Part shown: one piece after another, positions 1-45,377 of the stretch
Position numbering within the stretch: position 1 is the first letter of the stretch
How the letters are laid out: the number at the start of each line of letters is the position of its first letter
Assembly: GCA_030648835.1 (NCBI GenBank)
Contig: JAUSGT010000002.1
Location: forward strand, 264,081-309,457
Direction of reading: 5' to 3'
Length of the DNA: 45,377 nt
Source of the DNA: Candidatus Moraniibacteriota bacterium
GTDB lineage: Bacteria; Patescibacteriota; Minisyncoccia; Moranbacterales; UBA1568
Made by a program: the position numbers and the translations under genes
The notes under the pieces: generated by a model
What the model was told of the DNA's origin: nothing
Database searches by the model: none
Seen by the model: only the letters and a program-made list of their open reading frames with translations

Positions 1-28
1 TAAATAATCCAAATTAACAAATACACTT

Positions 29-337
29 ATGGTGATTGATCAAGAAGCATTGAAGAAAGAGCTTATTGAGGCTTTCCATCTGGAAAATGTCCCTGCGGCC
101 AAGCAGGAAGAGCTGCTTTCCAAAATAGGGGAGGCACTCCTCAAACGGATTTTTTTGGAAACCATGGAGAAGATAGGCGATGCGAATGTGAAAGAGTATG
201 AGGCGCTGCTTGATAAAGAAACAAAAGAGGAAGAAATGGAAGCATTTTTTGAAAGTAAGATTCCGGGCTATACTATCTTCGTCCGGAGTGTCGTTACCAG
301 GTTCAAGGAAGAGATGGCAAAGGATTTGGCAGTGTAA
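29..337 (+). CDS. Small acidic helical protein, DUF5663-like
   Basis: A 102-residue protein that is mostly charged helix with no signal peptide or membrane segment. The pattern of a helical N-terminus, a central KIGEALLKRIFLETMEKI segment and a C-terminal IPGYTIFVRSVVTRFKEEM helix resembles the DUF5663 proteins often seen in Patescibacteria; that match is from memory of the family and was not searched. No Shine-Dalgarno sequence precedes the ATG. It is followed by another small acidic protein and then a large membrane ATPase on the same strand, so it may be a cytoplasmic accessory of that system. Function unknown. Confidence 0.7.
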   Translation: MVIDQEALKKELIEAFHLENVPAAKQEELLSKIGEALLKRIFLETMEKIGDANVKEYEALLDKETKEEEMEAFFESKIPGYTIFVRSVVTRFKEEMAKDLAV

Positions 338-447
338 GACAAGTCTAGATACGAGATACATGATGAGTGATACATAAGAACAGCTCTCAAATTTTGCCTT
401 TTTTATTACTTATCCATTATCACTTATCAATATTATCTTCAACATTT

Positions 448-867
448 ATGCCAGAAGAAGTTTTGGGAGGAGAATCGAGAGAAGGCGGTCAAGAATCTGT
501 TTTCGAGAAACCGGAGGGAACTATTGAGATTTTCCCGGTTGGAGAAAAAGAACCGGTTGTAGAGAGCGGGAAAGAACAGCTGGAAGGGAAGTACAATGAA
601 ATTCTCTCCAAAGTTTCTCCCGGAAGCTCAGCACCGGCTGTTTCGGATGAGGATACGACGCTTGACGCCAAGAGTATCGGTGCGACCGTCGACGAAGAAA
701 GCAAGATTCAAAAACTGCTTGATCTCGCCGCTACGAAAGGGGTCGCGCATGCCGTGAACGTCGCTCGAAAACTCCAGGATTACTACGCGCTCGATAGGAT
801 GCATGATGAGTTGGTAGACAAGTTGTATGATGGTCTTTTGGCAAAAGGGCTTATTTCCAAAGAGTAG
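448..867 (+). CDS. Small acidic protein of unknown function
   Basis: A 139-residue product starting at the ATG that opens MPEEVLGGES. The frame stays open further upstream, but that part reads like AT-rich intergenic sequence, so I start here. Residues 1-80 are acidic and low in complexity (Glu, Gly, Pro), probably disordered. Residues about 90-139 form a conserved-looking helical segment with VAHAVNVARKLQDYY followed by LVDKLYDGLLAKGL. No membrane segment or known motif is visible. It lies 41 bp before the ATPase gene and is probably in the same operon. I do not recognise a function. Confidence 0.6.
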   Translation: MPEEVLGGESREGGQESVFEKPEGTIEIFPVGEKEPVVESGKEQLEGKYNEILSKVSPGSSAPAVSDEDTTLDAKSIGATVDEESKIQKLLDLAATKGVAHAVNVARKLQDYYALDRMHDELVDKLYDGLLAKGLISKE

Positions 868-908
868 TTAACAAATACCAAATTTCAGATACTAAATACT
901 AATAAGAA

Positions 909-3401
909 ATGGAAGGTCTCGATCTGAATATTGTTCTCATCCCGCTGACGTGGATTTCCGCGTCTGCGGCACTCATGAGCGGAACTTTTTTGGTGGTCCG
1001 CAGTTTTTTGCGTTTTCGCTATCAGGTGAATCAGTCCGTCAATATGGATTTGGAAATGATTCGGGTAACGCGCAAGGAAGCGCCTGAAGGAGAACAACAA
1101 AAGACTGCGGAGGCGTGGAAAGAAGAAATTTTTGCCATGGAACAACTTCTCTCCTCGCTCACGGTGCTCAAGTTGAAAGGAGGTTTTTTTAAAAAATGGT
1201 TTTTTGATACGCCGACTATCGTTTTTGAAATTGCCAATCCGTCTTCGAGTGAGGAGATTTTTTTCTATCTCTCCGTCCCGAAGCGTTTTCGGGAAAGTGC
1301 GGAAAAACAAGTACACAGTTTTTTCCCTCACGCGGTGATCGAAAAGGTTCCCGATTATACCGTTTTTTCTCCGGAGAGTTACGCGGCCGTGTCGGTTTTG
1401 GAACTCGCGCACGGACACTCTTTGCCACTTAGGACCTATCGAACGGTGGACATCGATCCCTTGAGCGAAATCACCAATGCTTTGAGCAAATTGAAAACTG
1501 CCGAAGAAGGGGCCGCCATTCAGGTGCTTCTGGCGCGCGTCGATGTGGGGTGGCGGAGAGAAGGCAAGCGGATCGCGCAGAGAATGCAGGAAGGGAAGCG
1601 TCTATACGATGCCAAGAATAAATCAATTTTCCGGAGCGCCGGCTCAGTTCTGGGTAAAAGTCTGCTTGATGCTATGCCGGGTGGTTCAAAAAAAGGTGAT
1701 CTTGGCAGCGAAGAAAAAAAACAGGTGAATTTGACGCCAGAAGAGCAGGAACTCGTCAAAGCTATCGATGCCAAAACAAAAAAGAGCGCGTTTTGTACGA
1801 ATATCCGGCTTATCGCGTCCGGAGCCACGCAGGAACGAGCGGAAGAAATTCTTGGTCATATGGAGAATGCCTTCGGACAGTTTGAAAATCCGGAAGTGAA
1901 TAATTTTCGGGTCAGGAAACGAGTGAAAGCAAAACAGGCTGTGTATGATTATATTTTTCGAAATTTCGATGATGAAACACAAATGATACTGACCGTTGAG
2001 GAACTGGCGAGTATTTTTCATTTTCCGATTTCTACCACGGAGACGCCGAAAATCAAGTGGTTGAAGGCTGGCGCGGCTCCGCCACCGGTGAATGTCCCAC
2101 AGGAGGGGATTCTCCTCGGATACAATGATTATCGCGGTGTGAAAACGGATATCCGTATCACCGACAATGATCGGCGGCGCCATATGTATGTCATCGGTCA
2201 GACGGGAGTGGGCAAGTCGGTGTATTTGCAGGAGATGGCGAAAAAGGACGCTATTTCAGGCAAGGGTTTCTGTTTTATCGATCCTCACGGTGATGCTATC
2301 GAGGATATCTTGGCCGTTATTCCCAAAGAAAGAGCCGAAGACGTGATTTTGTTCGACCCATCGGATACGGAGCGTCCGATCGGACTCAATATGCTTGAGT
2401 ACGATCCGGCTCATCCGGAGCAGAAAACTTTCGTCATCAACGAGATGATCGGCATTTTTGATCAATTGTATGATTTGAAAGCGACTGGTGGGCCGATGTT
2501 CGAGCAGTATATGCGGAACGCCATGCTCCTCATCATGGAGGATCCGGACAGCGGTTCGACCTTGATGGAAATTTCCAAAGTGCTGGCGGACGAGGATTTT
2601 CGGAAGTATAAGCTTTCCAAATGCAAGAATCCGATTGCCTATGATTTCTGGACGAAGGAAGCGGAAAAGGCCGGTGGTGAAGCGGCGTTGGCCAATATGG
2701 TACCGTATATTACTTCCAAGCTGACTACCTTCATCTCAAACGATATGATGCGACCGATCATCGCCCAGCAGAAGAGCACGCTCAACTTCCGGGAGATTAT
2801 GGACAATAACAAAATTCTTCTGGTGAATTTGGCAAAAGGCAAGATCGGAGAAATCAACGCGCGGCTTCTGGGTATGGTGGTGGTGGGGAAGATTCTCATG
2901 GCGGCGCTTTCCCGTGTCGACACGCCGGAGGATGAGCGCAAGGATTTTTATCTCTACATGGACGAATTTCAGAATGTTACCACCAACTCCATCGCGCAAA
3001 TTCTTTCGGAAGCCCGCAAATATCGTCTCATTCTCATCATCGCGCATCAGTTCATCGCCCAGCTGAAGGAAGAGATTTCCAAAGCGGTCTTCGGCAACGT
3101 CGGTTCGCTGGTGTCGTTTCGGGTCGGGTCGGAAGACGCGGAATTTTTGGAAAAGCAGTTTCAACCGGTGTTTACGGCGCGCGATCTTATCAATGTGGAC
3201 AATCGCAATTGTTTTGTGCGGCTTCTCATGAACAATGAGCTGACCAAGCCATTCAATATGAAACCGTACGCGCCGACGCATGGCGATCAGGAGGTCGCCA
3301 ATGCCTTGAAGGAACTTTCTCGTCTGCGTTATGGTCGTGATGCCACCATTGTCAACCGCGAAATCATGAGTCGGATAAAGCTGGCGGAAAAACCGGCATA
3401 G
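909..3401 (+). CDS. Membrane-anchored HerA/TraD-type P-loop ATPase
   Basis: An 830-residue protein with one N-terminal membrane helix (about residues 7-28), a long middle region, and a C-terminal RecA-like motor. Walker A is GQTGVGKS at residues 430-437, followed by FIDPHGD, which is typical of the DUF87/HerA and VirD4/TraD group. Walker B is in YLYMDEFQ near residue 685, and IIAHQF lies just after it. Family members are hexameric DNA- or substrate-pumping ATPases of conjugative type IV secretion and related machines; in Patescibacteria similar proteins are annotated as type IV secretion DNA-binding domain proteins. No other secretion genes are present, so the substrate is unknown. It is the last gene of its operon, ahead of a terminator. 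Confidence 0.85.
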   Translation: MEGLDLNIVLIPLTWISASAALMSGTFLVVRSFLRFRYQVNQSVNMDLEMIRVTRKEAPEGEQQKTAEAWKEEIFAMEQLLSSLTVLKLKGGFFKKWFFDTPTIVFEIANPSSSEEIFFYLSVPKRFRESAEKQVHSFFPHAVIEKVPDYTVFSPESYAAVSVLELAHGHSLPLRTYRTVDIDPLSEITNALSKLKTAEEGAAIQVLLARVDVGWRREGKRIAQRMQEGKRLYDAKNKSIFRSAGSVLGKSLLDAMPGGSKKGDLGSEEKKQVNLTPEEQELVKAIDAKTKKSAFCTNIRLIASGATQERAEEILGHMENAFGQFENPEVNNFRVRKRVKAKQAVYDYIFRNFDDETQMILTVEELASIFHFPISTTETPKIKWLKAGAAPPPVNVPQEGILLGYNDYRGVKTDIRITDNDRRRHMYVIGQTGVGKSVYLQEMAKKDAISGKGFCFIDPHGDAIEDILAVIPKERAEDVILFDPSDTERPIGLNMLEYDPAHPEQKTFVINEMIGIFDQLYDLKATGGPMFEQYMRNAMLLIMEDPDSGSTLMEISKVLADEDFRKYKLSKCKNPIAYDFWTKEAEKAGGEAALANMVPYITSKLTTFISNDMMRPIIAQQKSTLNFREIMDNNKILLVNLAKGKIGEINARLLGMVVVGKILMAALSRVDTPEDERKDFYLYMDEFQNVTTNSIAQILSEARKYRLILIIAHQFIAQLKEEISKAVFGNVGSLVSFRVGSEDAEFLEKQFQPVFTARDLINVDNRNCFVRLLMNNELTKPFNMKPYAPTHGDQEVANALKELSRLRYGRDATIVNREIMSRIKLAEKPA

Positions 3402-3457
3402 AAGAAGCCCCTGTCGGGTGGGTAGGTAAGTAGGCATTTAGAATGAGGAATTATAAA

Positions 3458-3484
3458 AAAAAAGGCTTGAAAAAGCCTCTTTTT
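3458..3484 (+). terminator. Rho-independent terminator after the ATPase gene
   Basis: An AAGGCTT/AAGCCT-type stem with a short A-rich loop, followed by CTTTTTG. It lies 55 bp after the ATPase stop codon and just before the next promoter. Confidence 0.7.
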
Positions 3485-3495
3485 GTATTGTATCA

Positions 3496-3524
3496 TTGAC
3501 AAAACCATGCAAAAGGAGTATAAT
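3496..3524 (+). promoter_or_regulatory. Perfect consensus sigma70 promoter
   Basis: TTGACA at 3496-3501, a 17-nt spacer, and TATAAT at 3519-3524. Both hexamers and the spacing match the housekeeping consensus exactly. The start of transcription would fall near 3531, giving about 70 nt of leader before the lipoprotein gene. Confidence 0.85.
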
Positions 3525-3603
3525 GTCTGGTTAAGAGTTTTAAAAAGCTCAAAACCGCCGTTTTCTCTTGCGCAATGGGAAAAGTCCTTTGAGGGAGATG
3601 AAA

Positions 3604-3828
3604 GTGAAGAAAGTTATTGTGCCGTTATATTGTGCCATCTTCTTTTTGTTGGCACTCGGCGGGTGCGGAGGGGATGTGTCAGTGTCAGCCGAGCGTTCGC
3701 TTATCGAAAAAAATCAGGGACGGTCATGGGACAATTTGCCTGGCCGTCAGAAGATTTCTTCCAATGTGAGCGAACAAATAAAGTCGGCGGTAGCCAAGAA
3801 AGAAGCAGAAGTGTGGAATCGGCGCTGA
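3604..3828 (+). CDS. Small predicted lipoprotein
   Basis: A 74-residue product. I start at the GTG at 3604 because GAGGGAG ends 6 nt before it; the ATG at 3598 directly abuts that Shine-Dalgarno sequence. The N-terminus reads KKVIVPLYCAIFFLLALGGC, a charged start, a hydrophobic core and an LGGC lipobox, so the Cys should be lipidated after signal peptidase II cleavage. The mature part (about 52 residues) is polar and matches nothing I know. It is a single-gene unit between a perfect promoter and a terminator, so it is probably strongly expressed. It has no obvious link to the flanking genes. Confidence 0.65.
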   Translation: MKKVIVPLYCAIFFLLALGGCGGDVSVSAERSLIEKNQGRSWDNLPGRQKISSNVSEQIKSAVAKKEAEVWNRR

Positions 3829-3844
3829 CAGAGTCAGTCGCCGC

Positions 3845-3876
3845 AGCAGGAGTCTCCCCGGACCCTGCTTTTTTTT
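3845..3876 (+). terminator. Rho-independent terminator of the lipoprotein gene
   Basis: AGCAGG pairs with CCTGCT across a 13-nt C-rich loop and is followed by eight T residues. Confidence 0.7.
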
Positions 3877-3884
3877 GAAAAAAT

Positions 3885-6353
3885 CTATTCCTTTTTATCT
3901 ATTTTGAAAGAAAGGAGCGCGTTGGAAGTCGTGACAAGAATTTCACCGCTTGTTTCGTTGACGGTGATAGTTTTCGTGGTAGCCAGTTGTTCGGAAAAGT
4001 ATTGCGTGAGAAGTGTGCCATCTTGGTTCCAGACGAGGACACGTTTGTTTGTCGCGTCGAGAGCGTAAACATTGGCCAATCCAGGATGGGTGAAGAGAGC
4101 GGTTACGGAAAGAGCGTTATGTGGAGTCTCGAGATTCTTTGCAAGATGTCCGCGAGAAAAAGCTTGGACGGATGTGTTGTCCGGTGTCAGGAAAATAGTA
4201 TCGCTGACAGCCATTTTGGGGGAGTTTTTAAATACGATGTTGTCTTTTATCCAGGGGCTACCTTGGCCAAAACCGCCCTCGGCACGAGGGAAGCGATAGA
4301 TTTGATTGGTAGTGGCGTCCAGGACATAGAGGTAGGTGAGATAGGCGCCAATGTCTTTGACGACAGCCCCCGTGGGGAGGGTGAGAGTATTTTTGACAAA
4401 CGTTCGACTGATAGGGCTCCAGGCGAAGAGCTCATCGCTCGAGGCATAGATGAAAATGAGACTCAAGTGATCCATTGTGGCAGCCAGTCGCGCGGAACCG
4501 CTTCCCGGCAACGTGTATTGCTTCTTGTCGTTCAGACTGATAATACTCTTCTCAGTGATGAGGTAGGTAACATTATCGAGAACGACGGAAGCAACGAGGG
4601 GATTTTTTTGAGTAGTAAATACCGTCGGTGATGCGAGGAGGTGGGCATTTTTTTCGGTATTGGGAGGGAATACCGGTGTCGCGGGTTGTTGTTTTGGCGC
4701 TTCCGCTACCGGGATGGAATTATTTGAAGACGGGCGTGTCAAGAACCAGATACCGGTAACGAGAAGGACAATGCCGGTGATGCCCCCTATGAGAAGAATT
4801 TGTCGTCTTTGTGGCGATAGGTTTTTTAAGAGGAAAGATACGCGTCTAAAGAGAGCCTGTGTCACCAGGATCCCCCGTTTCCAAAGTAAAGAGAGAAAAT
4901 CAAAACTTTGCCGGGAAATTTTCCGAATGAAAGAAAATATCGTATCGGTGGCATGTATGAAATTTTGAGGAGGAAATTTTTCTGGCGGAACGAATGGCCT
5001 CGGAACGCCATTTTTTCGGTAAAAAGCGTTCAGTTTTTCTTTCATAAAAAGCGGAATATCCGTGTCCGGGAGCGTTTCGGCGGGGAGTGGCGCCTCTGTC
5101 TTTCTTTCTGCCGGGACTGACTCGGATTGCGTCAAAAGTTTGGGAGCCTCTGGTCTCTCATGGAAAATGGGAGTTTCCTCTTTTGTCTGTTGAATTGGCG
5201 TTTCTCGCGGGAATGGCGAAAATTTTCGAAAAGATTTTTTTTGCCACTGTTTGCGCAGAAAGCGAACGGTTTTGCGGGTAGCGGTGCCACCTGCTCTTAC
5301 CAATTCGGCGAAAAAGAGAGAGCCGGATTTTTTCCCTTTACGCAGGAGCTTTCTTTGAGAGGCAAGAAACGAACTCAATCCGTGGAGCATGTTCTGAAGC
5401 GAAAGCTTGATACGCTCGAGACTCTGACTCGTTTCTGTTTTTCCAAGCGTGTCTCCTTGAACATAGATGTGGCCTGTTTTGGAATCGACATACTCTTCCG
5501 GAGCGGACAATCCCCCCTGATTTTCTTTTTGGGGAGAGTCGGTCTTTGAGACTTTCGTTTTCGAGGTAAAGGTTTCTTGACTGAAGACATTTTGGGTAGT
5601 TTCTGAAGATTCTTCTTCCTGTTTTTGTGGTGGTGGCAGGGGCTTGCCTTCTTGGAAATCGATAACGATGGTACCGGCCATATCAAGTTCATTGATGAGT
5701 ACGGTGCGTAAAAATTGTTCGAAGTGGTCTCCATCCATCCGTAAAGCGTTTTTTTTGAGATCTTCTACGGGGAGAAGCTCCAGGAGCTCCGGTGAGGTAA
5801 AAATGATTTTGTCCTGAGGCATGAGGTGTCCGCTCGAGACCTCGACAAATGTTTTGATGGGGTGAGTGTGGGATTCTTCGGAAGCCAAACCGAGGCTTAT
5901 CTCTGTGAGATTGTCATTGCGCAGTAAAAGAATCTCCGCAGAACCTGTGACGGAAAAGTGAAGATTGTTTTTTTCCACTATGCCGAGAGCGCCGTGATAT
6001 TTTCCCAACCAGGCGATATTACCGTCTTTCACAAGTTCGGCCAATGCAAGGTTGACTCTGTGGAGAGCCGCCTCGAAACTTTCGATAGCGTTGCGTCGCG
6101 GATTATTGAAGTATTCTTTTTTGGCGACGGAGGCAAGGAAATTGACGATATACGCCGAGTCTTCGCTCCGCTCGGCAATCTCAAACACGCCTATCAGGGT
6201 GCCGAGCTGGCTTTTGGTGACATTTTCGCCACTGTAGGTGAACACCTTGATGAAAGGCTCGATAGAACGTCCATTTGCCACGAGAATCTCCGCTACGGTT
6301 TTCTCGAGTGGAATAAGTGTCTTGATTTTATCCTGGCGTTTTTTCTCCAACAT
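3885..6353 (-). CDS. Membrane protein: PP2C-like N-domain, TM helix, beta-propeller-like C-domain
   Basis: An 822-residue protein started at the internal ATG MLEKKRQDK; an ATG six codons earlier is possible. Residues about 1-240 resemble a PPM/PP2C phosphatase fold (LGTLIGVFEIAE, GNIAWLGKYHGALGIVE, LMPQDKIIFTSPELLELL), but the Asp metal ligands expected in active PP2C enzymes are not obvious, so it may be a degenerate or binding version. A long basic, Pro/Glu-rich linker follows, then one membrane helix (RQILLIGGITGIVLLVTGIWFL region) and a C-terminal domain with repeated strand patterns like a beta-propeller. This implies a cytoplasmic phosphatase-like domain tied to an outside sensor. It stands alone on the minus strand. 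Family assignment is inference. Confidence 0.65.
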   Translation of the reverse strand: MLEKKRQDKIKTLIPLEKTVAEILVANGRSIEPFIKVFTYSGENVTKSQLGTLIGVFEIAERSEDSAYIVNFLASVAKKEYFNNPRRNAIESFEAALHRVNLALAELVKDGNIAWLGKYHGALGIVEKNNLHFSVTGSAEILLLRNDNLTEISLGLASEESHTHPIKTFVEVSSGHLMPQDKIIFTSPELLELLPVEDLKKNALRMDGDHFEQFLRTVLINELDMAGTIVIDFQEGKPLPPPQKQEEESSETTQNVFSQETFTSKTKVSKTDSPQKENQGGLSAPEEYVDSKTGHIYVQGDTLGKTETSQSLERIKLSLQNMLHGLSSFLASQRKLLRKGKKSGSLFFAELVRAGGTATRKTVRFLRKQWQKKSFRKFSPFPRETPIQQTKEETPIFHERPEAPKLLTQSESVPAERKTEAPLPAETLPDTDIPLFMKEKLNAFYRKNGVPRPFVPPEKFPPQNFIHATDTIFSFIRKISRQSFDFLSLLWKRGILVTQALFRRVSFLLKNLSPQRRQILLIGGITGIVLLVTGIWFLTRPSSNNSIPVAEAPKQQPATPVFPPNTEKNAHLLASPTVFTTQKNPLVASVVLDNVTYLITEKSIISLNDKKQYTLPGSGSARLAATMDHLSLIFIYASSDELFAWSPISRTFVKNTLTLPTGAVVKDIGAYLTYLYVLDATTNQIYRFPRAEGGFGQGSPWIKDNIVFKNSPKMAVSDTIFLTPDNTSVQAFSRGHLAKNLETPHNALSVTALFTHPGLANVYALDATNKRVLVWNQDGTLLTQYFSEQLATTKTITVNETSGEILVTTSNALLSFKIDKKE

Positions 6354-6371
6354 ACATTTCCAGTATACCAC

Positions 6372-6400
6372 AAAAAAGCTCTTGGGAGAGAGCTTTTTTT
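6372..6400. terminator. Symmetric A/T-flanked hairpin between divergent genes
   Basis: AAAAAAGCTCT and AGAGAGCTTTTTT form a strong stem with a TGGG loop, flanked by A and T runs, so it would work in either direction. It lies just upstream of the minus-strand gene at 6353 and before the promoter of the plus-strand regulator. It may insulate the two units. Confidence 0.5.
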
Positions 6401-6437
6401 GGCTTTCCGTGAGAGGAGAGTGTCACCAAAAGCCTTT

Positions 6438-6466
6438 TTGACTTTTTTCACCCTTTTTCGTATACT
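6438..6466 (+). promoter_or_regulatory. Sigma70-type promoter of the wHTH gene
   Basis: TTGACT, a 17-nt spacer and TATACT. The transcript start would be near 6473, about 47 nt before the ATG. Confidence 0.75.
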
Positions 6467-6519
6467 GCGGGAGGAAAGTATCTCATTTTTGTCTATTCTT
6501 GTAACGCCTGAAAACCCCT

Positions 6520-7125
6520 ATGTCGCTCGTTCTCTTTGATGCGCTGTTTGGATCGAAAGCTCGTGCCCGCCTTATTCGTTTTTTTCTTCTCAACCCGGGG
6601 GCAGAATTCAAAGCCAACGAAGTTTCCGAAAAGACGCTTATTTCAAAGAGAGAAACATCTCGCGAACTCTCCCGCTTGCTCAAAATGAAGATGATCATTT
6701 TACGTACCCGCAAAGGGCGCCGGCATTTTATTGTCAACGAAAGTTTTCCTTTTTACACCGAATTGAAGAGTCTCGTCTCAAAGTTGAATATCCATGCCCA
6801 ATCGCAGGTATTTCGAAAATTGAAAATAGTGGGCGAGGTAAAATTGATTCTCATCAGCGGACTTTTTCTCAATTATCCCAAGAGCAAAGTAGACATGATT
6901 CTTGTGGTGAACAATGTCAATCGAGCGAAACTTCGGCATGCCATAGCTCATCTGGAAGCGGAAGTCGGCAAAGAAATCCGTTTTGTGCTCATGAATAGCG
7001 AGGAGTTGCACTATCGGTTGAATATGCTTGATCGTTTTTTCATTGAATTCCTCGAGGCGCCCTATGAAGAGGCAACCAACAAAATTCCCGAACTGAAACG
7101 TTTTATCGCCGGCCTGAAGAAGTAG
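6520..7125 (+). CDS. Winged-helix regulator with nucleotidyltransferase-like C-domain
   Basis: A 201-residue protein. Residues about 1-75 form a winged helix-turn-helix (GSKARARLIRFFLLN, then AEFKANEVSEKTLISKRETS, then a basic wing RTRKGRRHFIV). Residues about 95-190 contain KLILISGLFLNYPKSKVDMILVV, similar in outline to the strand-loop-strand of MNT-type nucleotidyltransferases, but the usual GSxxxxxxxxSDxD signature is reduced to a loose version, so catalysis is doubtful. Similar two-domain proteins are common in Patescibacteria. It has its own promoter and may regulate itself or the downstream rmuC gene. No target is known. Confidence 0.75.
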   Translation: MSLVLFDALFGSKARARLIRFFLLNPGAEFKANEVSEKTLISKRETSRELSRLLKMKMIILRTRKGRRHFIVNESFPFYTELKSLVSKLNIHAQSQVFRKLKIVGEVKLILISGLFLNYPKSKVDMILVVNNVNRAKLRHAIAHLEAEVGKEIRFVLMNSEELHYRLNMLDRFFIEFLEAPYEEATNKIPELKRFIAGLKK

Positions 7126-7129
7126 TGTT

Positions 7130-7250
7130 AGAACTTACGCGTTTGGCACATTTCTTTGTTGCGGTCTCCAGTACTCACCGCTGTACCGGGGCGTACAGCT
7201 TGTTTCGTTCTTCGACCGCGTCTCGAACTGTACCCAAACGCGTAAGCTCT
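7130..7250. repeat. 121-bp nested inverted-repeat element
   Basis: Outer arms AGAACTTACGCGTTTGG (7130-7146) and CCAAACGCGTAAGCTCT (7234-7250) are complementary at 16 of 17 positions. Inside, GCGGTC pairs with GACCGC, and GCTGTAC pairs with GTACAGC around a 6-nt loop (7180-7199). A run of A follows the right arm. It fills the gap between the regulator and rmuC. It could be a miniature transposable or REP-like element, or a structured RNA in the rmuC leader. Confidence 0.65.
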
Positions 7251-7263
7251 AAAAAAAAAGTGT

Positions 7264-8367
7264 ATGGTTTCGTGGATAACAGTCATTCTTTTGTTTATGG
7301 TGGCCGGTCTTGTCTTGTGGCTGGCCTTTTTTTTGCGTGCGGAACGGTCATCCGTGAAGAACACGGAAGGAGAGATGGAAACTATGAGTCGGCGTTTTGA
7401 TGAACAACTACACTCGGTTGCCAATGCTTTCAATCAGCAGCTGACGAATTTTCAGCATACGCTTGATAATCGTTTGGCAGACAACGGAAAACGTCTCGAT
7501 GAGCGTCTTGACGGCGCGGCGCGTTCGTATGCCGATGTGCAGAAAAGTCTCGAGCAAATGCGTCAATCAAGTGACAAGATTCTGGAAGTTGGGAAAGAAG
7601 TGGCATCGCTTCAGGAGATCCTGAAGGCCCCGAAGATCCGCGGTGGTTTTGGAGAGTTGATGCTTCAGGACATTCTTTCACAAATGCTCCCCAAAGAAAA
7701 TTTTGTTTTGCAGTATGCGTTCAAGAGTGGCGAAGTGGTGGATGCCATCATCAAGTTGAAAGGCGGGATGGTGAGTGTCGACTCCAAATTTCCGCTGGAA
7801 AATTTTAAGAGGATTATTGTGGCGAAGACTGATGAAGAAAAGAAGGTGGCGCGCAAGCAATTTTATACCGATGTGAAGAAACACGTGGATGCGATCGCGG
7901 GCAAGTATATCGTTCCGAATGAAGGGACGCTTGATTTCGCGCTGATGTATATTCCGGCGGAGAACGTCTATTACGAGATTATTATCAAGGACGATGACGA
8001 ACAGGGGTTGCTCGACTATTTGACCCGTAAGCGCATTATGCCGGTTTCTCCCAATTCTTTTTATGCCTATATGCGGACGATTCTGTTCGGGTTGCAAGGC
8101 TTACAGATCGAGAAACGCGCCAAAGAGATCATGGGGCAACTGGAGACACTGGCGCGCGAGCATGAAAAATTCGAACGGGAGTTCGACGTTCTTGGCAATC
8201 ACATCGGCAACGCGCAGAAGAAATATGATGATGCCGAGAAACGTCTGTACAAAGTCACTGATCAGCTTGAACACGCGCGTATGGGACTGGGGCAAGGCAG
8301 CACCGAATCCTTGCCGGCTCCCGAAGAAGAACATTCGCCTGTTACGACAACCTATGATTCAAAGTGA
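7264..8367 (+). CDS. rmuC: RmuC-family protein
   Basis: A 367-residue protein with one N-terminal membrane helix (about 3-25), a coiled-coil stretch (about 30-120) and the RmuC nuclease-like core (about 125-300) with [41 protein letters not shown] and [15 protein letters not shown]. These match the RmuC family, which limits inversions and recombination at short inverted repeats and belongs to the PD-(D/E)XK-like fold. A second coiled coil ends the protein. No clear Shine-Dalgarno sequence precedes the ATG. Its stop overlaps the start of the next gene by 14 nt, which implies coupled translation. The abundance of palindromic elements in this window is an interesting setting for RmuC. Confidence 0.92.
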
Positions 8368-8761
8368 AAAGAGAGATGGAAGCGGTTGGGATATTGATAT
8401 TGTGGAGTCGGGAGAAGGCGTCTCTTTCTTCAGGAATACGATTGTTCGAATACTTCTCTTGGTTAATGTTCTTTTTCTTTGTGCCGGTTTTTTGGTGCTT
8501 GGGTATTTTATCCGACCGTCTGAAAATCTTTTTATACTTCATTATAACGTGTACTTTGGCGTAGAAATCCAGGGTGCCTGGTGGCAGGTATTCATTCTCC
8601 CGTTGGCTGGTGTGCTGTTTTTTTTCAGTCATCTCTTTTTTGCCTGGCGCTTTTATAAGAAATCCGAACGCATCGCCAGCTATCTTATGCTTTTTGGATC
8701 GTGGCTCATCAGTGTCGGTATAGTGGTCGCCAGCGTCGGTATCGCATTTATCAACTACTGA
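8354..8761 (+). CDS. Small three-TM membrane protein
   Basis: A 135-residue protein starting MIQSEKRDG. It has hydrophobic segments at about 30-52, 75-97 and 107-132 and a short acidic cytoplasmic N-terminus. It overlaps the end of rmuC by 14 nt in another frame. I do not recognise a family. Likely in one operon with rmuC, the glycosyltransferase and the DUF192 gene. Confidence 0.65.
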
Positions 8762-8791
8762 TTTTTCTTAAATTTTTTGATTGAAGGGGAT

Positions 8792-9820
8792 ATGGTGACT
8801 TCACTTTTTCTGACGCCGTTTCTTACCGCGTTTACTCTGACAGCGGGGTTCATCCTCCTGTTTCTTCTCACCCCGCTTTTTCGGCGCGCTCTGTGGCGTT
8901 CCGAAAAGCGGCATGGTTATAAAAAGAACATTTCCCGTTTGGGAGGTGTCGCGATGCTTGGCGCGTTTGTCTTTTCCGTTTTTTTTGATCCGCATCTTGT
9001 TTTAACGCGGGAATTTTATGGTCTGTTGTTTGGGGGAGGATTGATTCTTATTTTCGGTTTGTGGGATGACGTGAGCGAGCTCGGATGGAAAATCCAAGTT
9101 TTTTTTCAAGTAGCGCTTACGGCGCTTATTTTCATCTTTGGAATGCGGATCACAACCATCTCCAATCCCTTCGGAGGCGTATGGCTCCTCCCTTACAGCA
9201 ATTTCGTTATTCCGGGTTTTTGCATTCTTCTCGTATGGGTTTTTTTGGTTATGAATGCGATGAATTGGTTGGATGGTGTCGATGGACTGTGCGGAGGGGT
9301 AACACTCATTACTCTCGTGGCTATCTTTTTTTTAAGTCTCAAACCGGAAGTTTTTCAGCCACCGATTGCGATTCTCTCCGTAATTGGAATAGGCGCTACT
9401 GTTGGGTTCCTCCTTTTCAACATGTACCCGGCGCGTATTTTGGCGGGGACGGTGGGCTCGATGTTTCTGGGGTTTCTTGTCGCGACACTGGCAGTTATTG
9501 CCGGGACGAAGATCGCGACAGCCTTGCTTGTTTTGTCGCTTCCTATCGCGGACGCTCTTTTTGTTGTTTGGCAGCGCCTGCGTGAGGGGGCCTCTATTTT
9601 TCGGCCCGACAGGCGTCATCTACATTACAAACTTTTGGAGCTTGGCTGGTCTGAACGCCGGATTGCCTGGTTTTTCTTTTGCATAACGACTCTTATCGCT
9701 CTGGTTGCCCTGAATACGCAGGCTCTGGGGAAATTCTTTGCTCTTCTCCTCGTACTGGGAATATTGTTTTCTCTCTTGTTTTTTGTAGACTATAAGACAC
9801 GAACAAGGGAAAAAATATGA
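8792..9820 (+). CDS. MraY/WecA/TagO-family sugar-1-phosphate transferase
   Basis: A 342-residue polytopic membrane protein with about ten helices. Family motifs are visible: GLWDDVSELGWKIQ (the DDxxx Mg-binding loop), MNAMNWLDGVDGLCGG (NxxDGxDGL) and DRRHLHYKLLELGWSERR (the HxH loop). These enzymes move a sugar-1-phosphate (often GlcNAc-1-P) from a UDP-sugar onto undecaprenyl phosphate at the inner membrane face, starting surface polysaccharide or teichoic-acid-like synthesis; MraY itself is less likely. GAAGGGG lies just before the start; the ATG at 8792 is tightly spaced, and the GTG at 8795 would have better spacing. It overlaps the next gene by 4 nt. Confidence 0.88.
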   Translation: MVTSLFLTPFLTAFTLTAGFILLFLLTPLFRRALWRSEKRHGYKKNISRLGGVAMLGAFVFSVFFDPHLVLTREFYGLLFGGGLILIFGLWDDVSELGWKIQVFFQVALTALIFIFGMRITTISNPFGGVWLLPYSNFVIPGFCILLVWVFLVMNAMNWLDGVDGLCGGVTLITLVAIFFLSLKPEVFQPPIAILSVIGIGATVGFLLFNMYPARILAGTVGSMFLGFLVATLAVIAGTKIATALLVLSLPIADALFVVWQRLREGASIFRPDRRHLHYKLLELGWSERRIAWFFFCITTLIALVALNTQALGKFFALLLVLGILFSLLFFVDYKTRTREKI

Positions 9821-10281
9821 TTCTTTTTTCCGAGCGCAAGGCGTTTCTTGGCAAGCTTGCGGTGGGACTCACAGTAGCTTTTATTTTCAGTAGTATTCTT
9901 TGGAAGTTGGTACCTTCTTTCAAATATGGTGCTATCCCGGCGTCTCTGGAGCTCCGCGGAGACCGTTTTACGCTGGAAGTTGCGGTGACAGAAAAGGAGC
10001 GGGAAAAAGGTTTAGGTGGCAGAGAGAGTCTTTGTACCTCATGCGCGATGTTGTTCGTATTTGAAAAACCCGGGAGATACGCATTTTGGATGAAGGATAT
10101 GCGTTTCCCCATCGACATCGTTTGGCTTTTGAAAGACAGGGTGGTTTTCGTCGCAGGGGAGGTCAGCCCTGATTTTTCCGGTCTTCTCGATCCGGTAGTT
10201 GCCGCCGATCAGGTGGTTGAGCTCAATGCGGGTGTGGCCAAGAATATAAACGTGGGGGAGAAAATACGATTTTTCAAATAG
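9817..10281 (+). CDS. DUF192 family exported protein
   Basis: A 154-residue protein with an N-terminal membrane/signal segment (about 13-32) and a DUF192 domain: ELRGDRFTLEVAVTEKEREKGLGGRESL, AMLFVFEKPGRYAFWMKDM, FPIDIVWL, and VVELNAGVAKNINVGEKI near the end. DUF192 proteins are small, mostly beta, extracytoplasmic and of unknown function. Two Cys (CTSC) lie in the central loop. The start overlaps the upstream stop as ATGA, so the gene is translationally coupled to the glycosyltransferase. It is the last gene before a terminator. Confidence 0.88.
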   Translation: MILFSERKAFLGKLAVGLTVAFIFSSILWKLVPSFKYGAIPASLELRGDRFTLEVAVTEKEREKGLGGRESLCTSCAMLFVFEKPGRYAFWMKDMRFPIDIVWLLKDRVVFVAGEVSPDFSGLLDPVVAADQVVELNAGVAKNINVGEKIRFFK

Positions 10282-10298
10282 GCTCTGAAAACGATAAA

Positions 10299-10325
10299 AC
10301 CCCGCCGTTGCGGGGTCTTATTATA
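10299..10325. terminator. Terminator hairpin between converging genes
   Basis: ACCCCGC pairs with GCGGGGT across a CGTT loop. The T run is weak on the plus side (CTTATTATAT), while an A-rich stretch precedes it, so it may serve both the DUF192 gene and the converging minus-strand gene. Confidence 0.6.
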
Positions 10326-10371
10326 TATTTTAGTAAAGAAAGAACGGTTCTTCTGTGTTTCGGTTTGGCGT

Positions 10372-10965
10372 CTAGCGATAAGCGCTTACGCGGGCAGAAT
10401 ACTTCTTCAAATTCTGCAATTGTCTGTCATTCAATGTCTTGGATTTTTCGATGCCTTGTTTGATAAGATCTTTGGAAAATTCGATCGATGTTTTACTCGT
10501 TACGGCGCCTCGGAAACTGACATTTTTGCGGAGGTAATCCTCGATGTAAACTTTTTGCTCGGCGGACAAAGACGAGTCGAGATTCTTTTCGAGGTAGTGA
10601 GCGAGTGCGCGGCGCGCCAAGTGCGTTGAACCATTTCCACGTTCAGCTTGCTCGATAAAGGATGTTTCGGTTTCTCGGCTGAGTTCTGGAGTAACTGTAG
10701 TTTCAGCTTTCACCTCTGCCTTCACAACACTTTGCACTGGCTGATTGTTTCCGGTTTGATTTGCGCCGTTGTCATTTCCTTTTGTCTCGAGAAGGGTGTT
10801 TGCACCATCATCAGAGATAGTTTGCGAACGCTGCGAGTATGAGTAAATACCCAGGGCAATCGCGGCGACAATGAACACGCTAACAATGATACGGAGATTT
10901 TCCTGGATCCAGGCCTTTGCTTGATCGGCAGAAGATTCTTCGAAAATAGGGTCTTGCTGTTCCAT
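10372..10965 (-). CDS. Single-TM protein with helical outer domain
   Basis: A 197-residue protein with an acidic N-terminus, one membrane helix (about 27-47, IRIIVSVF-like), a Gln/Asn/Thr-rich linker (about 50-95) and a helical C-terminal domain (about 100-197) rich in Lys, Glu and Ser. GAGAGGTG lies 5-6 nt before the ATG, a good Shine-Dalgarno sequence. A strong promoter is seen about 125 bp upstream. I do not recognise a family; probably an anchored surface protein. Confidence 0.6.
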   Translation of the reverse strand: MEQQDPIFEESSADQAKAWIQENLRIIVSVFIVAAIALGIYSYSQRSQTISDDGANTLLETKGNDNGANQTGNNQPVQSVVKAEVKAETTVTPELSRETETSFIEQAERGNGSTHLARRALAHYLEKNLDSSLSAEQKVYIEDYLRKNVSFRGAVTSKTSIEFSKDLIKQGIEKSKTLNDRQLQNLKKYSARVSAYR

Positions 10966-11087
10966 ATGTTCACCTCTCTTTCTAGCTTCGGTTAATTTTG
11001 AAAGTACCGCTTGCGTTGAAGCTCGTCTTGGCTTATCAGGCTATCTTTTTCTGCCACTCATAAGCCATATCGACCCCCTATCTTTTT

Positions 11088-11116
11088 ATACTACGTCTTT
11101 GAAAAATGGCTGTCAA
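11088..11116 (-). promoter_or_regulatory. Promoter of the minus-strand membrane protein
   Basis: Read on the minus strand: TTGACA (11111-11116), 17 nt, TAGTAT (11088-11093). It leaves a leader of about 115 nt before the ATG at 10965. Confidence 0.65.
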
Positions 11117-11375
11117 CTGGACAAAAGTGGCGATTTTTGGCGTAGTAAAGGGAAATTCTTTGTAAAAGAATCAGGAATCGAGAATCAGGAATCAAGAGCA
11201 TCAGAAGATATTTTTTTGTATTTCATTTACTCGAAAATACAAATGAACACTTTTTTCAAATGCAATGGGGGAGAAGCTTTGATAATCTAATGAATTTTTA
11301 TTTATGATTCTCAATTCACAATTCTTGATTCATAAAAAATAGTTCGCAATTATTTTTTATAGAATTGGTGGAGGG
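11117..11375. other. Gene-free AT-rich stretch
   Basis: No convincing gene. It holds several degenerate copies of GAATC/GATTC motifs (for example around 11168-11200 and 11305-11335), which look like simple-sequence drift. No promoter or RNA gene is recognised. Confidence 0.5.
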
Positions 11376-11496
11376 TTGACCCTGTCACCTATTTTTGCAG
11401 AAATGTGTGTAAGTTGGACGCGCAAGCCGCAAGGCGACTTCGTCTTACGATTTACAATGACAATTACTTTTACTTGAATAGGTGACGGGGTTGACA
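11376..11496. repeat. Inverted-repeat element with GGTGACxGGGT ends
   Basis: ACCCTGTCACCTAT (11379-11392) and ATAGGTGACGGGGT (11478-11491) are complementary at 13 of 14 positions and both are flanked outward by TTGAC-containing sequence. The 85-bp interior has no gene and includes a small CGCAAGCCGCAAGGCG-type stem. It lies just upstream of the small basic protein's promoter. It resembles a miniature transposable element; no target-site duplication is obvious. Confidence 0.5.
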
Positions 11497-11510
11497 AATA
11501 TTTTTTCTCC

Positions 11511-11539
11511 TTGGCATTTTACAAAAAAAAGAGTATACT
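11511..11539 (+). promoter_or_regulatory. Promoter of the small basic protein
   Basis: TTGGCA (11511-11516), 17-nt spacer, TATACT (11534-11539). Transcription would start near 11546, giving a leader of about 150 nt. Confidence 0.75.
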
Positions 11540-11567
11540 GAAAGTGTACAGGAAATTTTTTCTGTAT

Positions 11568-11652
11568 CACGCACAAAGAAAACAAATATTTGTCGTGTGA
11601 AACAAAAAAAATAATCCGCTTCTCTTACTTTCTATTCCATAAACTTATGGAA
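11568..11652 (+). promoter_or_regulatory. Structured leader of the small basic protein gene
   Basis: Two stems can be drawn in the leader. One pairs CACGCACAAA with TTTGTCGTGTG imperfectly. The other is a perfect palindrome, TTCCATAA-AC-TTATGGAA (11635-11652), enclosed by CTTCTC and GAGAAG. The palindrome could equally be an operator for a dimeric protein. Its closeness to the Shine-Dalgarno sequence suggests a role in controlling translation. Confidence 0.4.
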
Positions 11653-11694
11653 CATGAGAAAAATGAGAAGTAGGTGTAGAAGGAGGTGAATATT

Positions 11695-11775
11695 ATGGCA
11701 GCTAAGAAAAGAAAGGTGGCTAAGAGAAAGAAGGCAGCCCCGAAGAGAAAGAAAGCTACGAAGAAACGAAAGTAG
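11695..11775 (+). CDS. 26-residue Lys/Arg-rich histone-H1-tail-like protein
   Basis: The product is only 26 residues: MAAKKRKVAKRKK, then AAPKRKKATKKRK. Sixteen of 26 residues are Lys or Arg and the rest are almost all Ala, Thr, Val or Pro, like histone H1 or AlgP/Hc1-type tails. A textbook Shine-Dalgarno sequence (AGGAGGTG) lies 6 nt before the ATG, a good promoter lies 150 bp upstream, and a perfect terminator follows, so this is a genuine single-gene unit. The likely role is binding nucleic acid, as a nucleoid or RNA/ribosome-associated peptide; that is inference from composition. It is far shorter than known bacterial H1-like proteins. Confidence 0.75.
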   Translation: MAAKKRKVAKRKKAAPKRKKATKKRK

Positions 11776-11810
11776 TTTTGCTTTCTTCGGTTCTTTTAGT
11801 TCAATAAAAC

Positions 11811-11838
11811 AAAAAATCCCCGTAAATCGGGGTTTTTT
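11811..11838 (+). terminator. Terminator of the small basic protein gene
   Basis: TCCCCG pairs with CGGGG(A) around a TAAAT loop, with A6 before and T6 after, so it is strong and could act in both directions. Confidence 0.85.
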
Positions 11839-11842
11839 GTTT

Positions 11843-11965
11843 ATCCAGCACCTTCTAGAACATCTCATGGTCTTGCTCGCCTAGACGTCGAGGCTGGCTA
11901 CGGGGATGAATGGAAATATAAATCCGTCCCACAGGGTTTAATACCCTGTGGTGAAGGTGCTGGAT
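11843..11965. repeat. 123-bp element with 13-bp terminal inverted repeats
   Basis: The ends are perfect inverted repeats, ATCCAGCACCTTC (11843-11855) and GAAGGTGCTGGAT (11953-11965). Inside, CCACAGGG and CCCTGTGG (11930-11951) form a perfect hairpin with a 7-nt loop, and there is a GGGGATGAATGG stretch. No coding sequence is present. The design suggests a MITE or REP element mobilised by an IS200/REP-associated transposase, or a highly structured RNA. It lies between a terminator and the 3' end of prmC. Confidence 0.6.
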
Positions 11966-11985
11966 TTATGGACAATTCCTCGTTG

Positions 11986-12894
11986 CTACCGTATGTGGAT
12001 TCCTACGGCGCGGTTTTTCCCCGCAAGATCCTTATGTATTCTCATTTCTTCCTTCGGGAAAAGAGACGTGGCAAAATTCTGTAGGAGAAACCCTTGCTCA
12101 GGGCTTATTTCCAGAAAGAGGCTTATAGATTGTTTTTTTTCGTGAAGACTTTTTACGCTTTTGAGCAAGCGGTAATAGTGACCGAGCCCTTCTTGATCGC
12201 TGACGAGGGCGCTTCGCGGCTCGAATTTTTTCACTCCGTCGTCGGAAGTCCGGTAGATTTCTTCCGAAAGATAGGGGAGGTTGGCTGTGATGATAATTTC
12301 ATCCGCTGAAAAGATTTTTTTTTCGAGTTGGCCGAGAAGATTGCCTTTATGAAATTTAATGAGATTATCGACACAATACTGTTTCGCATTCTGTTTCGCG
12401 ACCGAAAGTGCTGCTGCAGAGATATCTGTAGCGAAGAAATTGATTTTAGATTTTAGATTTTTGATTTTAGGAAGGAGAGACTTCACGAGACTTATGACAA
12501 TATTCCCACTCCCCGTGCCGACGTCGACAAGGGTGACGGTATTTTTTTCTTGAGCCGAGATTCCAGATTCAAAATTCAAGATTCTATCAAGAGCGAGTTC
12601 TACGAGTAATTCCGTTTCCGGGCGAGGGATAAGCGTGTCTCTGGTAACTCGGAAAGTATACCCGTAGAATTCTTTGTGGCCGACAATAGAGGCTACCGAT
12701 TCATGCTTGAGACGACGGCGAAAGAAATCTCTGACCAAGGTTTCGTCTTTTGCGTCCAAGCTGTATTCCGAGTGAGCCAAAAGGAAAATTTTTTCTTTTT
12801 GTGTCGCATGGGACAGAAGAATGAAAAAGTCTTCCGGCGCAATATGTTTTTCGTTTGAGGTAAGAAATTCTTGTTGTAGTTCTGCAATAGTCAT
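11986..12894 (-). CDS. prmC: Release-factor glutamine methyltransferase PrmC (HemK)
   Basis: PrmC methylates the Gln of the GGQ motif in release factors using S-adenosylmethionine; the adjacent upstream gene prfA encodes its substrate. I start at MTIAELQQEF, the usual PrmC start (302 residues); a TTG start at 13005 behind GGAGGAG would add 37 residues. The N-terminal helical domain is followed by the methyltransferase: VDVGTGSGNIVISL (SAM-binding GxGxG loop, about residue 140) and TANLPYLSEEIY. The usual catalytic NPPY motif is NLPY here; the flanking Asn and Tyr are kept. No Shine-Dalgarno sequence is seen before the ATG. Confidence 0.88.
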   Translation of the reverse strand: MTIAELQQEFLTSNEKHIAPEDFFILLSHATQKEKIFLLAHSEYSLDAKDETLVRDFFRRRLKHESVASIVGHKEFYGYTFRVTRDTLIPRPETELLVELALDRILNFESGISAQEKNTVTLVDVGTGSGNIVISLVKSLLPKIKNLKSKINFFATDISAAALSVAKQNAKQYCVDNLIKFHKGNLLGQLEKKIFSADEIIITANLPYLSEEIYRTSDDGVKKFEPRSALVSDQEGLGHYYRLLKSVKSLHEKKQSISLFLEISPEQGFLLQNFATSLFPKEEMRIHKDLAGKNRAVGIHIR

Positions 12895-13071
12895 ATAATA
12901 TGTGTCTTTCACAAGCAACCTCCCCGGAGGTCGTTCGTCCACCCAGCGGCGGACTTCTCTTATGAGATTTTTTTGATCCGCCGAAAACGGCGGCACCATG
13001 CTCAAAAAAAGCTCAACTCCTCCGGCAAGATTCTTGTAAAAGACATCCCTAAAAAATTTTCTAAGGATCGT

Positions 13072-14154
13072 TTATTGTCCTTGTTTTTCCAATTTGCGGT
13101 GAATGTCTTCTTCTTCAAGTGCGGCAATGATCGGTTCGAGGGAGCCGCCCAGGATTTGCAGGATATTGCTCCAGGACATCTTGATTCGGTGGTCAGTGAT
13201 ACGATCTTGGGGATAATTGTAGGTGCGGATTTTCTCACTGCGGTCACCGGTACCGATCTGGCTACGGCGGGCATCACCTTGTTCTTTGGCGCGTTTTTCT
13301 TCTCCCAACTGGAAGAGGCGTGAACGGAGCACCTTCAGGGCTTTCTCTTTGTTTTTGATCTGAGACTTTTCGTCTTGGCAGCTGACGACGAGACCGCTCG
13401 GCATATGTGTGATACGGACCGCGCTGTAGGTGGTGTTGACGGATTGCCCGCCGGGGCCGGAAGAGCAGAAAGTGTCGATACGCAAATCAGTCGGATTGAT
13501 AGTCACTTCCACATCTTCGACTTGTGGTAAGACGGCTACAGTGGCGGTAGAGGTGTGAATGCGACCGGATTTTTCGGTCTCCGGAACACGTTGGACACGA
13601 TGGACACCGGATTCATATTTCATTTTTTGGTAGACAGGCAATGGACTCCTGCCGCGGTTCATTTCAAAAACTGCTTCTTTGAAACCGCCGACTTCCGTCT
13701 GGTTCGAATGAAGCATGACGATGTGCCAACCTTGTTTTTCGGCGTAGTGCGAGTACATGCGGAATAACTCCGTAGCAAAGAGACTGGATTCATCGCCTCC
13801 GGCACCACCGCGGATCTCGACGATGACATCTTTCACGTCGGAAGGATCTTTGGGCAAGAGAAGCTGTTTGAGTTTCTCTTCAAGTTGGGTTTTTTCCGAA
13901 GCCAAAGCAAGATTTTCCTCCATTGCCATATTTTTCAATTCCCCGCTCTCTTCGTTTTGGGTCAGTTCGGCGTTGTCGCGCATGCTTTTTTCGACAGCCT
14001 TCAACCGCTCGATGTATTCCATAGTGGAATCAAGCTCATTTTTTCGTTTGCCCAGGGTGGCTAATTTTTTGGAATCGCGCGCGGTTTCGGGAAGGCTCAA
14101 GAGCGCCGTGATTTCTTGGTGTTCGCGTTCGATTTCTTCGAGAAGATTTTGCAT
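13072..14154 (-). CDS. prfA: Peptide chain release factor 1
   Basis: A 360-residue class I release factor, started at [15 protein letters not shown], the usual length. The GGQ catalytic loop is present ([17 protein letters not shown]), as is the [11 protein letters not shown] strand of domain 2. The stop-codon recognition motif, PxT in RF1 (PAT in E. coli), reads PET in [14 protein letters not shown], while RF2 would have SPF; so this is RF1, reading UAA and [23 protein letters not shown] follows as in the family. It is transcribed ahead of prmC, whose product modifies it. TGA stops elsewhere in the window imply an RF2 encoded outside it. Confidence 0.95.
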
Positions 14155-14215
14155 AGCAGGTACATTCAAAGGCTTACAGTTAAAGGATCCTTGCGTACAG
14201 TATATCACTGTAAAA

Positions 14216-14243
14216 CAAAAATCCCGGTCAAAGTGACGGGATT
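14216..14243 (-). terminator. Terminator between rpmE and prfA (minus strand)
   Basis: On the minus strand ATCCCGTC pairs with GACCGGGAT (one bulge) followed by TTTTTG. It separates rpmE from prfA-prmC. Confidence 0.65.
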
Positions 14244-14302
14244 GCGGATTCTTTGCAGAAAGGGAACTCTCAAAAGGATCAAAGAAAACGCTTTGAACAA
14301 AG

Positions 14303-14605
14303 CTAAGCTACCGGTTTGGTTGTTTTCTTTCCTTTCGTGACTGCCGGTGTTTCGACTGCGACTTTGGCTTTGGTAGCTTTGAGGCGGGCCGCTTGTTTGG
14401 CTTCGGATTTGAGGGAGAGTTTTTTGAAACGATCCACTCGGCCGGTAGCATCGATGAATTTCTTCTTGCCGGTATAGAATGGATGGCACTGGGAACAGAT
14501 TTCCGTCTTCATCGTTTCAACGGTTGAGCCAGCATGAAGTACGGCACCGCAAGCGCAGGTGATAGTGGCTTCTTTAAAATAGGTTGGGTGAATGCCTGGT
14601 TTCAT
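14303..14605 (-). CDS. rpmE: Ribosomal protein bL31
   Basis: A 100-residue bL31 starting [20 protein letters not shown]. It is the zinc-binding form: CAC near residue 16-18 and CSQC near residues 37-40. [20 protein letters not shown] is the conserved C-terminal core. A Lys/Ala/Thr-rich tail of about 30 residues extends beyond the usual 70. bL31 lies in the large subunit and bridges to the 30S head. It is divergent from rpsB and has its own promoter. Confidence 0.95.
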
Positions 14606-14645
14606 AGCGTTTTGACAGGAATTACGATAAAAATACGCATAAGAA

Positions 14646-14674
14646 ACTTTAGCATAGCTTTCCAAAATTGACAA
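14646..14674 (-). promoter_or_regulatory. Promoter of rpmE (extended -10)
   Basis: On the minus strand: TTGTCA, 17 nt ending TATGC, then TAAAGT. The TG one base before the -10 makes it an extended -10 promoter. The leader is about 35 nt. Confidence 0.7.
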
Positions 14675-14689
14675 CCCCCGCCCGTATCA

Positions 14690-14935
14690 AAATAGAGGCT
14701 TGCCAGATTGTATATGTTCTGCTACGCTTATGACTGTATTTTCCTGGCCATCTCTTCTTGTGAGAAATGGCAGAAGATCAGACATACTTTCCCGATGGGT
14801 CCGTTCCTGGCCTGCGCTTGCAGTGCTTTCAGGGCTCGTATAAGGGGAGGTAGGTGGCCCTCTATGGGCAAGTTTGCCAGAGGCGGGTGAAAACCCTCCG
14901 AAGGCGGGCAAGTAATTCAATAAGGAAGTAACAAT
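14690..14935 (+). promoter_or_regulatory. Long structured leader of rpsB
   Basis: A 245-bp gene-free stretch upstream of rpsB with several G/C-rich complementary segments, such as CTTCTTGTGAGAAATGG-type stems near 14752-14775 and GGCGGGTGAAAACCC (14882-14896). AAGGAAG precedes the ATG by 7 nt. Many bacterial rpsB genes are autoregulated by S2 binding their leader; whether this leader does so is inference, as I see no match to the known gammaproteobacterial S2 motif. A TTGACA lies at 14668, but no good -10 follows at 17 nt. Confidence 0.4.
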
Positions 14936-15799
14936 ATGTCGGAAACGACTGTGACTATCGACGTCGCCGAAGCCAAACCATTGGTTCTGGTCACGGAAAC
15001 GGGCGAAAACTTTTTTGCTACGTTTGATTTTGCGAAACTTGATATCAGTCTCGAGGGGTTGCTCAAAGCGGGCGTCCATTTTGGGCACTTGAAATCTCGG
15101 CGTCATCCGAAGATGGATGAGTATATCTATACGACTCGCAAAAATATCAATATCGTGGATTTGCAGAAGACATCGGAGAAGTTGGCGGTTGCCGCGAAGT
15201 TTCTCTCCGAAGTAATCAGGAGCGGCAAGCCGGTTCTTTTTGTCGGTATGAAAAAACAGACGCAGGATACGGTGAAGTCGCTGGCGCTTCGTTTGGGCGA
15301 ATCGTATGTGATTGATCGCTGGCTTGGCGGGACACTTACGAACTTTTCTTGTATCCGTTCTCGAGCGAAGTATTTGAATGAAACGCATGAAAAGATCGAG
15401 CAGGGAGAATTCAAAAAATATACCAAATTTGAACAAGCCAAGAAGAGCGAAGAGGTAGAGAAGTTGGAGAGAAAAGTGGGTGGCATCAAACATATGGAAC
15501 AACTGCCCGGTGCTATCGTCATCGCGGATGTCAAAGAGGCCGGACTGGTTACCAGTGAAGCGAGAAAAATGCATATTCCGATCATCGGCATCACGGATAC
15601 GAACACCGACCCGAGTTTCGTCGATTATCCGGTGCCGGGAAACGATGATGCGCTGTCATCTTTGCGGCTCCTTCTGGGGGCTCTCGGAAAAACGATTCTT
15701 GAAACAAAAGAGAAAGTGGTAGCCGATAAAGCTGCCGCCAAAGAAGCGATCAAAGAAGTCCCGAAGGAAACAGCAAAAGAGACACCACAAACCGTCTAA
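14936..15799 (+). CDS. rpsB: Ribosomal protein uS2
   Basis: A 287-residue uS2 with all core signatures: LLKAGVHFGHLKSRRHPKM, YIYTTRKNINIVDLQKT, DRWLGGTLTNF, LPGAIVIADVKEAGLVTSEARKM, IPIIGITDTNTDPSFVDYPVPGNDDALSS. It has an extra N-terminal stretch of about 38 residues and a Lys/Glu/Ala-rich C-terminal tail. uS2 binds between the head and body of the 30S subunit. Followed by tsf, the classic rpsB-tsf order. Confidence 0.97.
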   Translation: MSETTVTIDVAEAKPLVLVTETGENFFATFDFAKLDISLEGLLKAGVHFGHLKSRRHPKMDEYIYTTRKNINIVDLQKTSEKLAVAAKFLSEVIRSGKPVLFVGMKKQTQDTVKSLALRLGESYVIDRWLGGTLTNFSCIRSRAKYLNETHEKIEQGEFKKYTKFEQAKKSEEVEKLERKVGGIKHMEQLPGAIVIADVKEAGLVTSEARKMHIPIIGITDTNTDPSFVDYPVPGNDDALSSLRLLLGALGKTILETKEKVVADKAAAKEAIKEVPKETAKETPQTV

Positions 15800-15820
15800 G
15801 AAAAGAAAAATATGCCCAGC

Positions 15821-15934
15821 AGTAGAACTTCGACCGGCATTAAGAGAATTTTGATAAGTTGGCAAAATGTAAATAAAAAATATTAATTTGAATCTTCTGC
15901 AGTTGGAATAAAGGAAAACTGTCGAAGTTTCACT
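15821..15934. repeat. Inverted repeat in the rpsB-tsf gap
   Basis: AACTTCGAC (15826-15834) and GTCGAAGTT (15921-15929) are perfectly complementary, and with flanks AGTAGAACTTCGAC / GTCGAAGTTTCACT the match is 12 of 14. The interior is AT-rich with no gene. It may be a small insertion or an mRNA stem between the two genes. Confidence 0.4.
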
Positions 15935-15941
15935 ACCGGGT

Positions 15942-16526
15942 ATGAGTTCAATGGAACAAGTCAAGGCACTCAGGGAAAAAAGCGGTGCCGGTATCGTCGA
16001 CGTGAAGAAAGCGCTCGATGAAGCAGGGGGAGATGAGGTCAAGGCGATGGAGATTCTTCGCAAACGTGGACAGGACAAGGCAAAAAAGAGGAGTGAGCGC
16101 GAGGCGCATGAGGGTATCGTGGCTGTCTACGTGCATTCCAACAATCATATCGGCGTTTTGGTAAAGCTTTTCTGTGAGACGGATTTTGTGGCTCGCAATG
16201 AAGAATTCCGTGAACTTGGCCGCGATATCGCGATGCACATTGCCGCGTCCCAACCGCTCTATATGAAACCCGAAGAGGTGCCGGAGGAATTAGTGGAAAA
16301 AGAAAAAGAAATTTGGCACGCGCAGCTTGCCAAGGAGAATAAGTCGAAAGAAATAATGGAAAGAATTATTGCGGGTAAAGAGGAAAAATTCCGCAATGAA
16401 AATTCCCTTCTTACGCAAGTTTTTGTCAAAGACCCCAGCAAGACCGTCGGGGAACTGTTGACGGAAAAAATCCATAAGATTGGAGAAAATATTCAAGTGG
16501 GTGGTTTTGTCCGTTACGAAATGTAG
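15942..16526 (+). CDS. tsf: Elongation factor Ts
   Basis: A 194-residue short EF-Ts (near the size of the Thermus protein; E. coli has 283). It has the N-terminal UBA-like domain (VKALREKSGAGIVDVKKALDEAGGD), the TDFVARNEEF signature that contacts EF-Tu, and the C-terminal VGELLTEKIHKIGENIQVGGFVRYE. It exchanges GDP for GTP on EF-Tu. It starts at 15942, or at the ATG three codons on; no clear Shine-Dalgarno sequence is seen. Confidence 0.95.
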   Translation: MSSMEQVKALREKSGAGIVDVKKALDEAGGDEVKAMEILRKRGQDKAKKRSEREAHEGIVAVYVHSNNHIGVLVKLFCETDFVARNEEFRELGRDIAMHIAASQPLYMKPEEVPEELVEKEKEIWHAQLAKENKSKEIMERIIAGKEEKFRNENSLLTQVFVKDPSKTVGELLTEKIHKIGENIQVGGFVRYEM

Positions 16527-16579
16527 AGAAAAACTTCTTCTCGTCTTCTGTAAGTATTGAACTTTCCTCTCGATAGTAT

Positions 16580-17413
16580 ATGTGGTATCTCATTATTCCG
16601 CCGATTATCGTTGTTGTCAGTCTGTCATTTGTCTTATGGTACCTGTCGCGAAGAGGATCTGACCCACTTATTGCCGAGAAGGCTTCCCGGTTGATAGGAG
16701 AAGCACAGGAACAAATATCTTTTTTGCGTACCAAAAACTTTTTTCTCCGCATTCTCGAAAAAACGGCCTATCGTTTCAAAGTGGTATCGCTTCGGATACA
16801 CAACGGTTTCAGTGATTTGACACAGACGCTCAAAGCCCGGCGCCGGCGTTTTCAGGATAGGGTGATCGAGAAAGAAGCTTTAAAGGAACCAAAAGCACCG
16901 AAGCAGGAGAAGTCTCTTTCACGCGAAAGCTTCATTAATCGTTTTTCGAAGCGGATTGAACACGCGGTGGGTATCGGGAAACCGGAAAGTAAGCTCCCGG
17001 ACCCAGAGCGGTCTGCCCCGGCGGAGGCTGTTTCGGAAAATGTCGTTTTTTATCAACCGGATCCGGTGGAAACTCTTGAGAGAGATCAGCCTCCTCGCGT
17101 TTCTTATGAACCGGTTGTTGTACCGCCTCTCCCTTCTATCCGTCCGATGGTAAGCGAGACGATAGTTCGCCCGGAAGTTGTCCACGAAAGAACACCGGCG
17201 GACATTTCTCGTGAAGAAGACCTGATCGCGCGTATCGCTTTCAACCCCAAAGACTTCGTAGCGTATGAAGGATTGGGGGATTACTATCTCGAAATCGGCA
17301 ATGTCAAAGATGCCAAAGAATGCTATCGTCAGGTACTCAAACTGAGTCCGGTACACCGGATAGTGAGAATCAAAATCCGCCGTCTGGAAAAAATTCTTTC
17401 CGAAAAAGCGTAG
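16580..17413 (+). CDS. Membrane-anchored TPR-motif protein
   Basis: A 277-residue protein with an N-terminal membrane helix (about 2-22, YLIIPPIIVVVSLSFVLWYL), a basic juxtamembrane segment, a Pro/Val/Glu-rich probably disordered region (about 100-210), and a C-terminal TPR-like pair of helices (DFVAYEGLGDYYLEIGNVKD then AKECYRQVLKLSPVHRIVRI). It probably scaffolds a complex on the cytoplasmic membrane. Partner unknown. Confidence 0.7.
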   Translation: MWYLIIPPIIVVVSLSFVLWYLSRRGSDPLIAEKASRLIGEAQEQISFLRTKNFFLRILEKTAYRFKVVSLRIHNGFSDLTQTLKARRRRFQDRVIEKEALKEPKAPKQEKSLSRESFINRFSKRIEHAVGIGKPESKLPDPERSAPAEAVSENVVFYQPDPVETLERDQPPRVSYEPVVVPPLPSIRPMVSETIVRPEVVHERTPADISREEDLIARIAFNPKDFVAYEGLGDYYLEIGNVKDAKECYRQVLKLSPVHRIVRIKIRRLEKILSEKA

Positions 17414-17428
17414 TGCCTTGAGAGCGTT

Positions 17429-17480
17429 GCCATCTTAGCTTCCGCCCAAGGCGGACCAGCCTTGGGCTGGCAGTTGGTAA
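17429..17480 (+). pseudogene. Truncated tRNA-Thr copy split by a palindrome
   Basis: GCCATCTTAGCT (17429-17440) and CAGTTGGTA (17471-17479) together repeat the first 21 nt of the intact tRNA-Thr located 100 bp downstream. Exactly 30 bp of palindromic sequence lies between them. The copy stops after the D-loop, so it cannot make a tRNA. Confidence 0.8.
17441..17470. repeat. 30-bp palindromic repeat, copy 1
   Basis: Left half TCCGCCCAAGGCGGA is identical to the left half of the copy inside rpsK (26561-26590). The right half CCAGCCTTGGGCTGG differs at a few positions. It sits inside the D-arm of the tRNA-Thr fragment. Confidence 0.85.
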
Positions 17481-17491
17481 GGAGGGAGGGC

Positions 17492-17520
17492 TTGGCTATT
17501 AAAAACAAAAGAAGTAAAGT
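17492..17520 (+). promoter_or_regulatory. Promoter of tRNA-Thr(UGU)
   Basis: TTGGCT, 17 nt, TAAAGT, ending 8 nt before the mature tRNA 5' end. Confidence 0.65.
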
Positions 17521-17528
17521 GGGGGAAA

Positions 17529-17601
17529 GCCATCTTAGCTCAGTTGGTAGAGCAACGGTTTTGTAAACCGTGGGTCGTCGGTTCGAGTCCGACAGATGGC
17601 T
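17529..17601 (+). tRNA. tRNA-Thr (anticodon UGU)
   Basis: A complete cloverleaf: acceptor GCCATCT/AGATGGC, D-arm GCTCAGTTGGTAGAGC, anticodon stem ACGGT/ACCGT with loop TTTGTAA (anticodon TGT), T-loop GTTCGAGTC, discriminator T. CCA is not encoded. It has its own promoter. Confidence 0.96.
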
Positions 17602-17606
17602 CAAGT

Positions 17607-17635
17607 TTGTACTTTGATAAGTTATATAGTATAAT
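17607..17635 (+). promoter_or_regulatory. Promoter of the endonuclease gene
   Basis: TTGTAC, 17-nt spacer, TATAAT. Transcription would start near 17642, 20 nt before the ATG, and read on into tRNA-Tyr. Confidence 0.75.
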
Positions 17636-17661
17636 ACAAGTGACTATACGCCACTAGTATT

Positions 17662-18270
17662 ATGCCACGTAAAAAAATCACTTCTGGAGAAGAGCGTCTC
17701 GTAAGAGATCTTTATTTGAAAGACTTTACTGGACAGGAAGTTGCTACACAACTCAAGGTTTCTCTGAAACAAGTATACGATTCGTTACGTCGCCAAAATA
17801 TCCCTCGGAAAAGTCTACTTGAGCAAAACAGGTTACGGTTTCAAAAAAAGCCTCTCTCTTTTGTGTTTAGTGAAAAATTGTCATCAAAAGATAGAGAGTT
17901 GCTTGTAGCTGGGCTTATGCTCTATTATGGTGATGGGGCAAAGACAGGGAATACTGTTGACTTTGCCAACTCCGATCCAATGCTTCTTAAATTATTTCTC
18001 AAGTTTCTGAAAAATATTTGCGGTATTGATAATGAGAAGCTGCGGTTTTATCTATACTGCTTCTCTGATCAAAATAGTAATTCACTTATTCGTTATTGGT
18101 GCTCTCATTTGAGCGTTAAGCCGGGGCAATTCACAAAGCCCTATGTCCGCTTGACTCTCAATAAGGGTAAACGAACAATGACAAACGGAGTATTACATAT
18201 TCGTTATAGTGATAAGCGTTTGCTTGAAAAGATATTATTGCTCGGTCGTGAGTGGGCGAGTACTTTGTAA
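17662..18270 (+). CDS. Free-standing LAGLIDADG-type homing endonuclease with N-terminal HTH
   Basis: A 202-residue protein. Residues 1-50 resemble a homeodomain-like helix-turn-helix (GEERLVRDLYLKDFTGQEVA followed by TQLKVSLKQVYDSLRRQ). From about residue 80, RELLVAGLMLYYGDGAK fits the LAGLIDADG helix pattern (GL...GDG, with the acidic residue kept), followed by the alternating basic strands expected of that fold (VRLTLNKGKRTM, VLHIRYSD). Only one such motif is seen, so it would act as a homodimer. The stop codon lies 4 nt before the intron-containing tRNA-Tyr, so it is likely the mobility factor of that intron, encoded outside it. It could also be a domesticated regulator. Confidence 0.7.
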   Translation: MPRKKITSGEERLVRDLYLKDFTGQEVATQLKVSLKQVYDSLRRQNIPRKSLLEQNRLRFQKKPLSFVFSEKLSSKDRELLVAGLMLYYGDGAKTGNTVDFANSDPMLLKLFLKFLKNICGIDNEKLRFYLYCFSDQNSNSLIRYWCSHLSVKPGQFTKPYVRLTLNKGKRTMTNGVLHIRYSDKRLLEKILLLGREWASTL

Positions 18271-18274
18271 ATAT

Positions 18275-18558
18275 GGGTAGGTGGCGGAGTGGTCAATCGC
18301 AGCAGACTGTAAGATATTGCAGCTCTGAAAGGGGACTTTCAGATGAACTTTCTGGGATAACGGTGGAGGCTACGTTCTTATAAAAAAAGAATATGCGAAT
18401 ACCGTGGGAACCTCGATATCGTGTCGGGGAGCGCCGTAGAGACTAGATACCAGAGCACCTAGAACAGGTGAAGATATAGTCCATGCCGAAGAGAAATCCT
18501 CGGGTTATATGAAATCTGTCGCCTTCGGGCTTCGGGGGTTCGAATCCCTCCCTACCCA
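18275..18558 (+). tRNA. tRNA-Tyr (anticodon GUA) with intron
   Basis: Exons 18275-18310 and 18512-18558 join into an 83-nt type II tRNA: acceptor GGGTAGG/CCTACCC, anticodon stem with loop CTGTAAA (anticodon GTA), a long variable arm GCCTTCGGGC, T-loop GTTCGAATC, discriminator A. The intron interrupts the anticodon between its second and third bases, so no functional tRNA forms without splicing. Transcribed with the upstream endonuclease gene. Confidence 0.9.
18311..18511 (+). ncRNA. Group I intron in tRNA-Tyr
   Basis: A 201-nt intron. The 5' exon ends CTGT, which pairs with GCAG at 18319-18322, giving the required U-G wobble at the 5' splice site. The intron ends in G (18511). The core motif AAGATATAGTCC (18471-18482) is the group I S element; its TAGTC pairs with GACTA at 18441-18445 to form P7. 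No reading frame lies inside the intron. It resembles the small self-splicing tRNA introns of cyanobacteria and proteobacteria. Confidence 0.9.
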
Positions 18559-18565
18559 CTAAATC

Positions 18566-18600
18566 AATAAAACGGGTCTTTATGGTCCGTTTTATTTATT
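18566..18600 (+). terminator. Terminator after tRNA-Tyr
   Basis: AATAAAACGG and CCGTTTTATT form a perfect 10-bp stem followed by TATTTTGG. It lies 7 nt after the tRNA. Confidence 0.75.
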
Positions 18601-18632
18601 TTGGTAGAGTAAGGATAGGGATTCGAAGGGTA

Positions 18633-18664
18633 TTCTAAAAAGCAAACTGCTTTGCTTTTTAGAA
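18633..18664. repeat. Perfect 14-bp hairpin
   Basis: TTCTAAAAAGCAAA and TTTGCTTTTTAGAA are perfectly complementary with a 4-nt loop. It lies in the 180-bp gene-free gap between tRNA-Tyr and tRNA-Glu, next to the repeated tRNA-Tyr 3' end. Confidence 0.7.
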
Positions 18665-18716
18665 ACCCAGGCTCTGGAGGAGTCGCGGAGCCTCCGGCGA
18701 AGCGATGGGGGAGGAG

Positions 18717-18734
18717 GAATCCCTCCCTACCCAC
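18717..18734 (+). repeat. Repeated 3' end of tRNA-Tyr
   Basis: GAATCCCTCCCTACCCAC is identical over 18 nt to 18542-18559 (T-loop to acceptor end of tRNA-Tyr). Such duplicated tRNA 3' ends are the usual footprint of site-specific integration, or of an insertion that duplicated its target. Confidence 0.8.
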
Positions 18735-18739
18735 ATAAT

Positions 18740-18772
18740 CTAAAACAACTCCCAACATAGGAGTTGTTTTAG
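18740..18772. terminator. Terminator after tRNA-Glu (minus strand)
   Basis: CTAAAACAACTCC and GGAGTTGTTTTAG form a perfect 13-bp stem. Its A/T-rich base lets it act in both directions; it ends the minus-strand tRNA unit. Confidence 0.7.
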
Positions 18773-18784
18773 TTTCTATAGACG

Positions 18785-18856
18785 TAGCCCCAAGGGGAAT
18801 CGGACCCCTGTTACCAGGATGAGAACCTGGTGTCCTAACCATTAGACGATGGGGCC
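18785..18856 (-). tRNA. tRNA-Glu (anticodon CUC)
   Basis: On the minus strand: acceptor GGCCCCA/TGGGGCT, D-arm GTCTAATGGTTAGGAC, anticodon stem CCAGG/CCTGG with loop TTCTCAT (anticodon CTC), T-arm GTCCGATTCC, discriminator A. Confidence 0.95.
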
Positions 18857-18862
18857 CTTCAG

Positions 18863-18933
18863 CAGGGGCGGTAGGAATCGAACCTACACAAACGGTTTTG
18901 GAGACCGTTGTACTACCACTATACGACGCCCCC
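18863..18933 (-). tRNA. tRNA-Trp (anticodon CCA)
   Basis: On the minus strand: acceptor GGGGGCG/CGCCCCT, D-arm GTATAGTGGTAGTAC, anticodon stem ACGGT/ACCGT with loop CTCCAAA (anticodon CCA), T-loop GTTCGATTC, discriminator G. The order tRNA-Thr, rpmG, tRNA-Trp is a conserved bacterial arrangement. Confidence 0.95.
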
Positions 18934-18945
18934 ATCTATCTCTCT

Positions 18946-18974
18946 AGTATATAATATTGTATCAAGTAAACCAA
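18946..18974 (-). promoter_or_regulatory. Promoter of tRNA-Trp/tRNA-Glu
   Basis: On the minus strand TTGGTT, 17 nt, TATACT, ending 12 nt before tRNA-Trp. It overlaps the tail of the rpmG terminator. Confidence 0.55.
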
Positions 18975-18992
18975 AACCCGCCAGTTGGCGGG
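18971..18992 (-). terminator. Terminator of rpmG
   Basis: On the minus strand CCCGCC-AACT-GGCGGG followed by TTTTGG, 7 nt after the rpmG stop codon. Confidence 0.75.
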
Positions 18993-18998
18993 AAGGAT

Positions 18999-19139
18999 CT
19001 ACTTGCTCTCGGTATGGGTCGCGTTCTTCTTGCAGAAGCGACAGTATTTACTCAGCGCAAGCTTCTCTTTCACCTTTTTCTTGTTACGCTTCGTGTAATG
19101 TGTGATACGGCTACACAGAGAACATTTCAGTTTTACCAT
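18999..19139 (-). CDS. rpmG: Ribosomal protein bL33
   Basis: A 46-residue bL33, with the core ITHYTKRNKKKVKEKLALSK. It is the zinc-ribbon form, with Cys pairs CSLC (residues 6 and 9) and CRFC (33 and 36). It lies on the minus strand between tRNA-Thr(GGU) and tRNA-Trp, as in many bacteria. It has a promoter and a terminator of its own. Confidence 0.93.
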   Translation of the reverse strand: MVKLKCSLCSRITHYTKRNKKKVKEKLALSKYCRFCKKNATHTESK

Positions 19140-19198
19140 GGTATCTTTAATTTGTCCCATATCATTTTCAATAATTCATCCGTTTAAAAAGCTTTTTT

Positions 19199-19227
19199 AC
19201 TCTACTGGAAAATATCCCGAACGTCAA
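19199..19227 (-). promoter_or_regulatory. Promoter of rpmG
   Basis: On the minus strand TTGACG, 17 nt, TAGAGT; the leader is about 65 nt. Confidence 0.5.
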
Positions 19228-19265
19228 CCCTCCCCCATCAAAGCTTCGAATAGTCGGACATCCTG

Positions 19266-19338
<73 letters not shown>

Positions 19339-19446
19339 TTGTCTCAAAAATATAGACCTCAACTATTTGCTGAGGCTCTTCTCATTCTAACGGTTTTTCA
19401 GAAAAAGTCCAGAAAGTATGAGCACTATTTCCATTGAGGTCGGTTT

Positions 19447-19476
19447 TTGACAAGGAACTTCGTTTTTTGCTATCTT
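19447..19476 (+). promoter_or_regulatory. Promoter of purD
   Basis: TTGACA, 18-nt spacer, TATCTT. The -10 and its downstream GC nearly repeat those of the pyrF promoter (21611-21640). Confidence 0.75.
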
Positions 19477-19557
19477 GCCTAGTCAAGCCAATGAGAAAAA
19501 ATGTGGCTTGTAGGTTTTATTGGGTTTTTTAATAACTTGCTGCGAAGGAGATATATC

Positions 19558-20919
19558 TTGCGTAAAGATCCGGAAAAGAATGTGTCTGGGAAGAAAAAGC
19601 TGAAAAAGAAAAAAAAGCTGCGGCTTCTGGTTTTCGGCAGCGGCGGACGGGAACATGCGCTGGCGTGGAAGCTGGCGAAGAGTCCGCGGGTTGAAATCGT
19701 ATTTGTCGCGCCCGGTAACGCCGCCACGGCGCATGGGTCGAAGATGCAAAACGTGCCCTTGACCGACATCGCTGCTCTGGAGGAGTTCGCGGTGCACGAG
19801 AAAATTGATTTCACCGTGATAGGCCCTGAGGGACCGCTGGCCGCTGGTGCTGTGGACGCTTTTCATGCACGTGGGCTTAAGATCCTCGGCCCGACGCAGA
19901 GGGCGGCGCAACTCGAGAGCTCGAAGGATTTCGCCAAAGAGTTCATGAGGCGGCATGGCATTCCGACATCTCCTCATAAGACGTTCAGCGATCCTGCTCT
20001 AGCGCATGCCTATGTGGAGGAGCACGGCGTGCCTATCGTCATCAAAGCAGATGGACTGGCTGCCGGCAAAGGGGTGGAAGTTGCCACCAACTTGGCTCAG
20101 GCACACGCGGCGGTCGACACGATTCTGGTCAAGAAGAAATTCGAAGGTGCCTGTGACAAAGTCGTTATCGAGGACTTTGCCGACGGTGAGGAAGCCAGTT
20201 TCATTGTCGTAGCGGATGGCAAACATGTCTTACCGCTGGCTACTAGTCAGGATCACAAGAGGCGTGGCGATGGCGATACGGGTCCGAACACCGGTGGTGC
20301 AGGGGTGTACTCTCCGGCGTATCTCGTTACGCCAGAGCTCCATGAGTGCCTCATGGACATTGCCAAGAAGACGATCGACGGGATGGCCGAGGAAGGTATG
20401 CCGTTCGTGGGTTTTCTGTACATCGGAGTGATGATCAGGCCCGATGGCAGCATAGCCGTGCTTGAGTTCAATGTCCGTCTCGGCGATCCCGAAACACAGC
20501 CAATCATGATGCGGCTTCTGACCGATCTTGTCGAAATCTCAGAGCACGCACTTGCTGGCACCCTCGATAAGGTGGAAGCACAATGGGATTCGCGAGCCGC
20601 TATCGGCGTGGTGTTGATGGATGAAGGCTATCCGGAGAATCCGAAGAAGGGCGCTGTGATCACGGGATTGCCGGAAGAAACCGATGATTGTGTAGTCTTT
20701 CAAGCCGGTACGCTCGAGGTGCCGCGTGACTCGGGGGGCTCCGAAATTGTCGTTCATGGCGGGCGAGTGCTTTGCGTCACCACGCTTGGCAAATCGCTTC
20801 GGTCAGCACAACAGCGTGCGTACAAAGTCGCAGACGATATCCAATTTGAGCGTAAATACATGCGCCGTGATATCGGCTACAGGGCTTTGGCACGGATGGA
20901 AACAGCGGTCGTTCCCTGA
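19558..20919 (+). CDS. purD: Phosphoribosylamine-glycine ligase (GAR synthetase)
   Basis: PurD joins glycine to phosphoribosylamine with ATP, the second step of IMP synthesis. I start at the TTG at 19558 because AAGGAGAT ends 6 nt before it; an upstream reading frame start lacks this. The product has about 453 residues: a Lys-rich N-terminal extension (about 20 residues), the N-domain LLVFGSGGREHALAWKLAKS, TVIGPEGPLAAG, then the ATP-grasp domain (KADGLAAGKGVEVA, VVIEDFADGEEAS, GDTGPNTGGAGVYSPA, LEFNVRLGDPETQPIM) and the C-domain. All signature motifs are intact. It is a single-gene unit with its own promoter and terminator, not linked to other pur genes. Confidence 0.95.
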   Translation: MRKDPEKNVSGKKKLKKKKKLRLLVFGSGGREHALAWKLAKSPRVEIVFVAPGNAATAHGSKMQNVPLTDIAALEEFAVHEKIDFTVIGPEGPLAAGAVDAFHARGLKILGPTQRAAQLESSKDFAKEFMRRHGIPTSPHKTFSDPALAHAYVEEHGVPIVIKADGLAAGKGVEVATNLAQAHAAVDTILVKKKFEGACDKVVIEDFADGEEASFIVVADGKHVLPLATSQDHKRRGDGDTGPNTGGAGVYSPAYLVTPELHECLMDIAKKTIDGMAEEGMPFVGFLYIGVMIRPDGSIAVLEFNVRLGDPETQPIMMRLLTDLVEISEHALAGTLDKVEAQWDSRAAIGVVLMDEGYPENPKKGAVITGLPEETDDCVVFQAGTLEVPRDSGGSEIVVHGGRVLCVTTLGKSLRSAQQRAYKVADDIQFERKYMRRDIGYRALARMETAVVP

Positions 20920-20945
20920 GACCGCGGCAAGAAGCAACCGAAGTA

Positions 20946-20989
20946 CGGGCAAGAGGTGGTAACTATACATCTCTTCGCCCGATTTTTTT
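20946..20989 (+). terminator. Terminator of purD
   Basis: CGGGCAAGAG pairs with CTCTTCGCCCG (one bulge) and is followed by ATTTTTTT. Confidence 0.85.
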
Positions 20990-21057
20990 ATCCAAAAATT
21001 TTTAGCGTTTGTGTTATACTGGTTTCAAGGATACATGATAAATATTTTTATAAACTC

Positions 21058-21408
21058 ATGGATTTGGCAAATAAAAAATGTGTACCGTGTGAGGGTGGGA
21101 CGAAACCACTGACAGGGGAACAGATTGCCGAGTACTTTCAAGTGCTTACTGGTTGGCAAGTGGTAAAAGAGAAAGAGATTATCAAGCAGTATCAATGCAA
21201 AGATTTTGCTGAAGCGCTGGCTTTTGTGAACGCTATCGGAGCGATAGCCGAAGTGGAAGGCCATCACCCGGATATCAATCTCTTTAGCTGGAGCAAGGTG
21301 GCGCTAACGCTTTCCACCCATGCTATTGGCGGGCTTTCCATCAATGATTTCATTCTGGCCGCCAAGATAGACACTCTGAAAAAAGAAAAGTTCCCGGCGA
21401 TTACGTAA
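21058..21408 (+). CDS. Pterin-4a-carbinolamine dehydratase family protein
   Basis: A 116-residue protein starting MDLANKKCVPC. The family signature is clear: EVEGHHPDINLFSWSKVALT, then LSTHAIGGLSINDFILAAKID. PCD/DCoH enzymes dehydrate 4a-hydroxytetrahydrobiopterin formed by aromatic amino acid hydroxylases; many bacterial members have no hydroxylase partner and their role is unclear (some link to molybdopterin or folate). No hydroxylase or pterin pathway gene is in this window. TATACT lies at about 21015, so it probably has its own promoter. It sits between purD and pyrF. Confidence 0.9.
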   Translation: MDLANKKCVPCEGGTKPLTGEQIAEYFQVLTGWQVVKEKEIIKQYQCKDFAEALAFVNAIGAIAEVEGHHPDINLFSWSKVALTLSTHAIGGLSINDFILAAKIDTLKKEKFPAIT

Positions 21409-21507
21409 ATGGTTACGTAATCAGTTATCTATCTGATTTTTTTACAAAGTTTAATATCGAGAATTTCTTTCAGTAGAGATCAAAGATAGCTTTTTCTATT
21501 AGTATGC

Positions 21508-21543
21508 CACTGACTTTTACCGCAATTGCGGTAAAAGTCAGTG
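21508..21543. repeat. Perfect 36-bp palindrome
   Basis: CACTGACTTTTACCGCAA is followed immediately by its exact reverse complement. There is no loop and no T run after it. It lies in the 316-bp gap upstream of pyrF, about 70 bp before the pyrF -35 box. The rest of that gap shows no gene. Confidence 0.9.
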
Positions 21544-21610
21544 CAAGTGCTTCTTTAAGGATTTAGGAATTATTTGTTGGTTTCATTTTAGTGTTGGAGA
21601 CTTATTTTTT

Positions 21611-21640
21611 TTGACAAAGGGGACTCTTTCTTGGTATCTT
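21611..21640 (+). promoter_or_regulatory. Promoter of pyrF-pyrE
   Basis: TTGACA, 18-nt spacer, TATCTT; the leader is about 78 nt, ending in GGAGG 12 nt before the ATG. Confidence 0.75.
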
Positions 21641-21724
21641 GCTGAGTCGGACCGATTCCAAGCAATACGGTCTGAAAAGCGTAGTTCCTGAACAACTGAA
21701 TATTTTTGGAGGTTCAAAAAAATC

Positions 21725-22681
21725 ATGGAAACCTTTGTTGACAAGCTCCAGCTTGCGATGCAAATGAAGAAAAGTGTGCTTTGCGTTGGACTTGACCCGC
21801 AGCTTAAATTTATGCCGCCCCATCTTATTGCTGAAATGCGGGCGGTCTACGGTGACACGGAAGAAGCGATCGGTGAGCTTTACTACGCATTCAACCGTGC
21901 AATCATCGATGCGGTCGAGCCGTCCGCTGGCGTTGTGAAGCCCCAGGCCGCGTTCTATACAAGGAGTGCACATACTTGGCATGCGCTCGAAAAGACGCAG
22001 GCGTACGCAAAGTACAAGGGACTTTTGCGGATCAAAGACGCCAAATGCAAAGACGGCGGCGATACTGCCCAAGCTTATGCAGAAGCTCATATCGGCGAAG
22101 TGCCGTTTTTCGATGGAGATCGAGCAGTCGCTCCTATCCGCGGAGATGCCGTTACGATTGATGGTTACATCGGCGAGAATTGTGTTGGCTATTTCGCACA
22201 GGAAGTCCGGCTACACGGTACTTGTGCTTTCGTGGTTGACAAGACATCCTTTGAACCGAATTCGGCCATCGAACAGTTGGTTACCGATAACGGTCTGACG
22301 GTTTGGGAGCGTTTGGCACATTACGTGAGCGTGTGGGGCGAAGGTACCGAAGGAAAAAATGGCTATCGCAATGTTGGTGTTGTTATGGGGGCAACTTTCC
22401 CCGAAGACGCGCCCAAAATGCGAAAAATTCTTCCCAAGGCGCTCATGCTGGTTCCGGGTTACGGCGCGCAAGGCGGAGGGGCCGAAGGTGCGGTCGTGCC
22501 ATTCAATGAAGATGGATTCGGCGCCGTGGTAAACTCTTCACGGGGGATTATTGCAGCATGGCAGAAGGGGCCATTTGCGTGTGATCCGAAGGATTTCGCG
22601 CAAGCGGCGGCACTGGCGGCATCAGCTGCTCGTCATGATCTGAACGTGGCCCTCATGAAGGCCAACAAATTTCCATTCTGA
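21725..22681 (+). CDS. pyrF: Orotidine 5'-phosphate decarboxylase, type 2
   Basis: PyrF decarboxylates OMP to UMP. This is the long (318-residue) type 2 form. The catalytic residues are present: Lys72 in VVKPQAAFY, and Asp105, Lys107 and Asp110 in IKDAKCKDGGDTAQAYA. The usual DxKRGD reads DAKCKD, so Arg-Gly is replaced by Cys-Lys. The C-terminal phosphate-binding segment LVPGYGAQGGGA and NSSRGI are kept. It precedes pyrE by 31 bp in one operon; the two enzymes catalyse the last two steps of UMP synthesis. Confidence 0.92.
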   Translation: METFVDKLQLAMQMKKSVLCVGLDPQLKFMPPHLIAEMRAVYGDTEEAIGELYYAFNRAIIDAVEPSAGVVKPQAAFYTRSAHTWHALEKTQAYAKYKGLLRIKDAKCKDGGDTAQAYAEAHIGEVPFFDGDRAVAPIRGDAVTIDGYIGENCVGYFAQEVRLHGTCAFVVDKTSFEPNSAIEQLVTDNGLTVWERLAHYVSVWGEGTEGKNGYRNVGVVMGATFPEDAPKMRKILPKALMLVPGYGAQGGGAEGAVVPFNEDGFGAVVNSSRGIIAAWQKGPFACDPKDFAQAAALAASAARHDLNVALMKANKFPF

Positions 22682-22712
22682 ATTTCAACGCAACGCAACC
22701 AGGAGAAAAACC

Positions 22713-23399
22713 ATGCAACTTCCAGAACCGAGAACACCGGCAGAGGAATTCTTTGCTTTCGCGTTTGAAAGACAGGCGTTGTTGTTTGGCAGCTACCGGA
22801 CGAAAGCTGGCCGAGACTCGCCATACTTTCTCGACGCCGGGTTGTTCAGCGATGGACAGTCCATGGCAAAGCTCGGCGAACTGTACGCCAAGACGATCTT
22901 CCGTAATAACTTTCTATCTGACTTTGACTCTTTGTTTGGTCCGGCGTACAAGGGTATACCGCTGGTTACCGCTACGGCGATAGCGCTGGCGCAATTTGGC
23001 AAGAATTGCCGGTTTGCGTATAACCGCAAGGAGCCCAAGGACCATGGTGAAGGCGGAACAGTAATTGGCGGTCCGCTTCATGGACGGGTTGCGGTTATCG
23101 ACGATGTGATTAGCGCCGGCACATCGGTGCGTCAATCAGTGGAAGTCATTCATACTTCCGGAACTCAGTTTGCCGGCGTCGTCGTTTTAATGGATAGACA
23201 GGAAAAAGGCGCTGGCGAACTTTCCGCTATTCAGGAAGTGAAACACAATTACGGCGTTCCCGTGCTCGCGGTTGCCACGCTTGCGGATTTGGTGCATTAT
23301 CTCGAGCGCGCCTGTTTCGAGGAACCAGATCGCAGTGTTAGTCGTATCATTGAAAACATCAACGCTTATCGCAAGCAGTACGGCGCCAAAGCGGCCTGA
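22713..23399 (+). CDS. pyrE: Orotate phosphoribosyltransferase
   Basis: A 228-residue enzyme that attaches PRPP to orotate to give OMP. Motifs: FGPAYKGIPLVTATAIAL, NRKEPKDHGEGG (the catalytic flexible loop) and the PRPP-binding VAVIDDVISAGTS (residues 126-138). A good Shine-Dalgarno sequence (AGGAG) precedes the ATG. It lies directly after pyrF. No earlier pyrimidine genes (carAB, pyrB, pyrC, pyrD) are in the window, so the pair may salvage orotate or work with genes elsewhere. Confidence 0.95.
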   Translation: MQLPEPRTPAEEFFAFAFERQALLFGSYRTKAGRDSPYFLDAGLFSDGQSMAKLGELYAKTIFRNNFLSDFDSLFGPAYKGIPLVTATAIALAQFGKNCRFAYNRKEPKDHGEGGTVIGGPLHGRVAVIDDVISAGTSVRQSVEVIHTSGTQFAGVVVLMDRQEKGAGELSAIQEVKHNYGVPVLAVATLADLVHYLERACFEEPDRSVSRIIENINAYRKQYGAKAA

Positions 23400-23417
23400 A
23401 CAGGCCTGGTGAAATCC

Positions 23418-23473
23418 AAGGGGTACCGAGTGTGAGTTGCTATCACGTAGCACACACCACGGGCCCTTTTTTC
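23418..23473 (+). terminator. Possible terminator of pyrF-pyrE
   Basis: A G/C-rich region with GTGTG and CACAC segments and a GGGCCC before TTTTTTCTTTT. The stem is imperfect. Confidence 0.4.
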
Positions 23474-23480
23474 TTTTGCC

Positions 23481-23509
23481 TTGTTTTTGGGTTTTTTTCT
23501 TGATATACT
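23481..23509 (+). promoter_or_regulatory. Promoter of the isoprenoid genes
   Basis: TTGTTT, 17-nt spacer, TATACT; the leader is about 32 nt. Confidence 0.6.
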
Positions 23510-23547
23510 CTCCATTGTGTTGGAATATTTTCAAATAATGGCTTGTT

Positions 23548-24624
23548 ATGCGGATTGAAACCGAATTGAAGGTTTTTAAAGAGCGTCTCGACCCAAAAAT
23601 CGGGGCGTATTTTGATAAAGCCATAGAGGAGGCGAACAAAGAAGATGCTTTCGTCACGGACGCGCTCCGCTACGGGAAAACACTGATGCTTGCCGGCGGA
23701 AAACGTTTGCGGGCGGCTTTTATGTACTATGGTTACTTGGGAGCCGGAGGGACGGAAGAAGAGAAGCTTCTTTCTGCATCCATGAGCATCGAATTCATCC
23801 ACGCGTTTCTTCTTGTCCACGATGATATTATTGATCAGGATGATATGCGCCACGGCGTGGCGACGTTCCATCGGCACTATGCCGATATTGGAGAAAAATT
23901 GTTTCCGGGGAAGGATAAAGAGCATTTCGGGGATGCTATCGCCATCATTATGGGGGATATGTTGGGGGCTTTTGGGAATGACATTATTTTTTCTTCCGAC
24001 TTCCCGCTGGAGCGGAAGTTTCAGGCGCTCACGAAATTGCAGAAGATCGTTTCTTACACAGTCATCGGCCAGGCGCGCGACATATATATGGAGTTCAAGG
24101 GTGAGGCGAGCGAAGAGGAGATTCTTTCGATGTACAGAAACAAGACCGCCCGTTATACGGTTGAGGGACCACTGCACTTGGGGGCGATATTGGCCGGAGC
24201 TTCGCAGGAAATTCTCGACGGATTGTCGGCGTATGCTATTCCGCTCGGCATCGCGTTTCAGATCCAAGATGATATTCTCGGCATTTATGGCACTGCCAAA
24301 CGTTTGGGGAAACCGATCGGTTCCGATATTGAAGAAGGAAAGATCACACTTCTCGTTTCCCGAGCATTGCGGGATGGTAGCGTAGAGCAGAAAAAACGGC
24401 TTACAGAAATTCTTTCTTTGGGAGAAAAGCTGACAGAAAAAGATATCGAAGAATTTCGCGAACTGATAAAAATGACCGGGGCATATGACGGCACCAAAGC
24501 GCTGGCTCTGGGGTATATTGAAGAGGGGAAGCAAGCGCTCAAAGCGCTCGAGGGCAAATTGCAGCCACGCGCCTATGACTTTCTTTTTTCTGTGGCGGAG
24601 TATATGATGGGGCGTGAATATTGA
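23548..24624 (+). CDS. Polyprenyl (farnesyl/geranylgeranyl-type) diphosphate synthase
   Basis: A 358-residue trans-prenyltransferase. It shows GGKRLRAAF, the first Asp-rich motif in LLVHDDIIDQDDMRHG, a KTARYTVEGPL segment, and the second Asp-rich motif FQIQDDILGIYG followed by KPIGSDIEEGKITLL. These enzymes chain isopentenyl diphosphate onto allylic diphosphates. The chain length cannot be set from sequence here. The product would feed the uppS gene next to it, toward the C55 carrier lipid used by the WecA/TagO-type enzyme at 8792. Confidence 0.93.
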   Translation: MRIETELKVFKERLDPKIGAYFDKAIEEANKEDAFVTDALRYGKTLMLAGGKRLRAAFMYYGYLGAGGTEEEKLLSASMSIEFIHAFLLVHDDIIDQDDMRHGVATFHRHYADIGEKLFPGKDKEHFGDAIAIIMGDMLGAFGNDIIFSSDFPLERKFQALTKLQKIVSYTVIGQARDIYMEFKGEASEEEILSMYRNKTARYTVEGPLHLGAILAGASQEILDGLSAYAIPLGIAFQIQDDILGIYGTAKRLGKPIGSDIEEGKITLLVSRALRDGSVEQKKRLTEILSLGEKLTEKDIEEFRELIKMTGAYDGTKALALGYIEEGKQALKALEGKLQPRAYDFLFSVAEYMMGREY

Positions 24625-24667
24625 AATCAGTTGGCAAACAATAGTTAACAGTGAGTGAGAGACGAGC

Positions 24668-25411
24668 GTGAAAATTATGGATCTGGAACAAGAAATACCG
24701 ACAATCGAAAAGGAGTCTCTCCCGCGTCATGTGGTCATCATACCGGATGGCAATCGGCGTTGGGCCGTCAAACGTGGGCTGAAGCATTGGGAAGGGCACG
24801 AAGCCGGCGCGGAAAACACGGAGAATCTGGTTCGCGAAGCGCAACGTCTCGGCATTCGGGAAATTTCTTTCTGGGGGTCGTCTCTGGAGAATCTTGTCAA
24901 ACGGCCGGTCATCGAGAGTCAGGCCTTGCTCGGTATCTATGAAACCTATTTCAAGAAGCTTCTGGAGAGCCAGGATATTCATAAAGATGAGGTCCATATC
25001 CGTTTTATCGGGCATTGGGAAGAACAGTTTCCGGAATCACTCAAAAAAGTGATGTATGCGTGTCTTGAAGCGACGAAAGGGTACAGCAAACATTATTTGA
25101 ATTTTCTTTTGGCATATAGCGGTGATGACGATATGCGCAGCGCTTTTCAGAAAGTGGCTGGTACGCTCAAGCCGGGGGAGGCGGTGACCGATACGCTTAT
25201 CAAAGAAAATCTTATGACTCGTGAATTGGCACCGGTCGAATTTCTTATCCGGACGGGCGGAGAGCCACATCTCTCGGCTGGCTTTATGATGTGGGATATC
25301 GCCAATGCTCAGCTCTATTTTTCGGACAAGTACTACCCGGATTTTGATGAGAAAGCCTTTCAGGAGGCGCTTCTTGATTACGCCGCTCGGGAGCGCCGTC
25401 TTGGCCGCTAG
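24668..25411 (+). CDS. uppS: Isoprenyl transferase (undecaprenyl diphosphate synthase)
   Basis: A 247-residue cis-prenyltransferase. It has the signature HVVIIPDGNRRWAVKRGL with the catalytic Asp. The usual later block RTGGExRLSxF reads RTGGEPHLSAGFMMWDIANA, with two changes: H replaces R and AG is inserted before F. YFSDKYYPDFDEKAFQEAL follows as expected. It makes long-chain polyprenyl diphosphate carriers for cell-wall sugars. GTG at 24668 and ATG at 24677 are both possible starts; a weak GAGAG precedes the GTG. Probably cotranscribed with the trans-prenyltransferase 43 bp upstream. Confidence 0.92.
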   Translation: MKIMDLEQEIPTIEKESLPRHVVIIPDGNRRWAVKRGLKHWEGHEAGAENTENLVREAQRLGIREISFWGSSLENLVKRPVIESQALLGIYETYFKKLLESQDIHKDEVHIRFIGHWEEQFPESLKKVMYACLEATKGYSKHYLNFLLAYSGDDDMRSAFQKVAGTLKPGEAVTDTLIKENLMTRELAPVEFLIRTGGEPHLSAGFMMWDIANAQLYFSDKYYPDFDEKAFQEALLDYAARERRLGR

Positions 25412-25478
25412 TTCTTTGTGGATTATGGGTCGAGTACTTGCCTTGTCAGAGTGAGAATGAAGCTGGTCTCTAATGGGG

Positions 25479-25507
25479 TTGACAATAATCCTAAGCTCCA
25501 CTACAAT
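25479..25507 (+). promoter_or_regulatory. Promoter of the infA-rpsI ribosomal operon
   Basis: TTGACA, 17-nt spacer, TACAAT. It would start a leader of about 245 nt before infA, long enough for regulation by a ribosomal protein. Confidence 0.8.
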
Positions 25508-25539
25508 AAGACTACGTTTTGTCATCGACTCTGAGGGAC

Positions 25540-25620
25540 GAGCCTTCAGGCTCAGACTCGAACGAGAAAAATTGTAGAGAAAGTATCAAAGAGGGTTGGG
25601 CTACCGCTGAACTACACGAT
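25540..25620 (-). pseudogene. Degenerate tRNA-like remnant in the infA leader
   Basis: On the minus strand GTGTAGTTCAGCGGTAG (25601-25617) is a perfect tRNA D-arm sequence, and GTTCGAGTC (T-loop) follows about 50 nt later. The anticodon and T stems do not pair and no acceptor stem closes, so it is not a working tRNA. It lies antisense within the ribosomal operon leader. Confidence 0.45.
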
Positions 25621-25758
25621 TTAGGACTGATTGCTCCCATTAACTCCTGCCTCTCTTTTTGCATTGTAGTTAAACTAAGACCAACATTGGAAAAATCGAA
25701 TGGGAAGGGATAATAAGAGTCACTTTTTAGTCTCTATATTAAGTCCCTAAAGTGAGCT

Positions 25759-25980
25759 ATGGCCAACAACAAAGAATTGATCCGTGTTGACGGGGAAGTC
25801 CTGGAAACACTGCCGAGTACTACCTTTCGCGTCCGTCTCGATAATGGACACGAAGTGTTGGCTCATATTTCCGGTCGGATGCGCGTTCATTATATCCGTC
25901 TTTTGCCCGGAGATCGCGTGACGCTTGAGATGAGCCCGTATGATCTCTCCAAGGGTCGGATCGTGCAGCGATTGAAGTAG
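25759..25980 (+). CDS. infA: Translation initiation factor IF-1
   Basis: A 73-residue OB-fold protein: [60 protein letters not shown]. It occupies the 30S A site during initiation. It is the first gene of the operon infA-rpmJ-rpsM-rpsK-rpsD-rpoA, the standard bacterial order. Confidence 0.97.
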
Positions 25981-26007
25981 ATCTCATTGTTTTTGAAAGT
26001 TGAAATT

Positions 26008-26121
26008 ATGAAAGTCCGAGCTTCCGTCAAAAAAATCTGCGTACACTGTAAAATCGTCAAGCGCCGTGGTACGGTGTTTGTCATTTGTTCGACTCCAAAA
26101 CACAAACAGCGCCAGGGCTAA
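26008..26121 (+). CDS. rpmJ: Ribosomal protein bL36
   Basis: A 37-residue bL36: [20 protein letters not shown] then [17 protein letters not shown]. The zinc ligands CxxC, C and H (CVHC, CSTPKH) are present. It lies between infA and rpsM, the usual position. Confidence 0.95.
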
Positions 26122-26140
26122 TACAACACGAAGTGAAATT

Positions 26141-26530
26141 ATGGTAAGAATTGCCGGAATCAATATTCCAGATAACAAAAGAATCGAAGTCGCTCTGACA
26201 TATATCTATGGCATTGGTCTGTCGACGAGCCAAAAGATTTTGAAGGAACTTTCGATCGATGTGGACACACGAGCCAAAGATTTGACGGCTGAAGATGCCA
26301 ATCACTTGCGCGAGGCGATTGAGAAGAAATACCGCGTGGAAGGGGAGCTTCGTCACGTGGTCAAACAAAATATCAAGCGTTTGAAGGAAATCGGTTGTTA
26401 CCGGGGCACGCGTCATCAAAAAGGTCTCCCGTCACGTGGGCAGCGCACCAAAACCAACACACGTACCGTTCGTGGCAATGTCAGAAAGACAATGGGTAGT
26501 GGTCGTAAGAAATCATCCGACAAGACATAG
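26141..26530 (+). CDS. rpsM: Ribosomal protein uS13
   Basis: A 129-residue uS13 starting [19 protein letters not shown]. It has the helix-two-turn-helix region ([18 protein letters not shown]), [20 protein letters not shown] and the basic tail [14 protein letters not shown] that reaches into the 30S head. Twenty bp after rpmJ. Confidence 0.97.
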
Positions 26531-26533
26531 TCT

Positions 26534-27016
26534 ATGGAAGAAGAAGAAGTAAAGAAAACTTCCGCCCAAGGCGGATCCGCCTTGGGCGGAGAAGGAGAAA
26601 ATGCTACTACTGCCAAAGTAGGGGCGAACGATGCTGCTCTGGTAAAGAAAGCCAAAAAATCAAAACGTCAGGTTTTGAAAGGCCGGGCGAATATTCAGTG
26701 TACGTATAACAATACGATTATTACCCTGACCGATTTGAACGGAGCGGTTCTTGGGTGGTCAAGTTCCGGGCATTTGAGTTTCAAGGGTGCCAAGAAATCC
26801 ACTCCCTATGCCGCTACGCAGGTGGTCGCCGATGTTTCCGAAAAAGTGAAGAAGTACGGTCTCCAAGAATTGGAAGTATTTGTAAAAGGTGTCGGCTCGG
26901 GTCGCGAAGCTTCGATTCGCGCCCTGTCCAACAATGGTTTCAATCTGACCAGTATCAAAGATATTACTCCGATTCCACACAATGGTTGTCGTCCCCGTCG
27001 CCCCCGTCGTATCTAA
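26534..27016 (+). CDS. rpsK: Ribosomal protein uS11 with N-terminal insertion
   Basis: A 160-residue uS11; the core from about residue 43 is normal (GRANIQCTYNNTIITLTDLN, VKGVGSGREASIRAL, DITPIPHNGCRPRRPRR). The extra N-terminal 40 residues are acidic and low in complexity and include SAQGGSALGG, which is encoded by a 30-bp perfect palindrome (26561-26590) also found near tRNA-Thr. The insertion keeps the frame. uS11 lies on the 30S platform; its N-terminus is usually flexible, which would tolerate this. Confidence 0.96.
   Translation: MEEEEVKKTSAQGGSALGGEGENATTAKVGANDAALVKKAKKSKRQVLKGRANIQCTYNNTIITLTDLNGAVLGWSSSGHLSFKGAKKSTPYAATQVVADVSEKVKKYGLQELEVFVKGVGSGREASIRALSNNGFNLTSIKDITPIPHNGCRPRRPRRI
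26561..26590. repeat. 30-bp palindromic repeat, copy 2 (inside rpsK)
   Basis: TCCGCCCAAGGCGGA followed at once by its exact reverse complement. It is the perfect version of the repeat at 17441-17470. The length of 30 is a multiple of three, so it adds ten codons. Confidence 0.9.
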
Positions 27017-27025
27017 ATTTCAACT

Positions 27026-27655
27026 ATGGCTACTATCGATTCCAAATGCAAACTTTGCCGGAGGGCCGGTGAAAAACTCTTTCTCAAAGGAGATCGCTGT
27101 TTGTCGCCGAAATGCGCTATGGTGCGCCGTCCATACGCTCCCGGTATTCATGGACACAATCCATCCCGAGGCGGCAGCGAATTCGGACGTCAGCTCGCGA
27201 TGAAACAAAAAATCAAGCGTCTGTATGGCGTGATGGAACGCCAGTTCCGGCATCATTTCGATGAGGTGCGCAAAAGCCGAGGTGTTACCGGTGACCAGCT
27301 CATTTCCCGTTTGGAACGCCGTTTGGACAATGTTATTTATCGTCTCGGGTTTGCCGTTTCGCGCTCTCAGGCCAAGCAGCTCGTCAGTCACAAAATGTTC
27401 GAAGTGAACGGCAAGCGCGTGAATATCCCTTCTTTTGAAGTGCGTGTGAACGATATGATCGTCCTGAAGCGGAACAAAAAAGACAAGCAGTTTTTCAAGA
27501 ATCAGGAAGAAATTTTGAAAAACAAGAAAGATGTGCCGCATTGGCTCTCGCTTGATGCCGATAAGCAGACCGGCAAGGTGCTCTCACTACCGGCTCGTGA
27601 AGATGTCGGAGTACGGGTTGACGCGCAAATGGTCGTTGAATATTACTCCAAATAA
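27026..27655 (+). CDS. rpsD: Ribosomal protein uS4
   Basis: A 209-residue uS4. The N-terminus has the zinc motif CKLCRR (Cys 8, 11) with CLSPKC (Cys 25, 30), the metal-binding form. The S4 RNA-binding domain follows: SRLERRLDNVIYRLGFAVSR then SQAKQLVSHKMFEVNGKRVN. uS4 starts 30S assembly by binding the 16S 5' domain and is often the operon's repressor. It precedes rpoA as in most bacteria. Confidence 0.97.
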   Translation: MATIDSKCKLCRRAGEKLFLKGDRCLSPKCAMVRRPYAPGIHGHNPSRGGSEFGRQLAMKQKIKRLYGVMERQFRHHFDEVRKSRGVTGDQLISRLERRLDNVIYRLGFAVSRSQAKQLVSHKMFEVNGKRVNIPSFEVRVNDMIVLKRNKKDKQFFKNQEEILKNKKDVPHWLSLDADKQTGKVLSLPAREDVGVRVDAQMVVEYYSK

Positions 27656-27737
27656 TTTTTCATAATTAACTAATACCTAACAGCGTTTCCGGTGATCGGT
27701 CAATACTCAATAGGTCCGACAGTTCATCCGAAACCAC

Positions 27738-28550
27738 ATGTCTCGTATGCAGATAATCACTTCCCCGCAAAAGCCGAAGTATGTGGCCCTTGGGGAGAAT
27801 CATGGCAAGTTCGAAATCCTCGGGTGTTACCCGGGATATGGTACGACGCTCGGCAATGCGCTGCGGCGTGTACTCCTCTCGTCTCTCGATGGGGCGGCTG
27901 CCAAATCGGTAAAGATCAAGGGTGTTTCTCATGAGTTTTCCACGATTTCGGGCGTGATGGAAGATGTGGTGCAGATTATCCTCAATTTGAAGCAGGTTCG
28001 TTTCAAACTGCATGGGGAAGAATCAGTCAAGGTTACCCTGAAGAGCAAAGGCGAGGGTGTTGTGACAGCGGCCGCTATCAAGGTCCCGTCCAGCGTGGAG
28101 ATCGTCAACCCGGATCATATTATCGCCACTATCACCGACAAAAAGACGGAGTTTGAGATGGAGATAGAAATCGACAAGGGAGTCGGCTATGTTCCGGTGG
28201 AAAGCCGCGAAAAAGAAGATCGCGACATTAGTGTCATCGCTATCGACGCTATCTACACGCCGGTGAAGCGCGTGAATTACGAAATTGAAAACATGCGTGT
28301 CGGCAAGCGGACCGATTACGACAAAATTACTTTGGAAGTAGTGACTGATGGAAGCATATCTCCAACCGAAGCTTTTGAGAAAAGTGTCGCTATCCTCGTT
28401 TCCCAATTTTCTTCTCTGACAGGGGTTGAGGGAGACGCATCCGCAGTGAAAGAAGAAGTGAAAGAAGAAGTGAAAGCGGAAGAAGAGGTTGCGGAGGTGA
28501 GAGAAAAAAAGCCGAAGAAAGTTTCCAAGAAGAAAAAGAGCGAAGAGTAA
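27738..28550 (+). CDS. rpoA: RNA polymerase alpha subunit lacking the C-terminal domain
   Basis: A 270-residue alpha subunit. The N-terminal dimerisation and assembly domain is complete: LEPLERG-type start region FEILGCYPGYGTTLGNALRR, VLLSSLDGAAAKSVKI, DVVQIILNLK, VGYVPVESRE, RVNYEIENMRVGKRTDYDKI, SPTEAFEKSVAIL. After about residue 225 the usual linker and helix-hairpin-helix alphaCTD (which binds UP elements and activators) are missing; instead there is a Glu/Lys tail ending VSKKKKSEE. Typical alpha subunits have about 315-330 residues. Upstream activation through alpha is therefore unlikely in this organism. No Shine-Dalgarno sequence is seen. Confidence 0.95.
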   Translation: MSRMQIITSPQKPKYVALGENHGKFEILGCYPGYGTTLGNALRRVLLSSLDGAAAKSVKIKGVSHEFSTISGVMEDVVQIILNLKQVRFKLHGEESVKVTLKSKGEGVVTAAAIKVPSSVEIVNPDHIIATITDKKTEFEMEIEIDKGVGYVPVESREKEDRDISVIAIDAIYTPVKRVNYEIENMRVGKRTDYDKITLEVVTDGSISPTEAFEKSVAILVSQFSSLTGVEGDASAVKEEVKEEVKAEEEVAEVREKKPKKVSKKKKSEE

Positions 28551-28608
28551 ACAACCGAATTGGTTTTTTTGTCGTAAGTTATAAGTCGCGTGTTGTAAGT
28601 CAGCAAGT

Positions 28609-28974
28609 ATGAAACACAGACATTCAGGCCGCGTTTTGAGCCGCGGAAGAAATCAGCGCCGAGCCCTTATCAAGACCCTTTTGGGGAGTCTCATTTTACA
28701 TGAACGCATTACAACGACGGAAGCCAAAGCCAAAGAAATCAAGAATTTCATTGATCAAATCATCAACAAGGCGAAAGTCGGGAGGAATGATGCATTGCGT
28801 CGCGTGGCGATTATTCGTGAATTGCAGGGGATGATACCGGAGGTGGCTTCCAAAAAACTCTTGAGTGATTTCAGCGCTCGTTTTGAGAGCCGAAAGAGTG
28901 GATATACCAGAGTTGTAAAACTCGATCAGCGCAAGAGTGACGCCGCCCATATGGCAATTATTGAATTTGTATAA
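28609..28974 (+). CDS. rplQ: Ribosomal protein bL17
   Basis: A 121-residue bL17: MKHRHSGRVLSRGRNQRRAL, LLGSLILHERITTTEAKAKE, and the C-terminal SGYTRVVKLDQRKSDAAHMA. It lies at the 50S exit-tunnel side. It follows rpoA, as usual. Confidence 0.97.
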   Translation: MKHRHSGRVLSRGRNQRRALIKTLLGSLILHERITTTEAKAKEIKNFIDQIINKAKVGRNDALRRVAIIRELQGMIPEVASKKLLSDFSARFESRKSGYTRVVKLDQRKSDAAHMAIIEFV

Positions 28975-28978
28975 ACGT

Positions 28979-29395
28979 ATGGCACAGAATAAGAAAACAA
29001 TGATTGACCGGAAGTACCACTTGTTCGACGCGCAGGGAAAGGTGCTTGGCCGTTTGGCGACACAACTGGCCACTATCCTTATCGGCAAAGACAAGGTTGC
29101 TTACGCTCCGCATATCGATGGTGGTGATTTTGTCGTGATTATCAACTCCGACAAGGTGGAAGTGACCGGCAACAAGGGGAAGAAAAAAATGTATCATCGT
29201 TTCAGCGGGTATCCGGGCGGTATTTCTTCCATCAATTTTGAGGACCAAATAAAAAAAGATTCCCGCAAAGTGATTTGGCAGGCCGTGTACAATATGCTCC
29301 CGAAGAACAAGTTACGGGGAAGAATGCTCCGGCGCCTCCTCATCAACAAGGGATCAGAGCATGAACAGAAAATTATTCACGTAACCCACCAGTAA
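28979..29395 (+). CDS. rplM: Ribosomal protein uL13
   Basis: A 138-residue uL13 starting MAQNKKTMIDRKYHLFDAQG. Core motifs: VLGRLATQLATILIGKDK, GDFVVIINSDKVEVTGNKG, MYHRFSGYPGG and the MLPKNKLRGRMLRRL signature. It starts 4 nt after the rplQ stop and is followed by rpsI, the conserved rplM-rpsI pair. Confidence 0.97.
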   Translation: MAQNKKTMIDRKYHLFDAQGKVLGRLATQLATILIGKDKVAYAPHIDGGDFVVIINSDKVEVTGNKGKKKMYHRFSGYPGGISSINFEDQIKKDSRKVIWQAVYNMLPKNKLRGRMLRRLLINKGSEHEQKIIHVTHQ

Positions 29396-29401
29396 AGCGA
29401 T

Positions 29402-29935
29402 ATGCCAACCAAGAAAGTTACAACCAAGAAAGCGGCTATTAAGAAAGAAGCAACTCCTAAGACAGTCAAAAAGACAGTGACGAAAAGAAAGGCTGTTGCT
29501 GTTTCTGATGCCCCAGCAGTCATTCCTGCAACTATTGTTGCGGAACGCTATGTCTATGCTGTGGGTCGTCGTAAGACGGCTGTTGCCCAGGTGCGCTTGT
29601 ATCCGAGTACGGCAGCGGAAGTAGCAGTCGTGAACAAAAAGCCCATTCGTGAATATTTCGGTACGGCAGCGTTGGAAGCGCAGGCTCTCCTTCCACTTAA
29701 GACGTCTGGCTTGGAAGCGGCGTTTCGGGTAACAGTCTTGGTACGGGGTGGAGGTCTCCACGGTCAAGCCGATGCTATCAAGTTGGGGATTGCACGCTGT
29801 CTTATCAAACATGATCCGCTCCTGCGAGCCACGCTCAAAGCGCTTGGACTTTTGACACGCGATTCTCGAGCAGTCGAACGCAAGAAACCAGGTCTCAAGA
29901 AAGCCAGACGCGCCCCACAATGGGCAAAACGTTAG
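29402..29935 (+). CDS. rpsI: Ribosomal protein uS9 with Lys/Ala-rich N-terminal extension
   Basis: A 177-residue uS9. The core starts at about residue 48 (YVYAVGRRKTAVAQVRLYPS) and has VRGGGLHGQADAIKLGIARC, LTRDSRAVERKKPGLKKAR. The C-terminal tail ends QWAKR instead of the usual QFSKR; this tail touches P-site tRNA. The extra 47 N-terminal residues are Lys/Thr/Ala-rich and H1-like, beginning MPTKKVTTKKAAIKKEATPK. It is the last gene of the ribosomal operon. Confidence 0.96.
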   Translation: MPTKKVTTKKAAIKKEATPKTVKKTVTKRKAVAVSDAPAVIPATIVAERYVYAVGRRKTAVAQVRLYPSTAAEVAVVNKKPIREYFGTAALEAQALLPLKTSGLEAAFRVTVLVRGGGLHGQADAIKLGIARCLIKHDPLLRATLKALGLLTRDSRAVERKKPGLKKARRAPQWAKR

Positions 29936-30058
29936 TTTTGCACATTGGGGAGGGAAAGGGGTCGGGAAAACGGGAGTTTTCCTGTTGCGGAGAGCAGGAC
30001 GAAGTCCGCTGAGAACGGAGGAGTTCTCAGAGAGCGAAGCGATGCAATGGGCAAAACG
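29918..30058. repeat. Duplicated 3' end of rpsI around a structured segment
   Basis: CAATGGGCAAAACG occurs at 29918-29931 (last codons of rpsI) and again at 30045-30058. The segment between contains hairpins such as GAGAAC/GTTCTC and ends with GCGAAGCGATG, the same string that precedes the duplicated tRNA-Tyr end near 18698-18708. No gene is present. Confidence 0.7.
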
Positions 30059-30096
30059 GTAATTGAATCTCGAATCTTGAATATAGAATTTTGGAG

Positions 30097-30118
30097 CCCC
30101 GGGAAACCGGGTTTTTTA
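30097..30118 (+). terminator. Terminator of the ribosomal operon
   Basis: CCCGG-GAAA-CCGGG followed by TTTTTT. Confidence 0.85.
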
Positions 30119-30137
30119 CTTTTTTGAAAGGGATTTT

Positions 30138-31613
30138 CTAGAAGCCGAAAAATGTGGAAGGTTCGGAAAAACGGATACGACTGACAGCGTCGGTCTCCTC
30201 GTTTTGGGATGATACGAAGTAAACATAATTTTCATCGAAGCGCGTGAGAATCTGGAGAAGAGGCGAAGAAAGTGTCGCGAGGTCGGCCATATTTCTCTGG
30301 TCGCGGTTATCAATCTCGATTATCTTGGCACTGTCACCCAGGGAGAAAAGAATATGTTCATAGTCTTCTGTCCACACGACATTTTTTATTGTATTTGAAA
30401 AACGCGCTATCTGGATATTTGTGTTGTGCTCTCGTATCGGCTGGGCTTCCCAATCGCGTACGAAGTATACGGAAATCTCACTATTGGTGAAGAAGAGAAG
30501 TTTTTTCCCGTCGTCAGAAAACTGGACGCCCCTCACCCCTCTGTCGGCGATTTCTTTGAGGATGATTTCAGAAGAGGAGATTTTGTTGTAGACCCAGAGT
30601 TTTCCCGTTTTTTGTTCCCGTACGGTCAGTCGGGCGTCATCGTAGAGAATCAGCGAATACAGGCTGTCAGAAAGCATATCAATGGGGATGGTAGTGATTT
30701 GGGTCGGTTCGGTTCCCACGTTTCTTGCGGGGATCCGATAAATAATACCGTTGTCTTGGCTTAAATAGTAGATATCTTGTCCGGAGAAATTGTAATCACG
30801 GACATTTTCTTTGACAAAAAGTGGCGCGGCATCCGTCGCTTCCGTATCAATACGCCAGAGAGTACCCTCTTCCAAGTACAGCAGGACATTTCGATTGGCC
30901 GGGTCCCAACGGGGGTTTCGAATGGTATCTGTTTTTTTATTTTGAGAAAGTTCGTAGAGAGAAGTTACTTGTTTGGTCGCAATATCGACAACAAAATAAA
31001 TGTGTGCCCCGGCGCGTTCCAGGGGGATCAGTATTTTACGGTTATCCGGTGACCATTCGATATTTTCTTCACCATCTTTCGGAAGAGAAACGTCAGAAAG
31101 TGAGAATACCTGTTCCGTTGTTTCGGTGCTCGTATTGAGGATGTCTACCGTCAGTATGTCTCCCTTCTTTTTGGCAACGGCCAAGAGCCCTTGTTTCCGG
31201 GCCTGAAAGATCTTTACGGCGCCGGCGGTTTCAGGGATAGTTTCCGGAGAATTGTTTTCTTTGACAAGAAAAACATTCCAGAATTCCGTGGAGAGCCCGC
31301 TTTGGACGGTGGTCTTCTTGGCCCATGGTAGATAGCCTGGGGCCGTCACTTCGATGAAATGTTCTCCGGGAGCGAGACCGCCGATGTGAATGGAATTGTT
31401 GAGAATACCGAGTTTGGTATGGGGGATGAGCTCACCATCAATGCGGATGTCGACTGTTTCGGGACTCGATTTGATGGAGACGGACCCCGTGTAGACGAAG
31501 ATACCGCGTTCGAAGTTGAAGCGGTAGCCGAAGGTATAAAAAAGGACCGAGGAGGCGGTAATGAGAAATATGCCTGTGAAGGTCCAGAATAAAAGGGGGC
31601 GGATACGTTGCAT
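30138..31613 (-). CDS. Membrane-anchored PEGA-domain and beta-propeller protein
   Basis: A 491-residue protein. One N-terminal membrane helix (about 7-28), then a PEGA domain (about 40-115) with SSPETVDIRIDGELIPHTKL and GLAPGEHFIEVTAPGYLPW. From about 125 to the end there are repeated four-strand patterns with SPDNRKILI, DDGKKLLFFTN and WTEDYEHILFS, typical of TolB/WD40-like propellers. PEGA proteins are found at bacterial surfaces and may bind carbohydrate; the function here is unknown. It stands alone on the minus strand, converging on the ribosomal operon. Confidence 0.75.
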   Translation of the reverse strand: MQRIRPLLFWTFTGIFLITASSVLFYTFGYRFNFERGIFVYTGSVSIKSSPETVDIRIDGELIPHTKLGILNNSIHIGGLAPGEHFIEVTAPGYLPWAKKTTVQSGLSTEFWNVFLVKENNSPETIPETAGAVKIFQARKQGLLAVAKKKGDILTVDILNTSTETTEQVFSLSDVSLPKDGEENIEWSPDNRKILIPLERAGAHIYFVVDIATKQVTSLYELSQNKKTDTIRNPRWDPANRNVLLYLEEGTLWRIDTEATDAAPLFVKENVRDYNFSGQDIYYLSQDNGIIYRIPARNVGTEPTQITTIPIDMLSDSLYSLILYDDARLTVREQKTGKLWVYNKISSSEIILKEIADRGVRGVQFSDDGKKLLFFTNSEISVYFVRDWEAQPIREHNTNIQIARFSNTIKNVVWTEDYEHILFSLGDSAKIIEIDNRDQRNMADLATLSSPLLQILTRFDENYVYFVSSQNEETDAVSRIRFSEPSTFFGF

Positions 31614-31689
31614 AGGAATGATAAATAAGTGCTTTTTTAGTATACCTTCAAAAGGGAACTTTTGGGAAGTTTAATGGGTGAAATGTCTT

Positions 31690-31719
31690 TTGACAGAGGC
31701 ATTCTTTAGAGTGTAGACT
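31690..31719 (+). promoter_or_regulatory. Promoter giving a near-leaderless transcript
   Basis: TTGACA, 18-nt spacer, TAGACT. The expected start of transcription (31726-31728) is only about 5 nt before the ATG at 31732, so the mRNA would have almost no leader, matching the lack of a Shine-Dalgarno sequence. Confidence 0.65.
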
Positions 31720-31731
31720 GGTGTCATCTCT

Positions 31732-32235
31732 ATGCCACAACTCTTTGATTCCCTTACTGCTCTACATTTGCCGAAAAACCTGGCGGGAGACATGTCGCTC
31801 CTGCTCCTTTTTGTCGGGATGAGTCTCGTGTTCGGCTTCGTATTTGGTCGTTGGAAGCTCATCAATATTCTCATCAACGTTTACATTTCCCTGGCCTTTA
31901 TCGGTGTCTTACCGCAAAAGTTTTTGGATTCTTCCCTGTACGCCAAAAGTGGAACATTTCTTGCCTTTCTCATAATTTTGACGGCTATCGATGACCGTCT
32001 TTTTGATTTGCATATTACCAGCGCGGGGACAGATTTTTTTTGGCGTCTTTTTGTTACCAGTTTTCTCGTAACCGGGATGATCGTGAGTGTCCTACTCTCC
32101 TTCCTGCCGAAAGCCACGGCGCTCGGCTATATTTCTCCCGTCGCCTACGGCTACTTCGCATCGCCATTGGCACTCATTTTTTGGATGGTCATGCCGCTTG
32201 TCTTGTTGCTCTTCATCAACAACCGGCTGAAATAG
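31732..32235 (+). CDS. Small polytopic membrane protein
   Basis: A 167-residue protein with four probable membrane helices (about 20-38, 45-62, 105-127, 140-162). No catalytic motif is visible, and the layout is loosely like CvpA-type proteins. Unknown function. It has its own promoter and a terminator 18 bp after the stop codon. Confidence 0.65.
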   Translation: MPQLFDSLTALHLPKNLAGDMSLLLLFVGMSLVFGFVFGRWKLINILINVYISLAFIGVLPQKFLDSSLYAKSGTFLAFLIILTAIDDRLFDLHITSAGTDFFWRLFVTSFLVTGMIVSVLLSFLPKATALGYISPVAYGYFASPLALIFWMVMPLVLLLFINNRLK

Positions 32236-32252
32236 ATTTTTAAGGAATTGAA

Positions 32253-32286
32253 AACCGCGCTGGAATTGTTATTCTTGTGCGCGGTT
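32253..32286 (+). terminator. Hairpin after the membrane-protein gene
   Basis: AACCGCGC pairs with GCGCGGTT across an 18-nt loop; the T run after it is weak (CTCTATTTT). Confidence 0.55.
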
Positions 32287-32315
32287 CTCTATTTTCACGG
32301 TAAAACCTGTGTTTC

Positions 32316-32741
32316 TCAGTCACCTGATTTTATTGGGTGGCGTTGGTAATGGCGGATTATTATGACATGGTACCATGCGAGCGATGCAATCATGATGAGG
32401 AGAATCAGACCAAGTAAGGGATGGAAATTTCCACCAATGGAGAAAATCATTATTGGCATTGCCACGCACAGTAAAAAATAATTTTTCCAATTCGATTTTC
32501 GCGCCCGTATCATGTAGCTCATCAGAACACAGAGAGTAAATTGATAGATGATATAACTTATCCACAGGACATCATTCAAAGCCGTAGCTATCGTTTTGGT
32601 GTAATCGGATTCGGTTATGACGTAAAAAATGATACCTACCAAGGCCGAACCAATGACAATGAGGGTCCCTCCAAGCAATCCGAGCAGTGCGAAAACCGAA
32701 AAGAAAAAATAATTAAAACCTGATTTAGATTTTGTGGACAT
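32316..32741 (-). CDS. Small four-TM membrane protein
   Basis: A 141-residue protein with hydrophobic segments at about 10-40, 52-75, 85-103 and 107-128 and a charged C-terminus. No family recognised. It is divergent from the 16S unit and has no clear promoter. Confidence 0.6.
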   Translation of the reverse strand: MSTKSKSGFNYFFFSVFALLGLLGGTLIVIGSALVGIIFYVITESDYTKTIATALNDVLWISYIIYQFTLCVLMSYMIRARKSNWKNYFLLCVAMPIMIFSIGGNFHPLLGLILLIMIASLAWYHVIIIRHYQRHPIKSGD

Positions 32742-32908
32742 TCTTTATGATCCTTTTGGTGGCGGTTTTTAAGATAACAATAAAGGGTATTATAACCACA
32801 AAAGAGCAGAGGAGTCAATAGCTTATTTTAGGCTTGAATGCAGGGTAGAGGAGCTTAATTAAGTGTTTATATTACTTTCAGTTTTTGAAAATTGTAGAGT
32901 TTAACGGG

Positions 32909-32944
32909 CCCGCCCGCATCGCTTTGCGTAGCGATGCGGGCGGG
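32909..32944. repeat. 15-bp perfect hairpin next to the rRNA promoter
   Basis: CCCGCCCGCATCGCT and AGCGATGCGGGCGGG are exactly complementary around a TTGCGT loop. It ends 1 nt before the -35 box of the rRNA promoter, where UP elements normally lie. It could stop transcription from upstream or be a palindromic insertion. Confidence 0.85.
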
Positions 32945-32945
32945 G

Positions 32946-32974
32946 TTGACAGGGTTTTGATACTTGTCTATACT
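32946..32974 (+). promoter_or_regulatory. 16S rRNA promoter
   Basis: TTGACA, 17-nt spacer, TATACT. Transcription would start near 32981, about 300 nt before mature 16S. Confidence 0.85.
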
Positions 32975-33278
32975 GGTTAAGCAATCTATGAGCCTCCAGG
33001 CTCGAGTTTGCTTTTGTTTCTTTTTGTTTTAATTAGGGTGAAGCTTCAAAAAGTCTTCGGGCTTTTTTGTTCGCTCTAAAAGTCATTTAACAATTGAGCC
33101 AAATAACAACAATAAAATAATCACAATTTTTTGTGGTTAGTCCTTGTTTTCTTTTTGTCTTCGGATGAAGGGAAAACAATTGTAACTTAGGTTACACGGA
33201 AGAATCTCTATTCGGTAGCAGTGATGCTACCAACTAAATTTAATCTTTTTGCCTTCGGGTAGACAGATTGAGTTTTCT
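32975..33278 (+). promoter_or_regulatory. 16S rRNA leader with processing-stem arm
   Basis: The leader holds a GAGCC/GGCTC hairpin at about 32991-33004 and a UUCG-capped stem AAAAAGTC/GGCTTTTTT (33048-33068) that looks like a terminator or attenuator. TTTTGTGGTTAGTCCT (33129-33144) pairs with AGGACTAACCGCAAAA at 36008-36023 beyond the 16S 3' end (15 Watson-Crick pairs and one G-U). No gene is seen here. Confidence 0.75.
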
Positions 33279-33282
33279 TATT

Positions 33283-33322
<40 letters not shown>

Positions 33323-34263
33323 GATAAGGCATGCAAGTCGAGTGGGTTTAGACCCACGGCAAACGGGTTCGGATAACATAGGAATCTTCCCTAAAGTCGT
33401 GAATAATCCAGAGAAATTTGGAATAATGCGCGATATGCTCTACGGAGTAAAGATTTATCGCTTTAGGAGGAGCCTGTGTCCTATCAGCTAGTTGGTGAGG
33501 TAATAGCTCACCAAGGCTATGACGGGTAGGGGGTGTGAGAGCACGGCCCCCAACATTGGAACTGAGACACTGTCCAAACACCTACGGGTGGCTGCAGTCG
33601 AGAATATTCCACAATGGGCGAAAGCCTGATGGAGCGACGCCGCGTGCGGGATGAAGGTTTTCGAATTGTAAACCGCTTTTTTCAGGGAAGAACTACGGTG
33701 ACTGTACCTGAAGAATAAGAGGTTACTAACTCTGTGCCAGCAGTAGCGGTAATACAGAGACCTCAAGCGTTATCCGGATTTATTGGGCGTAAAGGGCAGG
33801 TAGGCGGATATGTTAGTCGGATGTTAAATCTCGGGGCTCAACCCCGAACAGGCATTCGAAACGGCATGTCTAGAGGATGTGAGAGATCAGTGGAATTTAT
33901 GGTGTAGTAGTGAAATGCGTTGATATCATAAAGAACACCCAAGGCGAAGGCAACTGATTGGCACATATCTGACGCTGAGCTGCGAAAGCGTGGGGAGCGA
34001 ATAGGATTAGATACCCTAGTAGTCCACGCCCTAAACGATGCATACTAGGTGCAGGGAGAATCGACCCTTTCTGTGCCGGAGCTAACGCGTTAAGTATGCC
34101 GCCTGGGAAGTACGAGCGCAAGCTTAAAACTCAAAGGAATAGACGGGGATCCGCACAAGTGGTGGAGCATGTGGTTTAATTCGACAGTAAGCGAGGCACC
34201 TCACCAAGGTTTGAAATCTAGCTGCAGAGCCCAGAAATGGGATGTCCTTCGAGGGTGCTAGAC

Positions 34264-34297
<34 letters not shown>

Positions 34298-34373
34298 AAG
34301 ATGTTCCGTTCAGTCGGGAAACGAGCGCAACCCCTGTGAAGTGTTATATATGTCACTTCAGACTGCCCTCTCA

Positions 34374-34488
34374 TTTGCGCACGAAGCGCGCAAATGGAGT
34401 GAGTAGTTTGTAGATGGTAGTTGGTAGAGAATTTTTCTACTTACTATTCACTACGTACTACAAACTGTATTCGCGTTTCGCGAATAAG
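34374..34488 (+). other. Expansion of 16S helix 40
   Basis: CCCTCTCA and TGAGAGGG close the normal stem between GACTGC and GGAGGAAGGCGGGGATGACG. Between them lie three hairpins: TTTGCGC/GCGCAAA, a long AGTTTGTAG/CTACAAACT arm (about 34406-34466), and TATTCGCG/CGCGAATA. E. coli has only a few loop bases here. Confidence 0.75.
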
Positions 34489-34723
34489 TGAGAGGGAGGA
34501 AGGCGGGGATGACGTCAAATCAGCATGGCCCTTTGACACCTTGGGCGACACACGTGCTACAATGGCCGGAATAAAGGGTCGCCAAATCGCAAGATGGAGC
34601 TAATCCCAAAAATTCGGTCTCAGTTCGGATTGAAGGCTGCAACTCGCCTTCATGAAGCTGGAATCACTAGTAATCGTTGATCAGCCACGCAACGGTGAAT
34701 GCGTTCTCGGATCTTGTACTCAC

Positions 34724-35676
34724 AATAAAAGCGCCGGGCAGTTTATCCCGCACTTTGTTCTCTTACAAAAGAGGATGGAGTCGGAATAAGTCTCGTTCTT
34801 GTTTCTTTGCGAAACAAAGTGCGGGATTTATCAATCTAAGGAGTTCAAATCTCCTCCTCCGTTTCCCAAACGGAGCGTAGTTGAAAGGTAGTCGCGTATC
34901 GCGAGGTACGCGGTGAAGGACCTGGAAACGAATGGTAGTCCAACTAAGAAAGAATCGTATCGACTTCTGAACCAAGGCGGTGAGCAGAAGGAAGATATAA
35001 TAGAGCGATTCGTTGGAATGTCAGGAACAGAATGATAGATAACCCCGGGAGATCTTGCGCTGTTTCAATGTCGTGTTACAATGATATTGAATAATGAAAC
35101 TTACGCAGCGTAAGAAGTCAGCTGAGCTATAGTAACTCTCGATTTATCGAGATGAAGGGCTCACTCAGATGCATATGGAAAAAATAACTCCAGATTACAT
35201 CGTTGGTCTTGTGGACGGAGAGGGAAGTTTCACAGTCTATGTGAAAAATCCTGATTCAGATAAGCAAGTCATACGACGAACAAAAGTAGAGCCACGGTTT
35301 TTTCTGAAACTTATCGAGAAAGATAAAAAAATTCTCGACGAACTCAAGAAATTCTTTGGGTGCGGGAACGTGTATTTTCAAAAAGATACTCGTCCCAATC
35401 ATCAAAATTGTTATCGTTATGAAGTAGCCAATAGAAAACATCTGGAAACCATTATTATTCCATTCTTCAAAAGTAATTCTTTGAGGTTACGTTCAAAGAA
35501 AAGTGACTTTGAAATGTTTTGCAGGATTTTCAAAATGATTATGAAGAATGATCATTTCAAAGATTCGGGATTGCGTAGGATATACGCTCTCAAGCAGACA
35601 ATGCATTAGAGCTCGTCGTGTGCGGGAAATCCGCAGGCACGATGGGAACATCAATTCGTAGTTTTACGAAGATAAT
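34724..35676 (+). mobile_element. Intron in the 16S decoding region, with endonuclease gene
   Basis: By comparison with conserved 16S the insertion lies between C1399 and C1400 (E. coli numbering): the exons join as GTACTCAC and CGCCCGTCAC. The 953-nt insert starts with a big hairpin (TCCCGCACTTTG / CAAAGTGCGGGA), has further stems, and encodes a LAGLIDADG protein. GGCGGTGAG at 34976-34984 is the exact reverse complement of the joined exons CTCACCGCC, as expected of a guide sequence, though it lies unusually deep in the intron. The ends (AATAAA...GATAAT) lack the usual terminal G of group I introns and the GUGYG start of group II, so the class is open. Confidence 0.8.
35169..35609 (+). CDS. 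LAGLIDADG homing endonuclease in the 16S intron
   Basis: A 146-residue protein with one LAGLIDADG helix, TPDYIVGLVDGEGSFTVYV (about residues 7-25), followed by the strand pattern of the fold (VEPRFFLKLIEKDKKILDEL, KFFGCGNVYFQKD, CYRYEVANRKHLETIIIPFF, SKKSDFEMFCRIFKMI). Single-motif members work as homodimers and cut intron-less alleles at a long site, here the 16S decoding region, so the intron can home. The start may be the ATG at 35169 or 35175. It is the only gene within the intron. Confidence 0.92.
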   Translation: MHMEKITPDYIVGLVDGEGSFTVYVKNPDSDKQVIRRTKVEPRFFLKLIEKDKKILDELKKFFGCGNVYFQKDTRPNHQNCYRYEVANRKHLETIIIPFFKSNSLRLRSKKSDFEMFCRIFKMIMKNDHFKDSGLRRIYALKQTMH

Positions 35677-36007
35677 CGCCCGTCACACCAAGAGAGCCGG
35701 CAATACCAGAAGGCCCCGGGTTAAATCGGGGACGACGGTAGGGTTGGTGATAAGGGTGAAGTCGTAACAAGGCATCCGTAGCGGAAGCTGTGGATGAATC
35801 ACCTCCTTTCTAGGGAGATAAAGGTGTAGAGATGATGATCTATGATCAGAATCACAACCATTATGGTCGTTCATTCGCTTACGTATAGTTTTCTAACGCT
35901 TCGGCGAAAGGAGATTTACCTGTCTATGGCAGGCGTAGTAATGAAACATAATAAACTAGAGACTTTCCGTAAAAAGTTCGTCGTGGTGGAAACATCGTGG
36001 CGAACAT

Positions 36008-36023
36008 AGGACTAACCGCAAAA
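36008..36023 (+). other. 3' arm of the 16S processing stem
   Basis: AGGACTAACCGCAAAA pairs with 33129-33144 in the leader, and the next bases GATTATTGTT can extend pairing with the AACAATA...ATAATC region upstream. This would be the RNase III-type stem that excises pre-16S. The rest of the trailer (35813-36169) has no gene; 36053-36115 folds into a three-way arrangement (CTGATG/CATCAG, GCTC/GAGC, AATTCC/GGAATT). Confidence 0.7.
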
Positions 36024-36169
36024 GGTTTTGATTATTGTTTAAATGCAAATTATCTGATGGAGCGCTCTTCAATGAGCAATTCCTTGCGAAGGGAATTTCA
36101 TCAGGTAAGAATCAAGTACTTTACGCACAGTATTCCAAGATAAAGGAATTTCTTCGTTTACTGCTGTAA

Positions 36170-36245
36170 GACACGGAAACTCGTCGCAAGACGGGTTTTC
36201 TTGTTTTTAAGTTATCAGAACTAGCTTATATGGGCTAGTTTTTGC
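36170..36245 (+). terminator. Two tandem terminators after the 16S unit
   Basis: The first is ACTCGTC-GCAA-GACGGGT with TTTTCTTGTTTTT, one of three near-identical copies. The second, 10 nt later, is AACTAGC/GCTAGTT with TTTTTG. Together they close the 16S transcript with no 23S following. Confidence 0.85.
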
Positions 36246-36353
36246 TTTATTCCAGGCGTTTGAAAAGTATTGACAAAAATGGAAAAATAACACAGACACT
36301 TTTTTAGATATATGCTATATTTTTGGTAAAGAAATAGATGTTGTTCTAGCCAT

Positions 36354-37505
36354 ATGAAAAAGACTAGGAATAACCGAGACCAAGACCTCATTGAGAGGAC
36401 TGCCAGTATATATCACTCTATTGCTCATGATTCGATGGACGGGTTTTTGATTTTAGATATGCATGGTCAGTTTCTGGATGTGAATGATGTGTATTGTCGC
36501 ATGATAGGATATAGTCGCGGGGAACTTTTGAAAATGAACTTGGTAGATGTCGAGGCAGCGGAAAAACCGCAGAATGTTGTCAAATTCATGAGACATATAA
36601 AGAGGCTAGGAAAAACCCGCGTCTTTACGCAACACCGAAAAAAGAATGGTACTATTGTGGAGGTTGAAATCAGTGTCAATTATACCAATTATCTAGGAGG
36701 ACTCGTATTTGCTACTTTACGCGATATTACCGGAATCAAAAAAACAGAAAACGACCAGTTTAGAAATCGAGCAGAGTCAAGAAAAAAAATGGAAGGAAAA
36801 CTAGCCGATTCATACAGACACTCTGAAAATCAGGATCAATCAAGAAAGGTAGTAGAGGGACAGCTAGCCGATTCATACAAACATTCTAAAGAAGAGGCAG
36901 AGTCAAGAAAGGTGATAGATGGTCAGCTGGCCGATTCATACAGACACTCTGAAAATCAGGATCAATCAAGAAAGATAGTAGAGGGACAGCTAGCTGATTC
37001 GTACAAATATTTGGGGACCATCAATAGAAAAATTACTCTTCTTCTGGACATAGAAAAACTCCCGAGGTCAAAAAGTCACCGCAAGGAAACCATAGACTAT
37101 ATTTTGAGTTTGGCTATGAGTATTGTGAATGCTCCTATGGGGTATCTCTATAGTTCGAAAGGGAGAGGGACGTTTAGTCTATTATCCTATAAAGGAGTAG
37201 AGGCGGGGCAAGAAGAAAAAATCAAAGTGATTACCTCCCGTAAGGTCGGACTTTTGAAACATCTGCTCCGAGAAAAAAGTCTTATTAGCGGGGATATAAA
37301 GCGTTACGAAGCGGAGCTTTTGGCATCAGACAATAAGCTGGAATATTTTGTTACTCTACCTCTCTCGAAAGGAACAGCTTTGGGAGGGTTTATTTTTTTG
37401 GGTTTTAATAAAAAACATACCGTAGCCACGCAAGATTTGGAATTTCTTGACGTTTTTGCCATGCATGCTTCCAAGGCCCTTATGGAAGCTGGTGTTTTGG
37501 AATAG
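36354..37505 (+). CDS. PAS - LADSY-repeat coiled coil - GAF sensor-like protein without output domain
   Basis: A 383-residue cytoplasmic protein. Residues about 20-130 form a PAS domain (HDSMDGFLILDMHGQFLDVN, YCRMIGYSRGELLKMNLVDV, FATLRDITGIKKTE). Residues about 140-225 hold four tandem units of about 20 residues built on SRKxxEGQLADSYxHSxExxx. Residues about 240-383 form a GAF-like domain (IDYILSLAMSIVNAPMGYLY, LEYFVTLPLSKGTALGGFIFLG, LEFLDVFAMHASKAL). No kinase, GGDEF or DNA-binding domain follows. It probably senses a ligand and works through partner contacts of the coiled coil. It lies right after the 16S terminators; TTGACA at 36270 lacks a good -10. Confidence 0.82.
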   Translation: MKKTRNNRDQDLIERTASIYHSIAHDSMDGFLILDMHGQFLDVNDVYCRMIGYSRGELLKMNLVDVEAAEKPQNVVKFMRHIKRLGKTRVFTQHRKKNGTIVEVEISVNYTNYLGGLVFATLRDITGIKKTENDQFRNRAESRKKMEGKLADSYRHSENQDQSRKVVEGQLADSYKHSKEEAESRKVIDGQLADSYRHSENQDQSRKIVEGQLADSYKYLGTINRKITLLLDIEKLPRSKSHRKETIDYILSLAMSIVNAPMGYLYSSKGRGTFSLLSYKGVEAGQEEKIKVITSRKVGLLKHLLREKSLISGDIKRYEAELLASDNKLEYFVTLPLSKGTALGGFIFLGFNKKHTVATQDLEFLDVFAMHASKALMEAGVLE

Positions 37506-37562
37506 ACACACATATACCCAAGATAAAGCCTGCCCGCCTCACTACGCATAGTGTTGTGGGAG

Positions 37563-37602
37563 GGACACGGGAACTCGTCGCAAGACGGGTTTTCTTGTTT
37601 TT
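37563..37602 (+). terminator. Terminator, second copy of the CGTCGCAAGACG type
   Basis: GACACGGG then ACTCGTC-GCAA-GACGGGT with TTTTCTTGTTTTT. It is the same sequence as the 36170 and 38348 copies over about 35 bp. Confidence 0.85.
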
Positions 37603-37652
37603 CTAAGGCTATACTCTACTGTTTAGAGGGCGCCCAAACGGGTGTTTTGTGT

Positions 37653-37662
37653 ATGCTATACT
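37653..37662 (+). promoter_or_regulatory. Extended -10 promoter of the secreted-protein gene
   Basis: ATGCTATACT: a TATACT box with TG one base upstream. No good -35 lies 17 nt before it. The leader would be about 22 nt. Confidence 0.5.
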
Positions 37663-37690
37663 ATAGCCATAATGTAACTAACATAAAACT

Positions 37691-38338
37691 ATGAAAAAGA
37701 ATATCTTTTTCCCGGTTGTTGGGCTCGCGGTTTTTTCTTTTTTGGCATTGCCTGTTTCCGCGCAGAAACCGGAAAGTGTAGGTACGCCAGCAGAAAAGTC
37801 ATTGCAGGCACAAACCGCACAGGCGAATCTGAATGCCAGTAAAGGTCAGGTGAATGCTCCTACGAATGATGCTACGGAGACCACTCAACCAACGACAGAA
37901 AAAAATGCCAAAGGTCAAACAACTGCCGAATCACATCGCAGTGTGGTGGCTACCTTTGTGCAAAGTCTCTTGGCGGTAGCTGACAGAGAAGGTGGCATTG
38001 GAGCGCAAGTGAAAGTAGTCGCAGAGCAACAAAATGATACTAAGGATAGGGCCGCTGACTTGATATATGCTGTTGAGAATAGAAATAAAATAAAAACATT
38101 TTTTATAGGTACAAGTTATAAAAATCTTGGAGAATTACGAAGCCAAATGGTTCAAACAAGAAATCAGATTGACCAACTTAGGAGGTTAGCGGCTAAAGCT
38201 GAGAACCCAGAGGATAAAGTAGCGCTTGAAACTCAGATTCAGTCTCTCGAACAAGAAGCACAGAAAATTGATACTTTCATCACCGATAATGAAAGCCAAT
38301 TCAGTTTGTTTGGCTGGGCAGTAAAACTCTTCCAGTAA
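37691..38338 (+). CDS. Secreted coiled-coil protein of unknown function
   Basis: A 215-residue protein with a clear signal peptide: MKKNIFFPVVGLAVFSFLAL then PVSAQ, cleavage after VSA (residue 24). The mature part has an Ala/Gln/Thr-rich disordered stretch (about 25-80), a conserved-looking helix VVATFVQSLLAVADREGGIG (about 89-108), and a C-terminal coiled coil (LRSQMVQTRNQIDQLRRLAA, KVALETQIQSLEQEAQK). It may be a surface or periplasm-like structural protein. It has its own promoter and repeated terminators on both sides. Confidence 0.7.
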   Translation: MKKNIFFPVVGLAVFSFLALPVSAQKPESVGTPAEKSLQAQTAQANLNASKGQVNAPTNDATETTQPTTEKNAKGQTTAESHRSVVATFVQSLLAVADREGGIGAQVKVVAEQQNDTKDRAADLIYAVENRNKIKTFFIGTSYKNLGELRSQMVQTRNQIDQLRRLAAKAENPEDKVALETQIQSLEQEAQKIDTFITDNESQFSLFGWAVKLFQ

Positions 38339-38347
38339 AGAGTGGGG

Positions 38348-38432
38348 GACACGGGGACTCGTCGCAAGACGGGTTTTCTTGTTTGATGTTCGCTTTTCGG
38401 AAAGGATGACCACAACCGGCATCCTTTTTGAT
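38348..38432 (+). terminator. Two terminators: third CGTCGCAAGACG copy, then AAAGGATG hairpin
   Basis: The first is ACTCGTC-GCAA-GACGGGT with TTTTCTTGTTT (38357-38384). The second is AAAGGATG/CATCCTTTTTG (38401-38431), which recurs almost unchanged at 38954-38987. Confidence 0.8.
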
Positions 38433-38442
38433 TTTCTCCCCA

Positions 38443-38470
38443 TTGACTTTGTTCAAAGAAGACGTATAAT
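38443..38470 (+). promoter_or_regulatory. Promoter of the 38529 gene
   Basis: TTGACT, 16-nt spacer, TATAAT; leader of about 52 nt. Confidence 0.7.
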
Positions 38471-38528
38471 ATCTTCTTGTACCTTTTTATTTGATGTATT
38501 CACCGCACGCTCACTTGGGGGAATAATC

Positions 38529-38909
38529 ATGCCGAAAGAAAAATGGAATCCCGAGAAATACCCACCAGCGTTGCTGGAGGCGGCGGCATTGCAATCGTTA
38601 TTGAATGCCATCGGCTATGATCTGCAGACAGAAATATTTTTGGGGATCGGTGATGAGTGTTTGTATGTCACTCTGCGGATTGCCGACCATGGGGATGTCC
38701 ATTTCCCTGTAGGCACCTTTGAACAATCGCCACAAGAAATATATGAACTGGCGGTGGAGGCGTTTCGCGATTGGAATACACTGACTACGAACTCCGAAAG
38801 AGAGAGCATCGTCAATGCTTCTCGGGCGAGGCATAATATGCCGAAAATCATCTTCGCGTTGATGTTGCTCGGACTTTGCGGGCCACGTTCGAAGCCGACG
38901 TTACACTAG
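38529..38909 (+). CDS. Small cytoplasmic protein of unknown function
   Basis: A 126-residue protein starting MPKEKWNPEKYPP, with GGGGGA 7 nt before the ATG. It has mixed alpha/beta character (LQSLLNAIGYDLQTEIFLGI, CLYVTLRIADHGDVHFPVGT, ESPQEIYELAVEAF-like helix) and a short hydrophobic C-terminus (IIFALMLLGLCG). No membrane signal or known motif. It is a single-gene unit between a promoter and a repeated terminator. I do not recognise it. Confidence 0.6.
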   Translation: MPKEKWNPEKYPPALLEAAALQSLLNAIGYDLQTEIFLGIGDECLYVTLRIADHGDVHFPVGTFEQSPQEIYELAVEAFRDWNTLTTNSERESIVNASRARHNMPKIIFALMLLGLCGPRSKPTLH

Positions 38910-38953
38910 CCCTCGACGTTATTGAAAAAACACAGGAGAACAACGCTTTCTCG

Positions 38954-38987
38954 AAAAGGATGACCACACCGGCATCCTTTTTGATTT
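38954..38987 (+). terminator. Terminator, second AAAGGATG/CATCCTTTTT copy
   Basis: AAAAGGATG and CATCCTTTTT form the stem; the loop differs from the 38401 copy by one missing base. Confidence 0.8.
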
Positions 38988-39009
38988 GTATACATTTTTA
39001 ACTTTTCAA

Positions 39010-39450
39010 CTATCGCTCGTGATCGACTTTGCCGTTGTTGATTATGCCTACGGCGCGTGAGAGATAACGGTACCGTATCTGTAGGGGATGCGTTTTGTTT
39101 TGTGGTGCGTACGCTGTTAGTAGAGCCACGATCGGGATAAGATCTCGACGGGCAGGTTCTCTTATTGGATGGTGCGGAGCGGCTGCAGGAGCAAGGTCTG
39201 TGATAGCATAGAGTGTTTTTATTGGGTAGTGGGCCTCAAAGGCATTCATTAAACTTACGAGTTCTTGAATTTTTTGTTCACACTCCTCAGGGCTTGGCTG
39301 GGTAATCTCTGGTTCATTGGCATATTTTACTAGCCATTCAGGTGCTTGTTCCGTATGCGCCGGACTAAGTTCAGCCACGTTGGTTCTGGCATGGGCTTTT
39401 GGCTCCTGCTCCGGTGTCGGGATGGGTTTGGGAAATTCGTTTTCGTTCAT
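39010..39450 (-). CDS. Hypothetical protein, Pro/Glu-rich
   Basis: A 146-residue protein started at MNENEFPKPIP; an upstream start at 39504 would add 18 residues. The first 60 residues are Pro/Glu/Ala-rich and probably disordered. A helix follows (SPEECEQKIQELVSLMNAFE), then PIKTLYAITDLAPAAAP and a basic C-terminus. No Shine-Dalgarno sequence and no known family. Codon usage looks ordinary. Confidence 0.5.
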   Translation of the reverse strand: MNENEFPKPIPTPEQEPKAHARTNVAELSPAHTEQAPEWLVKYANEPEITQPSPEECEQKIQELVSLMNAFEAHYPIKTLYAITDLAPAAAPHHPIREPARRDLIPIVALLTAYAPQNKTHPLQIRYRYLSRAVGIINNGKVDHER

Positions 39451-39554
39451 ATGAATAAGTGTATCATTTACCACCAAATTGAACCACCGGGAAATCCAGT
39501 CCATAGGAAGGCTCTCCCTCAGGGCGATCGAGATCTCTTGTAATTCTGATGTAC

Positions 39555-39582
39555 TTCAAATTTTTCCGAAAAGTGGTATAAT
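39555..39582 (+). promoter_or_regulatory. Promoter of the apbE operon
   Basis: TTCAAA, 16-nt spacer, TATAAT. The -10 is perfect and the -35 is poor. Leader of about 24 nt. Confidence 0.55.
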
Positions 39583-39612
39583 AATGATGGAGTCTTGGTA
39601 AAAACAAAAAAT

Positions 39613-40044
39613 ATGTTTAACATAAAAAAAGGTACCGCCTTGATCGCGGTGGTGGTGTTGGTGAGCGTTTTCGTTTACTATCGCTACGCGGTAAAGATAC
39701 TGCAGGTGAACAAGGGTGAGAATACGACGCCGGTGACGGATATGCTTCCGGTCGGAGCGAAGAAAGTGAGTGCGGTCGTCAAATATATGGCGACTGAGGA
39801 CAAGGAGGACGAATTACGATTTGTCCTGACCGTCGACAAGAGCGGAATAATTACCGAGTTGGCTACCCTGGACGCCAAGACGAATGAAGTACCGGAAAAG
39901 AAAAAAGATTTCAACCGGCAGGTCTCGGTGATGATTGTCGGAAAGAAGTTGAGCGAGCTGACAGCTATCGATAATGTTGCCAAATCAACACTTACTACAA
40001 AAGCTTTCAATAGTGTGGTTGATCAGCTGAAAGCCCAATTGTAA
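39613..40044 (+). CDS. Anchored small protein, possible FMN-binding-type ApbE substrate
   Basis: A 143-residue protein with one N-terminal membrane helix (about 8-26, ALIAVVVLVSVFVYY) and an outside domain. A TTG start at 39595 is an alternative. The domain has strands VSAVVKYMA, LRFVLTVDKSGIITEL and VSVMIVGKKLSEL, and ends with DNVAKSTLTTKAFNSVVDQL, which resembles the end of FMN_bind domains (D..SGATxTS.A....), where a Thr receives FMN covalently. apbE, the enzyme that attaches FMN, starts 3 nt after the stop codon. I infer an extracytoplasmic electron carrier modified by ApbE; the motif is divergent, so this needs proof. Confidence 0.6.
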   Translation: MFNIKKGTALIAVVVLVSVFVYYRYAVKILQVNKGENTTPVTDMLPVGAKKVSAVVKYMATEDKEDELRFVLTVDKSGIITELATLDAKTNEVPEKKKDFNRQVSVMIVGKKLSELTAIDNVAKSTLTTKAFNSVVDQLKAQL

Positions 40045-40047
40045 GCG

Positions 40048-40908
40048 ATGGAAGAATTTACTTTTACCGGACTGGGGACGGAGTGGTCGCTTGCAGTCGA
40101 CGGTAAACAGCTTGAGGACCAGGTACGGAAAGACGTAGTTCAATATGTTCAGGATTTCGAAAACCGCTTCTCGCGGTTTTTGCCGTTATCAGAGGTGAAT
40201 GCTTTCCGCACATCACCAGCCGGCGATTATATTCTTTCTCAAGAATTTTCACTTTTGCTGGCTCGGGCGGACCGACTTAGAATTTTAACCAATAGTGCCT
40301 ATGATCCGGCGGTGGCCAGTATCTTGGAAGATGCCGGGTATGGTGCAAAGAGCGGTATGGAAAAAATCAAACAGCCTCACATTCCGAAGTGGGCTCTTGT
40401 TGGTAATAAGCTAACCATCGACAGTCCGATTGCGTTTGATCTCGGCGGTATTGGCAAGGGATACTGTATCGATCAGGTAGCCGATGTACTCAAACATTTC
40501 GGTTACGATTATTATCTGGTTGACGGTGGAGGAGATATGGCGGGAACTACGAAAGCGGATGGGAGCGCGTGGCGGGTAGCGGTCGAGTATCCGGGAAAAC
40601 CGGACACAGCCGCGAGCATTGTGCATCTGAAGCATCAGGGAATCGCTGTGTCCGATAGTTTCCGCCGCCGCTTCGGGAAGTGGCATCACCTGATTGATAT
40701 GCAGGAAAAAAAGCCGGTGGAAAAAGTCATCGGTTGTGCGGCGGTGGCGCAGGATGCTTGGGCAGCCGACTGTATGACCTCCGGACTTTTCTTCGCGCCG
40801 CCGGAGAATTATCCCGCATTGGCAGAGGAATTTGAGGCTACCTATATCGTTTTTCAGAGCGATGGGACGACCACAGTGAACTCCGATTGGCAGGGGGAAT
40901 TGTTATAA
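40048..40908 (+). CDS. apbE: FAD:protein FMN transferase (ApbE)
   Basis: A 286-residue ApbE. It transfers FMN from FAD to a Thr/Ser in a target protein and needs Mg. Family motifs: FTFTGLGTEWSL, FSRFLPLSEVNAF (residues about 41-53), TNSAYDPAV, DLGGIGKGYCIDQVADVL (131-148, the flavin/Mg site), YLVDGGGDMAGTT, HHLIDMQEKKPVE and QDAWAADCMTSGLFF. No signal peptide or lipobox is visible, unlike many ApbE proteins that act outside. It is coupled to the membrane protein upstream, its likely substrate. Confidence 0.93.
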   Translation: MEEFTFTGLGTEWSLAVDGKQLEDQVRKDVVQYVQDFENRFSRFLPLSEVNAFRTSPAGDYILSQEFSLLLARADRLRILTNSAYDPAVASILEDAGYGAKSGMEKIKQPHIPKWALVGNKLTIDSPIAFDLGGIGKGYCIDQVADVLKHFGYDYYLVDGGGDMAGTTKADGSAWRVAVEYPGKPDTAASIVHLKHQGIAVSDSFRRRFGKWHHLIDMQEKKPVEKVIGCAAVAQDAWAADCMTSGLFFAPPENYPALAEEFEATYIVFQSDGTTTVNSDWQGELL

Positions 40909-40915
40909 ATAGGGT

Positions 40916-40944
40916 TTGACTTTCTATCGCTTTTTTGGGATACT
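40916..40944 (+). promoter_or_regulatory. Promoter of purB
   Basis: TTGACT, 17-nt spacer, GATACT; leader of about 75 nt. Confidence 0.65.
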
Positions 40945-41026
40945 CGGGTGAAGTTCGTTAAGAATTTTTGTTTTCCAAATGGCTTAAGAAAGCCGTTTTT
41001 CGTTCACACACTGCGAGGGCTGAATC

Positions 41027-42472
41027 ATGAAGAATGGACATGAAAATACTGCGCTGGCTACTGCAATATCGATGCTTTCAAACGTATCGAATGGGCAAAA
41101 TCGGATGTTACAGATGCCGGGGGATGGACGTTATCAACCCAAAGAGCTCAAGGCTTACTTGGGCTACGATCAATGGGTCGGCTGGCTCATCATCGTGGAG
41201 TGGTTTTGGATGAGGACCTTGGCACAGATGAAAGTAATGCCGGAAGAAGATGCCGCGTTACTTACTGAAGAAAGATTATCTGTTTTGCTTCTTGAGATAA
41301 CGACAACGAGGCAGGATGCCAAGGAAAAGGCATCGGGAGGACACGATATATTGGCGTTGCTTGCGCTTATGCGTGAGCATCTGCCTAAAGAGCTCCATCG
41401 CTGGCTGCATTTCTGCGCAACATCGTACGATATTATCAACACGGCGTATGCGCTCCAACTCAAAGCGACTTTCGAACAAGTGTTTGTGCCCAAGCTACAA
41501 GACTTGGATGCATTGTGGCGCGGCAAGACTGCCGATAACGCGATGGTGTTGCAGTCTGGAAGGACTCACCTGCAAACAGCCTTACCGGTAACGGTTGGTT
41601 TCTGGTTGGCAAACCTCCACAACCGTTTTGTGAATTCTGCCCGCAAGGCGCTTCAGCTGTCGAAAGAGGTCCCCGGAAAGTTTAGTGGGGCTGTCGGTAC
41701 TTCCGCTTCTCAAAGGGGGCTTGTTGATTCCAGAGGAGGAGAGCGTTGGCTTATGCAAATGCTTGGTCTCCCGGTAGCTGAAGTGAGCACGCAAATCACC
41801 CCGCCCGAAGGGATGGCCAGGTTTTACCATGAGCTCGTACTCCTTTCGGGAGCGCTTGCCAATCTTGGCGAGGATACACGCATACTGCAAAGTTCGCAGT
41901 TTGGTGAAATCGTGAGCGTCAGCTCAACGTCGTCGGCCATGTCGCACAAGATGGCCAATCCGATTGCGGCGGAAAATGTTGCCGGTATGCATGTGACGGT
42001 TATCGCCGAGTTTATGAAAATATTAATGACTCTCGTGAGTGATCTTCAGCGCGATTTGCGCGGGTCAAGCGTCATGAGAAGCTACTCGGCTGTAGCGGTC
42101 TATGTCTATCAGCAAATCCTGACTGCTGAGCGGTTACTCAAAAGCCTTATGGTGGATAAAGCTCGGTGTCGGGAAAACTTCCATACGCAGGAGCGATTGG
42201 TGGTGGCTGAACTGCTCCATCTTTTTCTCCAACGTGAAGGTTTGCCGGAGGCACATCATTTTGTGAACACGAAAGTTATCCCGCAGGCCATAGCGTCCGA
42301 TATGAATCTTTACCAGGTGATGCAAGGTTTGGTCAGTGACAGTGGGCCGATTACCGTGGAAATCTGGCGTCATTTACAGGACAGCAACATCGTTTCCTAC
42401 CTAACGTCGCCGGAGAAGTATATTGGTGACGCAGTGGAAATCGCTTACCATGAAGCCGAGAATAAGTTTTAA
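41027..42472 (+). CDS. purB: Adenylosuccinate lyase
   Basis: A 481-residue aspartase/fumarase-superfamily lyase. It has HFCATSYDIINTAYALQLK (family TSxDI block), SGRTHLQTALPVTVGFW (GRTHxQ block) and a variant of the superfamily signature at TSSAMSHKMANPIAAEN. The usual form is GSSxMPxKxNP; here Pro is Ser and one residue is inserted (KMANP, not KxNP). PurB splits SAICAR to AICAR and adenylosuccinate to AMP. With purE and guaA downstream and purD at 19558 this assignment fits best; argininosuccinate lyase is less likely. It is a single-gene unit. Confidence 0.85.
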   Translation: MKNGHENTALATAISMLSNVSNGQNRMLQMPGDGRYQPKELKAYLGYDQWVGWLIIVEWFWMRTLAQMKVMPEEDAALLTEERLSVLLLEITTTRQDAKEKASGGHDILALLALMREHLPKELHRWLHFCATSYDIINTAYALQLKATFEQVFVPKLQDLDALWRGKTADNAMVLQSGRTHLQTALPVTVGFWLANLHNRFVNSARKALQLSKEVPGKFSGAVGTSASQRGLVDSRGGERWLMQMLGLPVAEVSTQITPPEGMARFYHELVLLSGALANLGEDTRILQSSQFGEIVSVSSTSSAMSHKMANPIAAENVAGMHVTVIAEFMKILMTLVSDLQRDLRGSSVMRSYSAVAVYVYQQILTAERLLKSLMVDKARCRENFHTQERLVVAELLHLFLQREGLPEAHHFVNTKVIPQAIASDMNLYQVMQGLVSDSGPITVEIWRHLQDSNIVSYLTSPEKYIGDAVEIAYHEAENKF

Positions 42473-42499
42473 GCTCGCGCACCGCGTGTGACGCAAACA

Positions 42500-42560
42500 C
42501 CCTGACCTCCGTTACGATAGTCCTACAAGGATACTATCGGAAGCGGGGGCAGGGATTTTT
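42500..42560 (+). terminator. Long hairpin terminator of purB
   Basis: Nested stems CCCTG/CAGGG, CCG/CGG and CGATAGT/ACTATCG close around a short loop, followed by ATTTTTATTT. Confidence 0.8.
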
Positions 42561-42562
42561 AT

Positions 42563-42591
42563 TTGACTTTTTTTTCAAGGTTGGGTATTCT
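42563..42591 (+). promoter_or_regulatory. Promoter of the 42765 gene
   Basis: TTGACT, 17-nt spacer, TATTCT. Transcription would start near 42598, giving a leader of about 165 nt. Confidence 0.65.
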
Positions 42592-42716
42592 TTTCGTATA
42601 GAAGTATTTATCAAGTACGGATGTATGCACGGTAATAGAGTTTTCATTATTAAGGCAAAGACAAGCTCATTTTTGAGGGCTGGTTTTTGACTTTCTTCCG
42701 ACTTACAGGAAATTTC

Positions 42717-42750
42717 AAACGAGCTCTCAAAAGGAGCTCGTTTTCTTTTT
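42717..42750 (+). terminator. Attenuator-like terminator in the leader
   Basis: AAACGAGCTC and GAGCTCGTTT form a perfect 10-bp stem with a 7-nt loop, followed by TTTTCTTTTT. It lies after the promoter at 42563 and ends about 5 nt before the Shine-Dalgarno sequence of the 42765 gene, so it would stop most transcripts before the gene unless relieved. An upstream segment AAGCTCATTTTTGAG (42663-42677) could compete for pairing. Confidence 0.7.
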
Positions 42751-42764
42751 CCTGGGAGGTATAC

Positions 42765-43061
42765 ATGAATGATATGCGGATCTTTAACAATCAGGCGCTT
42801 CAGAGGGACGAAGAAGTTGAACGCTTTCATAATGCTTTTGAGGAGATCAAGGAGGCTATGCTGGATAAAGAAGGACGCTATCCAGTCGGCACCGTCATTC
42901 GGACGCATGGCTACGTTTTCCAACGTATCAGGTTCGAATGGATCCTACGGCCGCATGATTATCTTTCTCATAGGGAAGTGATGGATCGGTATCCGACAGA
43001 AGAAGAGCGTAAGTCTTACTATGTTTGGTACAATTCCAAAATACGCACTCCTTCATTCTGA
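42765..43061 (+). CDS. Small protein of unknown function behind an attenuator
   Basis: A 98-residue protein starting MNDMRIFNNQALQRDEEVER, with GGGAGGT 5 nt before the ATG. It begins with a charged helix (HNAFEEIKEAMLDKEGR), then PVGTVIRTHGYVFQRIRFEW and a Tyr-rich C-terminus (REVMDRYPTEEERKSYYVWY). No membrane segment or known domain. It sits between purB and purE, each with its own promoter. I do not recognise it; the leader hairpin suggests tight regulation. Confidence 0.6.
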   Translation: MNDMRIFNNQALQRDEEVERFHNAFEEIKEAMLDKEGRYPVGTVIRTHGYVFQRIRFEWILRPHDYLSHREVMDRYPTEEERKSYYVWYNSKIRTPSF

Positions 43062-43081
43062 TGAAGCGCCAAATCAACTCT

Positions 43082-43116
43082 CCCGGGGCAGAGCCTTGTT
43101 CCGGGGTTTCTTTTTA
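43082..43116 (+). terminator. Terminator of the 42765 gene
   Basis: CCCGG pairs with CCGGG across a loop, followed by GTTTCTTTTT. A second hairpin with GTGAAAT/ATTTCAC arms (43121-43165) follows. Confidence 0.65.
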
Positions 43117-43188
43117 CCCAGTGAAATTCCGCCTGAAGCGGACTGGTCGCGCCGGATTTCACGGGGTGAACCTTTTTAGTAGTCGGGG

Positions 43189-43217
43189 TTGCCTTTCCTT
43201 AGCTCTTTTGTTAAGCT
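43189..43217 (+). promoter_or_regulatory. Promoter of purE
   Basis: TTGCCT, 17-nt spacer, TAAGCT; leader of about 65 nt. Confidence 0.5.
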
Positions 43218-43289
43218 ATGGCCATAGGAGGCCAGACTTAAATGTTTGGCTTTTCGTTGCTTAACATGTACTTTCGCGAAGGAGCGAAA

Positions 43290-43853
43290 ATGAACCAAGA
43301 CAACAATCAAAGCAAACGCAGAATCGCCATTCTTCACGGCTCTGACAGTGATAAGTCTCAAATGACTCTGGGGGTAGAATTTCTCAGGGCCATACGGGCG
43401 ACGAGAACGTTTGAGATTACGGATTTCTACCGGGTCAGCATTCATCGCAACAATCGCGAATTGCATGCGTGGATGGATGATCGCCATCGTTTGAGTGATG
43501 TGGATGTGATGGTGATGGGAGCCGGATGTGCCGCCCATCTGCCGGGTGTGTGTGATGCCTATCTGCGCAACGATTGGAAAGACACTCAAATCGTCGTCGT
43601 TGGCGTGGGGTTTCAGGATCCCAAGAACTGGTGGAATTCCGCGGCGGCAGAATTGTCCATCTCGCAAGTGCCGGGTACGCAGGTAGTTTGTGGCGATGCC
43701 CGGGGCAACTTCGTCGGAGAAGATGGGTTCGTGCGGGCATTGCGATTTGCGGTCGAGGGAGAATTGCCGAAAATCACAATCCCGGAAGAAAAACCCAGCA
43801 AACACCGGACATTTGACGAAATGCTGACATTTCTTGGTCTGCCGAGTTCCTAG
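43290..43853 (+). CDS. purE: PurE-family phosphoribosylaminoimidazole carboxylase/mutase
   Basis: A 187-residue protein. The start is chosen at MNQDNNQSKRRIAIL because AAGGAG ends 5 nt before it. PurE moves the carboxyl group of N5-CAIR to make CAIR (or carboxylates AIR directly). Motifs: ILHGSDSDKSQM (GSDSD loop), VSIHRNNREL (usual SAHRTP), VMGAGCAAHLPGVCDAYL (GAGGAAHLPG, with the active-site His). It is longer and more divergent than typical PurE (about 160 residues), with an insertion KNWWNSAAAELSISQVPG and a C-terminal tail. Its partner purK is not in the window. Confidence 0.8.
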   Translation: MNQDNNQSKRRIAILHGSDSDKSQMTLGVEFLRAIRATRTFEITDFYRVSIHRNNRELHAWMDDRHRLSDVDVMVMGAGCAAHLPGVCDAYLRNDWKDTQIVVVGVGFQDPKNWWNSAAAELSISQVPGTQVVCGDARGNFVGEDGFVRALRFAVEGELPKITIPEEKPSKHRTFDEMLTFLGLPSS

Positions 43854-43913
43854 CGGAACAGACCGCGATGAAAACAAGAAGAACAAGGTTCACGGAACAA
43901 AATCGAGGCTGAA

Positions 43914-43950
43914 AGGGAGACCGCGCCACGTCGCGTCCTCCCGATTTTTT
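43914..43950 (+). terminator. Terminator of purE
   Basis: GGGAG and CGCG arms pair with CGCG and CTCCC, followed by GATTTTTTT. Confidence 0.8.
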
Positions 43951-43984
43951 TACACAAGCAATTTTCTTTTTCTAAAGTCGTTTT

Positions 43985-44013
43985 TTGCAATTAGCGGGGT
44001 CTTTTGCTACACT
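43985..44013 (+). promoter_or_regulatory. Promoter of guaA
   Basis: TTGCAA, 17-nt spacer, TACACT; leader of about 73 nt. Confidence 0.65.
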
Positions 44014-44092
44014 CTCAGCCATGGAGGGACTCATGTTTATTATGGGTTCTGTTTTTTTACAATCAGGTTTTTAGCCAATGGATGGAGGCATT

Positions 44093-45377
44093 ATGCTCGA
44101 TACTCTCAAGAAAGCAACGCCTGTGGCATTAGCCGCCATTGAAGAAGAAATGCGGGTGCGCAAGACTACAGAAGTATTCCTCATTTTCTCTGAGGGAAGT
44201 CAATTCGATCACTTGGTCTACCAGAGGGCAGCCAAACGGGGCGTCTACTGCCTTGTCGCCGATCCTGCCAAAGTGACCGCGGAAGATGTCCTGAAAGTAA
44301 ATCCCAAGGGTATCGTCATCACCGGTGGGCCCGCTTCGGTACATGCGGAGCCGCCACCTTTTGATCGGGCGATTTTTGACCTCGGCATCCCTGTATTGGG
44401 TATTTGCCTGGGCGGCCAGATGATTGCTCAACATGTCGGTGTGACTGTTGCACATGGCGGATCCGAGTTTGGCGAACATCACATGCAGGTTCTTTCTTCC
44501 TCCGATCTTTTCCGTGACTGTCCTCAAACGATGCCGGTGCTACAAAGTCACAGTGATGAGATTCAGATGGATCCGCGACTCGAGCTTCTCGGTTCTACCG
44601 GCGAAGAAAAAGTCTCCGCGTTCCGGAGTATTGAAAAACCGTATCTTTACGGTGTGCAGTTTCACCCGGAAGTTCCAGAAACCGAAAAGGGAGACACAAT
44701 TTTCGAAAACTTCTTCTTCGGTATTTGCCGGGCTCAAGATCGCTTTCCGGCGGAAAAAATGGCCAAGAAAAAGATTGACGAGTTGAAAGTCAAACTTGCG
44801 GGAGGGAAAAAAGTCACTCTCGGGCTTTCAGGGGGCGCGGATTCTTCGACGGCAGTTCATCTCCTCAAAGAGGCGGTAGACGGAGAACCGCATCGCATCC
44901 AGGGCGTCTATATCAAGGGCATCGATCGGCCGGACGACGAGGCATTCGTTCTCAAATACTATGCCAACCAGCCTTGGCTCGACTTGGTAGTTGTCGATGC
45001 CACGGAGAGATTTCTTGAAGTTCTCGCCTGGCCGAAGATGAAACATTTCAAAAAGATCCGTCGAGCCATTCGCAGGCTCCTTGGTATGGGGCCACCGGTC
45101 ACTATGAAGGCGAAGCGGCTCGCCATGCGAGTGGTGTATAAGGCCGTTCTCGAAGAACAGGCAAGAATATTTGGTGCTGACTTCATTGCGCAGGGTACGC
45201 TTTACACGGATATTTCTGAAAGCGGCGGGGGACACGCGAGCGGAGCGAGGAAGGCGGTCATCAAGATTCATCACAACACCAATCTCGGATTTTTTCTTCC
45301 GGAACTTACGCCACTTGATGACTGTGTCAAAGATGGTGGTCGGGATATCGGTCGAGAAATCGGTGTTCCTGAAGAAC
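44093..45377 (+). CDS. guaA: GMP synthase (glutamine-hydrolysing), 3' end cut off
   Basis: At least 428 residues; the frame runs off the window with the C-terminus missing. GuaA converts XMP to GMP with glutamine and ATP. The N-terminal class I glutamine amidotransferase has the nucleophile Cys105 in GICLGGQ and the His191/Glu193 pair in GVQFHPE. The ATP-pyrophosphatase P-loop is SGGADS (246-251; usually SGGVDS), followed by FIAQGTLYTDISES and KIHHNTNLGFF (usually KSHHNVGGLP), so the substrate loop is divergent. GGAGG lies 5 nt before the ATG. It is a single-gene unit with its own promoter. Confidence 0.93.
   Translation, partial: MLDTLKKATPVALAAIEEEMRVRKTTEVFLIFSEGSQFDHLVYQRAAKRGVYCLVADPAKVTAEDVLKVNPKGIVITGGPASVHAEPPPFDRAIFDLGIPVLGICLGGQMIAQHVGVTVAHGGSEFGEHHMQVLSSSDLFRDCPQTMPVLQSHSDEIQMDPRLELLGSTGEEKVSAFRSIEKPYLYGVQFHPEVPETEKGDTIFENFFFGICRAQDRFPAEKMAKKKIDELKVKLAGGKKVTLGLSGGADSSTAVHLLKEAVDGEPHRIQGVYIKGIDRPDDEAFVLKYYANQPWLDLVVVDATERFLEVLAWPKMKHFKKIRRAIRRLLGMGPPVTMKAKRLAMRVVYKAVLEEQARIFGADFIAQGTLYTDISESGGGHASGARKAVIKIHHNTNLGFFLPELTPLDDCVKDGGRDIGREIGVPEE

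Follow-up and report, generated by a model that had tools for sequence, protein, structure and literature searches.

Hairpin-split tRNA gene copies in Moranbacterales and their association with small GIY-YIG nuclease genes

A split tRNA-Thr copy upstream of an intact gene

The window analyzed here is a 45,377-bp stretch of a Candidatus Moraniibacteriota genome (1.01 Mb, 4 contigs), and it carries a tRNA-Thr(TGT) gene preceded by a broken copy of its own 5' end, arranged as follows:

17429-17440, + strand: dead copy, left part, tRNA-Thr(TGT) nt 1-12, GCCATCTTAGCT; identical to 17529-17540
17441-17470, + strand: 30-bp double-hairpin element, TCCGCCCAAGGCGGACCAGCCTTGGGCTGG; two hairpins with 6-bp stems
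17471-17479, + strand: dead copy, right part, tRNA-Thr nt 13-21, CAGTTGGTA; identical to 17541-17549
17480-17528, + strand: 49-bp spacer without an ORF, from reading of the sequence
17529-17602, + strand: intact tRNA-Thr(TGT), from ARAGORN and Rfam

A preliminary description of this DNA had proposed that nt 1-21 of tRNA-Thr are duplicated 100 bp upstream of the intact gene and that a 30-bp palindrome splits the copy exactly at nt 12|13. The coordinates bear this out, and excising the 30 bp yields a 21/21 match to tRNA-Thr with zero bases lost or duplicated, and hence no target duplication, as had also been claimed. The insert consists of two 15-nt hairpins (6-bp stems, 3-nt loops), with one long hairpin as an alternative fold; by sequence and folding it has the two adjacent short hairpins that define a double-hairpin element. 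A group I intron was considered for the Thr copy and rejected, as the insert is merely 30 bp and there is no Rfam intron match at that place. An assembly artefact was likewise rejected: many assemblies made independently show the same arrangement, and their hairpins differ.

The neighboring DNA has other features of note. Between tRNA-Thr and tRNA-Tyr(GTA) lies a 202-aa ORF (17662-18270) that has a LAGLIDADG-type look by eye (LVAGLMLYYGDG) and no Pfam match at 0.01; a related ORF is seemingly at the same place in genome G003, and not in G001 or G005. The tRNA-Tyr gene itself (18276-18558) is interrupted in its anticodon arm by a sequence resembling a group I intron (Rfam RF00028, 32.7 bits, E 5e-6, under the gathering score), and is uninterrupted in several sister species. 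A second class of insert is found downstream of many tRNAs, at 18601-18735 in the window and at L139, L142, L143, L148, L154, and L163, and the tRNAs concerned are Tyr, Gly, Lys (twice), Arg (three times), and Pro. These inserts are structured and roughly 100-150 bp long; they mostly begin with a reverse-complement T-arm (GGGAATCGAA), and their end directly repeats the final 13-19 nt of the tRNA.

The double hairpin is a dispersed element

Matches to the 15-mer pattern (up to 2 mismatches) number 8 in the window, compared with 1.4 expected, and no shuffle reached 8. A genome-wide search, suggested in the preliminary description, found 8 double hairpins of this shape, not only two. Three of the 8 lie within tRNA 5' fragments (Thr, Lys, and Ser), every one at 12|13, and others are inside ORFs, for example a GlmS-like gene. 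Besides the Thr copy, the following are of note:

26561-26590 of the window, + strand: second double hairpin, reading SAQGGSALGG in frame, close to the start of an S11-like ORF
C1:319116: Lys(CTT) 5' fragment split at 12|13
C1:136593: Ser(CGA) 5' fragment split at 12|13

The ORF at 26561-26590 resembles ribosomal protein S11 both in sequence and in its place between S13-like and S4-like ORFs. Across the order, 90 distinct copies of one sub-type were read and 46 of 128 genomes have a match, with 0-10 pattern matches per genome among genus mates. Of 42 element copies lying in stretches of 900 nt or more without a stop, 32 are in phase 0, and the insertion sites outside tRNAs have a common motif, TT|(C/G)A. 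Comparisons of PolA and GlmS place the insert inside the ORF and go no further than that, and no coding empty site turned up when the genus of G075 was searched. For the broken tRNA copies, the joined flanks reconstitute intact tRNA sequence, and in about 20 of them the adjoining intact gene supplies the empty site. With many copies at unrelated sites and presence or absence between close relatives, the double hairpin is probably a mobile element, its movement being read from these patterns, and the earlier proposal of a repeated short palindromic element that inserts precisely and without target duplication gains support from the 8 copies here and the 90 of the sub-type in the order. Matches from a GTDB scan in Streptomyces, Nitrospirillum, and others were discarded as chance occurrences in GC-rich coding DNA, lacking tRNA context.

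One way to move such an element would be transposition of the REP/RAYT or IS200 type, in which the hairpin goes where a Y1 transposase cuts. Insertion without target duplication is as expected for this, and there is one Y1 domain in the genome. However, genomes G005, G007, and G010 have 8, 6, and 9 pattern matches and no Y1 match, G006, G008, and G009 have 0, 1, and 0 pattern matches even though Y1 is present, and the element ends lack the GTAG or CGTC tag of REP/BIME sequences. Because Y1 presence does not track the palindrome, we consider this mechanism very improbable.

Empty and alternative alleles

The orthologous tRNA-Thr locus in G001 and G003 has neither the fragment nor the hairpin, and these are the empty alleles that the preliminary description had called for. 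The locus in G005 has the same palindrome type as the window genome, and G007 has the orthologous fragment and spacer with a different, 38-nt hairpin at nt 12 and two bases lost. Since another hairpin splits the G007 copy at nt 12, it is the place that recurs and not the sequence of the window's palindrome; the orthologous dead copies of G005 and G007 thus display hairpin turnover at one position.

The flanking DNA carries possible traces of a duplication. The spacer at 17480-17528 resembles the tRNA-Thr promoter region of the sister genome G001 (about 30 of 41 positions alike, by eye). In G005, it is the 40 bp preceding the fragment that resemble the G001 tRNA promoter, so that there the fragment sits at the old tRNA start, whereas in the window genome the promoter-like DNA is the spacer. 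Both layouts fit a tandem duplication of the promoter and tRNA 5' end, after which one promoter decayed. Such a duplication would have occurred once or twice among this genome and G005-G007, both counts being compatible with the weak tree of the proteins encoded at the tRNA-Thr locus. An intact, fresh tandem duplication of promoter and tRNA 5' end is present at L042, with a hairpin in the first copy alone.

The bases of the fragment are unchanged in G005 and G007 despite a diverged spacer, and every insert disrupts a tRNA arm. Both observations are in keeping with selection rather than targeting, in which truncated upstream copies would compete for tRNA folding or processing, and arm-breaking hairpins would be retained for disabling the competitor. 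However, a copy would be disabled more readily by point mutations or deletions, whereas the majority of dead copies are, the hairpin aside, perfect matches to the gene, and we regard this explanation as improbable.

Split copies recur at many tRNA genes

The association with tRNA sequences was measured in two ways. In a flank test (threshold 12 across the junction, flanks compared with the tRNA of the same locus), 23 of 90 elements in the order have tRNA-like flanks, the figure for positions drawn at random from those loci being 5 of 1364. A separate detector, whose sole requirement is a gapped copy of a tRNA, reports 22 split copies next to 153 tRNAs, compared with none in shuffled sequence; one split copy (L110) is doubtful, and the inserts of the other 21 fold as one or two hairpins, these counts not being independent of the palindrome, for which many of the split loci were fetched. 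Loci fetched for other reasons show the same, namely L060 (from a tRNA-Thr survey), L166 (from a tRNA scan of its own genome), and L184, L187, L192, and L208 (from a GIY-YIG search). The layout is seen at tRNA-Lys and tRNA-Ser in this genome, and at Thr, Lys, Ser, Arg, Pro, Asn, and Leu tRNAs elsewhere. The preliminary description had read the Thr feature as a lone insertion into a chance tRNA fragment, and this does not hold: fragment and split recur together at several tRNAs and at the same tRNA position, and the dead copy is part of a larger layout of broken copy, spacer or GIY-YIG gene, and intact tRNA.

Two related observations are worth recording. At L030 (7145-7500) and L111 there are tandem copies of tRNA-Thr and tRNA-Ser, one of which is intact and the others near full-length and hairpin-split. 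The same arrangement also occurs in MAG contigs labeled Elusimicrobia (L028) and Omnitrophota (L047), reflecting either transfer or mis-binning.

A partial tRNA copy adjoining an intact tRNA is the typical attachment scar of an integrase-borne element, and the fragments share this general appearance. Here, though, the copies are of the 5' rather than the 3' end, lie about 60-440 bp from the gene, and have a hairpin inside; the intervals read contain no integrase, the window's spacer having no ORF of any kind; and many isotypes are affected within one genome. An integrase scar is therefore scarcely credible.

GIY-YIG genes beside broken copies

At two loci in this genome, tRNA-Ser(CGA) and tRNA-Leu(CAA), a GIY-YIG ORF lies between the broken copy and the intact tRNA downstream. 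Pfam PF01541 matches the ORFs at Ser, Asn, and Tyr loci with E values of 1e-16 to 1e-17, and the proteins encoded by these genes are about 81-90 aa. Free-standing GIY-YIG genes are thus a feature of the class of loci and not of the window itself, where the tRNA-Thr arrangement has no nuclease gene; as the window copy is ORF-less, its link to a nuclease is indirect. A comparable pair is provided by tRNA-Ser(CGA), where the orthologous G005 locus is a split copy without an ORF, like the window's Thr locus, and the orthologue in this genome has the nuclease gene.

Of 41 small GIY-YIG matches in the genus, 14 are followed on the same strand by an intact tRNA, 228-322 bp downstream from where the match starts; we estimate a chance expectation of about 0.1. 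The broken copies beside these genes have their hairpins in the D-arm, anticodon arm, or T-loop; at L190 there is no broken copy upstream of the nuclease gene. Phylum-wide, just 2 of the best 30 GIY-YIG matches have the downstream-tRNA layout, so the tRNA-linked genes are a subset of the family and most GIY-YIG genes are not of this kind.

The nuclease tree groups tRNA isotypes, requiring 9 changes compared with a shuffled mean of 15.5, and 0 of 200 shuffles were as low. The nucleases of L168 (Ser) and L048 (Tyr) are sisters (support 98/99), and both loci have hairpins at the T-loop, at TTCG|AATC; in Ser elements with a different nuclease, the hairpin is at 12|13. In the clearest case, then, which is one good cross-isotype pair, hairpin position appears to track nuclease type rather than tRNA type. 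We also note that the GIY-YIG ORF at tRNA-Ser GGA of G004 (L087/L185) looks mosaic, its first half resembling the 12|13 Ser clade and its second the T-loop clade.

The strongest alternative explanation is that the hairpin merely favors tRNA sequence and survives in dead copies alone. The duplications would be ordinary replication errors, insertions would persist only in dead copies because hitting a single intact gene is lethal, and the GIY-YIG genes would be coincidental. This accommodates the hairpins found within ORFs and in intergenic AT-rich sequence, the case of L034, where a redundant tRNA-Lys is hit and no nuclease is present, and the commonness of ORF-less loci like that of the window. 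It is at odds with the D-arm sites CT|CA and TC|GG, which depart from the non-tRNA motif, with the use of the same tRNA position by unrelated hairpin sequences, and with the narrow range of distances between nuclease gene and tRNA at 14 loci, which is far beyond chance; we think it unlikely.

A possible role for homing endonucleases

The arrangement of GIY-YIG genes and tRNAs suggests a selfish nuclease that drives tRNA-gene duplication, and we give about an even chance to the split fragment being a dead copy from duplications of the kind made by free-standing GIY-YIG homing endonucleases. In such a scheme, the nuclease would cut the tRNA gene at a site that it determines, in the D-arm at 12|13 for one Ser clade and in the T-loop for another nuclease clade. 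Repair would leave the interrupted copy in tandem with an intact tRNA downstream, and the nuclease gene might or might not lie between the two. The mobile double hairpin would take the cut site of the dead copy, either through capture during break repair or by being retained because it blocks further cutting. Cleavage, the order and timing of events, the entry of the hairpin, and its protective effect are what we infer from sequence comparison, and we take the Thr feature of the window to be an ORF-less relic of a GIY-YIG homing element. The main objection is that the presumed cut site is still there in the working tRNA, which nevertheless goes uncut.

A doubtful variant is that the selfish unit comprises the GIY-YIG nuclease and its own working tRNA, with the host's native tRNA gene broken at a fixed site, that copy sealed and disabled by a hairpin, and the cell left dependent on the imported tRNA. 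The dead tRNA-Gln copy of G009 starts TGGGGAG, as does this genome's tRNA-Gln, and the working tRNA past the nuclease gene starts TGGGCTG. In the same genome, the working tRNA-Ser differs from the dead copy at 6 of 71 sites and from the tRNA-Ser of another genus at 3, and the Leu and Cys working copies are likewise unlike their dead neighbors. If working tRNAs do come with the nuclease, this would be a selfish gene that holds an essential RNA gene hostage.

Comparison with known systems

Accounts of palindromic elements usually treat them as clutter in the genome, moved by unknown agents. Inside broken tRNA copies their position is repeatable here and, in the best case, follows the type of the neighboring nuclease, so that a connection of homing endonucleases with the duplication of tRNA genes and the insertion of hairpins in Patescibacteria becomes directly testable. 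The literature searched describes neither tRNA copies split by hairpins nor GIY-YIG genes linked to tRNAs in Patescibacteria, which, its coverage being partial, is weak evidence of novelty. Taken singly, there are precedents for double hairpins as elements, for palindromes kept in frame, and for free-standing GIY-YIG nucleases that cut tRNA genes; none of the papers searched describes them together, with the hairpin at a repeatable place in dead copies of tRNAs. Rickettsia palindromic elements are palindromic inserts maintained in frame inside proteins; unlike these, the elements here are 30 bp (ten residues) and are also in tRNA copies, and the likeness does not come from sequence comparison.

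Double-hairpin or repetitive hairpin-forming elements of fungal and sponge mitochondria (PMC2800124) are similarly short tandem hairpins with many copies in genes and intergenic DNA, and no flanking duplication is reported for those of Allomyces (PMC2800124). They differ in organism, the likeness is one of shape and not sequence, and those described here have a repeatable site in broken tRNA copies. Insertions in CPR rRNA genes (PMC11270868) are in the same phylum and include GIY-YIG genes in non-intron insertions as well as short ORF-less insertions, located at the top or base of rRNA stem-loops; these are in rRNA and not tRNA, and the text of that paper has no mention of tRNA, hairpins, or palindromes.

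A close parallel is SegB of phages T4 and T6 (PMC13096335, PMC2988022), a free-standing GIY-YIG gene adjoining tRNA genes. T6 SegB cuts inside tRNA genes and has the motif RAWTSGAAC, the complement of which is T-loop-like, and its nuclease activity is needed for tandem tRNA-Tyr amplification (PMC13096335). SegB also drives tandem duplication of tRNA and nuclease, whereas cleavage in the present case is a prediction. Unlike SegB, the genes described here are chromosomal in Patescibacteria, encode proteins of about 81-90 aa, and are associated with many tRNA isotypes and with hairpin-split dead copies.

Follow-up and report, generated by a model that had tools for sequence, protein, structure and literature searches.

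A candidate family of free-standing homing endonucleases associated with intron-bearing or recoded tRNA genes in Patescibacteria and Omnitrophota

What is an endonuclease-like gene doing when it lies outside a group I intron and directly in front of the tRNA gene that this intron interrupts? The question is raised by a 45,377-nucleotide stretch of DNA (hereafter "the window") from a Candidatus Moraniibacteriota bacterium (genome ~1.01 Mb, assembly 99.8% complete), in which a 202-aa ORF (17662-18270) sits inside a conserved pair of tRNA genes, with tRNA-Thr(TGT) (17529-17602) directly upstream and a split tRNA-Tyr(GUA) downstream, all on the forward strand. An earlier note on this DNA had proposed that the encoded protein, read as an HTH domain plus a LAGLIDADG-like part, either mobilizes the tRNA allele together with its own gene or serves as a maturase.

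The split tRNA-Tyr(gta) was called with a 201-nt intron by ARAGORN in intron mode (positions 2114-2398 of locus L001, i.e., ~18275-18559 of the window), and was missed by plain ARAGORN. Its 5' exon (18275-18310) ends in ..CAGACTGT (last bases CTGT, including anticodon bases 34-35), the intron (18311-18511) begins with AAGATATTGCAG, ends in G and contains no ORF, and the 3' exon (18512-18558) starts with AAATCTG. The anticodon is divided between its second and third base (G34-U35 / A36), as the earlier note had read it, and the length of 201 nt, the splice-site pair U18310-G18319, the terminal G18511 and the P7 pairing of GACTA (18441-18445) with TAGTC (18477-18481; read by eye) were all borne out as well. 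The covariance search that the note had suggested gave a full-length match to RF00028 (Intron_gpI) at 18300-18503 (E = 1.3e-6, 32.7 bits, under the 50-bit gathering score), and a related intron in locus L033 reached 56.4 bits. The consensus fold of seven aligned introns comprises P1 (with the splice-site U-G in 7/7), P2, P3, P4-P6, P8 and P9, with 28 pairs changed on both sides. Judged by this covariation and by the model match, the insertion is a group I intron, presumably removed from the tRNA-Tyr precursor by splicing.

The group I introns that occupy this one tRNA-Tyr position beside related genes fall into at least two types, the Moranbacteria/Liptonbacteria type scoring 33-56 bits and the Omnitrophota type 87-107 bits. 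Some tRNA-Tyr introns occur where there is no endonuclease gene (G388, G383, G075), and introns with no gene were seen at loci L050 and L339 as well. Introns were seen in two further tRNA genes. Group I introns of 220-270 nt lie in tRNA-Phe(GAA) (L049, L051, L055, L059, L338; 75-94 bits for the first four), with no endonuclease of the family directly upstream. Introns of ~190-215 nt follow anticodon base 36 of tRNA-Thr(GGT) (L010, L014, L024, L025, L040, L042, L044, L118, L125) and share a group I-like core, ACGGTTAAAG.. ACGACTGACAAGGG.. AAGATACAGTCTA; those of L014, L024, L118 and L125 matched no Rfam intron family at E <= 1 under permissive settings, and the tRNA-Thr(GGT) introns possibly form an unmodelled subgroup.

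The ORF lies outside the intron, as previously described, its stop ending at 18270 and tRNA-Tyr starting 4 nt beyond. For the promoter that the earlier note had assigned to it, the candidate "-10" at 17630-17635 matches the consensus fully (TATAAT) and stands 17 nt from the "-35", but the latter (TTGTAC) has three of six matches and the pair was not among the candidates called by a promoter scan of the region, which leaves this part of the claim unproven. A terminator-like hairpin 3' of tRNA-Tyr (18566-18596, forward strand, a consensus match only) makes it plausible that ORF and tRNA share one transcript. Pieces of its own tRNA genes recur on either side of the Thr-ORF-Tyr unit: upstream, an exact 12-base match to the start of tRNA-Thr (17429-17440), and downstream, 29 nt that are 86% identical to the tRNA-Tyr 3' end and its flank (18717-18745). 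They are perhaps debris from earlier recombination.

The predicted protein consists of an HTH domain (residues 8-44) followed by a confidently modelled alpha/beta domain (pLDDT 95), in which a long helix (75-91) is closed by the family motif LYWGEGxK (LMLYYGDGAK in the window protein) and ends at the D/E of that motif. Across 53 homologs, G92 is invariant, G84, L87, Y88, K94 and an acidic residue at 91 are each conserved in 90% or more, and nearly all have D or E at the catalytic-acid position of the motif. The C-terminal domain was matched at threshold by none of the LAGLIDADG models of Pfam and NCBIfam (one member gave E = 0.19 with LAGLIDADG_3). Searched against 177,635 PDB sequences, a profile built from 40 members for this domain retrieved variants of I-DmoI and nothing else, a weak (E = 0.011) but exclusive match that aligns GLYVAEGDK of I-DmoI with LYWGEGxK. 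I-DmoI is the LAGLIDADG enzyme of an archaeal rRNA intron; it is a single chain with two motifs and no HTH, whereas the present family has one motif per chain. Foldseek searches of PDB with the whole protein and with the C-terminal domain returned nothing at E <= 0.001 (2dch and 7qss were weak homing endonuclease matches), so the fold assignment rests on the motif, the profile and a Foldseek search of BFVD, in which several phage LAGLIDADG endonucleases were among the best matches. A tblastn search against phages gave no match. Against a 68%-identical homolog (L031), dN is 0.222 and dS 1.299, which corresponds to purifying selection on the ORF. We infer that these proteins are LAGLIDADG-like homing endonucleases that would cleave DNA.

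Homologs were detected in 98 of 380 genomes sampled across the phylum and in 29 of 95 relatives, patchily even inside one genus, and also in Omnitrophota (contigs were scanned with a profile built from a 14-row alignment of the family). A tRNA gene follows on the same strand at 121 of the 128 distinct homolog loci, and at 115 it starts no more than 50 nt from the point where the homology ends (median 3 nt). These tRNAs are mainly Tyr (65), Thr(GGT) (18), Thr(TGT) (14), Ile(TAT) (7) and Gly(GCC) (6). The adjoining genes cover at least 11 isoacceptors, most of them intronless; the layout, which the earlier note had called unusual, is not peculiar to this intron, and this outcome agrees with part of what that note had said would refute its reading. 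On the protein tree, tRNA identity changes 20 times (59 in shuffles) and the 64 Tyr rows need only two changes, so the protein clades are tied to one tRNA gene each (Tyr, two Thr, Ile, Gly, Trp and others), the window protein belonging to the tRNA-Tyr clade. Four discordant "Thr(GGT)" rows within the Tyr clade are genes located just 3' of tRNA-Tyr. In L006, L068, L102 and L111, Tyr-clade genes lie on the 3' and not the 5' side of tRNA-Tyr; the D-arms of these tRNA-Tyr genes are altered, and the anticodon stems mostly so. The ORF stop coincides with tRNA bases 8-10 in 24 loci and lies inside the anticodon loop in 19. In the former the stop is the conserved U8A9G10 of the tRNA itself, which 5' processing of the tRNA would remove from the mRNA; at these 24 loci a single transcript may yield either the tRNA or the protein, but not both.

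The gene is free-standing, being located outside any intron and beside its inferred target, and gene-less relatives, including some of the same genus, have empty Thr-Tyr sites in which the two tRNA genes are 24-97 nt apart, which shows the place of insertion. One such spacer, between tRNA-Thr(TGT) and tRNA-Tyr of locus L208 (genome G384), retains 15 exact bases of the gene's 3' end in the right place (0/2000 shuffles were as good), probably a scar of gene loss. Frameshifted or truncated copies (L293, L132, L270) were also seen, as expected for a decaying homing gene.

In gene-less relatives the anticodon stem of tRNA-Tyr nearly always reads ..GACTGTAAATC.., while the stem beside the gene is altered on both strands (e.g., ACGGTCTGTAAAACCGT in L034), and altered stems were found beside the gene in every tRNA type with enough data. 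Non-consensus bases at 30-31 were strongly associated with the gene over Tyr, Thr(TGT), Thr(GGT), Trp and Gly(TCC) (Cochran-Mantel-Haenszel (CMH) odds ratio 17, p ~ 1e-28), and still so when both groups were restricted to homolog loci (odds ratio 9, p = 5e-11), both values being uncorrected for shared ancestry. As background we used an even, phylum-wide sample of gene-less loci, two earlier backgrounds having been dominated by one order or biased towards high scores. Against this sample, C[AT]GA at positions 28-31 of tRNA-Tyr was present in 0/43 intronless loci with the gene vs. 47/86 without it, and the usual stem was present in 2/15 vs. 45/57 for Thr(TGT), 6/17 vs. 40/48 for Thr(GGT) and 0/5 vs. 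17/19 for Trp. In 13 of the 43 gene-bearing intronless tRNA-Tyr genes GA was kept at 30-31, and the deviation was confined to 28-29. The T stem did not differ with the gene in any tRNA tested and the acceptor stem showed no consistent shift: the effect is specific to the anticodon stem, and it agrees over four tRNA types and separate protein clades. Coding overlap was considered as a cause of the stem change and rejected, since many loci whose ORF stops before the tRNA are also altered. At locus L166 (genome G293), two adjacent tRNA-Tyr genes differ in their stems, GA in one and GT in the other.

Within the Tyr clade, 24 loci have an intron and 40 do not. The two groups differ in their stems: C[AT]GA is kept in 23/24 intron-bearing loci (L095, with an intron and a non-C[AT]GA stem, is the exception) vs. 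0/40 intronless ones, and in Omnitrophota only, in 19/19 vs. 0/4. In the order sample, gene and intron co-occur (4/8 vs. 2/78, p = 0.0005). The intron state changes only about three times on the tree, an independent-pairs test on it had too few pairs to decide, and the mutual exclusivity of intron and recoded stem therefore rests on few independent events. An intact SWGACTGTAAATCWS site occurs nowhere in the host genome, so that statistically, by the stem survey and by this search, alleles bearing the homing endonuclease gene (HEG) lack the inferred target.

We consider it probable, from these sequence patterns, that the ORF is a free-standing HEG, that members of its different clades cut the anticodon stem-loop of specific tRNA genes, and that the linked tRNA gene is made immune by an intron or a recoded stem. 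LAGLIDADG proteins with a single motif act as dimers on near-palindromes, and the anticodon stem-loop DNA is such a near-palindrome, centered on the intron insertion site. The Tyr-clade protein, likely a homodimer, would recognize the pseudo-palindromic stem-loop DNA CAGACTGTAAATCTG of tRNA-Tyr, and the cut would fall within the loop of HEG-less alleles. In the window, the corresponding candidate target, CAGACTGT/AAATCTG on the forward strand, is suggested by the stem statistics and is interrupted by the intron (left half 18303-18310, right half 18512-18518). Repair off the HEG-bearing locus would copy HEG and tRNA together, with the conserved neighboring tRNA genes as homology arms. The linked tRNA-Tyr would be immune through the intron at the cut site, its sequence being restored at the RNA level by splicing, while in most relatives immunity would come instead from a recoded anticodon stem that can still pair. 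Mobilization of the tRNA allele with its gene, the first of the two roles proposed by the earlier note, would on this evidence be the best reading.

The other role, in which the gene is retained because its product aids splicing of the neighboring tRNA intron, has some appeal, as LAGLIDADG proteins can be maturases, the window gene is joined to an intron-bearing tRNA, and gene and intron co-occur in the order sample. Yet most homologs adjoin intronless tRNAs (40/64 Tyr-clade loci and nearly all Ile, Gly, Met and Trp loci), introns such as those of L050 and L339 persist with no gene, the recoded anticodon stems are left unexplained and almost all members retain a D or E as the motif's catalytic acid; the maturase role is not supported, and we hold it to be quite improbable. 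The recoded stems could be accommodated if the protein acted as a toxin on RNA, cutting the anticodon stem-loop of the tRNA itself with the linked tRNA as a resistant antidote, since such stems would shield RNA as well as DNA. But intron-bearing loci would give a mature tRNA with an ordinary stem (23/24), which an RNase would cut, so that protection by the intron would act on the gene and not on the RNA; DNA is also the substrate suggested by the HTH domain and the I-DmoI-like motif, and an RNA-level toxin with its rescue seems unlikely.

The HTH domain, together with a fixed, co-oriented position upstream of the tRNA, would also suit a transcriptional regulator of tRNA operons, a WhiA-like combination of HTH and LAGLIDADG without nuclease activity. 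Against this stand the ~90% conservation of the motif acid and lysine, the patchy presence of the gene (98/380 phylum genomes, about one in three relatives), the empty sites of close relatives and broken copies such as L293, and such a regulator gives no reason for the stems to be recoded, all of which makes it very improbable. Finally, tRNA genes are common integration sites, and the ORF might be a chance neighbor at a generic insertion hot spot, independent of the tRNA sequence; this we find scarcely credible, given that protein clades match isoacceptors, that only a few nt separate the junction from the tRNA 5' end and that anticodon stems are altered only where the gene sits.

Components of the homing reading are already known, as endonucleases of the anticodon region, free-standing ones that spread tRNA genes, and collaboration of an endonuclease with an ORF-less intron are all covered in a review (PMC3984707). 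I-Ssp6803I, the endonuclease of a tRNA-fMet intron (Bonocora & Shub, 2001, cited in PMC3984707), likewise has its site in the anticodon region of a tRNA gene with a group I intron insertion, but it is intron-encoded, whereas the present genes lie upstream of the tRNA, encode an N-terminal HTH and mostly have no intron partner. In collaborative homing, a free-standing endonuclease and an ORF-less intron share one site (Zeng et al., 2009; Bonocora & Shub, 2009; reviewed in PMC3984707), much as here an ORF-less group I intron occupies the inferred site of the adjacent endonuclease gene; the known cases concern phage protein genes, whereas ours are chromosomal bacterial tRNA genes, the clades are numerous and parallel, and immunity takes two forms. 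SegB of phage T4 (Brok-Volchanskaya et al., 2008, cited in PMC3984707; PMC13096335) is free-standing and spreads a tRNA gene region, but it is phage-borne and located in the tRNA region, and the excerpts of these two sources describe for it neither a clade-per-tRNA pattern nor recoded stems. Cleave-and-Rescue (ClvR) drives (PMC7951863) also combine a nuclease with a resistant, recoded copy of its essential target; they are synthetic, whereas the elements considered here would have arisen in nature and would insert by homing into the very target that they cut. Among the open-access papers retrieved, none gives an account of tRNA-specific endonuclease clades with recoded target tRNAs or of the family in Patescibacteria, and the family in Patescibacteria and Omnitrophota is apparently undescribed so far.

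With somewhat less assurance than for the mechanism, we lean towards viewing these genes as a large, undescribed selfish family, in which each clade would pair an endonuclease directed against one essential tRNA gene with a resistant tRNA, a natural counterpart of cleave-and-rescue and a series of HEG-intron pairings. If true, this would account for an unannotated ORF that turns up repeatedly next to tRNA genes in Patescibacteria and Omnitrophota, and a single mechanism would connect selfish DNA with tRNA introns and with variation of the anticodon stem. The family would provide many parallel natural cases in which to study how endonucleases encoded outside introns come to be paired with introns that have no ORF, and it suggests natural selfish elements equipped with a recoded version of the essential gene that they target. 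Being conserved on either side, tRNA genes could allow such genes to move between distant bacteria.

Follow-up and report, generated by a model that had tools for sequence, protein, structure and literature searches.

The window, that is, the whole stretch of 45,377 nt analysed here (contig JAUSGT010000002.1 of assembly GCA_030648835.1), belongs to a genome of 1.01 Mb (4 contigs, 99.84% complete) in which one 16S rRNA gene was found, and an intron encoding a LAGLIDADG homing endonuclease (LHE) interrupts that copy (Table 1). Related loci come from Patescibacteria (CPR), with Candidatus Moraniibacteriota as the nearest named group. The same 16S gene carries a hairpin-rich expansion of about 130 nt at 34368-34496, in what we judge by position to be the helix 39 region; a mobile repeat was rejected as its source, since it is single copy in the genome, and locus L038, of the same genus, has a different hairpin at this place. 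No 23S rRNA gene lies downstream in the window (35800-45377), and a family search gave no LSU match in the 99.8%-complete assembly; introns may interrupt the gene, or the assembly may lack it.

A protein search across the class, together with a scan of genome contigs, gave over 100 homologous loci, and most of these carry their intron at exactly the site seen in the window. The distribution is patchy, the intron being absent from same-genus genomes with a readable site. In 16S homologues of the same genus (L033-L036 and L039, 92-98% identical across the 164 bases preceding the site) and in many other relatives, the site is empty and CTTGTACTCAC runs directly into CGCCCGTCAC. A single placement of the insert is possible, as its first base is A where the next exon base is C, and its last base is U where the preceding exon base is C. 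The empty sites and this unique placement define the intron as exactly 34724-35676, starting with AATAAAAGCG and ending with GATAAT. Its position, between E. coli 1399 and 1400 (numbering read from the sequence C1400-G1401-C1402-C1403-C1404-G1405), is the one proposed by an earlier note on this DNA, and the comparison with same-genus genomes confirms it. That note had also described the ends correctly: there is no U before the 5' site, no terminal G and no 5' GUGYG, and the final AU (...GATAAT) agrees with the AY of group II introns. The LAGLIDADG gene that it had recognized is borne out by the PF00961 match.

Table 1. Coordinates in the window of the interrupted 16S rRNA gene and of the predicted parts of its intron
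Feature	Position	Strand	Basis
16S rRNA 5' exon, ends ...CTTGTACTCAC (E. coli 1399)	33277-34723	+	RF00177, 1270 bits; empty sites of relatives
IBS1 CUCAC, last 5 nt of 5' exon	34719-34723	+	complements GUGAG at 34980-34984
Group II intron, 953 nt	34724-35676	+	empty sites; group II fold
5' terminal linker AAUAA, before degraded GUGYG position	34724-34728	+	homologue alignment; L017 has ...AAGUGCCCGG aligned there
Degenerate GUGYG equivalent AAGCG	34729-34733	+	alignment
Domain I, closed by 34734-34738/35044-35048 (CCGGG/CCCGG)	34734-35048	+	closing helix
Lineage-specific hairpin insertion within domain I helix, about 80 nt	34745-34827	+	perfect 15-nt inverted repeat
EBS1-bearing hairpin of domain I (ID3-like)	34957-34998	+	covariation
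Delta extension GGCG, pairs with CGCC of 3' exon	34976-34979	+	position facing +1 covaries
EBS1 GUGAG, pairs with IBS1 CUCAC	34980-34984	+	covarying hairpin; guide shift
Domain II	35053-35115	+	helix 35053-35063/35105-35115; RF01998 match starts at 35088
Domain III, conserved UAGUA	35124-35162	+	helix 35124-35128/35158-35162; RF01998 at 35088-35160
LAGLIDADG_1 homing endonuclease, 146 aa, domain IV	35169-35609	+	PF00961, 65.9 bits, E 6.6e-18
Domain V	35612-35646	+	covariation in 62 distinct sequences; fold z -4.96
Domain VI hairpin, 5'-strand AA bulge, 3' strand without bulged A	35650-35673	+	covariation
16S rRNA 3' exon, from E. coli 1400	35677-35796	+	RF00177 match 35675-35796, 79.2 bits
Delta' CGCC, first 4 nt of 3' exon	35677-35680	+	pairing with guide

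Class of the intron

The Rfam/Infernal search that the earlier note had recommended gave a sub-threshold match in the window to RF01998 (group-II-D1D4-1; 26.6 bits, E 0.017, cut-off 35), and the same model reached its cut-off in three homologous introns (L017 and L019, 36.0 bits each; L027, 35.1 bits). The model of domains V-VI, RF00029, matched the 3' ends of L019 and L024 with 31.2 and 27.4 bits, both under its cut-off of 40. In an alignment of 62 distinct 3' ends, 96.7% of the cells of domains V-VI were paired, versus 78.4% after shuffling, with 263 versus 74 double-changed cells, and sliding the partner by one column lowered pairing to 33-36%. Domain V has 14 pairs, 6 of them with double-sided changes (99.9% of cells paired), and in domain VI all 8 pairs show such changes (91.1%). 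Upstream, the closing helix of domain I pairs in every cell (100%) across 80 sequences and has 123 double-changed cells; the helices of domains II and III are paired in 96.5% and 94% of cells, with double changes in 8 and 5 pairs, respectively. Based on the covariation of domains V/VI and I-III and on the Rfam matches in homologues, we conclude that the insert is a group II intron. The class, which the earlier note had called unclear, is the part of its reading that does not stand, whereas the site, the gene, the ends and the guide-like segment (see below) do.

Several features speak against this assignment: the Rfam score of the window is below the gathering threshold, the 5' GUGYG and the branch-point A are lacking, and the loop of domain V is GAAAU, not a GNRA tetraloop. 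Apart from this loop, domain V of the window consists of a lower stem with a CGU triad (C-G, G-U wobble, U-A), a 2-nt bulge and a 4-bp upper stem; across the homologues the triad reads C-G, G-U, Y-R, and the G-U wobble is invariant in 62/62 sequences. A CGC triad in domain V is the IIC form. The subclass features are mixed, as a CGC or CGU triad fits IIC and the delta-delta' pairing of the 3' exon, to the base adjoining EBS1, is IIA-like.

In favor of a group I intron, introns of that group typically carry LAGLIDADG genes and are common in CPR rRNA genes (PMC11270868). The covariance models found no match to Intron_gpI (RF00028) in the insert even at permissive thresholds, let alone the clear one that the earlier note had named as a possible refutation, and the absence of a U before the 5' site and of a terminal G, together with the covarying group II structure, refutes this reading, to which we give a negligible probability. 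An archaeal-type rRNA intron excised at a bulge-helix-bulge, for which one could cite that LAGLIDADG genes occur in archaeal rRNA introns and that a PDB relative of the protein, 3e54, is an rRNA-intron endonuclease, would be needless given the ribozyme fold, the normal-looking domain V and a guide that spans the junction, and it is just as hard to credit. Other sub-threshold Rfam matches are attributed to chance: those to RNA-OUT and to microRNAs all fall on the perfect hairpin at 34745-34827, and that to Afu_514 is antisense within the ORF region. This hairpin has TTTATC at both ends and is absent from relatives; it too is single copy in the genome, by which a mobile repeat element was rejected as its source.

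Exon guide and first splicing step

As the earlier note had reported, the joined exons, CUCAC/CGCC, have an exact reverse complement in the segment GGCGGUGAG (34976-34984). This match was not accepted as proof of a guide by itself, since a junction-spanning complement of at least 9 nt occurs in 49/5000 Markov-randomised introns (∼1%). The segment lies in the loop of a hairpin in which 9/9 pairs show double-sided changes (97.1% of cells paired in 72 distinct sequences; double-changed cells, 164 versus 47). In the 87 introns at or adjoining the site, the guide base facing position +1 of the 3' exon forms a C-G pair in 81 and a U-A pair in 6, with 0 exceptions. Furthermore, L017 and L021 are inserted 3 bases downstream (1402/1403), and their loop GGGCGGU is the complement of ACCGC/CC. 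Given the covariation at +1 and this shift with the site, we consider it certain that 34976-34984 is the exon guide, composed of EBS1 and delta. The guide-like role suggested earlier is thus supported, and the distance of about 250 nt from the intron start was correct; the location is not the oddity it had seemed, domain I being the proper place of EBS1 in group II introns.

At the 5' end, all homologues at the 1399/1400 site have ∼5-9 extra nucleotides ahead of the GUGYG position, where L017 keeps GUGCC and the window has AAGCG. Displacement of GUGYG is known in rRNA group II-LHE introns, and the motif is typical, not defining (PMC4424553, PMC13190283); the same holds for the bulged A of domain VI, found 7-8 nt from the 3' end and lost in some families (PMC13190283). 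In the window, the position aligned to this A is a C-G pair adjoining an uninterrupted stem, and the introns of 60/78 proteins of the window's clade are without a 3'-strand bulged A in their best domain VI fold. An automatic classifier of domain VI labelled L011 and L096 "bulgedA3" and 15 introns "both"; these labels are taken as alternative folds of short stems and were not counted as branch points. Most tested members of the sister subfamily (L017, L019, L020, L022, L026 and L027), whose endonucleases have a GLTDGEG motif, possess a bulged A at -8, which coexists with the 5' linker. The endonuclease tree sets the window's subfamily apart with a support of 99/98. The combination of branch-point loss and 5' linker has parallels in fungal mitochondrial rRNA introns (PMC4424553) and in many group II-LHE families (PMC13190283). 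Since the window's subfamily combines a 5' linker with the loss of the bulged A at the branch point, we propose that its first splicing step is probably hydrolysis rather than lariat formation.

The same group II-LHE intron might instead branch from an unusual nucleophile, for which domain VI offers, e.g., an A of the AA bulge in its 5' strand and the A that comes last in its 3' strand before the basal stem. Lariats have been reported for an LHE-encoding IIB1 intron despite a degenerate domain VI (cited in PMC13190283), domain VI has a CAA/AA bulge that is conserved in its own right, and sister introns show that an A at -8 and a 5' linker can occur together; the clade-wide scarcity of a 3'-strand bulged A and the C-G pair of the window nevertheless make branching unlikely, if still worth considering. 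We regard as improbable a further reading, in which the intron is degenerate and is either removed by host factors or retained, with the rRNA working in pieces. It would account for the degraded 5' motif, for the 80-nt hairpin that only the window's copy carries in domain I and for the disturbed domain V of several homologues, but the helices, the guide and the G-U wobble of domain V are strongly conserved, the endonuclease frame is open and the interrupted 16S copy is the sole one found. The disturbed homologues are L010, L014, L026, L078, L079, L101 and L137, in which other hairpins replace or interrupt domain V while the segment from GGGAAC to domain VI is retained; hence, not every copy need be active.

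Altogether, we are highly confident of the joint reading, a group II intron with a LAGLIDADG gene in domain IV that splits the only 16S gene found. In the mechanism that we favor, with hydrolysis as the first step and no lariat, the folded transcript would hold both exons on the EBS1-delta guide, domain V would promote cleavage at the displaced 5' splice site, which precedes the degraded equivalent of GUGYG, and exon joining would restore a continuous decoding centre. More tentatively, these introns may represent a large bacterial group II lineage of the decoding centre that has changed to branch-independent splicing and uses a single nine-base guide (EBS1 plus extended delta) for both exons, next to a sister lineage that keeps the branch point at the same or adjacent sites. 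If true, the two would form a natural pair, one before and one after the change, in which the evolution of group II splicing chemistry could be followed outside organelles.

Endonuclease, spread and known relatives

The predicted endonuclease contains one motif, IVGLVDGEG, and its stop codon ends 2 nt ahead of the domain V stem. Its profile match and its acidic catalytic residue (E18 of the motif, invariant in 15 aligned homologues) are those of the LAGLIDADG family, and its PDB relatives include I-SmaMI and I-OnuI. The related I-ShaI was shown to cleave an intron-less site, in 23S (PMC11270868). The endonuclease family, the patchy distribution and the activity of I-ShaI lead us to infer a spread by DNA homing: the protein, presumably a homodimer, would cleave the insertion site in 16S genes that lack the intron, and the intron would be copied into the cut gene during repair. 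Since there is no reverse transcriptase, the intron would have no retrohoming of its own.

Other members of the homologue set differ in their layout. L042 is a 457-nt intron without an endonuclease gene, and in the sister introns L023 and L025-L027 the endonuclease frame enters domain V, and the catalytic stem thereby encodes its final codons. L018 (∼185-2032) holds a tandem pair of group II introns in a single 16S gene, with an apparent micro-exon of ∼5 nt between them (ACCGC, 1398-1402) and their own guides, GGCGGUGA and GGGCGGU. In L114, labelled Spirochaetia, the 16S gene (81% to L101) and the intron are of CPR type, and the contig is probably misbinned.

The class is now settled for an intron that interrupts, in the decoding centre, the sole 16S gene found in a reduced bacterium. 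CPR bacteria harbor many group II introns with endonuclease genes, whereas the 2026 survey placed the bacterial family in sulfur bacteria only (PMC13190283). One family comprises relatives with and without a branch point, at two sites three bases apart and with the guide shifting accordingly, so that both the change from branching to hydrolysis and the retargeting of guide and endonuclease are open to direct tests.

The window's intron has the characters of the 16IS9 and rns-1396 introns, namely, a site at ∼1396-1400, a single-motif LHE in domain IV, no reverse transcriptase and a 5' linker. Reportedly, the rns-1396 introns of giant sulfur bacteria (Thiotrichaceae) were treated by Salman et al. 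in 2012, and the group IIB1 LHE introns of fungal mitochondrial rRNA by Toor and Zimmerly in 2002 and by Li et al. in 2011. In the cited part of their survey, Tsurumaki et al. (2024, PMC11270868) describe group II-like 16S insertions of CPR bacteria at position 1400 only (16IS9), 39/53 of which encode LHEs. The window's intron belongs to this set and shares with it the host group, the site, the group II signature, a single-motif LAGLIDADG_1 protein and the lack of a reverse transcriptase. The ends given there derive from Rfam hits and alignment to E. coli, whereas ours derive from empty sites, and splice sites, guide pairing, 5' linker and branch-point loss seem not to be resolved in that part of the survey.

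The bacterial rns-1396 family of Liu et al. (2026, PMC13190283) consists of IIC-LHE introns of Thiotrichaceae only, with a 5' linker in all members, an LHE in domain IV, no EBS2 and IBS3 present; the Thiomargarita intron was termed IIB1 in earlier texts (PMC4424553, PMC4853749). Compared by description only, this family and the window's intron have in common the decoding-centre site in 16S, the single-motif LHE in domain IV, the 5' linker and the absence of EBS2, and they differ in the site (named 1396 versus 1399), in the hosts (Gammaproteobacteria versus CPR) and in the recognition of the 3' exon, by IBS3 in the former and by contiguous guide pairing, delta-delta', in the window. Fungal mitochondrial rRNA IIB1-LHE introns, reviewed in PMC4424553, carry 5'-terminal insertions, by which GUGYG comes to lie 1-33 nt downstream of the 5' splice site, a displacement also seen in the window. 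Like the window's intron, they have lost the branch-site motif and EBS2, and an LHE replaces the reverse transcriptase; they differ in subclass and hosts, in having a two-motif LHE and, in some families, in placing it in domain III. The bacterial group II intron C.te.I1 of Clostridium tetani also splices several nucleotides upstream of GUGYG, but PMC4424553, where it is cited, states neither an rRNA location nor an LHE, both of which the window has. Thus, the arrangement was already known: PMC11270868 outlines it for CPR bacteria, and PMC13190283 details it for giant sulfur bacteria. Our analysis adds the exact ends, the covarying exon guide, its shift with the site and the division of the introns by branch-point state.
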